Positions 1-37,985 of a stretch of DNA of 37,985 bases are shown here, piece by piece. The notes below the pieces were generated by a model, which was not told the DNA's origin, ran no database searches, and saw nothing but the letters and a program-made list of their open reading frames with translations. The translations under genes and the position numbers were made by a program. Source of the DNA: Thiohalomonas denitrificans (GTDB taxonomy: Bacteria > Pseudomonadota > Gammaproteobacteria > Thiohalomonadales > Thiohalomonadaceae); assembly GCF_016841685.1 (NCBI RefSeq), contig NZ_JAENYR010000031.1, positions 1-37,985 of the forward strand, written 5' to 3'. The number at the start of each line of letters is the position of its first letter. Position 1 is the stretch's first letter.

Positions 1-2
1 TC

Positions 3-190
3 CTCGCAATGACGGCTAAAGGTTCGTCACCGATTCGGGCCTGCGCAGCAGGGGGGTACGGCTCGCAATGACGGCTGAACGTTCGTCACCGATTCGGGGC
101 CGCGCAGCGGCGGGTACGGCTCGCAATGACGGCTAAAGGTTCGTCACTGATTCGGGCCTGCGCAGCAGGGGGTACGGCTCGCAATGAAAA
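3..190. repeat. Tandem direct repeat, about 59-bp unit, three copies plus a partial fourth
   Basis: The word CTCGCAATGACGGCT recurs at 3, 62 and 120, and CTCGCAATGA again at 179, giving a period of 58-59 bp. Each unit also shares GTTCGTCAC, GATTCGGG and a CGCAGC-rich tail ending in GGTACGG. Units differ by a few substitutions and one-base indels. There are no unique spacers, so it is not a CRISPR. It lies just downstream of the triheme cytochrome gene and runs off the left edge, so the array may be longer. Confidence 0.85.
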
Positions 191-214
191 CGGGGGCTGC
201 GGACAGCGTCCTGA

Positions 215-1048
215 TCAGCGCTCGATCTCATCGCGCAAGTCACCCAGGGTGCGGTGTAGCGAGTGGCAACGGGCGCACACCGTCACTCCGAGTTCCCCGA
301 GAAGGCGGCCCTGGGCGCTGCGATCCGCCCCCTCCAGCTCGGTATGCAGATTGTTCAACAGGTCGGGCATGCCGCCGAAGATGCGTTCCCTTGGTGCTGA
401 ATCGCGATGGCACGACGCACAACTCCCGGATAACCGATCCAGCTCGCTGCGCAGAGTAGCCACTGCCGACTGGGCCTGCCGGGGGAAACCATCCTTGAGC
501 GCAATCTTGACGTGATTCAGTGAACGGCTGATCTCGCGCATCGCCTCGGGGTAGGTGGCGCTGCCATTCTGGCCGTCGGTGACCAGTACCTCACTGTAAG
601 CGGGAGAGCGGTAGAGCGCGGCCGCCGTGGCTTGGTAGTCCGAGTGGCAGCCGTCACAGGTGGTGTCGAGACGACGCAGGGCGGCCCCGGTTTCCGGTTT
701 ATCACCAGTGCGAACGGCGATCACCAGCCGTTCCATGGTTTCCGGTTCGACCTCGACCCGCCATTCGGGAACCATCTGCGGAATCTTGGTGTACAGATCG
801 CGAAGGCGCTCACTCCAGCGGATCGCCCTTTCCTGGTCCCCGGACGCGGTATAGTGCTCCACCGCCTGTACCGCTTCGCGCAGACCAAACATGGTATGCA
901 GCCAGACCTGGCGTTCGTTATCAGGCTTGTACCAGTTCGCCAGCGATTCCGGCGGCAAACGGACAACCACCTCCTTCGCACCGGCTGCCGAAACCATCGC
1001 CACGATAAGAAAAGAAACCGCCAGTGCCCGCCACCTGTTACTACTCAC
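215..1048 (-). CDS. Periplasmic triheme c-type cytochrome of unknown role
   Basis: This 277-residue protein has an N-terminal signal peptide (hydrophobic residues about 7-20, likely cleavage after AGA-K near 24). It has three CXXCH heme-attachment motifs: CDGCH at 131-135, CASCH at 210-214 and CARCH at 258-262. The first 130 residues are mostly helical and carry no heme motif until their end, an arrangement like cytochrome c' in which a helical bundle ends with the heme site. It is probably exported and loaded with heme in the periplasm. It follows nirN on the same strand but is separated from it by about 450 bp of repeat-rich DNA, so it may have its own promoter. An electron-transfer role in denitrification is inferred from position only. 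I do not recognise the exact family. Confidence 0.85.
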   Translation of the reverse strand: MSSNRWRALAVSFLIVAMVSAAGAKEVVVRLPPESLANWYKPDNERQVWLHTMFGLREAVQAVEHYTASGDQERAIRWSERLRDLYTKIPQMVPEWRVEVEPETMERLVIAVRTGDKPETGAALRRLDTTCDGCHSDYQATAAALYRSPAYSEVLVTDGQNGSATYPEAMREISRSLNHVKIALKDGFPRQAQSAVATLRSELDRLSGSCASCHRDSAPRERIFGGMPDLLNNLHTELEGADRSAQGRLLGELGVTVCARCHSLHRTLGDLRDEIER

Positions 1049-1116
1049 TGTTCATACCCGCCACTTGTCGCCTGTGATTCATCACTACCAACCCGTCGGA
1101 ATCGGTGACCGCCTGA

Positions 1117-1405
1117 AGCCTGTCCGAGAATAGCAAGTCAAAATGTAGGTTGGCGCTGAGGAACGAAGCCCAACAAAATCAGCGTTGGGGTTCGCATAAC
1201 TCACCCCAACCTACAAAAAACGAACTACTCACCCCCTCCGTCATTCCCTGTCACCCCCGCGCAGGCGGGGGGTAGGCGGGAATCCAGAGAACAGAAGCAT
1301 GGCTCAAAATGGATCCCCGCCTACGCGGGGATGACGGATTTCCTGGGCCGTGCGCGATCACCCGGGCGAGCAGTTACCAAAAAACGATGTTCTCGGACAG
1401 GCTCC
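1117..1405. repeat. Composite inverted-repeat region: CCTGTCCGAG ends enclosing two other palindromes
   Basis: The gap between the triheme cytochrome gene (starts 1048) and nirN (ends 1505) holds no gene. It is bounded by AGCCTGTCCGAGAATAG at 1117-1133 and the inverted TTCTCGGACAGGCT near 1390-1403, the same ends as the elements at 19097, 29794 and 32010. The interior differs from those copies. It holds a palindrome at about 1144-1217 (arms TGTAGGTTGG and CCAACCTACA) and a second one at about 1240-1340 built on GTCA-CCCCCGCGCAGGCGGGG and its inverted copy CCCCGCCTACGCGGGGATGAC. A low-complexity run of CTCGCCACT-like words follows at about 1469-1500. Confidence 0.75.
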
Positions 1406-1504
1406 TGGCCACCAGGGTAAACGCATACTCATATTTTTGGTGCCGACGAGCGGTTGCCCTGGCCTAGCCACTCGCCACTAGCAACTCGCCACTCATCACT
1501 GCTC

Positions 1505-3067
1505 CTAATGGCTGGTACCTTCCGAGAGCCGGGTCTTGTTCCAGACGTTGTATTTTCCAGAGGGTTTCACCATCGGGATCCGTTTGACCTCCTCCAGGGT
1601 CTTTGCATCGTACACCACAATCGCCCCATCCATGTCCCAGATGCTGACCAGGGCGTAACGGCCGTCACGGGTGAATTCGACATGTGCCGCGGTTTTTCCG
1701 GGTGCCGGGCGAAGGGTCTTGACGATCTTCAGGCTCTGCTTGTCGATGACGTGCATGGCATCGCGATGCTCGCCGAAAAACACGTCGACCCAGGCGTAGG
1801 GAGTGTTCTCGTGGCTGCGCATGAAAAAGCCTGATCCCAGGGTCGGTATCCGCGCGACGCTTTCCCAGCTCTCCATGTCGATAACGCTGACCTCCGCTTC
1901 CTTGAGGTTGGGCGTCGCCATCACCGTGCGGCCGCGGTAGTTCCAGGTGATGCCGGAAGAGAGATGCGGCATACCGGGGATTTCCAGCTCGCTGACGACC
2001 CGACTGGTATCCAGGTTGACGACCTGGCCGGTCCCCTTGCGGGAGGTGCCGATCACGAATTCGTAGTCCTGGTCGAAGAAGAAGTCATCCAGGTAATCAT
2101 GCACGGTGATGCGGCGTTTCGGGAACCGGTCGGCAGGCTCCAGGTCGCCCGACTCCTTGCGGTAGTCGTGGGTCCACCCGGCGTAGTCGTTGGGCGGTTC
2201 GTCCAGATAACTGATCTCCCAGACCTCGGGGATGTCCTTGAGGGCGGCGACGAAGCTGTTTCGCGGCCGGGCGGTGTAGACGGCGCTGACTCGCGAAGAG
2301 GTTCCGTCGCTGCCGACCGCGTCGATCACCCTGACGGGCTCGAGGTTGCGCGCATCGAGGACCACCAGGGTATGGGGGAGGTAGTTGGCCGCCATGATAT
2401 AGCGGTCATCCGCCGATACAGCGATATTGCGGGTGTTGATGCCTACGCGGATTTCGGCCACTGGCTTGAGATTGTAGATATCGTATTTGGTGATCCAGCC
2501 ATCCCGGGAAGCAAAGTAGACGAAACGCCCGTCACGGCTGTATTTGGGACCGCCGTGCAGTGCGAAGCGGGTCGGGAAGCGGTGAATGGGCTTGAAACTG
2601 TCGCCATCGAGAATGGTGGCGTGGTGGTCTCCGACCTCGACCACGACGAACAGGTTGAGCATGTCGGCCGAAAAAACCGGCGTATCACTCAGCGTGTGGA
2701 GCGGATTGTGGACGATATGGCTGTCCCGGATCTCCGCCATGCGCCAGCGCGGTACTTCCGGCAGCGGCGTATAGACATACTCGGCAAGGGAGGCCGTCTC
2801 GGCCTCGGACAGCTTGTCCGCGAAGCCCGGCATCTGCGTAGCGGCGCGTCCCTCGGCAATCACCCGGGCGGCGGCTTTCGGCCGCAACCGCTTGAGATTT
2901 TCCGGCAGCAGGGCCGGGCCGGTCCCGCCCAGGCGATCGGTACCGTGACAGGCGGCACAATGCTGCTGAAAGAGTTCTTCCGTTCCGGGGTTTTCGCCGG
3001 GGAGCGTCTCCGCCCGAACGGCGGAGGCCAGCAGTACGGCTGCGGCCGTGAGCAACAGGCGTTTCAA
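1505..3067 (-). CDS. nirN: NirN, cd1-type dihydro-heme d1 dehydrogenase
   Basis: The 520-residue protein has a signal peptide (to about residue 19), a small cytochrome c domain with CAACH at 37-41 and a probable axial Met at 79 (TQMPGF), then an eight-bladed propeller of the cytochrome cd1 fold. His171 (FALHGG) matches the position of the d1-iron ligand in NirS/NirN, and His residues in TVHDY and GMPHL sit where the substrate-side histidines lie. NirN catalyses the last step of heme d1 synthesis, oxidation of the propionate side chain of dihydro-heme d1, in the periplasm. It differs from the true NirS at 10131-11744 in sequence and in being next to nirJ, 3 bp downstream, as in classical nir clusters. 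A second nitrite reductase is the alternative but is less likely in this context. Confidence 0.9.
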   Translation of the reverse strand: MKRLLLTAAAVLLASAVRAETLPGENPGTEELFQQHCAACHGTDRLGGTGPALLPENLKRLRPKAAARVIAEGRAATQMPGFADKLSEAETASLAEYVYTPLPEVPRWRMAEIRDSHIVHNPLHTLSDTPVFSADMLNLFVVVEVGDHHATILDGDSFKPIHRFPTRFALHGGPKYSRDGRFVYFASRDGWITKYDIYNLKPVAEIRVGINTRNIAVSADDRYIMAANYLPHTLVVLDARNLEPVRVIDAVGSDGTSSRVSAVYTARPRNSFVAALKDIPEVWEISYLDEPPNDYAGWTHDYRKESGDLEPADRFPKRRITVHDYLDDFFFDQDYEFVIGTSRKGTGQVVNLDTSRVVSELEIPGMPHLSSGITWNYRGRTVMATPNLKEAEVSVIDMESWESVARIPTLGSGFFMRSHENTPYAWVDVFFGEHRDAMHVIDKQSLKIVKTLRPAPGKTAAHVEFTRDGRYALVSIWDMDGAIVVYDAKTLEEVKRIPMVKPSGKYNVWNKTRLSEGTSH

Positions 3068-3070
3068 GGG

Positions 3071-4243
3071 TTATCCTCCGGCAGCCACCGCTTGCGGGTT
3101 GAGGCCGATCTCTTCGTCGGTGAGATAGCAGCCCGGGTCCTCCGACCACCAGTCGCCACTGGTCTGGTGGGCACGCACCCGGGTATTGCCGTTGCAGATG
3201 TTCAGCCATTTGCAGGCGCCACAGCGGCCGGTGACCGGCCTGGGGTGCTGTTTGAGACCGGCCATCAGCGGGTCCGAGACATCCTCCCAGACTTCGGAAA
3301 AGGGGCGCTCGCGGACGTTTCCCAGTTCGTAGTGCCACCACATGGTGTCCGGATGGATCTTGCCGAGGTTGTCGATGTTGGCCACGTTGACGCCGGTGGC
3401 ATTCCCCCCCCAGCGTTCGAGCATGGTCTGGATCACGGGCACATAATCCGGATAGCGCTGCCTGACCCAATCCAGCAGGTAGACGCCGTCGGCGTCATTA
3501 TTGCCGGTGACGAACTCGCGATCTCCCCCCTGCCGGGCATCCTCCCAGGCGGTGGCAAACAACAGGTCCATGGCGTCGCGCGTCATCCGGTGCACCGTAT
3601 CGTTGCGCCGGTTCTTGTTGCCGCGGCCCGCATAATTGAGGTGTGACAGATAGAACTTGCTGACGTCCTCATCGTTCATGATTTGCAGCAGGCCGGGCAG
3701 ATCCGCGGCATTGTCCCGGGTGAGAGTGAAGCGCAGACCGACCTTGATGTCGTGCTGCCGGCACAGGCGAATGCCATGCATGGAGGCATCGAAGGCCCCC
3801 TTCAGGCGACGAAATTCGTCGTGGGTCTCCCGCAGACCGTCGATGCTGATACCGACGTAGTCATAGCCAACGGCGGCAATGGCGTCGATGTTGCTCTCGT
3901 CGATGAGGGTACCGTTGGTCGAGAGCCCGACATAAAAACCCATGGCCTTGGCCCGTTCGGAGAGGGTGAAGATGTCCGGCCGAAGCAGCGGTTCACCACC
4001 GGAGAGGATCAGCACGCGAACACCGAAGGCGTAGAGATCCTCCATCACCGTCAGCACTTCTTCCGTGGAGAGTTCACCCTTGAAGTTGGTGTCGGTCGAG
4101 ATCGAGTAGCAGTGTTTGCAGGTGAGATTACAGCGGCGAATCAGGTTCCAGATCACCACCGGGCCGGGCATCGATCCACGGCTGTGCGGAAGTGTGGGCA
4201 CGGGGGCCGTAAGTGCCTTCATGAATTGGGAAACTCGAAACAT
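3071..4243 (-). CDS. nirJ: NirJ, radical SAM enzyme of heme d1 biosynthesis
   Basis: This 390-residue cytoplasmic protein has the radical-SAM cluster motif CNLTCKHC (Cys38, Cys42, Cys45) near the N terminus, then a GGEPLLR segment typical of SAM binding. Its C-terminal region is Cys-rich (CGACKWLNIC, then a Cys in DPGCYL), as in SPASM-type proteins with an extra Fe-S cluster. NirJ converts the propionates of 12,18-didecarboxysiroheme to the oxo groups of the heme d1 macrocycle. The gene is between nirH (about 100 bp upstream) and nirN (3 bp downstream). The 100-bp gap at 4244-4344 is the largest inside this operon; I see no clear terminator in it. Confidence 0.94.
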   Translation of the reverse strand: MFRVSQFMKALTAPVPTLPHSRGSMPGPVVIWNLIRRCNLTCKHCYSISTDTNFKGELSTEEVLTVMEDLYAFGVRVLILSGGEPLLRPDIFTLSERAKAMGFYVGLSTNGTLIDESNIDAIAAVGYDYVGISIDGLRETHDEFRRLKGAFDASMHGIRLCRQHDIKVGLRFTLTRDNAADLPGLLQIMNDEDVSKFYLSHLNYAGRGNKNRRNDTVHRMTRDAMDLLFATAWEDARQGGDREFVTGNNDADGVYLLDWVRQRYPDYVPVIQTMLERWGGNATGVNVANIDNLGKIHPDTMWWHYELGNVRERPFSEVWEDVSDPLMAGLKQHPRPVTGRCGACKWLNICNGNTRVRAHQTSGDWWSEDPGCYLTDEEIGLNPQAVAAGG

Positions 4244-4344
4244 GTCTGTGTCCTGTCGGTTGGCGAAGGCGGGTACCCGATTGATTGAGTACCACAGGGA
4301 ACCCGGGTGACCTTCGCATGCGGTACCCCGTATGCCGATGGAAA

Positions 4345-4854
4345 TCAGCCGGTAATCCGCAGGCCCGTTTTCTTGAGTATCCGTGTACTGAACAGCACTT
4401 CATGGCCGAGGTCATCATCCCCCAGCAGTGCGGCAATCCGGTTCACCTTCTCCTGGACGGCAGCGCGATCGTGACCGTGGACCATGGCAAACAGGTTGTA
4501 AGGCCACTCGGGCAGGTGACGGGGCCGGTGGTAACAGTGGCTGACCTCGTCGAGCGCACCGATTTTCTGTCCCCAGTGGCGGATGCGGGCATCGGGGATG
4601 TTCCAGACACTCATGCCGTTACCACGGTAGCCGAGTTTGTAGTGGTTGGGAACCGCACCGATGCGGCGAATCACCCCGGCCTCGGCCATGCGCCGGAAGC
4701 GCGTCAGTACTTCCTCGACCCGGAGATTCAGCTGATCTGCCAGCTGGTGGTAGGGGCGGGGTGTCAGCGGCAATCCGGACTGGGTGGCCAGTATAATGGC
4801 GCGATCGGTATCGTCGAGAGTGTATTCGGCGGTGATGGCTTCAGCTGTATTCAT
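4345..4854 (-). CDS. nirH: NirH, siroheme decarboxylase subunit (L/H type)
   Basis: This 169-residue protein has an N-terminal AsnC/Lrp-like winged-helix region (about 17-70) and a C-terminal ferredoxin-like RAM-type domain. The segment CYHRPRHLPEWPYNLF followed by AMVHG is the hallmark of the NirL/NirH class. With its partner of the D/G class it removes two acetate carboxyl groups of siroheme to give 12,18-didecarboxysiroheme. Two in-frame ATGs exist, at 4881 and 4854. I chose 4854 because it follows the nirG stop by one base and has GGGGTGTGAG just upstream; the upstream ATG would add nine residues overlapping nirG. Confidence 0.88.
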   Translation of the reverse strand: MNTAEAITAEYTLDDTDRAIILATQSGLPLTPRPYHQLADQLNLRVEEVLTRFRRMAEAGVIRRIGAVPNHYKLGYRGNGMSVWNIPDARIRHWGQKIGALDEVSHCYHRPRHLPEWPYNLFAMVHGHDRAAVQEKVNRIAALLGDDDLGHEVLFSTRILKKTGLRITG

Positions 4855-4855
4855 C

Positions 4856-5302
4856 TCACACCCCGAAGTGAAGGCCGACAAAAAACTCTTCCTGCTTGGG
4901 CATGTTATACACCGGATATCCCGTCCGCTGCTCTATCTCCGCAATCACTTCCCCGACGCGCTCGGGAGATTCCGTGGCCAGCACAAACCACATGTTGAGG
5001 CGATGGTCACGAGCGTAATTGTGGGCGACCTCCGGAAAGCCGTTGACGCTCTCCGCCACCGACTCGAAATCGGCTGCGGGAATCGCCATGGCCGCCAGCG
5101 TCAGTCCCCCTCCCATCTTCTCGGCATGATAGAGCGGGCCGAAGCGGGTCAGGGTACCGTCATCCAACATCCGCTGCAGTCGTGCCAGCAATCCGGCTTC
5201 GGTCGTTCCCAGCCGACCGGCAACGTCGGCATAGGGGGTCTCCGAAACCGGGAAACCACGCTGCAGTTCGTTGATGATGCGACGATCCAGCTCGTTCAGC
5301 AT
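4856..5302 (-). CDS. nirG: NirG, siroheme decarboxylase subunit (D/G type)
   Basis: This 148-residue protein starts with an AsnC-like helix-turn-helix region and carries the D/G class motif HNYARDHRLNMWFVL at about 95-109. That motif is also present in the first half of the fused NirDL protein encoded upstream. It should pair with NirH in the siroheme decarboxylase complex. The ATG at 5302 overlaps the nirDL stop codon by seven bases, so translation is probably coupled. The open frame continues far upstream, but only as a shadow inside nirDL. The D versus G assignment rests on gene order, since the two classes are homologous. Confidence 0.88.
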   Translation of the reverse strand: MLNELDRRIINELQRGFPVSETPYADVAGRLGTTEAGLLARLQRMLDDGTLTRFGPLYHAEKMGGGLTLAAMAIPAADFESVAESVNGFPEVAHNYARDHRLNMWFVLATESPERVGEVIAEIEQRTGYPVYNMPKQEEFFVGLHFGV

Positions 5303-6411
5303 GATGCCAGCTCCCGCTGCCTGGAGGCGGCGGTGCCGTGGTCGGCAGCATCCGAACGCTGATAGTGCGCCCCCCTCTGCTTGAAACTGCGCCGGCTGAA
5401 AAGCAGGCGATGCGGTATTTCCTGCAGGTGGCACTGCTGGACCAGCCATTCGACCTTCTCGATGACCGTGTTCCGATCCCTTCCGTGGATCATGCAGAAA
5501 AGATTGTAACGCCACTCGGGCAACCGGCGCGGACGTTGATAGCAGAGCGTAACGAAGTCGTACTGTCCCATGCAGCAGCCCAGTTGCGACACCCTGTCGT
5601 CCGGCACGTCCCATACCACCATGGCATTGGCCCGATAACCCAGCCTCCGATGTCGGACAATCACGCCCAGGCGACTGATCACGCCGTTGGTCAACCACTC
5701 CCGCAGCCGTCTTATGACTTGCTGTTCGTCCAACCCCACCTGCTCTGCTATCTCCACAAAGGGCCGTGCAACGAGCGGCAGCCCCTGCTGTATGGCGGCG
5801 ACCAGTCGCCGATCGGACTCGGACTCGATGGCTCCGGCCGGTTTGCCGGGGCCGGGGCCGGGATGAAAAGGTGCCTGCGAAACGGTTGGCAGAGTCGTCT
5901 CTGTTTCGCTGTTGCCCGTTTCCCACTGCAGGCGAAAACCCAGGTCGATGTGGTAGGCCTCCAGCATCGGAAGCGAGATGACGGGAAGCCCCGTTCTCAT
6001 CTCCATGTCGTTCAGAATCTCCTGGAGATGGGGCTCATCCGGTGCGGTAACCACGAACCAGAGATTGATTCGATGTTCGCGCTCGTAGTTGTGGTTGACT
6101 TCCGGGTACTGATTAATGAAGTGGGCGACTGCGTCGAGCCGCTCACCGGGTACCGCCATTGCAGCGAGTGTGCTGGTTCCGACGGAATGGGGTCGAAACA
6201 CCGGACCTACACGGCTGATGCGACCGTCGCGGCTCAGACGGGAAAGGCTTTCCAGGACGCCGACCTCGCTGGCACCTAGCTGCTCGGCAATGCGCTGGAA
6301 AGGACGGGGTTCCAGAGGCAGGTTACGCTGGAAATCGTTGAGGAGGTGGCGCTCAAGCGGGTTCAGGGAAGCTTTCTCGATTTCGCTCACGTTCGTTTCT
6401 GGAAGTAGCAT
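5296..6411 (-). CDS. nirDL: NirDL, fused siroheme decarboxylase (D-type plus L-type halves)
   Basis: This 371-residue protein is a fusion of two AsnC-like units. Residues about 14-160 form the D-type half, with HNYEREHRINLWFVV near 107-121. Residues about 198-345 form the L-type half, with CYQRPRRLPEWRYNLF near 290-305 followed by CMIHG. A Pro/Gly/Glu-rich linker (about 165-197) joins them. Fused NirDL is known in other denitrifiers and decarboxylates siroheme in the cytoplasm. I chose the ATG at 6411, preceded by GGGGAAAG, rather than the TTG at 6441 that would overlap the nirF stop. The C-terminal tail (about 346-371), rich in Arg, His and Gln, looks non-conserved. Confidence 0.9.
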   Translation of the reverse strand: MLLPETNVSEIEKASLNPLERHLLNDFQRNLPLEPRPFQRIAEQLGASEVGVLESLSRLSRDGRISRVGPVFRPHSVGTSTLAAMAVPGERLDAVAHFINQYPEVNHNYEREHRINLWFVVTAPDEPHLQEILNDMEMRTGLPVISLPMLEAYHIDLGFRLQWETGNSETETTLPTVSQAPFHPGPGPGKPAGAIESESDRRLVAAIQQGLPLVARPFVEIAEQVGLDEQQVIRRLREWLTNGVISRLGVIVRHRRLGYRANAMVVWDVPDDRVSQLGCCMGQYDFVTLCYQRPRRLPEWRYNLFCMIHGRDRNTVIEKVEWLVQQCHLQEIPHRLLFSRRSFKQRGAHYQRSDAADHGTAASRQRELASC

Positions 6412-6437
6412 GGCTTTCCCCTGGTGTCTGCGTTTTC

Positions 6438-7610
6438 TCAAAGACCGATGCGGTGCGCCCGTGCGGTGAAGAAGATACCGCTGGGCTTGTCCGCCGGTAG
6501 ATTGGCGATTTCCCGCCGTGTCCTGGTGTCGTAGACCCGGACAACATCTTCATCCCGCACCGACATCCATAGATGTTCACCCCGGGGAGTGAACTCCATG
6601 TGCAGGACGCCTTTGCCCGGCTTCAAGGTATCGGCAATCTGCATCGATACGGTATCGATGATCTGAACGGTATCGTTGTCCGGGAATGCGTAATTGACCC
6701 AGACCTCGCGCCCGTCGGGCCGTCCCATGACAAACACCGGCTGCCCGTGGACCTTGATGCGGTCGACTTCCTGCCAAGTGTCAACGTCAATGATCAGCAC
6801 TTCATGACGACCCACTGCCGGTACGAAGGCGTAATCGCCGGCGATCGCCCAGCCCTCCAAGTGCGGCATTTTGTAGACCGGGAGCTTCTGTTCCCCGCGG
6901 CCGTAATGGTCGAGAATGCGGCGCACGCCCTGTTCGGGATGCCACAGGTCGAGCATTGCGAGGCCATCCTCTCCAAACAGCCCGGCGATGTAATGGCGCC
7001 CATCGGGGGTAATCAGTGCATCGTAGGGTTCCCGGCCGATATCCTTGAAGCGGGTGATCTGCGGCTGGTCCGGCTGACTCAGATCCGCCACCCAGATCTC
7101 TCCGGCGTCGAACAGGCTGAAAACGAAACGCTGTCCGGGCGCATCGACCAGCCCGACTACCTTGGAGAGCTGGCCCTCTTCCCCGTAGGTCGCGGGGATA
7201 TCAGCGACCAGTTCAAGCGTACGGGCGTCGAATACCTTCACGCCCCCCGGCTCGTAGTTGGAGACGGCAACCAGGCTTCCGTCCTGGGATATGGCGCCTC
7301 CGATACTGTTGCCGGACTGAATGGTCCGCGCGGTAATGCGGCCACTAAGCATATCGACCTTGGTCAGCCCGCCGTCGCGACCGAACACATAGGCGAAACG
7401 TTCATCCCGCGAGTAGACCACCGAGGCGTGAGAGAGATCCCCGAGACCCTTGATGCGTTTCAACAGGGTCTGGTTGGTGGTTTCCACGAGCGTCAGACTG
7501 CCCGAAGCGCGCTCCACGACCACACCGAGATCGCCGGTGGCCCGTGGCGCCGCACAGCCCGCCAGCATGACCGTCAGGGCCGTTGCGAGCAGCAGTTGGT
7601 CAATTCGCAT
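6438..7610 (-). CDS. nirF: NirF, heme d1 biosynthesis lipoprotein
   Basis: This 390-residue protein begins with a lipoprotein signal whose lipobox is LAGC, with Cys19 as the acylation site. The rest is a propeller fold similar to the d1 domain of NirS but without a cytochrome c domain. NirF acts in the periplasm late in heme d1 synthesis, before NirN, and is a lipoprotein in Pseudomonas aeruginosa. The ATG at 7610 overlaps the end of nirC by 11 bases. The longer frame to 7721 has no lipoprotein signal at its start and overlaps nirC by over 100 bases, so it was rejected. Confidence 0.92.
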   Translation of the reverse strand: MRIDQLLLATALTVMLAGCAAPRATGDLGVVVERASGSLTLVETTNQTLLKRIKGLGDLSHASVVYSRDERFAYVFGRDGGLTKVDMLSGRITARTIQSGNSIGGAISQDGSLVAVSNYEPGGVKVFDARTLELVADIPATYGEEGQLSKVVGLVDAPGQRFVFSLFDAGEIWVADLSQPDQPQITRFKDIGREPYDALITPDGRHYIAGLFGEDGLAMLDLWHPEQGVRRILDHYGRGEQKLPVYKMPHLEGWAIAGDYAFVPAVGRHEVLIIDVDTWQEVDRIKVHGQPVFVMGRPDGREVWVNYAFPDNDTVQIIDTVSMQIADTLKPGKGVLHMEFTPRGEHLWMSVRDEDVVRVYDTRTRREIANLPADKPSGIFFTARAHRIGL

Positions 7611-7959
7611 CGGAGATCCCCTCTTGCAGTCTGCCAACCAGCCAGTCGGCTTCCTCTTCGGAAAGGAAGTCCTGCCATGGCGGCATCGGTGTCCCGGCCC
7701 GGCCGATGAGAATCGTAGCACGCAGCATCATCGCCGATTTGTCCTCCAGCTGTTCCGGGAGAAGGGAGGGACCCAGCCCACCCTTTAGCGTCATTCCGTG
7801 GCAGGAGCCGCAGTCGTGCTGCAGCAGATGGAGCAACTCGTCCTTGCGGTCGCCCTCCGGTTCAGTGGCCGCTGCGGAAGCGGTCATCAGGAACAGAAGT
7901 GCGACGGCGACGGCATACCAACGGCTTCGTCCAGGTTCGGGAGCTATAGCAAGTCTCAT
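7600..7959 (-). CDS. nirC: NirC-like small monoheme cytochrome c
   Basis: This 119-residue protein has a signal peptide (hydrophobic about 15-30, AxA-like end near AAA-TEP), one heme motif CGSCH at 50-54, and a probable axial Met at 92 in TPMPPW. It resembles the c domain of NirN. NirC is a periplasmic electron carrier thought to serve NirF/NirN-dependent maturation or NirS itself. The ATG at 7959 has GAGGAG eight bases upstream; that Shine-Dalgarno is formed by the last codons of the cupredoxin gene. A GTG at 7968 is possible but lies too close to that site. It lies between the cupredoxin gene and nirF. Confidence 0.88.
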   Translation of the reverse strand: MRLAIAPEPGRSRWYAVAVALLFLMTASAAATEPEGDRKDELLHLLQHDCGSCHGMTLKGGLGPSLLPEQLEDKSAMMLRATILIGRAGTPMPPWQDFLSEEEADWLVGRLQEGISDAN

Positions 7960-7964
7960 ATACT

Positions 7965-8285
7965 TCACTCCTCAACGTTGACCACTCCGGTCATCTCCGG
8001 GTGGGGCCCGCACCGGTAGGGAAATTTGCCTGCCTGGTTAAACTGGCGGGATGTACTCTCTCCCGGAAAAAAGTAATCCGACTCCGGTTCGCCCAGTTCT
8101 TCGAACCAGACGCTGTGATACTGGCGCTTCTCACGATTGACCCACTCCACGGTGTCACCTTGTTTCACCGTGATCTCCTCGGGGATAAATTGATAACCCT
8201 TGATTTCGACACGAACCGTTTCCGCTAGTGACGACCCGGCGATGAGCAGAGAGAGGAGTATCCAGTATCGGAATGCACGCACCAT
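7965..8285 (-). CDS. Periplasmic cupredoxin (type 1 blue copper protein)
   Basis: This 106-residue protein has a signal peptide (about 1-21, ending SLA-ET) and a plastocyanin/pseudoazurin-like fold. The type 1 copper ligands are all visible: His57 (QYHSVWF), then Cys92, His95 and Met98 in the CGPHPEM loop. The short spacing Cys-X2-His-X2-Met matches amicyanin/plastocyanin-type loops. It is the first gene of the heme d1 operon; the nirC start is within a few bases of its stop. An AGGGAAG ribosome site precedes the ATG. No cytochrome c551 gene (nirM) is visible here, so the cupredoxin is a good candidate donor to NirS, in the role azurin or pseudoazurin plays elsewhere. That role is inferred. 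Confidence 0.88.
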   Translation of the reverse strand: MVRAFRYWILLSLLIAGSSLAETVRVEIKGYQFIPEEITVKQGDTVEWVNREKRQYHSVWFEELGEPESDYFFPGESTSRQFNQAGKFPYRCGPHPEMTGVVNVEE

Positions 8286-8336
8286 ATCTTCCCTCTGGTT
8301 GGGTGTTTACTGTCGCTCTTGTTCCGCCTTTTTCCC

Positions 8337-8350
8337 ATGACATGTATCAA
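8337..8350 (-). promoter_or_regulatory. Probable FNR/DNR box upstream of the cupredoxin-nir operon
   Basis: Read on the minus strand this is TTGAT-ACAT-GTCAT, matching all but the last base of the TTGAT-N4-RTCAA pattern. Its centre is 58 bases before the cupredoxin ATG, leaving room for a class II start site about 41 bases downstream. The -10 region is weak. It resembles the sites upstream of nirS, norC and the HPP gene. Confidence 0.6.
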
Positions 8351-8360
8351 GTCAATGAGA

Positions 8361-8380
8361 GGCGCCCGTCCCTGGGCGCC
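8361..8380 (-). terminator. Hairpin after the nirT-like gene, possible weak terminator
   Basis: GGCGCCC and GGGCGCC form a 7-bp stem with a 6-base loop starting 10 bases beyond the nirT stop. There is no following T-run on the minus strand, so it is at best a weak or Rho-assisted terminator, or an mRNA-stabilising end. Confidence 0.4.
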
Positions 8381-8389
8381 GATAGCCGG

Positions 8390-10036
8390 CTACAGCCCGA
8401 CTGCGTTGATCTCGGCCTGGGGATTGTCAAACCCGATCTTGAAACCTAGCGAAACATGGTGGAAACGGGAATCGCTGTAGTCGTCGTGGATGGCGAAACC
8501 GATGTTATAGAGCTGGTCGGAGGCCAGAGACAAGTCGCCAGGGTGGTCGGAATCAAGCTTGCGCTTCATGGTGACTATCCAGAAACCATCCACCTGTTCA
8601 GCATTGAATTCCACGCCTTGCCCACCATCCATCACCCGGTCGGACAGGATGTAGCCATCCTCGGAGACGCCGGTGCCGACATTGAAACGGAGCAGATCCA
8701 TGAAGTTCCCATCGGCAAGCAGTGCCTCAACTTCGTCATCGCTCTTGCGCTTATCCCAGCCACCACGCGGCTCACTGCGAATCGAGATATCCGTCCGCGT
8801 TTCGGCGATGTACTTGGTCACCTGTTCACCGTCGGGGGTGTCCGGCATGGAGCGGGCATCGTGGTGACAGGTCCCCCAGCAACCGGCCTGGTCGGCTTGC
8901 TCGACATCGTCGTTGGACAGCATCATAGCGAGCTTGATCGGGTTCTCCGGGTCCATCTTGCCGCCATCGACAAAGGGCACCGGTGAGTGGTCGGTCTCGG
9001 GAAAGATGAAACGCATGTAGAGATGTTCGCCATCGTGTGCAGCCTGGACATCGACGGGTATGCCCGGGCGCTTGCCGGGAATGGGGGTCTCTTCCGCCTT
9101 CTCGCCGCTTACCATCTTCGCACCCATGTCGGCCTCTTCACCTTCATGGCAATCGAGGCAACGGTCACCGGCTTTGTCGTAGACCCGGGCACCACCGTGG
9201 CGGCTGCCATTCAGAGCCCACTCCATGGACGTCTGTCCGGGATAGAAAAGCGTGATCTTGCGAGTCGGAACGGCCGCCCAGTCAGGCATTCCCTCGGAGT
9301 TACCGGACGATACCGGCGCTGCTGCAGCCGGTGCGGGTGCAGCTGCAGCTACACTGGCACCCTGCTGGCCCTGGCTTTCCTCTTCTGCCAGGAAGGTGAC
9401 CCATTCGGCCGGCAGGGGGCGGCTGTGAGAGGAGTTGGGCTCTTCCAGCCGAACCAGCTGTTCTTCATCCAGTTGATCGCGGACCGACTTGTGGGCGATA
9501 CCCTTATGACAGTCGATGCAGGTCTGCCCCTGTTCCATAGCGAAGATGTGCTGATTGCGTGAGCGTTTCTTCTGGCTTGCGGGGTTCATGGTGGACCAGT
9601 CGTGGCAATTGCGGCACTCCCGGGAGTCGCTATTTTTCATCCGCTTCCACTCGTTCATCGCAAGCTGGAGGCGTTTGGCCTCGAATTTTTCCGGCGTATT
9701 GATGCTGCCGGTCAGCTTTCCCCACAGCTCCTTCGAGGCCTGAATCTTGCGAACCATTTTGTGAACCCATGGGTCGGGGACATGGCAGTCGGAGCAAACG
9801 GCGCGGACACCGCTTCGATTATTGTAGTGAATGGTCTCTTTGTACTCCTGGTAGACGGTGTCCTCCATCTCATGACAGGAGATACAGAATTCGAGTGTAT
9901 TGGTCGCTTCCATGGCGGTATTGAAGCCGCCCCAGAAGAACACACCAATCATCATAAAAAATACGGCGCTTCCGATACTCGCGCCGAAGATAACTTTACG
10001 CGACAGCAGCCGCCGCCGATTCTCAAAATGGGCCAT
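8390..10036 (-). CDS. nirT: NapC/NirT-type tetraheme quinol dehydrogenase fused to a C-terminal diheme-like domain
   Basis: This 548-residue membrane-anchored protein has one transmembrane helix (about 14-38) and a NapC/NirT tetraheme domain with CISCH 51-55, CSDCH 81-85, CRNCH 141-145 and CIDCH 173-177. Standard NirT ends near residue 200. Here an Ala/Pro-rich linker (about 223-248) leads into a 300-residue domain resembling the cytochrome c-552/DMSO-reductase-like heme-binding (ethylbenzene dehydrogenase gamma type) fold. That domain starts with ITLFYPGQTSMEW and has CLDCH at 293-297 and a spaced CWGTCH at 386-391 (CX3CH). NirT takes electrons from quinol and passes them to periplasmic NirS. 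The extra domain could extend the electron wire. Start: ATG 10036 or GTG 10039; AAAGGAG lies 6-9 bases upstream of them. Domain identity of the C-terminal part is less sure than that of the NapC part. Confidence 0.88.
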   Translation of the reverse strand: MAHFENRRRLLSRKVIFGASIGSAVFFMMIGVFFWGGFNTAMEATNTLEFCISCHEMEDTVYQEYKETIHYNNRSGVRAVCSDCHVPDPWVHKMVRKIQASKELWGKLTGSINTPEKFEAKRLQLAMNEWKRMKNSDSRECRNCHDWSTMNPASQKKRSRNQHIFAMEQGQTCIDCHKGIAHKSVRDQLDEEQLVRLEEPNSSHSRPLPAEWVTFLAEEESQGQQGASVAAAAPAPAAAAPVSSGNSEGMPDWAAVPTRKITLFYPGQTSMEWALNGSRHGGARVYDKAGDRCLDCHEGEEADMGAKMVSGEKAEETPIPGKRPGIPVDVQAAHDGEHLYMRFIFPETDHSPVPFVDGGKMDPENPIKLAMMLSNDDVEQADQAGCWGTCHHDARSMPDTPDGEQVTKYIAETRTDISIRSEPRGGWDKRKSDDEVEALLADGNFMDLLRFNVGTGVSEDGYILSDRVMDGGQGVEFNAEQVDGFWIVTMKRKLDSDHPGDLSLASDQLYNIGFAIHDDYSDSRFHHVSLGFKIGFDNPQAEINAVGL

Positions 10037-10073
10037 CACGCCTTTCTCCTTTCAGCCGAGCAGTAGATTTTCC

Positions 10074-10105
10074 AAAAAAGCGGCGGGCTGCTCCCTCAGC
10101 CCGCC
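10074..10105 (-). terminator. Rho-independent terminator downstream of nirS
   Basis: On the minus strand GGCGGGCTG pairs with CAGCCCGCC around a 6-base loop, followed by GC and six T. It begins 26 bases after the nirS stop and lies before the nirT start, so most nirS transcripts probably end here and nirT depends on read-through or its own promoter. Confidence 0.85.
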
Positions 10106-10130
10106 TGTCCGAGTGACTAGAGGTTTGCGA

Positions 10131-11744
10131 TCAGGTCACGTGTTCGGTGCGGTTATGGACATTGAACTTGCCCGTCGGCGCGTAGAGGCCCTTGATGCGA
10201 TCCTTCTCTTCGAGCGTGTTTGCATCGTAGATCACGATTTCGCCATTGGCCTTTTTACTATCCGACAGGTTCCAGACCGAGACCCATACTTCGCTGCCAT
10301 CGGCGTTGAACTCCATATGGACGGTAGCCTGACCCTCTTTCGTGGTCGGCCGCAGCGTCTTCACGACTTTGCGGGTCTTCTTGTCGATAACCTTGACCGA
10401 CTGCTGAACCTCCGGCTCCGGGTGTTTGGTCTGATCCGCCCAGACGTACTTGCTCTTGGGATGGGTACGGATAAACACGCCGGGACCATCGGTATTGACC
10501 GTGTAGCAGGTCTTCCAGGCCTGGTCCGGATGCCCGGCCGGGTCGTTGCCCCAGACGGTGACCTTGCCGACACCCAGGTGGGTGGTGCCGCCTACCGGAC
10601 CGCACTTGGAATCAATCCAGTTGGCGCCCGGACCCGGATGGGGCAGCTTGTCCACGTCTATGATGGCTTCCAGTTTCCGTTCCTTGCTGTCGACCACCAC
10701 CATCTGGTTGGAGGCGTTCGCCGCGATCTGGAAGTAGCGTCCGGTCGGATCGAAGAAGCCGTCATGCAGGAACTTGGAGGTATTGATCTGCTCGATACGG
10801 AGATTGTCGATATCGGTGTAGTCGACCTGCCAAATCTGACCCAGCTCCTTGGCGGCAACCAGCCAGGTCGGCGCATTGGGCGTGGTATAGATAGCAGCGA
10901 CGCGGGACTCCTCGACATAGTCACCGTCAACATTGATGCCCCGGGTGGAAACGACCTTCAGGGGCTCCATCGTCTTGGCATCGGAGATCACGAAGTGCGG
11001 GGGCCAGTAGCCGCCGCCGATCACATACTTTCCGTCGCCGGAGACCGCCACGTCGCGTGCGTCATAGGCGATTTTGTTTTCGGCAACCAGCATGTTCTCG
11101 GGCTTCTGCCAGAGATCGATCTTGGTCATCTTGCCGTCGCGACCCTGGGTGTACCAGAAGCGGCCCGGATACTCCGCCTTCTCGACGGTAGAGTGTTCCA
11201 GCGCCTTGATGACGTGAACGGCATAGCCGGTCGGAATATGGGTCAGGACCTCCTTGGTGTCACCGTCGATAACAGCCACTTTGCCGACGTCACGCTCAAT
11301 CACCACGAAGAAGTTCTCCCAGTTGCGGCCGTGCAGCGGCTTGGTGGGATAATCCTCCGGTTTGACGTGGACCTTCCAGTGTTTTTTCATCTGCGCCAGC
11401 GACATCTCCGGCGGCTCGGGCACGTCCATCTGGATGTAGGTGGCAAGCAGTTTGATCTCATCCTTGGAAAGGATATTGTCAAAGTTGTTCATGCCACCTT
11501 CGGTACCCCAGGTGATGATCTTTTCCAGGCGTTTCTGACCCTTTTCGCGGGTATCCGCGGGTTCGAGGCCCTTGCCCGTGGCCCCCTTGCGAAGAACGCC
11601 GTGACAACCGGCGCATTGCTCAAAGTAGACCTGTTTGGCTTTTTCGAAATCAGCCTCGGAAAGCGTGGGCTTAGCGACGGCAGAGCCGGCTACAGCCATA
11701 CCCATTGCGAGGCTGATTGCAGATAGTGTGAAACGGACTTGCAT
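10131..11744 (-). CDS. nirS: NirS, cytochrome cd1 nitrite reductase
   Basis: This 537-residue periplasmic enzyme reduces nitrite to nitric oxide. It has a signal peptide (cleavage after AVA near 24), a cytochrome c domain with CAGCH at 44-48 and probable axial Met85 (GGMNNF), and the eight-bladed d1 propeller. His177 (YAVHVIK) is the expected d1-iron ligand. His327 (FLHDGF) and His369 (LPHPGPG) match the catalytic histidine pair. Length and motifs are those of a functional NirS. It is monocistronic or nearly so, with an FNR/DNR palindrome 92 bases upstream of the ATG, an AGGGGAA ribosome site and a strong terminator downstream. Confidence 0.97.
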   Translation of the reverse strand: MQVRFTLSAISLAMGMAVAGSAVAKPTLSEADFEKAKQVYFEQCAGCHGVLRKGATGKGLEPADTREKGQKRLEKIITWGTEGGMNNFDNILSKDEIKLLATYIQMDVPEPPEMSLAQMKKHWKVHVKPEDYPTKPLHGRNWENFFVVIERDVGKVAVIDGDTKEVLTHIPTGYAVHVIKALEHSTVEKAEYPGRFWYTQGRDGKMTKIDLWQKPENMLVAENKIAYDARDVAVSGDGKYVIGGGYWPPHFVISDAKTMEPLKVVSTRGINVDGDYVEESRVAAIYTTPNAPTWLVAAKELGQIWQVDYTDIDNLRIEQINTSKFLHDGFFDPTGRYFQIAANASNQMVVVDSKERKLEAIIDVDKLPHPGPGANWIDSKCGPVGGTTHLGVGKVTVWGNDPAGHPDQAWKTCYTVNTDGPGVFIRTHPKSKYVWADQTKHPEPEVQQSVKVIDKKTRKVVKTLRPTTKEGQATVHMEFNADGSEVWVSVWNLSDSKKANGEIVIYDANTLEEKDRIKGLYAPTGKFNVHNRTEHVT

Positions 11745-12193
11745 GGTTATTCCCCTTTTGGTCGTGCTAGTGATAACGGATGGAAATACCCTCTTTTCTG
11801 TAGGACAGTTTTAATCCCGTTCTTGATCTCCGGCATTGATCTGCATCAAGGGTCACAAATTTTTTCCGACAACGGTTAAAACAGGAACGAATACAGCATG
11901 ATGTGGTTGGGTTTTTTTTCCAAGTGGTACGAAAGGTCGGTTAGGCGGCATTGAGTCTGTTTATAACTTCGGATCAAAATTGCTGATTATTACAAACGAC
12001 CGGCCGAATGATAGCCGTTGGATGTAGGCGCCGAGGAATTGAGAGATCCGTCTGGAGGATTTGACGAGGGGGAAAGGAGAGAAGCAGTTACTCAAAATGA
12101 GAAAAACGGCCGTGGCCAGGTTCCCGATCCGGGGGTTCTGCAACGGGATTGACCTGATTGGCCACGACCGCGAAGCGAAGTTCAGGTTAATGG
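11745..12193. other. Intergenic region between norB and nirS
   Basis: This gap has no convincing gene. Its left part is the nirS leader, with the FNR/DNR box at 11836-11849 and a -10-like TAAAAC (minus strand, 11813-11808) placed for a start site near 11801. The rest, from about 11870 to 12190, shows only an 87-codon open frame on the minus strand, which has no family features and looks like chance. Confidence 0.6.
11836..11849 (-). promoter_or_regulatory. FNR/DNR box of nirS
   Basis: TTGAT-CTGC-ATCAA is a perfect match to the FNR/DNR/ANR palindrome. The centre is 98 bases from the nirS ATG. A TAAAAC hexamer lies where a class II promoter would have its -10, predicting a leader of about 56 bases. 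This points to activation of nirS under low oxygen and nitrogen oxides. Confidence 0.85.
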
Positions 12194-12216
12194 AAAAAGG
12201 GGGGCCGAAGCCCCCC
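12194..12216 (-). terminator. Rho-independent terminator downstream of norB
   Basis: On the minus strand GGGGGGC and GCCCCCC pair around a TTCG tetraloop, followed by five T. It starts 14 bases after the norB stop. This is a textbook intrinsic terminator closing the norCB transcript. Confidence 0.92.
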
Positions 12217-12230
12217 TCAATCACCTACAC

Positions 12231-13649
<1,419 letters not shown>

Positions 13650-14084
13650 TTAGCCCTGGATATTCGGCGGCCAGCCGGCGGCGTTGATTTCCGATGCGTA
13701 TTTCAGAAAGTCAGCCAGGCCATCCAATTCTTCTTCAGAGAGGTTGAACTGGGGCATGGAGCGGCGCCCGGGAATGCCGTCCGCAGGCCGACCGGCGATG
13801 AAGGCCTTGAGGGCCAGCTTGCTCTCGCCGAAGCGGTTATAGACATTGACCAGTTCCGGGGCGAAATAGGCACCCTCTCCCATCAGCGTGTGGCAGCCGA
13901 GGCAGTTGTTATCCTCCCAAACCTTTTTGCCGAGTGCGACTGACGGCGTGATATTGTGCCGGTTGTCACGTTCGGGCAGGGTTTGAACGGTATCGAAAGA
14001 TAGAGCCAGGAACAGGAGAATGAAGAAAACACTTCCCCCCAGATAGATATTCCTGGCCATGCTTTTGGTGAAGGTTTCACTCAT
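13650..14084 (-). CDS. norC: NorC, nitric oxide reductase cytochrome c subunit
   Basis: This 144-residue protein has an uncleaved N-terminal membrane anchor (about 12-31) and a periplasmic monoheme cytochrome c domain with CLGCH at about 61-65 and a likely axial Met in RRSMPQF. It takes electrons from soluble carriers and feeds the NorB active site. It is the first gene of the norCB pair, under an FNR-type palindrome centred 71 bases before its ATG. Confidence 0.96.
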   Translation of the reverse strand: MSETFTKSMARNIYLGGSVFFILLFLALSFDTVQTLPERDNRHNITPSVALGKKVWEDNNCLGCHTLMGEGAYFAPELVNVYNRFGESKLALKAFIAGRPADGIPGRRSMPQFNLSEEELDGLADFLKYASEINAAGWPPNIQG

Positions 14085-14148
14085 GACAGGCCCCCTTCGG
14101 GATGATGGACGGTGAAGCTATTAAGCGATATTACCGAGGTTGGTCGCC

Positions 14149-14162
14149 TTGACCTGAGTCAA
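14149..14162 (-). promoter_or_regulatory. FNR/DNR box of norCB
   Basis: TTGAC-CTGA-GTCAA is a perfect palindrome of the FNR/DNR class, centred 71 bases from the norC ATG. AT-rich TTAATA on the minus strand near 14118-14124 could serve as the -10. A match to this class with C/G at the inner positions is common among DNR sites. Confidence 0.8.
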
Positions 14163-14241
14163 AACATCAGGAATCAACACGCTCCGACGACGCTCCGGGC
14201 TCTGTCAGGATACCGGGAAGCAGTGCTTGCGCGGTAGTACC

Positions 14242-15474
14242 TCAGATAGGAGCCGGTGAGCGCGAGGCGTTGGTGAATACCCTTTTGAGGGCAGCGTCGG
14301 TTTGCCCCTGCGTATGCAGGGAGCCGGTATAGAGTGCGGCGATAAGATCCGACTGAGTGATCATGCCCACCAGCCGGTAGTCACGGTCGACCACGGGCAG
14401 ATTATGATAGCCGGCGTCGGAGAGCAGCGGGACCACCTCGGTAATATGCATATCCGAGTCCACGGTGAGTACCGGTCGCGCCATGATGTCGCCAACGCTG
14501 CGCGGCCCTTTGGAAGAGACCGGCAGGGTGCGCCGAATGAAGTGCACCAGCCTCTCATCGAACCCACGATAGGTTTTCAGGTCCACTGGCTTCAAGACAT
14601 CTACCAGTGTCAGGATACCAATGACGTGGCGGGCTTCGTCAATCACCGGGAGGGCCTTTACCTTGTGGTGACGCAACATTGCCCAGGCCTTTTCGACCTC
14701 GGTATCGATTCTGGCGGTAATCAGATCCCGCGACATAATGTCTTCACAGGTGATCTCGCCCATGCGGCGCCGATAGGCCTGAGCTCCGGCCATCCGATAG
14801 ATACGATTGAGATCCTCTTCACTCACATCGAGATAGATGTCGAGATCCATCAAAGCCTGATGGAGATCCCCGTGAGTAATGCCGATGCGATCCAGCGAGG
14901 GCGGGTCGTAGCGATCGTGAATGAGGTTCCCGGGCTCGTAGGGCTTGGCCGGATAGCGCCGCCCGAATACGAGGATATTGATCATCATTCCGGCTGCCAG
15001 CAGTACCAACACGTTCACGGCTACCGGGGCGATCACGAACGCGAAACCGGCCTCTCTGACCGAATCACCCAGGACCACGGGAAGCAGGGCAGCAGCGCCC
15101 CCGGGTGGGTGCAGGGTGTGGGTCAGAAACATCGCCAGAATGGAAAGGGAGACCGCCACGGCCGCCGCCAGCACCGGCTCGGAAATCCAGAGGCAGGCGG
15201 CCACGCCGATGGATGCCGATATAAGGTGGGAACCCACCAGCGGCCAGGGTTGGGATAGTGGGCTGCCCGGCAGGGCGAAAGTCAGTACGGCGGAGGCCCC
15301 CATGGAGGCCGCGACGAACGGCAGGGCCGACGCCGGCAACATGAAGCTGCTGATGCCGGTGACGGCCAGCATGCCAATGAAGGCGGCGAACGTGCTGCGG
15401 ACGATCTCGTTGCCGCTGACCTGAACCGGCTCGGGCACAAGATAACGCAACAGCCTGCGGGGGAGCATGGGCAT
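14242..15474 (-). CDS. HPP-family membrane protein with C-terminal CBS pair
   Basis: This 410-residue protein has an N-terminal membrane domain (about 25-172, four to six helices) containing the family signature HPPGGA at 122-127. A linker follows, then two CBS domains (about 244-296 and 327-383, each with an IMxRD/IMARP start and a VIGILT or LVGMIT core). Members of the HPP family transport nitrite in cyanobacteria and plant chloroplasts. CBS pairs usually bind adenine nucleotides and gate transport. It sits upstream of norCB on the same strand with its own FNR/DNR box, so co-expression with denitrification is likely. A nitrite channel or exporter is the favoured but unproven role. A second ATG at 15468 is possible. 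Confidence 0.87.
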   Translation of the reverse strand: MPMLPRRLLRYLVPEPVQVSGNEIVRSTFAAFIGMLAVTGISSFMLPASALPFVAASMGASAVLTFALPGSPLSQPWPLVGSHLISASIGVAACLWISEPVLAAAVAVSLSILAMFLTHTLHPPGGAAALLPVVLGDSVREAGFAFVIAPVAVNVLVLLAAGMMINILVFGRRYPAKPYEPGNLIHDRYDPPSLDRIGITHGDLHQALMDLDIYLDVSEEDLNRIYRMAGAQAYRRRMGEITCEDIMSRDLITARIDTEVEKAWAMLRHHKVKALPVIDEARHVIGILTLVDVLKPVDLKTYRGFDERLVHFIRRTLPVSSKGPRSVGDIMARPVLTVDSDMHITEVVPLLSDAGYHNLPVVDRDYRLVGMITQSDLIAALYTGSLHTQGQTDAALKRVFTNASRSPAPI

Positions 15475-15548
15475 GACTATCCCTTAAGAGGTAACACTTT
15501 GTGGTTAGAGGCGAGGCGGGATTGTCCCGGCGCGGAGCGTTGGCCACC

Positions 15549-15562
15549 TTGATTGAAGTCAA
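15549..15562 (-). promoter_or_regulatory. FNR/DNR box upstream of the HPP-CBS gene
   Basis: TTGAT (15549-15553), TGAA and GTCAA (15558-15562) form an FNR/DNR-class site; the minus-strand reading is TTGAC-TTCA-ATCAA. Its centre is 81 bases from the HPP ATG, and GACAAT on the minus strand at 15526-15521 lies exactly where a -10 is expected. The divergent gene starting at 15683 is 120 bases away and could also be affected. Confidence 0.78.
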
Positions 15563-15682
15563 TTTTTATCGGATTGTTAAGCTCTTCAGCTGTTCGTACC
15601 CGGGGCCGCTCACCAGGTGCTGCTCCGCGATCCCGATCGCAGGCAATAAGAATCGCTCAACTACCCGGAATGGAGTAACCCC

Positions 15683-16012
15683 TTGGACTCTACCGCTGCA
15701 AATGGTCAGTCGCTGAAAAAACTACTCACCGCGGTTTACGCCCTGCAGGCGCTTTCCTTTCTGTTTCCGGTGGCTTTCATCGTCGGCGTGGTGCTCGATT
15801 ACGTGAAACGCGGCGAGGCAACGGATGCCTGGCTCGCCAGCCATTTTCGCTGGCAGATCCGTACCTTCTGGTTTGCGGTTGTCTGGTCTCTGGTGGGGGG
15901 CCTCACCACCGGAATCGGGATCGGCCTGCTCATCCTTTTCGCAACGGCCGTTTGGCTGATTTACCGCATCACCAGGGGCTGGCTGAATCTCTCGGATGGC
16001 AAAGCGGTTTAA
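15683..16012 (+). CDS. Small DUF4870-like membrane protein
   Basis: This 109-residue protein has a hydrophobic helix at about 16-40, the segment HFRWQIRTFWF characteristic of DUF4870-like proteins, and a second long hydrophobic stretch at about 66-96 ending in IYRITRGW. It would lie in the inner membrane. Its function is unknown. The start is a TTG at 15683, with GGAG about eight bases upstream; no in-frame ATG allows the whole conserved domain. It is divergent from the HPP gene. Confidence 0.75.
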   Translation: MDSTAANGQSLKKLLTAVYALQALSFLFPVAFIVGVVLDYVKRGEATDAWLASHFRWQIRTFWFAVVWSLVGGLTTGIGIGLLILFATAVWLIYRITRGWLNLSDGKAV

Positions 16013-16090
16013 TTCACCACAGCACGCCGGGGAGCCTGCACGGAAGGTGAAGTTGCGAAGCCGGGCGGGCTCTCGCCCGCCCCTGCAAGG

Positions 16091-16534
16091 TCAGGAATCG
16101 AAGCCGGCCTGCTTCAGCAGTTCCCGTGCCTTGACCTCATCCTTCTCCACACCGCGGCCTTCCTGGTACAGCATGCCGAGCGTCGTCAGGGAGCCAATGA
16201 GCCCCTGTTCAGCGGCCTTCCGGAACCATTTGACAGCCTCTGCCTCATCCTGCTCCAAACATTCGCCCTCCAGGTACATGAAACCGAGTCCGTGCTGGGC
16301 CATGGCGTGGCCCTGTTCGGCGGCCGCCCGCATGTACTCGGCTGCCCTGGCTTCGTTGGGAGAGCCCAGCAGTGAATTCTGGAAGATAATGGCTACCCGG
16401 TATTGCGCCTCCGGATCGCCCCCATCGGCGAGCGGAGAGAGCAACTGCATGGCAGTGGCAAAGTGTTTTCCTTCAAAAGCGGCAATGCCGCTGCTCAGAT
16501 CAAGATTCATGTCTTCGCGCTCGCTGGCATTCAT
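16091..16534 (-). CDS. Sel1-repeat (TPR-like) protein
   Basis: This 147-residue protein has no signal peptide and consists of helical repeats. Two to three Sel1 units are clear, with AAEYMRAAAEQGHAMAQHGL, EAVKWFRKAAEQG and a last partial unit ending VKARELLKQAG. Sel1 proteins act as adaptor or scaffold proteins; no partner is indicated here. The ATG at 16534 has AGGAG seven bases upstream. It converges with the preceding plus-strand gene and diverges from murU. Confidence 0.83.
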   Translation of the reverse strand: MNASEREDMNLDLSSGIAAFEGKHFATAMQLLSPLADGGDPEAQYRVAIIFQNSLLGSPNEARAAEYMRAAAEQGHAMAQHGLGFMYLEGECLEQDEAEAVKWFRKAAEQGLIGSLTTLGMLYQEGRGVEKDEVKARELLKQAGFDS

Positions 16535-16664
16535 GGGGGTCTCCTGTCAGTCACTCAGATATTCAAGGTCAGCTTTCGGTTCAGGGACGGATTCTACGGC
16601 ACTGGGTTACCCGGGCGGAGCGTCTGATCCGAAAGATTGCTGACGGTAGCTGCCAATACCCTAG

Positions 16665-17426
<762 letters not shown>

Positions 17427-17601
17427 CGGTCGCCCGCCACATTCGGTTAGCTACAGAGCACACAGGTTATCCACAATCATTCTCTTGGCTTCTGTGCTCT
17501 CCGTGGCTTCAAGACCCGGTGGTTCCTCTTTCCACCACCCCTTCGGAACGACGACACTGTTTCTGTAGGGAACCAGACTCGACACACCGGAGAAAAACAG
17601 G

Positions 17602-19035
17602 ATGGGCCAGGAGATCTCGGGCAGCCGTTTCAAGAAGCACGATTTCGAGGCCTTTAGCCGAAGGCTGAAGACCGAGACACACCTGCTTGAGCGCTGGTTC
17701 GCCGAGCAACGGTTTTCGGCCCGTCACGGTACCGTCGGTTTTGAGCTCGAGGCCTGGCTGGTGGATGCCGCGGCCCAGCCGGCGCCGGAAAATGTGCGTT
17801 TTCTCCAACGGCTTCCCGATGCACTGGTGACTCCGGAACTGTCGCTGTTCAATATCGAACTGAACAGCACGCCACTGGCCCTCGGTGGTAATGCGCTCGG
17901 GGCCATGCATCGGGAACTGAGTGCCAACTGGCTCCGCTGCCGGGAAGCCGCCGCCGCCATGGGATTGCGACTGGCGATGATCGGCATCCTGCCCACCGTG
18001 CGGGACGAGGTGCTGACTCTGGCCAATATGTCACTCCTGTCGCGCTACAAGGCACTTAATGAACAGGTCATGCGCCTGCGTGGCGGCCGCGCCCTGGTTC
18101 TCGAGATCCAGGGACGGGAGCATCTGCGAACCGAACACCACGATGTCATGCTGGAAGCGGCCACCACCTCCTTTCAGATCCATTTGCAGGTGGCGCAGGG
18201 CAAGGCCGCGCGCTACTTCAATGTGGCAACTATCCTTTCGGCGCCGATGGTGGCGGTAAGCGCCAATTCGCCGCTGCTGTTTGGACGGCGCCTTTGGCAG
18301 GAGTCGCGCATTCCCCTGTTCGAACAGGCGGTGGACATCGGAGGCATCGAAGGGGCCGCGTTCGGGCCCCTGAAGCGCGTGACTTTCGGCTCCGGCTATG
18401 TCCGCGAATCGATGTTCGAGTTGTTTCACGAGAATCTGGAGCACTATCCGATGCTGCTGCCGGTCGAACTGGACGAGCAGCCGGAGACGCTCAGCCATCT
18501 GCGCCTGCAAAACGGCACGATCTGGCGCTGGAACCGGCCACTGGTAGGGTTTGACGAAGATGGAACACCACACCTTCGCATCGAGCACCGGGTAGTCCCG
18601 GCGGGGCCGAGTGTGATCGACAGCATCGCCAATGCCGCGCTGTTTTTCGGATTGATGACCGCCATCGCCGAGCAAGAGCGGGGCGTGGAGGTGAAGCTGG
18701 ATTTCGCCAGGGCGCGCGATAATTTCTACAACGCCGCAAAACACAGTCTCGATGCCTCTATCGTGTGGCTGGATGGCAGGAACTGGAACCTTCAGGAGCT
18801 GTTCCGTCGCCGTCTGCTACCTATGGCGAGGGAGGGGCTGGAGGAGTTGAGCTGCGCAGCGGGCGATATCGACCGTTACCTGGGCATTATCGACGAACGG
18901 GGCCGCACCGGCCGTACCGGAGCCGCCTGGCAGGGCGACTATGTCGAGCAGACCGGCAGCGATATGGCAAAGCTGCTGGAGCGTTATCTGGAACTCCAGG
19001 ACAGCGGGATGCCCGTGCATGAGTGGCCCATCTAA
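17602..19035 (+). CDS. Glutamate-cysteine ligase-like enzyme (GCS2/YbdK family)
   Basis: This 477-residue protein belongs to the carboxylate-amine ligase group related to glutamate-cysteine ligase. Visible features are GFELEAWLVD near 46-55 (the glutamate metal-binding segment), LFNIELN, and FGPLKRVTFG with the downstream EHRVVPAGPS. No signal peptide is seen. The family joins glutamate to an amine-bearing substrate with ATP. The true substrate is not clear from sequence, and the gene need not make glutathione. It lies upstream of an AstE-like hydrolase on the same strand, with repeat elements between them. Start ATG 17602 is preceded by GGAG about nine bases upstream. Confidence 0.78.
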   Translation: MGQEISGSRFKKHDFEAFSRRLKTETHLLERWFAEQRFSARHGTVGFELEAWLVDAAAQPAPENVRFLQRLPDALVTPELSLFNIELNSTPLALGGNALGAMHRELSANWLRCREAAAAMGLRLAMIGILPTVRDEVLTLANMSLLSRYKALNEQVMRLRGGRALVLEIQGREHLRTEHHDVMLEAATTSFQIHLQVAQGKAARYFNVATILSAPMVAVSANSPLLFGRRLWQESRIPLFEQAVDIGGIEGAAFGPLKRVTFGSGYVRESMFELFHENLEHYPMLLPVELDEQPETLSHLRLQNGTIWRWNRPLVGFDEDGTPHLRIEHRVVPAGPSVIDSIANAALFFGLMTAIAEQERGVEVKLDFARARDNFYNAAKHSLDASIVWLDGRNWNLQELFRRRLLPMAREGLEELSCAAGDIDRYLGIIDERGRTGRTGAAWQGDYVEQTGSDMAKLLERYLELQDSGMPVHEWPI

Positions 19036-19044
19036 GCCCGAATT

Positions 19045-19353
19045 ATTCACCGCAAAGACGCGAAGGACGCAAAGCGTTGATTACAATGCATCTAGCAGCC
19101 TGTCCGAGAATAGACTGACCTGCTGCGGCCAAGCCTGATTGGCCAGATTTCCCGCTCATTGTCGTTAAAGAGAACCACTATTCGCCTCAAATGACCGAAA
19201 AATCTGACTCAATCCGTCTTGCCCTCGTGACGGTCGCTATTCTCGGACAGGCTCCCAGCATTATCGCCGCGGTTCTGCCGTTTCCGTTGTTTTCGGTTAT
19301 GCATGCCGATAAGCAATAGAATTCTTTGCGCTCTTGGCGGCTTTGTGGTGAAT
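19045..19353. repeat. Inverted-repeat element with ACCGCAAAG arms, interrupted by a second element
   Basis: The left arm (about 19045-19074) reads TTCACCGCAAAGACGCGAAG and on to GACGCAAAG. The right arm (about 19323-19353) is its imperfect inverted copy, TCTTTGCGCTCTTGGCGGC followed by TTTGTGGTGAA. The element at 19097-19255 lies inside. Together they fill the gap between the ligase-like gene and the hydrolase gene; no coding sequence is seen. Confidence 0.7.
19097..19255. repeat. MITE-like element, copy 2 of the CCTGTCCGAG family
   Basis: The 159-bp element has inverted ends AGCCTGTCCGAGAATAG and CTATTCTCGGACAGGCTCC. Its interior matches, in reverse orientation, the copies at 29794 and 32010: the block CGACCGTCACGAGGGCAAG through TTGAGGCGAATAG is at its right side, and GGCCAATCAGGCTTGGCC at its left. 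It codes for no transposase, so it would be non-autonomous. A target duplication is not clear. Confidence 0.8.
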
Positions 19354-19389
19354 TCGGGAATTTTCCGGGTCTAAATGCAGGAAGAGAGA

Positions 19390-20412
19390 ATGCAGGAACC
19401 GAAGCTGGTGCAATTGGAGGGTCTACCCGATGGGCTGTTGAGCCGGCCGGCATCCCGGCTGCACGAAGTCCTGGAGGGGCCGACACTGATTCACCTCCCG
19501 GGACGGCGTGACGACCCGCTGGTGGTGACGGTGCTGCTGCACGGCAATGAAGATACCGGTTGGGAGGCGGTGCGAGCCCTGCTGGATGAATATGCGGGAC
19601 ACGTGCTGCCGCGACCGCTGACGCTGTTCGTAGGCAATGTCGCTGCCGCCCGATATGGCCTGCGGCACCTGGAGGGACAACCCGACTTCAATCGCATCTG
19701 GAAGGAGGGCGACGGCCCCGAACACCGCCTGGCCGCGGCGGTACTGGATGCCGTTGGCCGGCGCCGCCCCTTCGCCAGTATCGACGTCCACAACAATACC
19801 GGTCTCAACCCCCACTACGGTTGCATCAACCGCCTCGATCACCACTATCTGCACCTGGCCACCCTGTTCAGCCGCACGGTGGTCTATTTCATCCGTCCCG
19901 ACGCGGTCCAGTCCATGGCCATGGCCCGACTCTGTCCGGCGGTAACGGTGGAGTGCGGCAAGCCGGGGCAGGCCGCCAATACCGGCCATGTGTTCGAGTA
20001 TCTCGATGCAGTGCTCAACATGGCGGCACTGCCGGATCATCCGGTGGCACCCCACGACTACGACCTGTTCCATACAGTGGCTACCGTCAAGGTCCCCGAG
20101 GACGTCTCCTTCAGCTTCCGGGATGCCGGCGCGCAACTGCTGTTCGAGCCCGACCTGGACGAACTCAATTTTCGTGAACTACCCGCCGGGACCACGCTCG
20201 CGTACGCCAACGGAGCCGGTGCCCGGGTGGAGGCAAGAAGCGAAGCGGGGGAGCCGGTCACCGAGCATTTCTTCACCGTGACAGAGGGCGAACTGCGTAC
20301 CCGTCTGCCGGTCATGCCGTCGATGCTGACCCTCGACGAGTGCGTGATCCGGCAGGACTGCCTCTGCTATCTGATGGAGCGCCTGCCGCCCATCGCCGCC
20401 CCCGAGTCGTAG
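19390..20412 (+). CDS. AstE/aspartoacylase-like zinc hydrolase (M14 fold)
   Basis: This 340-residue cytoplasmic protein carries the zinc motif LLHGNEDTG (His51, Glu54), a third probable ligand His134 in DVHNNTG and a probable catalytic Glu188 in TVECGKPGQ. This is the succinylglutamate desuccinylase/aspartoacylase layout. No other arginine-succinyltransferase genes are near, so an Ast pathway role is unlikely. The neighbouring glutamate ligase-like gene suggests the two act on the same glutamyl or acyl-amino-acid compound. I chose the ATG at 19390, which follows AGGAAGAGAG, over the one at 19375. The TAG stop falls within the left arm of the next repeat element. Confidence 0.82.
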   Translation: MQEPKLVQLEGLPDGLLSRPASRLHEVLEGPTLIHLPGRRDDPLVVTVLLHGNEDTGWEAVRALLDEYAGHVLPRPLTLFVGNVAAARYGLRHLEGQPDFNRIWKEGDGPEHRLAAAVLDAVGRRRPFASIDVHNNTGLNPHYGCINRLDHHYLHLATLFSRTVVYFIRPDAVQSMAMARLCPAVTVECGKPGQAANTGHVFEYLDAVLNMAALPDHPVAPHDYDLFHTVATVKVPEDVSFSFRDAGAQLLFEPDLDELNFRELPAGTTLAYANGAGARVEARSEAGEPVTEHFFTVTEGELRTRLPVMPSMLTLDECVIRQDCLCYLMERLPPIAAPES

Positions 20413-20615
20413 GGTGCATTCTTGATATGCCACCGTCTTTTAATAGAGCCGATCAATTTACAGAGTGCACCCACCATTGTCGGGGCACAGTCCAATGCAC
20501 CGCTCGGTGGTGGTCGGAGTCGGCGCATTTGGATGTGCCCCACACGGGTATGGAGCATTCCGCACGGTAATCGCCTTTGTGGAACGAAGGTGGCATCCCA
20601 AGAATGCGCCCTACG
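20408..20615. repeat. Inverted-repeat element with GTAGGGTGCATTCTTG ends
   Basis: The left arm (20408-20433) reads CGTAGGGTGCATTCTTGATA then TGCCACC. The right arm (20589-20615) is its inverted copy with about four changes. The 208-bp element codes for nothing recognisable and contains further copies of words such as GTGCACC and ATGTGCCCC. It overlaps the last bases of the AstE-like gene and fills most of the gap to mtfA. Confidence 0.75.
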
Positions 20616-20699
20616 CGGACACCAAACCGCGCCGTTCTCGGTGGTCTCAGTGGCCTGGCTGCCGTCTGCGCCCCGGCCTGTGGGTCGGGCTTCAGCCCG

Positions 20700-21461
20700 T
20701 CATGGCATCTTTAACGGCCACACCCGATAAAACCGGGCGAGCTGTTCGAAGACGTCAGGATAGGCCCCGGCCAATACTTCCGGAATCTCGAAGAAGGCCT
20801 CGGTGGCGACGGCGAAGAATTCCTCGGGAGTTTCGGCGGCGTAGGGGTCCAGCGGAGTCTCATGGCCCGCGTCGAGTTTCTGATTGATGTCCTCGAATGC
20901 CCGGGTAAAGGCGCGGGTCCACGCTTCACGCGGCATATCACCATGCAGGGGAGGAAAACCATCGGCGACGCCGTTCAGGGCATCGAGTTTGTGGGCGACC
21001 TCATGAAGAATCACGTTATAGCCGTCCCGCCGACGGCCGGCGTCCACGTCCGTGGAGGAGATAATCAGCGGACCGCGGTCCCAAGACTCACCACTGCGTG
21101 CCTCTCTGATGCGATGAACCACACCAGCGCTGTCCATTTCCTCGTGATCCACTACGAAGGCGTCGGGATAAATAATCACCGACGCCCAGCCGCGCAGCCA
21201 ATCAAAATCGAGATTGAGGATCGGCAGGCACGCCTGCAGGGCAATGCGACGGGCCGCCTCACTGTCCAGAACCAGCCCCTGGACACTCTCAAGGGATTTC
21301 TCATGAAGGAAGAGCGTCGCCCACTCACGCAGACGACGTCGCTCGTCATCCGTCAGGCCTTCGAGCAGCGGAAGCGATTCTTCCGCCTGCTTCCATTCTT
21401 CTTGGGAAACCGCCGAGCCGGCCAGGATACGGCGGCGGCGCCAATACTTGAAGCTCCACAC
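20700..21461 (-). CDS. mtfA: MtfA-family zinc peptidase
   Basis: This 253-residue cytoplasmic protein has the metalloprotease motif HEVAHKLD (His153, Glu154, His157) and a downstream TPEEFFAVATEAFFE helix that supplies the third zinc ligand. The N terminus (SFKYWRRRRIL) matches the family. In Escherichia coli MtfA binds the repressor Mlc and has peptidase activity. It starts with GTG at 21461, four bases after the amgK stop, so the two are probably one transcript. Confidence 0.88.
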   Translation of the reverse strand: MWSFKYWRRRRILAGSAVSQEEWKQAEESLPLLEGLTDDERRRLREWATLFLHEKSLESVQGLVLDSEAARRIALQACLPILNLDFDWLRGWASVIIYPDAFVVDHEEMDSAGVVHRIREARSGESWDRGPLIISSTDVDAGRRRDGYNVILHEVAHKLDALNGVADGFPPLHGDMPREAWTRAFTRAFEDINQKLDAGHETPLDPYAAETPEEFFAVATEAFFEIPEVLAGAYPDVFEQLARFYRVWPLKMP

Positions 21462-21465
21462 CCGG

Positions 21466-22455
21466 TCACCCCCGCTGGAAAAATGGTGCGACCCGTTCCT
21501 GAAGGAACCCGTGTAATTCCATCAATTCGGGGTAGCGTGAACTCTCGTCGAGCAAATAGCGAAGGGTGAGTGGCATGTCGTCCAGGTAGGCGGCCTTGCC
21601 GTCGCGGTGGTGGAGACGGGCGAAGATCCCCAGCACCTTGAGGTGGCGCTGCGCCCCCATCAGGTCAAACCAGCGCAGGAAGGCCTGCTCTCCCGGTCGA
21701 CGCAGAATGCCCGAGTCCAGAAGAAGATCGTGATAGCCCCGCACCCAGGCCTCCACCCGCTCCCGGGGCCATTCGATGTAGGCGTCCCGCAGCAGTGAAA
21801 CCAGGTCGTAGCTCACCGGACCGACGACGGCATCCTGGAAATCCAGGATGCCGGGATTATGCGGCGCCACCATCAGGTTTCGGGAGTGGAAGTCCCGATG
21901 CACCGGTACCTGTGGCTGCTCGAGTGCGGCCGCAATCAGCCGCTCGAAACTTTCATCGAGCATCCGCTGTTCCGATTCCGTCAGGTCTAACCGGAGGTGG
22001 CACCCCAGGAACCAGTCTCGAAACAGCTCCATTTCGCGCAGGAGAAGTTCTCTATCATAGACCGGAAGCTCCTTCGGCCCCGGCCCACAGGTCTGAAGTA
22101 CCACCAGGGCCCCCAGGGCGTCGCCATAAAGACGATCGACACTGTCGTCATCGAGCTCGGCAAGGTATTGACGCCCTCCCAGATCGCCGATCAACAGAAA
22201 TCCCTCCTCGGCGTTCTCCTCTTCGATAGCAGGGACATTGAGACCGGCGCTTCGCAACCACCGTGCGATACGAACGAAAGGTCGCACATCCTCTTTTCCA
22301 GGCGGGGCATCCATGACGATGCGCGACTCGCCATTGAACACAATGCGGAAATAGCGACGAAAGCTGGCATCCGCGGAGGCGGGCGTCAGTTCAAAAGACG
22401 GCAGCCCCACATCGTGCCTGAGCCAGCGGGTAAGCTGTTCCACGCGTTTGGGCAT
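21466..22455 (-). CDS. amgK: AmgK, anomeric MurNAc/GlcNAc kinase
   Basis: This 329-residue protein has the APH (aminoglycoside phosphotransferase) fold. The catalytic loop is VHRDFHSRNLM (Asp188) and the metal-binding motif is DFQD (Asp205). The N-terminal SADASFRRYFRI is typical of the AmgK group. It phosphorylates the anomeric carbon of MurNAc and GlcNAc, supplying MurU. The ATG at 22455 has GGAG five bases upstream; the longer frame to 22485 is not needed. It lies about 100 bases after the ABC exporter operon and directly before mtfA. Confidence 0.88.
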   Translation of the reverse strand: MPKRVEQLTRWLRHDVGLPSFELTPASADASFRRYFRIVFNGESRIVMDAPPGKEDVRPFVRIARWLRSAGLNVPAIEEENAEEGFLLIGDLGGRQYLAELDDDSVDRLYGDALGALVVLQTCGPGPKELPVYDRELLLREMELFRDWFLGCHLRLDLTESEQRMLDESFERLIAAALEQPQVPVHRDFHSRNLMVAPHNPGILDFQDAVVGPVSYDLVSLLRDAYIEWPRERVEAWVRGYHDLLLDSGILRRPGEQAFLRWFDLMGAQRHLKVLGIFARLHHRDGKAAYLDDMPLTLRYLLDESSRYPELMELHGFLQERVAPFFQRG

Positions 22456-22553
22456 GGCGTCTCCGTGTGGTGGAATGGGTTTCACCCATTATACCGGCGA
22501 CCCTCCGGCCGGGGATAGCGTCAGAAGCCGACCGGCAATGAGCGCCCTGGCCC

Positions 22554-23246
22554 TCATGTGTACTCCTCCGCCACCAGCAGTCGCCCGTCGCGCAGCCGCC
22601 GCACGGTGTCGAAGCCGGCAATCATGCGTTCGTCGTGGGTAACCGTGATGACGGCCGAATTACGTTCCCGGGCGATGCGCTTGAGCAACTCCATGACCCG
22701 GCCGCCGCGTTCGGTATCGAGGGAGGCGGTAGGCTCGTCGGCAAGAATGAGCGGCGGCTCGTTGGCCAGGGCCCGCCCGATGGCGACCCGCTGCTGCTCG
22801 CCGCCGGAGAGATTGCCCGGCAGCGCGTTGGCGCGGTGGGTGACCTCCAGATAGTCCAGCAGCTCATCGGCCCGCTGCCGGGCCGACCGTCGGCCCACCC
22901 CGTTCAGCTCCAGGGCCAGAACGATGTTATCGCGGGCGCTGAGGAAAGGGATCAGATTATGGCCCTGAAAGATGAAGCCGATCTTCTCCCGCCGCAGGCG
23001 GCGCGACTCCCGGTGCGCCCAGCCTTCGGCGTAGACCGTCTGGCCGTCGATCTCGATGCTGCCGGCGGTCGGCGCCAGGATTAGGCTGATGCACAGCAGC
23101 AGGGTGCTCTTGCCTGACCCGCTAGGCCCGAGCAGGGCCATCAGCTCGCCCGCTTCGACGGCGAAGTCGATCTCCTCCAGAGCAGTCACCGCAAGCTCGC
23201 CGCTGCCGAAGACGTGCTTGAGGTGGTTCACGCGCAGGATCGTCAT
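22554..23246 (-). CDS. ABC transporter ATPase of an envelope exporter
   Basis: This 230-residue protein has Walker A GPSGSGKST at 40-48, the signature LSGGEQQR near 145-152, and Walker B LILADEPTASLD. It resembles the LolD/MacB/DevA type, which powers mechanotransmission rather than substrate passage. Its gene starts four bases after the permease stop. Confidence 0.93.
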   Translation of the reverse strand: MTILRVNHLKHVFGSGELAVTALEEIDFAVEAGELMALLGPSGSGKSTLLLCISLILAPTAGSIEIDGQTVYAEGWAHRESRRLRREKIGFIFQGHNLIPFLSARDNIVLALELNGVGRRSARQRADELLDYLEVTHRANALPGNLSGGEQQRVAIGRALANEPPLILADEPTASLDTERGGRVMELLKRIARERNSAVITVTHDERMIAGFDTVRRLRDGRLLVAEEYT

Positions 23247-23250
23247 GCGC

Positions 23251-24444
23251 TTACCCCCCCAGTGCCAGCGACGGCGGCGTGCGCAGAGCGTGCCAGATCC
23301 CCATCAGGCTCGCCAATACGCCTCCGACCAGCATGATGATGAAGGTGAGCATGGTCTCCTCCGGCAGCAGCACCAGATTACGCGGAAATTTGTCCTGGGT
23401 GGCGGTGGTCAGGGCCCAGCCGAAGGCGAAGCTCCCGAGAGTGAGTACCAGCGCCTGCTCCAGGATGAGCCGCACGATCACGCCATCGCCCGCACCGATG
23501 ATCTTGAGGGTGGCGATCGCGCGAACCTTTTCCATCGTAAGGACATAGATCAGCAGGGCGATGATGACGATGGCCACGGCAAGCAGCAGTGTCCGAAAGA
23601 CACCGAGGATTGCCGTCATCCGCTTGAGCTTGCCTTCCAGCATCAGCTCCCGTTCCTGCTCGGTGGTGTAGGCACTGAGATAGAGCCACCGCTCGATATG
23701 GCGGGCGACCGCATCCCGGTCGGCGCCGGGAGTCAGCGCCACCAGCACCGCGCTGATCGTGGCGCTGCCGCCGCCGAGTAACGGCAGCAGCCGTTCCACT
23801 TCGGTCGACGAATAGCCTGCATCCTCCAGACGCTGGCGGTCACTTTCCCGCTGGACCTCCAGCGCCCGGTTGTCCTGCTGGTAGAGCACCTCCTGGGCGT
23901 CCGGCAACGAGAGATAGGCGAGCGGATTCCCACCGGAATCGACCGCCCCCCGGGTCAATCCCACCACCGTATAGTCATGCACCCCGAGCCGTAGGGTCTG
24001 CCCCAGTGCCAGCCCCAACTTGCGATCAGCTACCAGTTCATAGTGGGCGCGCCGAATCGGCCGCCCGGCGATAATCCGTCCAGGCTCGCCGAGACCGCCG
24101 AAGACGTCGTAGCCGATGATGGTGAACTGCTGCTCCCGATCGCCGATCTCCCGCTGCACGGCGTAACTGATGAAGGGGCTGGCCCGGGCCACGCCGGGGG
24201 TCGCCGCTACGCTACGGTAGCTGTCGGTAGGAATGCGGGAGGATTCGTTGAAAGGGCCGCCGCGATCCCGCTCCACCACCCACAGGTCGGCCCGGGTGTT
24301 CTCGATCAGCCAGATCCCGTCGGCGATGTTGCCCTGGAATATGCCGTTCATGATGAGGACGATGGCCACCAGCATGCCGACACCGGCAATGGTGGCGAGA
24401 AACTTGCCGAGGTGGCGACGGACATCCTTGATCGCAAGGTCCAT
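23251..24444 (-). CDS. FtsX-like ABC permease (DevC/MacB type)
   Basis: This 397-residue protein has one N-terminal helix (about 14-36), a large periplasmic domain (about 37-270) and three helices near the C terminus (about 285-385). This is the MacB/FtsX layout, and the N-terminal segment resembles DevC of cyanobacterial DevBCA exporters. The start codon overlaps the adaptor gene stop (TAATG). Substrate is unknown. Confidence 0.88.
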   Translation of the reverse strand: MDLAIKDVRRHLGKFLATIAGVGMLVAIVLIMNGIFQGNIADGIWLIENTRADLWVVERDRGGPFNESSRIPTDSYRSVAATPGVARASPFISYAVQREIGDREQQFTIIGYDVFGGLGEPGRIIAGRPIRRAHYELVADRKLGLALGQTLRLGVHDYTVVGLTRGAVDSGGNPLAYLSLPDAQEVLYQQDNRALEVQRESDRQRLEDAGYSSTEVERLLPLLGGGSATISAVLVALTPGADRDAVARHIERWLYLSAYTTEQERELMLEGKLKRMTAILGVFRTLLLAVAIVIIALLIYVLTMEKVRAIATLKIIGAGDGVIVRLILEQALVLTLGSFAFGWALTTATQDKFPRNLVLLPEETMLTFIIMLVGGVLASLMGIWHALRTPPSLALGG

Positions 24445-25466
24445 TACCGCTCTCTCGGGACCGGTTCGGCCCGCTGGCCGACCCGCACCTGCTGCGGTGT
24501 GGCCACCACCTGTTCGCCTGCCGGTATACCGTTGCGCACCAGCATGCGCTCACCGTCTCCGATCCCGGTCTCGACCTGCTGTCGCTGAACATGACCGTCC
24601 CGTATCACCAGCACCGCCTGGCCACCCTCTCCATAGGAGAGCGCAGAGGTGGGAACAACCACCCCCTGTTTTTCGCCGGCACGGATGGTGACCTCCGCCT
24701 CGAGATTGATAGCAAAACGCGTCGGGGGCTTGTCGAAGGCGATGTTGACCTCCAGCTCGCGGGTGACCGCATCCGACTCTTTGCCGATACGCGCCACCGT
24801 GCCCGCCAGCTGTTCGCCGGTACGCAGCTCGATTTTCGCCGGCTGTCCCACCTCGACAGCCCCGACCACCGACTCATCGACCCGGGCAGCGATCCAGAGA
24901 GTTGCCGGGTCCACCAGACGGAAGAGCGGAGTACCGGCACCTACCGTGTGACCCTGCTCGACCAGACGTGCCGTGACCACGCCACGGGTCGGCGCTTCGA
25001 TTCGAGTATGCGAGAGTGCGGTGGCCGCCTCTGTTTCACGCGCCCGGGCCGCCTGCACGGCCGCCGACGATGCGTCCAACTCACTGCGTGAGATGAGCCC
25101 CCGGTCCTTCCCGAACAGCTCACGATCGCGCCGGTGATTCGCCAGTGCCAGTTCCAGCTCGGCGCGTGCAACAGCAAGCCCGGCTGCCAACTCCCGGTCG
25201 TCGAAGCGGGCAAGCAGCCCCCCTCGCTCAATCGTATCGCCTTCGTCCGCGTGCAGCTCGATAATTGCGGAGGGGATGCGGGCACTTACCGTAATCGGGT
25301 AGCGCGCCCGTATGGTGCCGGGGATATGAACGTTGTGGGCCACGCTGCCCTCCTGCGCCGCAACCACCTCCACCGGCGGCAGGTAAATCCAGAGGCGATA
25401 GACGGCCAGCATGGCAAGTGCCAGGACCACTCCGCTCAGGGCAAGCCATTTCAACGATTTACCCAT
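24444..25466 (-). CDS. HlyD/MacA-type membrane fusion adaptor
   Basis: This 340-residue protein has an N-terminal anchor (about 4-23), a lipoyl-like half (RIPSAIIELHADEGDTIERGG), a helical hairpin (about 95-150), the second lipoyl half with IEAPTRGVV, and a beta-barrel and membrane-proximal domain. It would bridge the permease to an outer-membrane channel. The ATG at 25466 begins MGKSLKW; the frame is open to 25580 but without family sequence. No outer-membrane factor gene is nearby. Confidence 0.88.
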   Translation of the reverse strand: MGKSLKWLALSGVVLALAMLAVYRLWIYLPPVEVVAAQEGSVAHNVHIPGTIRARYPITVSARIPSAIIELHADEGDTIERGGLLARFDDRELAAGLAVARAELELALANHRRDRELFGKDRGLISRSELDASSAAVQAARARETEAATALSHTRIEAPTRGVVTARLVEQGHTVGAGTPLFRLVDPATLWIAARVDESVVGAVEVGQPAKIELRTGEQLAGTVARIGKESDAVTRELEVNIAFDKPPTRFAINLEAEVTIRAGEKQGVVVPTSALSYGEGGQAVLVIRDGHVQRQQVETGIGDGERMLVRNGIPAGEQVVATPQQVRVGQRAEPVPRER

Positions 25467-25793
25467 CAATATTCTCGCAAGCGGGTCGAGTAAGCGGATC
25501 GAAACGTCGTCCGGGTGCAAGGCAACCGCATACTTTGAAGCAAGCGATATAGATCCTTGATACCACGTCGTCGAGCGCACGGGGATGGATGATGAAACGC
25601 TCCTGCATCATCTTCACTTCCTACATCCCTGCAGGTTGTATTTACAGCGCACCTGACATAAAGGATTTATATCGCCCCCCCGCACGGAGCCGGGTGTGGC
25701 GTAGACCCGGAGGGAGGGAAGATACCACAGAGTTCCTCTCGGCCACGCTATCCAGTGCTCCGCCCAGGACAACCGCATACCCCGGGACATGGA
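25467..25793. other. Intergenic region upstream of the ABC exporter operon
   Basis: This stretch of about 330 bases should hold the exporter promoter. I see no gene, no FNR-type box and no strong terminator. There is a short inverted word pair GATGATG/CATCATC near 25588-25612. Confidence 0.5.
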
Positions 25794-26084
25794 TCAGTAG
25801 CCACCCTGTCCCCCGCCCTGTTTATTGCCCCGTCCACCACCACTCTGGCTGCGCATCTCGTTACGAAACTGCTGCTGCTCGGCTGAATCCATATTCTGCA
25901 TCCGCTGGCGCATCTCGGTGCGGAATTGCTCCCGCTCTTCGGTGCTCATCTGCTGCGGCTGCATTTGCATCAGTTCCTCGTTGCTCATACCACTGAAGTC
26001 AGCGGCCACCGCACGTACTGACAGGACGAGGCCGACCGTCAGCAAGGATATTCCAGTCAAGCTGCGGATTTTCATTACCTTCAC
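25794..26084 (-). CDS. Small exported Gln/Met-rich protein
   Basis: This 96-residue protein has a signal peptide (ending VAA-DF near 28), then a helical part with two related units, EEREQFRTEMRQRM and AEQQQFRNEMRSQ, and a Gly-rich C-terminal tail (GGGRGNKQGGGQGGY). It is probably periplasmic. The repeated FR-EMR helices resemble the short helical motifs of Spy/CpxP-like chaperones, but no family is certain. It lies 18 bases after the next gene and is probably cotranscribed with it. Confidence 0.7.
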   Translation of the reverse strand: MKVMKIRSLTGISLLTVGLVLSVRAVAADFSGMSNEELMQMQPQQMSTEEREQFRTEMRQRMQNMDSAEQQQFRNEMRSQSGGGRGNKQGGGQGGY

Positions 26085-26102
26085 TCCTCTCTGAGGGTTT
26101 AT

Positions 26103-26573
26103 TTAGCGGCAATCGCCACCGGGAAAACCGCGCATCTGCGCCGCCTGTTCAGGGGTGAGCGCGGCAAGCAGCTGGTCGCGCGCTTCGGCCATTCCCTTCA
26201 TCCGTTCGAGTTGCATCTCCGTGCGGGCGATACGGCCCTGTAGCGGATCATCCGTATCGGAAGTCGCGGCACCGGGCAGGCCGGCGCCGGCCTGGGTGCG
26301 GACCCGTTCTTCAAAAGCCTGCCACGCGCCCTCCTGATCAGGGTCCAAGGCAAGAGCCTCCTTCAGGGTCCCCAGCTTGGCACCTATGCGGGCCTGGCGC
26401 ATCTCCTGCATCGCGGCACCGTCGCCGCCCGCCTGGTGCATCCCACCAGCCTGGTGCATAGCGCCGCCCTGTGTGTCACAAGCCTGGCCCATACCGCCGG
26501 TGGCGAAAATGGCAGTACTGAAACCGGTGGTGACGCTGAACACAATTGCGACGCCGAGTCTGGTTGCTTTCAT
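26103..26573 (-). CDS. Spy/CpxP-like periplasmic protein (LTxxQ motif)
   Basis: This 156-residue protein has a signal peptide (about 1-25), a Gly/Met/His-rich stretch with a duplicated MHQAGG unit, and a helical domain ending in the motif LTPEQAAQM. LTxxQ motifs mark Spy/CpxP periplasmic chaperones that respond to envelope stress. It is divergent from an OmpR/EnvZ-type system, 178 bases away, matching the CpxP-CpxRA layout. The Met/His-rich part could bind metal; that is inference. Confidence 0.75.
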   Translation of the reverse strand: MKATRLGVAIVFSVTTGFSTAIFATGGMGQACDTQGGAMHQAGGMHQAGGDGAAMQEMRQARIGAKLGTLKEALALDPDQEGAWQAFEERVRTQAGAGLPGAATSDTDDPLQGRIARTEMQLERMKGMAEARDQLLAALTPEQAAQMRGFPGGDCR

Positions 26574-26751
26574 GGTTGTTCTCCTCGTTGGATACGGTCC
26601 CAGTGCACCACAGACGAGGCGTGCAGGAATGTCGCCCGGGTACCGTTTGGTAACGTCGCGTGACGGCGCACGCCTTCGTTACAGAGTGTTACAGAAGCCC
26701 GGGGCAGGTGCGGTTATATTGTTGGATCCCGAGAGCACCGGTATTGCACCT

Positions 26752-27468
26752 ATGAGTCCTCCCGAACATATCCTGGTCGTCGATGACGATGCCGAAATTC
26801 GTACCCTGCTGCGTGATTATCTACGGCGTAACGGCCTCTACGCCGAAGCGGTGGCCGACGGTGCAGGTATGCGGGCGGCTCTGGGACGGGAACGTTTCGA
26901 TCTGATCGTGCTGGACATTATGCTCCCGGGGGAAGATGGACTGGCGCTGTGCCGAGGACTACGGGCACACTCCGCGTTGCCGGTAATCATGCTCACCGCG
27001 CGGGTCGAGGAGACGGACCGCGTCGTCGGTCTCGAGATGGGAGCGGATGACTACGTGCCAAAACCCTTCAATCCGCGCGAGCTGCTGGCTCGGATTGCGG
27101 CGGTGCTGCGGCGCGTGCGGGCACTGCCTCCGGCGTCGGATCGCACCGATGTAGGCCGCCTGCGCTTTGCCGGCTGGACGCTGGACCTGCTCCGGCGTCG
27201 GCTTATCTCGCCGCAGGAGGTCATCGTGGCCCTCTCCTCGGGAGAGTACCGTCTGCTCCAGGTCTTTCTCGAGTACCCGCACCAGATACTCGGTCGTGAC
27301 CGGCTGCTGGACCTCACCCGTGGGCGAGAGGCGCTGCCGTTCGACCGCAGTGTCGATGTCCAGGTGGGCCGCCTGCGCAAACGGCTGCACGACGAAGCCG
27401 CAACCCTGATACAGACGGTGCGTGGAGAGGGGTACGTCCTTGCCGCGGAAGTCGAGGCCGAGCGATGA
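26752..27468 (+). CDS. OmpR-family response regulator
   Basis: This 238-residue protein has a receiver domain (acidic VVDDDAE at 9-15, phosphoacceptor Asp55 in LDIMLPG, Thr in LTARV, Lys in PKPF) and a winged-helix DNA-binding domain (about 135-232, with DVQVGRLRKRL and GEGYVL). The ATG at 26752 is the family start; the longer frame to 26377 crosses the divergent Spy-like gene. It overlaps the kinase gene by four bases (ATGA). It probably controls the divergent Spy-like genes. Confidence 0.93.
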   Translation: MSPPEHILVVDDDAEIRTLLRDYLRRNGLYAEAVADGAGMRAALGRERFDLIVLDIMLPGEDGLALCRGLRAHSALPVIMLTARVEETDRVVGLEMGADDYVPKPFNPRELLARIAAVLRRVRALPPASDRTDVGRLRFAGWTLDLLRRRLISPQEVIVALSSGEYRLLQVFLEYPHQILGRDRLLDLTRGREALPFDRSVDVQVGRLRKRLHDEAATLIQTVRGEGYVLAAEVEAER

Positions 27469-28823
27469 ACCGGCTGCTGCCGGCCACCCTTTCCGGCCGG
27501 CTGTTCACCACCCTGCTCATCGGTCTGCTCGTGGCCCAGATTGCGGGTGCGGTGATCCTGCTGCAGGATCGTGCCGCCGCGCTTTATGAGGCAGGCGGTA
27601 TCAACGCCGCCCAACGCATCGGGGACATAGTGCAGGTGCTCGATCGTCTCGACAATGAGACGCGTGTCGCGCTCCTGCCGGTGCTCAACAGTGACCCTTT
27701 GACGGTACGCATTCTGGCACAGGCCCCGCCGGCCTTGCCCGATAACAGCCAGCGTGGCCACCATATCCGCATGCTCCTGCGACGTCTGCTGGGTCCGGAG
27801 CGACCTCAGCAGGCGGCGGTGCGTATCTTGCCCGGGCCGCCGACGGCAGGGTTCACTCCGGGGCAGCAGGAGAGGAAGCGGCCCGCGGCCGCGGTACTGA
27901 CCGTGCAGGCACAGTTGTGGGACGACGCCTGGATCCATATTGAACATCATGTGGCGACCGGCCACTCGGCGGGCTGGCCGCTGCGACTACTGCTGACGCT
28001 GGTCGTTTTGCTCTCGTCGGTGGTGGGGCTTACGCTTCTGGTGGTGCGCTGGCTCACCCGGCCGCTGGCGGTGCTGGCCACGGCAGCCGAAGGACTGGGG
28101 CGGGACATCCACCATTCACCTCTGGCCGAGACGGGACCCACCGAGGTACGCCGGGCGGCGGCGGCCTTCAACACCATGCAGTCGCGATTGCGCAGCCATA
28201 TCCAGGAGCGGGAACGAACCCTGGCAGCCATTTCCCACGACTTGCGCACCCCCATTACGCGGCTGCGGCTGCGCGCCGAGTTGATTGACCATGAGGGGCT
28301 TCGGGTGAAGGTCAACGACGACTTGGCCGAGATGGAGGAGATGACGGCGGCGGCGCTCGATCTACTGCGCGGCGTAAACCGTGAAGAGCCGGTTCAGCCG
28401 GTGGACATGATGGCACTACTGGGAAGCCTGCAAGCGGATCATGAGGAAGCGGGCGACGCGGTAGCCGTCGAAGGGGCTACGCAGGCGCCCTACCCCGGGC
28501 GCCCCCTTGCGCTGAAACGGCTGTTCGCCAATTTGCTTGGCAATGCCCTCAACTACGGTGGCCAGGCCCGGGTCCGGGTCGACGATCGAGTCGACAGGCT
28601 GGAGATCACCGTGGCCGACGAAGGGCCGGGTATTCCCGAGGCACAGCTGGAGACGGTATTTGAGCCTTTCTATCGCCTGGAGAGATCGCGCAGCCGCAAG
28701 ACCGGCGGTGTCGGTCTGGGCCTGGCGGTCGCACGCGATATCGCGCGGCTCCACGGCGGTGAGTTGCACCTGCAAAATCGCACCGGCAGCGGGCTGGAAG
28801 CGGTGCTCACCCTGCCACGCTGA
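27465..28823 (+). CDS. EnvZ/CpxA-type sensor histidine kinase
   Basis: This 452-residue inner-membrane kinase has a first helix (about 12-33), a periplasmic region (about 35-170), a second helix (about 174-198), a HAMP linker, a dimerisation helix with His258 in ISHDLRTP, and an ATPase domain with N (LFANLLGNALNYG), DEGPGIP and GGVGLGLA boxes. It is the partner of the preceding regulator through the four-base overlap. Confidence 0.94.
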   Translation: MNRLLPATLSGRLFTTLLIGLLVAQIAGAVILLQDRAAALYEAGGINAAQRIGDIVQVLDRLDNETRVALLPVLNSDPLTVRILAQAPPALPDNSQRGHHIRMLLRRLLGPERPQQAAVRILPGPPTAGFTPGQQERKRPAAAVLTVQAQLWDDAWIHIEHHVATGHSAGWPLRLLLTLVVLLSSVVGLTLLVVRWLTRPLAVLATAAEGLGRDIHHSPLAETGPTEVRRAAAAFNTMQSRLRSHIQERERTLAAISHDLRTPITRLRLRAELIDHEGLRVKVNDDLAEMEEMTAAALDLLRGVNREEPVQPVDMMALLGSLQADHEEAGDAVAVEGATQAPYPGRPLALKRLFANLLGNALNYGGQARVRVDDRVDRLEITVADEGPGIPEAQLETVFEPFYRLERSRSRKTGGVGLGLAVARDIARLHGGELHLQNRTGSGLEAVLTLPR

Positions 28824-28913
28824 GCGCCGGCAGGCCCTCGCCATGTCCACTCGAGGCGGACACGCTCCTGGCCAACACTTCGAGCTGTTATCAGGGTTCG
28901 GAACAGTATCTGG

Positions 28914-29741
28914 TCATTGCAGCGATGACGGCTGTTGCACGGGCAGCCGCAGCGGCGAAGCAGCGCTGTCACTGATTGCGCCCGTTTCACCCGTCTTCGC
29001 CGGCTCGTAGAGATAACGAATCCGCAGGGGCGCCGTTAGTTGCGGAATGACCATCGCTGCGACAATCACGAGTTGTCCCGTGTCTCCATCGCGCCGGTAT
29101 CGCTGTATCAAACGTGGGCCGCTGTCAGGCGTTGTTTCAACCACAAGCACATCGTCTTCCCAACCGGCGACCGTTACCTGCTGTTGCATGCCGCCACTGG
29201 TGGAGATGGATGCCCCTCGAAAGTCCGTGAATAGGAGTCGACGATGTCCGTCTGGATCGGTGATGCTCAAAAAGGGATCGTCGTGAGCGATTTCGAGGGT
29301 ATCCAATGCCTTGAGCATCGCGGACAACTCCCCGGCAGAAAAGCTTTTGCCTCGCATCCTGCTTCCTGACTGGCCATGGCCTTGACCACCCCCCATCCCG
29401 CCGCCACGCCGAGGTCCTCCCGATCCCCCGCCCATGGCCTGTCCCCTACCCATGGAGCCTTTGAACGCTGCCATTTTTTCCTGCAGATCATCACTGGCTT
29501 CCACATTCAGGACCCAAAGTCCCGAGAAATCCGGTTTCGCCGGCTCCTCCGTTGCCGATCCCCCGGCCAAGAGCCCGTCTGCCCTGTCACGGTCGACGGC
29601 TCCGCCCACATCGCGGGCCGAAGCCTTACCAGTGGTCTCAACCGGAACGGCACCGGATATTCCGGACGGCTGACTGGCGCAGCCTGGCAGCTGGGGGCCC
29701 GCACACAGGGCCAGGGCAACAAGAACTATTTTGGTACTCAT
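28914..29741 (-). CDS. Glycine-rich lipoprotein of unknown function
   Basis: This 275-residue protein has a lipoprotein signal (LPGC, Cys21). After an acidic linker comes FSGLWVLN (near 72-79), a start seen in small beta-barrel/lipocalin-like domains. A low-complexity Gly/Met/Arg-rich stretch follows (about 97-130, for example GGPRRGGGMGGG). The remaining part is beta-rich, with ends such as RIRYLYEPA. It is convergent with the kinase gene, 90 bases apart. I do not recognise the family. Confidence 0.7.
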   Translation of the reverse strand: MSTKIVLVALALCAGPQLPGCASQPSGISGAVPVETTGKASARDVGGAVDRDRADGLLAGGSATEEPAKPDFSGLWVLNVEASDDLQEKMAAFKGSMGRGQAMGGGSGGPRRGGGMGGGQGHGQSGSRMRGKSFSAGELSAMLKALDTLEIAHDDPFLSITDPDGHRRLLFTDFRGASISTSGGMQQQVTVAGWEDDVLVVETTPDSGPRLIQRYRRDGDTGQLVIVAAMVIPQLTAPLRIRYLYEPAKTGETGAISDSAASPLRLPVQQPSSLQ

Positions 29742-29793
29742 CGAATCAATCCCCTCGGTCGTGCCTCAAATTCTTTCTGGCCAATGCCCCCTA

Positions 29794-30002
29794 GGAGTCT
29801 GTCCGAGAATAGCGACCGTCACGAGGGCAAGACGGATTGAGTCGGATTTTTCGGTCATTTGAGGCGAATAATGATTCTATTTAACGAAAATGAGCGGAAA
29901 ACCTGGCCAATCAGGCTTGGCCGCACGACTCCAAGGATGGAGGAGTCAGAGCGAAGCTCGATGCCCGAGCCGAGCAGGTCAATCTATTCCCGGACAGGCT
30001 CC
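29794..30002. repeat. MITE-like element, copy 3 of the CCTGTCCGAG family
   Basis: The 209-bp element starts GGAGTCTGTCCGAGAATAG and ends CTATTCCCGGACAGGCTCC. It shares the core with the copies at 19097 and 32010 but carries about 45 extra bases after GGCTTGGCCGCA. It has no coding capacity for a transposase. Confidence 0.8.
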
Positions 30003-30370
30003 CAGTAGTGTCCTGCTCCTCAGGTTCCCGGCACAGCGGGATACGTGACGAGGTGCTGACATCGGCCATTGACGGTCACGATTCCAACATGCAGCCACCG
30101 CTGCGGGATGTCGCAAGACGTCGCTTTGGTAACCGTAGGTAAGCAGCCGGGGCGCGGTCACACTGGGTTACAAAACCCCGCCCGCGATAAGGAGGATCAT
30201 CGGAAGCGACGGTTCACTTTGGGCGCATCGGCGCCGACAGCGCAAAAATTCGGTACCGGCGCAATGCCGGCAGATGGCCATCGATAATCGGTGCAAAGCT
30301 GCTTCACGCCCCCCCCAACTCTCCCCCTTTGTTCTTTACTAAGTCCCATGACCATCGGGATGCTGAAGAG
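30003..30370. other. Intergenic region before the CHASE-type kinase
   Basis: No convincing gene is seen in this stretch of about 370 bases. It has a C-rich run near 30308-30325 and should carry the kinase promoter, but I cannot assign one. Confidence 0.5.
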
Positions 30371-31996
30371 ATGAGCTGGCTCCAGAAGGGGCGCTCGCTG
30401 GCACTGAAGCCATGGGTCCCGTGGCTGGTCTTCGCCGTGATCGTCGGAGGGGCACTGGCCGTTGCGATCGGGCTTTATCGTCTCGAAAACACCCGACACC
30501 AGACCCACTTCGCTCTAGCCGCGCGCGAGCAGATGGCTGTACTGGAAGCGGGGATCCACATGCGCTTTCGGCCAGTGCATCATCTTGCCTTGACCGCCAG
30601 CTTCCAGGCGGGGGCGTTCGACGAGCGCAGTTTTCTTCAGTTCGTGGAGAGCATTCCCCATCAGAGATCGAAGGCGCTAGTGGCCTTGCAATGGTTTCCG
30701 CGACGGCAAGTCCGGCCGGGACAGGAGACCTTTCCGATGGGCTACAGCTATAGTCTGAGCGACGAACTCTCCGAGTCGGAAAGCGACTGGAGCCAGGTCC
30801 CAAACCGCCTCGTCGACCAAACCAGACAGCGAAAGCTGGTAATCACCCCCTGGTACCTGATGGACGGCCGAGTCCGATTTCGGGTACTCCGGCCGGCTTT
30901 TCGCCGGGGAATGGACGAGCGGGAGTTGCTTGGCTTCGCTTCCGGCCTGTATCAAGTGGACCGACTGCTAACCGACATTTTGTGTTTGCGTAATCGATCG
31001 GATGCGATGGAAATTTTCGTCGCCGATTCCCGTAGCGATGTGACAGATTCCTTTCGCTGTTCCAAGAATGCCCGGGCTGTGCCCTTCGGGGGCGCGTTTC
31101 CGCCAGGCCGACGGCTGACGCGGAGTGTACCTGTGAATGGGTCGACCTGGATTATGACGGCCGTAGCAGCGCCCGGCACCTTCATAGCTTCCCGATGGAT
31201 ACCGTTTGTCATCGGGTTCGGCGGCCTCCTCCTGGGTGGGATTTTGGCCCTTCTCCACCGCATGATGCTGGACCGGGAAGCACAAGTCCGTCAGCTCGTC
31301 TATCGCCGAACCGAACAACTGGAGGCGATGAACCGAGAGCTGGAACAGTTCGCCTATGTGGCCTCCCACGACCTCAAGGCCCCGCTACGGGCGGTTTCGC
31401 AGCTGTCCTCATGGATCATCGAAGATACCGCCGATCACCTTGATGAAGAGAACCGCAATCGGCTGCGGCTAATGCGCGAACGGGTGATCCGCATGGACCA
31501 ATTGATCGACGGCCTACTCGCGTACTCCCGCGCGGGCCGGGTCACCGGCGAGGCTCGCAAATCGGTGTCTCTCAAGTTACTGCTTGAGGAGTTGAGTGGC
31601 GAATTATCGCTACCGGCCGGTTTTCGGGTCGAGATCCGGGAGCCCCTGCCGAGCCTTCGGGCCGACGCGTTACACTTGAAGCAGATATTCCAGAATCTGA
31701 TTACCAATGCGGCCTCTCACCACGACCATCCCGAGTCAGGCACGGTCTGGATTCGCGCCGAGGAGGAAGGACGGTTTTGGCGGGTGGAGATAGCGGATGA
31801 CGGGCCGGGGATTCCGGCGGAAGAACGGCAGAGGATATTCGGGATGTTCATGTCCTTGAAACCCGAGGCGGGTCAAGGGCATACAGGGATCGGTTTGACG
31901 GTCGTGAGAAAGCTGGTGCTTAGCTATGGTGGGCAGGTCGATGTCATCGATAACCAGCCGCGCGGCGCGCGTTTTCGGATTTGGTGGCCGAAGTAG
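30371..31996 (+). CDS. CHASE-domain sensor histidine kinase
   Basis: This 541-residue protein has a helix at about 17-38, an extracytoplasmic CHASE-like domain (about 45-270, with LVALQWFPR near 98-106 as seen in such sensors), a second helix (about 275-300), then a kinase core. The core has His333 in VASHDLKAP, an N box FQNLITNAASHH, and DDGPGIP and GIGLTVV glycine boxes. No receiver is fused and no regulator gene is adjacent, so it is an orphan kinase. The ATG at 30371 follows GAAGAG; the frame opens earlier at a TTG at 30329. Confidence 0.88.
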   Translation: MSWLQKGRSLALKPWVPWLVFAVIVGGALAVAIGLYRLENTRHQTHFALAAREQMAVLEAGIHMRFRPVHHLALTASFQAGAFDERSFLQFVESIPHQRSKALVALQWFPRRQVRPGQETFPMGYSYSLSDELSESESDWSQVPNRLVDQTRQRKLVITPWYLMDGRVRFRVLRPAFRRGMDERELLGFASGLYQVDRLLTDILCLRNRSDAMEIFVADSRSDVTDSFRCSKNARAVPFGGAFPPGRRLTRSVPVNGSTWIMTAVAAPGTFIASRWIPFVIGFGGLLLGGILALLHRMMLDREAQVRQLVYRRTEQLEAMNRELEQFAYVASHDLKAPLRAVSQLSSWIIEDTADHLDEENRNRLRLMRERVIRMDQLIDGLLAYSRAGRVTGEARKSVSLKLLLEELSGELSLPAGFRVEIREPLPSLRADALHLKQIFQNLITNAASHHDHPESGTVWIRAEEEGRFWRVEIADDGPGIPAEERQRIFGMFMSLKPEAGQGHTGIGLTVVRKLVLSYGGQVDVIDNQPRGARFRIWWPK

Positions 31997-32009
31997 TCAA
32001 TCACTTCCG

Positions 32010-32112
32010 GGAGCCTGTCCGAGAACAGCGACCGTCACGAGGGCAAGACCGATCGAGTCGGATTTTTCGGTCATTTGAGGCGAATAGGTCAGTCTATTCT
32101 CGGGCAGGCTCC
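32010..32112. repeat. MITE-like element, copy 4 of the CCTGTCCGAG family (internally deleted)
   Basis: The 103-bp element starts GGAGCCTGTCCGAGAACAG and ends CTATTCTCGGGCAGGCTCC. It keeps the left core (GACCGTCACGAGGGCAAG to TTGAGGCGAATAG) but lacks about 57 bases present in copies 2 and 3. It lies 13 bases after the kinase stop and about 190 bases before lptD. Confidence 0.8.
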
Positions 32113-32301
32113 TGGCCGGATCCCGGCTTTCCAACATCAACCGGCTTTGCATAAACGGCTTTTGGCCGTTTTCAGCTGCAGCAAGGGGAGCTGTTTCACT
32201 TCCAAACACAGATTCAGCCAGCCACGGTGTGGAATTTGGGCGCTTTAGCCGTTCAATGACCAACACTATAAGATCGGGGGAATTGAAGGGAATGGCATTC
32301 T

Positions 32302-34533
32302 ATGCGATTTTACCGGGCTTATGGCCGTCCCTGTAGCCTAACCACCGTTCACATCGGGTCACTTTCCTTGTCCAGAGCTTATCGCCGAATCTCCGCCGCT
32401 GCCCTGTTGGCGCTCGCCGCGCCCGCTTACGGTCAGGAGGGGGAGTGGTCCTATTGTGAACCGATTAGCGTGCCCTCGTTTGAGAATGACCTGGAGCCGG
32501 GGGTCACCTACGTCGATGCGAACCGGCTGGCTGCAGAGCGAGGAGGTGTCAGCACCTTCACGGGCGACGTTACCCTCCGCCGGGACCAACGCCGGGTGAT
32601 CGGCGACAAAGCCATTTACAACCAGTTGACCGGTACCGCGACGCTGATCGGGAATGTCCGTTACGAGACCCCCGACGCGCGGCTTCAGGGCGAACGGGCA
32701 CAGCTGCACCTGGAAGAGGAGAGCGGCCGCATTTACGATGCCCAGTTCCGGTTTATCTCCACCCGCGCCAACGGCACCGCGGAACTGGTGGATATCATCA
32801 CGCCCGAGTTCACCCGAATGGAATCGGCGACCTATTCCACCTGTGATCCCGACAACCAGGTCTGGGCCCTCAAGGCCAGCAGCTTCGATCTGGACGAAGC
32901 GACCAATACCGGCGAGGCCTGGAACGTCAGGGTCAATGTAAAAGGCGTGCCCATTTTCTATTCGCCCTATCTGAACTTCCCGCTGGCGGGGCGCAAGAGC
33001 GGTTTTCTGGCGCCCTCTTATGGCAGCAGTGAAACCGGAGGCACCGATCTTTCGATTCCTTACTACTGGAATATCGCACCGCACCGCGATGCGACCTTCA
33101 CGCCGCGCTATATCGAAAACCGCGGCACCATGCTCTACAGCGAGTTCCGCTACCTGAACCCGAATTCGTACGGACAGATCAACTACGACTATCTGGGGAA
33201 CGATTCGCTGTTTGGCGATGAGCGCTCTTTTCTGCGAATCGACCAGAATGGACGCTGGAACGGCTGGACCAGTGACCTCCTCTATCAGGAGGTATCCGAT
33301 GCCGAATATTTTGAAGACATCTCCAATCGTCAGGGCATGACCAGTCAAACCCATCTGGAGCGCCACCTGAATCTCGACTACCGCTCCGACTGGTGGTCAT
33401 TCCAGGGCCGCGTCCAGGAGTATCAAACCCTCTCCGGCAATACGGTCTATCAGCGCCAGCCCCAATTGGTGCTCGACTTCTCGCCCCCTTCCGGGCCGGG
33501 CGGGCTGGATTTCGACGGCTATGGCGAACTGGTCCGCTTCGCTCTCGATGAAGAGCCGGGGGATGACCGTCCGACCGGAACCCGCCTGGATGTCAAGCCG
33601 TCAGTGAGCCTGCCGCAGCGGGGCACGGCGTGGTTCCTTACCCCGAAGCTTGCGCTGCAGCACACCCAGTACCAATTGGACGAGGACGAGAATGAAGCGC
33701 TGTCCCGGACGCTACCCATCACCAGCCTGGACAGCGGGCTCTTCTTCGAACGGGACCTGGGCATCGGCGGCCGTTCACTTCTTCAGACGCTGGAGCCGCG
33801 CCTGTACTATCTGTACGTCCCCTACGAAGACCAAAGCGCACTGCCACTCTTTGACACCGGGCGCTACGGCACCAGCTACTCGCAGCTTTTTCGGGACGAC
33901 CGCTTCTCCGGCCCCGATCGCGTGGGGGATGCCAACCAGCTGACCACTGCCATCACCACCCGGTTCATCGATTCCGACAGCGGCGCGGAACTGCTGAGCG
34001 CCAGTCTCGGTCAGATTCAATATTTCAGCGACCGCAGGGTGCAGTTGAATCCCGGTGACGATCCCCCGGAGACCACCAGTTCGGAACTGATTGGTGAACT
34101 CCGATCCCGGCCGACCCCGGCCTGGGACATCAGCGCCAGCGCGGTTTATGATCCCCATGAAGAGCTAACCGAGGAAGTGACCGGGCGAGTCCGGTATAAT
34201 CCGGGGAAGCGCAAGAATTTCACTCTGAGTTACCGCCAGCGTGAGCCGGACCTCGAACAGACCGATGTGTCCCTGTTTTGGCCGATCGCCCGACAATGGA
34301 GTGTTCTAGGTCGTTCAAATTATGACCTGGTCGAAAAGCGTAATCTCGATGAGATAGTAGGGTTGGAGTATCAGTCCTGCTGCTGGTCAATACGCATGAT
34401 CACGCGCAGCAGACTCGATACCGGCACGTTGGAACAGGAGCGGAGTTTCGAAGTCCTGTTCGAGCTGAAAGGCCTGACCCAGATCGGAAGTCAACTTGAG
34501 GAAGAGGTCGAACGCGGCATTTTGGGCTACTGA
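32302..34533 (+). CDS. lptD: LptD, LPS-assembly outer-membrane protein
   Basis: This 743-residue protein has a signal peptide (cleavage after AYG near 44), an N-terminal OstA/LptA-like jellyroll (about 65-180, with VTLRRDQRRVIGDKAIYN) and a large C-terminal beta-barrel. Cys residues early in the mature protein (SYCEP), in STCDPD, and the QSCCWS pair near the C terminus match the disulfide layout of LptD. It inserts LPS into the outer leaflet together with LptE. The gene heads a cluster with surA, pdxA and ksgA. Confidence 0.95.
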   Translation: MRFYRAYGRPCSLTTVHIGSLSLSRAYRRISAAALLALAAPAYGQEGEWSYCEPISVPSFENDLEPGVTYVDANRLAAERGGVSTFTGDVTLRRDQRRVIGDKAIYNQLTGTATLIGNVRYETPDARLQGERAQLHLEEESGRIYDAQFRFISTRANGTAELVDIITPEFTRMESATYSTCDPDNQVWALKASSFDLDEATNTGEAWNVRVNVKGVPIFYSPYLNFPLAGRKSGFLAPSYGSSETGGTDLSIPYYWNIAPHRDATFTPRYIENRGTMLYSEFRYLNPNSYGQINYDYLGNDSLFGDERSFLRIDQNGRWNGWTSDLLYQEVSDAEYFEDISNRQGMTSQTHLERHLNLDYRSDWWSFQGRVQEYQTLSGNTVYQRQPQLVLDFSPPSGPGGLDFDGYGELVRFALDEEPGDDRPTGTRLDVKPSVSLPQRGTAWFLTPKLALQHTQYQLDEDENEALSRTLPITSLDSGLFFERDLGIGGRSLLQTLEPRLYYLYVPYEDQSALPLFDTGRYGTSYSQLFRDDRFSGPDRVGDANQLTTAITTRFIDSDSGAELLSASLGQIQYFSDRRVQLNPGDDPPETTSSELIGELRSRPTPAWDISASAVYDPHEELTEEVTGRVRYNPGKRKNFTLSYRQREPDLEQTDVSLFWPIARQWSVLGRSNYDLVEKRNLDEIVGLEYQSCCWSIRMITRSRLDTGTLEQERSFEVLFELKGLTQIGSQLEEEVERGILGY

Positions 34534-34543
34534 CCACGGGAAG

Positions 34544-35851
34544 ATGATGAAAACAGCGATCGCCACACTACTTACCGCCACGCTCACAGCGCTTCTGCTG
34601 GCCGCGTCACACGCCGGCGCCGCCCCGCGCATTGTCGAGCTCGACCGCGTCGTCGCCGTGGCCAACGACAACGTCATTACCCTGAAAGAACTCGAGCAGC
34701 GAATGGAAACTATCAAGCTGCAGCTCCAGCAGGCTTCCCGGGGCGATGTGCCACCCGATGACGTCCTGCGCCCACAGGTGCTCGATCGACTCATCATCGA
34801 ACGCCTGCAGCTGGATAGGGCTATCGAGTCGGGGATCCGGGTGGAGGATGAAGAAGTCAACCGCACCATTTCCCGTATCGCCGCGGACAGTAACATCTCC
34901 CTGCAGGAATTTCGGGAAGTCCTGACTCGGGATGGGGTGGACTTCGCCAGCTTTCGGGAGGATATCCGTAACGAAATGATCATCTCCCGTCTGCGGAGCC
35001 GCGAGGTGGAGAACCGGGTCAAGGTTTCTGATGCGGAGGTGGAGCACTTCCTGGAGAGCCGCACGGGGCGCGATACCGAACGGGTGCAGTACCGCCTTTC
35101 ACACATCCTCATTGCTGTGCCCGAGGCGGCAAGCCCCGAACAGGTCCGAAAGGGGCGGGACGAGGCCGAGGAGATCCTGACTCAAGTGCGCGACGGCGCC
35201 GATTTCCGGGAAATGGCCGTAGCCCATTCCGATGGCCAGCAGGCCCTGGAAGGCGGCGATCTGGGTTGGCGCAGCCGCGAAGAACTACCCACGCTGTTCG
35301 CCGATGCGGTCAGCGGGATGGAGGCCGGCGAAGTAACCGATCCGATCCGCAGTCCCAGCGGATTCCACCTGGTGCGGCTCGAGGCGACCCGGGGCCAGGC
35401 CGAGCACCTGGTTCAACAGAACCATGCACAACACATTCTGATCAGCACCAATGAGCTGGTCTCGGACGAGAATGCCCGCGCCCGACTCGACCGTCTGCGC
35501 GACCGCATTCAGGCAGGCGAGGATTTCGCCGCCCTGGCGCGGACCCATTCCGACGACAAGGGCTCTGCCAGCAGGGGTGGCGATCTGGGGTGGAGCAACC
35601 CGGGGTCGTTCGTGCCCGCTTTCGAACAGGTGCTGGACAAGCTCTCACCGGGCGAGGTCAGTCAGCCTTTCAAGAGCGATTTTGGCTGGCACATCGTGCA
35701 GCTTATAGAGAGACGTGACCACGACAATACCGAGGCCTACAACCGCAACCGTGCCCATCAGGCACTTCGCAAGCGCAAGGCCGAAGAGGAGCTGCAAAGC
35801 TGGCTGCGCCGTCTGCGGGATGAGGCCTATGTGGAAATCCGGCTCGAATAG
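34544..35851 (+). CDS. surA: SurA, periplasmic chaperone/peptidyl-prolyl isomerase
   Basis: This 435-residue protein has a signal peptide (to about AGA near 27), a SurA N-terminal domain (about 30-170), and two parvulin domains (about 182-283 and 295-395), each with an SHIL/QHIL start, GGDLGW and GFH/GWH. It folds outer-membrane proteins, LptD among them. The ATG at 34544 follows GGGAAG, 10 bases after the lptD stop; a second ATG at 34547 is equally possible. Confidence 0.95.
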   Translation: MMKTAIATLLTATLTALLLAASHAGAAPRIVELDRVVAVANDNVITLKELEQRMETIKLQLQQASRGDVPPDDVLRPQVLDRLIIERLQLDRAIESGIRVEDEEVNRTISRIAADSNISLQEFREVLTRDGVDFASFREDIRNEMIISRLRSREVENRVKVSDAEVEHFLESRTGRDTERVQYRLSHILIAVPEAASPEQVRKGRDEAEEILTQVRDGADFREMAVAHSDGQQALEGGDLGWRSREELPTLFADAVSGMEAGEVTDPIRSPSGFHLVRLEATRGQAEHLVQQNHAQHILISTNELVSDENARARLDRLRDRIQAGEDFAALARTHSDDKGSASRGGDLGWSNPGSFVPAFEQVLDKLSPGEVSQPFKSDFGWHIVQLIERRDHDNTEAYNRNRAHQALRKRKAEEELQSWLRRLRDEAYVEIRLE

Positions 35852-35900
35852 CCGTCTGCCCGGCGATTGGACATTGGGAATCGGTCATTGAATATTGCAG

Positions 35901-36890
35901 ATGCGTAGCCGGCCCCGCTTCGCACTCACGCCGGGTGAGCCGGCCGGTATCGGGCCGGACCTGGTTGTGCGCCTGTGCCAGGCGGCTCGCGATGAAGAAT
36001 GGGTGGCGGTGGCCGATCCCGAGCTCCTGGAGAGCCGCGCCCGCACGCTGGGCCTGAAGGTCGAGCTGGAGCCGTTTCGAACCGACGCAGCGGTTACCTG
36101 TGAACCCGGTCGTTTGTGCGTGCTGCCGGTACCACTGGAAAGAGGCGTCATTCCCGGCCATCTACAGCCGGGCAATGCCTGCTATGTGCTGCAGACGCTG
36201 GAATCCGCGGTGGATGGCTGCATCGCTCACCACTTCGATGGACTGGTCACCGGACCGGTTCACAAGGGCGTTATCAACGAGGCGGGCGTGGCATTTACTG
36301 GCCATACCGAGTTCCTGGCCGAACGCACCGGCACCCGACAGGTCGTGATGATGCTGGCCACACCCGGACTGCGGGTGGCCCTCGCCACCACCCATCTGCC
36401 GCTCTCCGCCGTCAGCACGGCAATTACCCGCGAAAGTCTCACCGAGACTTTGACCATTGTCGACCACAGCCTGCGTACCCGCTTCGGCTTGGCACGACCC
36501 CGAATCCTGGTGTGCGGACTCAATCCGCACGCCGGCGAAGGAGGTCACCTGGGCCGCGAAGAGATCGACGTGATCGAGCCCGTCCTCGATGTATTGCGAC
36601 GCCGCGGAATGGCACTCGTCGGGCCGCTGCCCGCAGACACCGCCTTCACCCCGGGCGCACTGGCCGAAGCCGACGTCGTGCTGGCCATGTATCACGACCA
36701 GGGGCTGCCGGTACTCAAGCACAAGGGTTTCGGCCGCGCCGTCAATGTGACCCTGGGCCTGCCCATCGTCCGCACTTCGGTGGACCACGGTACCGCCCTG
36801 GACCTCGCCGGCACCGGCCGCGCCGATCCCGGCAGTCTGCTCTACGCCCTGGATGTCGCCCGCCAGATGACAAAGCCCGATAATCAATGA
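35901..36890 (+). CDS. pdxA: PdxA, 4-hydroxythreonine-4-phosphate dehydrogenase
   Basis: This 329-residue enzyme of pyridoxal phosphate synthesis has the N-terminal [13 protein letters not shown], the metal-site segment [21 protein letters not shown] and [11 protein letters not shown]. It oxidises 4-phosphohydroxy-L-threonine with NAD. The ATG at 35901 is the family start, and the end overlaps ksgA by four bases. Confidence 0.96.
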
Positions 36891-37660
36891 ACCACCGCCC
36901 CCGCAAACGCTTCGGCCAGAACTTCCTCCGCGATCCGGGTGTTATCGACCGTATCGTGCACGCCGTGGACCCCCGTCCGGGGCAACAGCTGGTGGAGATC
37001 GGCCCCGGTCTGGGCGCCCTCACCGGACCGCTGCTGCAAGCAGCAGGAGAGATGCATGCGGTGGAACTCGATCGTGATCTGGTGCCGAAGCTGGCGGAAC
37101 GTTTCGGCGATCGCCTGCACCTGCACAGTGCCGACGCCCTGAAGTTCGACTTCGGGCAACTGGCCGGAGAGGGACGCCTGCGAGTGGTGGGGAACCTGCC
37201 CTATAACATCTCCACGCCGCTCATCTTTCACCTGCTGGCACAGGCCGAGTACGTGCAGGATATGCATTTCATGCTGCAAAAAGAGGTGGTAGACCGCCTC
37301 GCCGCCTCACCGGGTGGCCGCGACTACGGGCGACTGAGCGTCATGGTCCAGCAGCGCTGCCGGGTGGAGCACCTTTTCAATGTGTCGCCGGGCGCATTTC
37401 ATCCGCCCCCCAAGGTGCACTCCGCCATCGTCCGCCTGCTCCCCTACGAAACCCCTCCGGTGCCGGTGGCCGAACCCGCCCTCTTCTCCCGCATCGTGGC
37501 CAAGGCCTTCTCTCAGCGGCGCAAAACCCTGCGTAACACCCTCAAGGGCGAACTGGACGCCGAAACCATCGAGGCCTGCGGCATCGACCCCACCCGCCGT
37601 GCCGAAACCCTAAGCGTCGAAGAGTTCGGTCGCCTCGCCGCCGCCGCCGAACAGGATTGA
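36887..37660 (+). CDS. ksgA: KsgA/RsmA, 16S rRNA dimethyladenosine transferase
   Basis: This 257-residue enzyme dimethylates two adenines (A1518, A1519) of 16S rRNA. It starts with KRFGQNFL, has the SAM motif [10 protein letters not shown] and the catalytic motif NLPYNIS, followed by the C-terminal [12 protein letters not shown]. It overlaps pdxA through ATGA. The usual next genes, apaG and apaH, do not follow before the window ends. Confidence 0.96.
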
Positions 37661-37770
37661 TTACCCATCCGAACAGGCGGTGACCCATTTAGTAGCGGCA
37701 CGAAACAAATAAGAACGATAACCACGGGGTGCACGGGGACCACGGGGGTAAAACAGGATGTTCGGGCGTC

Positions 37771-37984
37771 CTCCTGATGAACTTGCCCCCGCTGTCATTA
37801 CGAGGACGCCTACATGGACGTAGGTGGTAGAGCGACGCAGGATGCCAAAGCCGAGCCCCGGCGACGAAGTAATCTCCTGCTCCCAAAACCCCAGATTGCC
37901 GCGTCGCTGGGGCTCCTCCTGATGAACTTCCCCCCGCTGTCATTACGAGGAGCCCCGGCGACGAAGTAATCTCCTGCTCCCAAG
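37771..37984. repeat. Two direct copies of a CATTACGAGGA repeat
   Basis: Both copies share CTCCTGATGAACTT, CGCTGTCATTACGAGGA and GCCCCGGCGACGAAGTAATC plus TCCTGCTCCCAA. Copy 1 (37771-37887) has an extra stretch of about 45 bases between the last two blocks; copy 2 is 37916-37984. The 320 bases after ksgA hold no gene. Confidence 0.8.
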
Positions 37985-37985
37985 A

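Follow-up and report, generated by a model that had tools for sequence, protein, structure and literature searches.

A TM_HPP–CBS membrane protein gene beside norCB in Thiohalomonas, a putative DNR-type regulon and minority linkage to nitrogen-oxide genes elsewhere

INTRODUCTION

The crossing of the denitrifier inner membrane by nitrite is usually credited to NarK and NirC. Outside the denitrifiers, nitrite carriage has been associated with HPP proteins. In the available part of PMC4137279 the HPP protein AtNITR2;1 is described as carrying nitrite, with a Km of 13 µM, in the cyanobacterial mutant NA4; in that of PMC7438415 HPP proteins are also credited with nitrite activity, and two HPP genes of Kuenenia go up when nitrite is limiting. 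The protein considered here (HPP-CBS) is like AtNITR2;1 and the cyanobacterial HPP proteins in family (by published name for the latter two; PF04982 membership was checked for HPP-CBS alone) and in its nitrite context. As far as the available text describes them, those proteins take up nitrite into chloroplasts and cyanobacterial cells, whereas HPP-CBS has a fused CBS pair and stands in a context of NO and denitrification. The plant and cyanobacterial HPP nitrite transporters are not known to have CBS domains.

The HPP gene Ddes_0524 of D. desulfuricans lies in the hcpR1-wrbA-nimA operon and, in the excerpted part of PMC5701242, is up with NO (value 1.75, adjusted P 0.007). It thus shares an operon with a NO-responsive regulator of the Crp/Fnr type; its host is a sulfate reducer. 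In the portion of their paper available, Rodionov et al. (PMC1274295) proposed narK-like nitrite extrusion in NsrR regulons and placed NnrS and DnrN/YtfE among the accessory genes of NsrR, NorR and DNR regulons across bacteria; leaving aside the contents of Table 1, the available text has no HPP, CBS or COG3448. Neither NnrS, a haem-copper membrane protein, nor YtfE, a repair protein, is a proposed carrier, unlike HPP-CBS.

A literature search, mostly at the level of listed titles, found no link of HPP-CBS to denitrification or NO regulons, and a search for COG3448, the presumed family number, gave only titles on unrelated subjects. The label ‘hpp’ stands for pyrophosphatases or ion pumps in the available parts of PMC4949241, PMC6710368, PMC9927469 and PMC11212195, and there is no mention of HPP in that of PMC8510549.

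RESULTS

The HPP-CBS gene and its product

The window (the whole stretch of 37 985 nt that was analysed) is contig C80 of the source genome, G000, of 3.79 Mb. According to open reading frames and Pfam, its minus strand carries, in this order, HPP-CBS, norC, norB, nirS, a NapC/NirT–EB_dh fusion and a cupredoxin gene. The HPP-CBS gene (14242–15474, minus strand), defined by its open reading frame and Pfam matches, encodes 410 amino acids. The sequence-only reading had described it as an HPP membrane domain with a CBS pair directly upstream of norCB, and the ORF map and Pfam bear this out. In the sister species (genome G001) the ortholog has 90% identity.

The TM_HPP domain (14950–15420, minus strand; residues 19–175, Pfam E=1.8e-43) scores 148.3 bits against the PF04982 profile, with a curated cut-off of 27.2, and the HPP motif itself (H122, P123, P124) is invariant across 74 aligned rows. 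It is followed by a helical linker, predicted to be cytosolic (14761–14898, minus strand; residues 193–238), which resembles a stretch present in many HPP proteins without CBS. The CBS pair, or Bateman module (14320–14754, minus strand; residues 241–385), is matched in two stretches (E=2.9e-28; 98.4 bits, cut-off 24). Its two signatures, GILTLVD at 286–292 and GMITQSD at 370–376, both match G-h-h-T-x-x-D (G-x-x-T-x-x-D), which we take to be the nucleotide-binding motif of CBS domains; G286, D292, G370 and D376 are invariant in 16 aligned rows.

The Pfam search of the protein matched TM_HPP and CBS alone. With no match to FNT (FocA/NirC) or to NarK/MFS, HPP-CBS differs from NarK and NirC/FocA, with which it would be expected to share a task, the transport of nitrite through the inner membrane. 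ClC, MgtE and CorB/CNNM likewise combine a membrane domain with a cytosolic CBS pair, but the membrane domain of HPP-CBS has no Pfam match to theirs.

Structure models

The AlphaFold model of residues 1–185 (pLDDT 93.8, pTM 0.86) has six predicted helices within residues 21–169, the HPP motif opening the fifth; the full-length model is weaker (pLDDT 77, pTM 0.46). The HPP family is given four transmembrane segments in the available part of PMC7438415, and some of the six modelled helices may be half-helices.

When solved structures were searched by sequence, the 60 chains considered, of 147 matching, all matched the CBS part and none the membrane domain. Foldseek with the full model gave, in the 50 matches considered, CBS proteins or CBS-bearing carriers, including MtCorB and MgtE; with the membrane domain alone it gave no solved relative (best E 0.98). 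Among the longest alignments of the membrane domain were those to the anion channel AtALMT1 (7voj and 7vq3; Z 6.9 and 6.6 over 139 and 147 residues, rmsd 4.4 and 4.5), for which Foldseek gave E of 2.3 or more, a level of similarity that may reflect a common helical arrangement only. The VIA structure matches as a group (AtALMT1, RND pumps, Rnf/Nqr subunits), all with Z <8, were taken as giving no result. A search for an internal repeat in the membrane domain gave no signal.

Neighbouring genes and genome setting

Downstream of HPP-CBS, all on the minus strand, lie norC (13650–14084; by position and homology), norB (12231–13637; Pfam and homology), nirS for cytochrome cd1 nitrite reductase (10131–11744; Pfam and homology), a fusion of a NapC/NirT cytochrome with an EB_dh haem domain (8390–10039; Pfam) and a cupredoxin, a possible electron donor (7965–8285; Pfam). 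A Ruegeria plasmid island has nirS likewise followed by a NapC/NirT cytochrome and a cupredoxin.

Two narG genes are present in the source genome (on C54 and C70). The one on C70 is adjoined by two NarK-like genes, both scoring under the curated cut-off, and the genome also has one FocA/NirC gene. HPP-CBS is thus not the sole candidate nitrite carrier, and the earlier suggestion that an HPP protein takes over from NarK here is at odds with this gene content.

Promoter, FNR/DNR boxes and regulator

The FNR/DNR-type palindrome that had been noticed in the HPP-CBS promoter (15549–15562) was confirmed: it reads TTGATTGAAGTCAA, with one mismatch to TTGATnnnnATCAA. In the sister species the gene order, both half-sites (TTGATTGGAGTCAA) and the spacing are kept, while the spacer differs. 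The consensus of DNR is given as CTTGATnnnnATCAAG in the available part of PMC1274295.

At 22 nt after the box there is a −10-like hexamer, GACAAT (15521–15526, minus strand), so that the centre of the box would fall at about −41.5 from the predicted start. FNR-type activators bind at this distance in class II promoters. The promoter had been credited with a well-placed −10 of its own; the placement holds, but the hexamer agrees with just 4 of the 6 letters of TATAAT, which makes it weak, and a simple sigma-70 scan of 13600–15800 found no promoter. The sister species has GAAAAT at this position.

Other genes of the cluster are preceded by boxes as well. The one before nirS (11836–11849) is a perfect FNR/DNR match; the one before norC (14149–14162) has two mismatches and is identical in the sister species, which suggests a norC promoter separate from that of HPP-CBS; and a box-like site before the cupredoxin gene (8337–8350) has two mismatches, one in the sister species. 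The window contains 3 boxes with at most one mismatch (0.63 expected; a count of 3 came up in 1 of 100 shuffles) and 17 with at most two (8.5 expected; none of 100 shuffles reached 17). A further one-mismatch FNR-type site, at 7450–7463 inside ORF 6438–7721, may be due to chance. The promoters of HPP-CBS (15535–15562) and norC (14135–14162) have in common a longer stretch, TTGACT-N4-TCAAGG-YG-R-CCAAC, and its extension beyond the box points to promoter duplication or an additional half-site.

As to the regulator, a Crp/Fnr protein encoded on C52 of the source genome has 41% identity to the regulator of the nos/nor island of G077. It is without an N-terminal Cys cluster, which makes DNR likelier than FNR; the name DNR is given here by context and similarity, with no curated model above its cut-off. 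HPP-CBS very probably belongs to a DNR-type regulon of its own genus, under putative DNR control, together with norCB and nirS.

Linkage to norCB and nirS

We examined flanks of up to 10 kb per side around the best 80 named relatives among the matches listed. NorB, NorC or NirS was encoded in none of the 80; a cupredoxin-like gene was seen in four, and no other marker of a five-marker list. Among the genomes examined HPP-CBS is directly beside norCB in its own genus only.

Genomes with norB were collected from a phylum sample (67 of 398, E≤1e-40) and a class sample (61 of 369, E≤1e-120). TM_HPP was found in 38 of 66 genomes made up of 65 of the 67 phylum-sample norB genomes and the sister species (G364 and G390, with weak norB matches, were omitted), and in 39 of 57 class-sample norB genomes, these being the ones, of 61, not already covered. 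Outside the own genus norB was within 30 kb of an HPP gene in 3 of 75 genomes with both (G350, G416 and G034), with about one genome expected under random placement, as worked out by hand; nirS was in the HPP locus in G034 and G350 only, of 93 loci. HPP-CBS also occurs in genomes with no norB match (G222, G412, G180, G236 and G315).

Boxes with at most one mismatch were found in 12 of 200 HPP upstream regions, a set that includes near-duplicate loci and the sister species, versus 40 of 1398 upstreams of other genes (about twofold), while perfect boxes were in 0 of 200 versus 7 of 1398. We therefore rejected norCB linkage as a trait of the HPP-CBS family, the 0 of 80 ruling it out, and found the FNR/DNR box as a trait of the HPP family unsupported by the 12 of 200 versus 40 of 1398.

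Linkage to a wider set of nitrogen-oxide genes

With a wider list of markers (nar, nir, nor, nos, nnrS, hmp, norR, ytfE, hcp, norV and cupredoxin) we observed a marker in 10 of 93 HPP loci of the norB set, in 2 of 80 named loci and in none of 40 control windows, the latter taken at round coordinates from 16 complete norB chromosomes only. In norB genomes outside the own genus, markers were near 5 of 23 HPP-CBS genes versus 1 of 64 CBS-less HPP genes, where a gene was classed as CBS-bearing, by an automatic rule, if its own strand encoded CBS no more than 900 bp further downstream; Fisher P=0.004, and P=0.005 for HPP-CBS versus the control windows. From this comparison L217, L269 and L270 were dropped (membrane domain without tblastn match), as were L142, L207 and L208, belonging to the own genus, two of these three with markers. 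L235 and L249 were not counted, since their norQ/cbbQ-like and norR-like matches are prone to paralogues; with them the CBS-less count becomes 3 of 64. The five linked loci include two of one genus (G350 and G077), one where neighbouring ORFs encode HPP and CBS separately (G034) and one with an in-frame stop (G228). L166 was counted through its cupredoxin, its nos neighbours being read from ORFs.

Within 3 kb, markers were found for 6 of 103 HPP-CBS genes (3 of 80 named and 3 of 23 from the norB set) versus 0 of 120 control points, all lying in the 40 control windows (P=0.009); the nsrR marker was added here after locus L078 had been seen, and without it the count is 5 of 103, P ∼0.02 by hand. 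The other 77 of the 80 named relatives have no nitrogen-oxide neighbour at this distance. Shifted windows of the same loci had markers in 5 of 31 cases in the norB set, versus 3 of 23 for the near window; as they match as often, a part of the norB-set signal is membership in an island and not operon pairing. In the named set 1 of 128 shifted windows had markers, and CBS-less HPP genes gave 1 of 64 near and 1 of 93 shifted. Among annotated plasmid copies of HPP-CBS, with flanks of 5–12 kb, 2 of 13 were in a nitrogen-oxide context and 11 were not; one more plasmid record, the fourteenth, is unannotated at this locus.

On a tree of 108 HPP-CBS proteins, with 11 rows labelled as linked (two from the own genus; G034 absent), the linked state needs seven changes, at least five of them on supported branches. 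On average shuffled labels need 10.6, and none of 500 shuffles needed as few as seven. Linked proteins are clustered on the tree, and so the cases are not all independent.

Taken together, these comparisons of gene neighbourhoods support a recurrent linkage of HPP-CBS to nitrogen-oxide genes in a minority of cases. A count of nirS/norCB neighbours and of the same box across genomes had been proposed; what stands is the minority link, while neither norCB/nirS nor the box goes with the family.

Individual linked loci

In Ideonella dechloratans norR is divergent from an hmpA-HPP-CBS pair that overlaps by 4 bp, and the norR-hmpA gap has three NorR-type GT-N7-AC sites (GTCATCGTGAC, GTGGCGATGAC and GTCAAGCTGAC), GT-N7-AC being the NorR core in the available part of PMC1274295. 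Single NorR-type sites within 400 bp before HPP genes were seen in 1 of 200 cases versus 6 of 1398 for other genes.

In Pseudoroseomonas wenyumeiae an Rrf2 gene overlaps HPP-CBS and is divergent from hmp. The Rrf2-HPP-CBS pair is preceded by the palindrome AAGATGTA-N7-TACATCTT, with zero mismatches to what we take to be the NsrR consensus. For the Rrf2 protein the RirA and NsrR models give similar scores, both under the cut-off, so that the description ‘NsrR-like’ rests on context. NsrR-type sites with up to four mismatches (28 of 200 versus 52 of 1398) were set aside, since many of them come from related loci that have the site at one shared position adjoining the start codon; the zero-mismatch L078 site alone was used. 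A Zoogloeaceae MAG has an NsrR-like gene convergent with HPP-CBS.

Other loci are richer in denitrification genes. In G077 and G350 HPP-CBS is situated between nir or dnr/ytfE/norR genes and nnrS-nos, with a LysR gene adjoining. In the nor-nir-nnrS-nos island of G350 it is present in tandem duplicate (L164, 17384–19825), and in the island of G077 a CZB-domain chemoreceptor gene adjoins HPP-CBS and an SDR gene (L168, 10902–12020). HPP-CBS is the third gene after narI in G402 and is divergent from nnrS in G228, the copy with the broken frame. G034 has genes for LysR, a DsrC-like protein (Pfam DsrC), HPP and CBS as separate genes, and then nirS. In a Burkholderiales MAG HPP-CBS adjoins two ytfE-like genes and is more distant from narK and narG; Jiella pelagia has nosDFYL, an FMN transferase gene, a pseudoazurin gene and HPP-CBS.

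The copies linked to hmp, norR or NsrR-like genes have no nir or nor gene in the flanks examined. With such NO-detoxification genes as neighbours, the linked copies are better united by the NO response than by denitrification.

DISCUSSION

Proposed function

Starting from the domains, the promoter anatomy, the conservation in one sister species and the recurrent linkage, all of which are read directly from sequence, we tentatively favour a reading in which HPP-CBS is a nucleotide-sensing carrier or channel for nitrogen oxyanions, probably nitrite, placed under whichever NO-responsive regulator is at hand; this we regard as approaching an even possibility. The protein would sit in the inner membrane, with nitrite as the most likely cargo by analogy with the cyanobacterial and plant HPP proteins, and its cytosolic CBS pair, from which we infer nucleotide sensing, would respond to an adenine nucleotide and tie the flux to the energy state of the cell. 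In the own genus the NO-responsive activator DNR, whose control of HPP-CBS is likewise putative, would switch the gene on with norCB and nirS. When NO appears, HPP-CBS would then move nitrite coming from NarG across the membrane, and the reduction to NO would stay periplasmic, with NirS and NorCB. This flow of nitrite out of the cytosol is the weakest step and should be taken as a guess. In relatives linked to hmp the protein would move nitrate or nitrite that arises from NO oxidation. Elsewhere NorR-hmpA (Ideonella), NsrR-like/hmp (Pseudoroseomonas) or islands of nar, nir and nos genes would have captured the gene.

In a broader and more doubtful form of this proposal HPP-CBS would be an overlooked accessory gene of the NO response, comparable with nnrS and dnrN: an energy-gated channel for nitrogen oxyanions that keeps nitrite and NO chemistry periplasmic and has been recruited repeatedly by unrelated NO sensors (DNR, NorR and NsrR-like Rrf2 proteins, with an HPP gene under HcpR1). 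If true, denitrifiers would have a second, unrelated nitrite carrier, NO-switched and with a nucleotide-sensing module; there would be an added control point for the build-up of nitrite and NO, and hence for N2O release; and the nitrite carriers of plants and cyanobacteria would be joined to bacterial NO defence.

Other readings

It is rather unlikely, though worth serious consideration, that the cargo is another one, such as a small anion, a thiol or a metal species moved under reductive, low-oxygen or nitrosative stress, with nitrite activity being a trait of the cyanobacterial HPP subfamily. Most copies examined are in contexts that have nothing of nitrogen in them: in Paraburkholderia a chloride-channel gene is one gene away from HPP-CBS, in P. 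nitroreducens ccoN and a Crp/Fnr gene are near it, and CBS-less HPP genes are found beside LysR genes, in G034 with the Pfam DsrC protein as well. The links of HPP-CBS to NO regulators speak for nitrogen oxyanions instead, as does the nitrite activity tested in the HPP family according to the available parts of PMC4137279 and PMC7438415.

We consider it improbable that HPP-CBS is an exporter or importer of nitrite specific for denitrification that pairs with NirS and NorCB, as the sequence-only reading had it. Membership in a putative DNR regulon with norCB and nirS remains of this idea, and the gene order and boxes in the own genus, the position of HPP-CBS inside the nir-nnrS-nos islands of G350 and G077 and the separate HPP and CBS genes adjoining nirS in G034 agree with it. 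The pairing with norCB, however, is confined to the own genus and absent around the 80 nearest named relatives, where nirS is missing too; copies that neighbour hmp, norR or NsrR-like genes lack nir and nor in the flanks examined; and the source genome already possesses its NarK-like and FocA/NirC genes.

Little credence can be given to HPP-CBS as a general stress membrane protein that came by chance to lie in nitrogen-oxide islands and has no role there, for although linkage is limited to a minority and large islands make chance inclusion possible, the gene has a conserved class-II-type box of its own in its own genus, markers were near only 1 of 64 CBS-less HPP genes and absent from the control windows, and there are two tight pairings, with hmp or with an NsrR-like gene.

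Other HPP loci

A second HPP gene of the source genome, without CBS, is on C109 beside a LysR gene and a DsrC-like gene; in the counterpart of this locus in the sister species a second nirS lies past the LysR gene. An arrangement of LysR divergent from a DsrC-like gene followed by CBS-less HPP is seen in L001 (92–2211; the C109 locus of G000), L207 (8286–10407) and L227 (9643–11559). A LysR gene beside HPP is kept in several families, with nirS adjoining once and CBS as a separate ORF once. In two genomes of one family HPP is divergent from a ferredoxin-reductase-like gene that is followed by an NsrR-like gene (L264, 8035–10526, and L261, 3464–5946). On a Comamonadaceae plasmid (L185, 14928–15488), not counted as linked, an annotated haem NO-binding domain gene and EAL-domain genes are about 4 kb from HPP-CBS.
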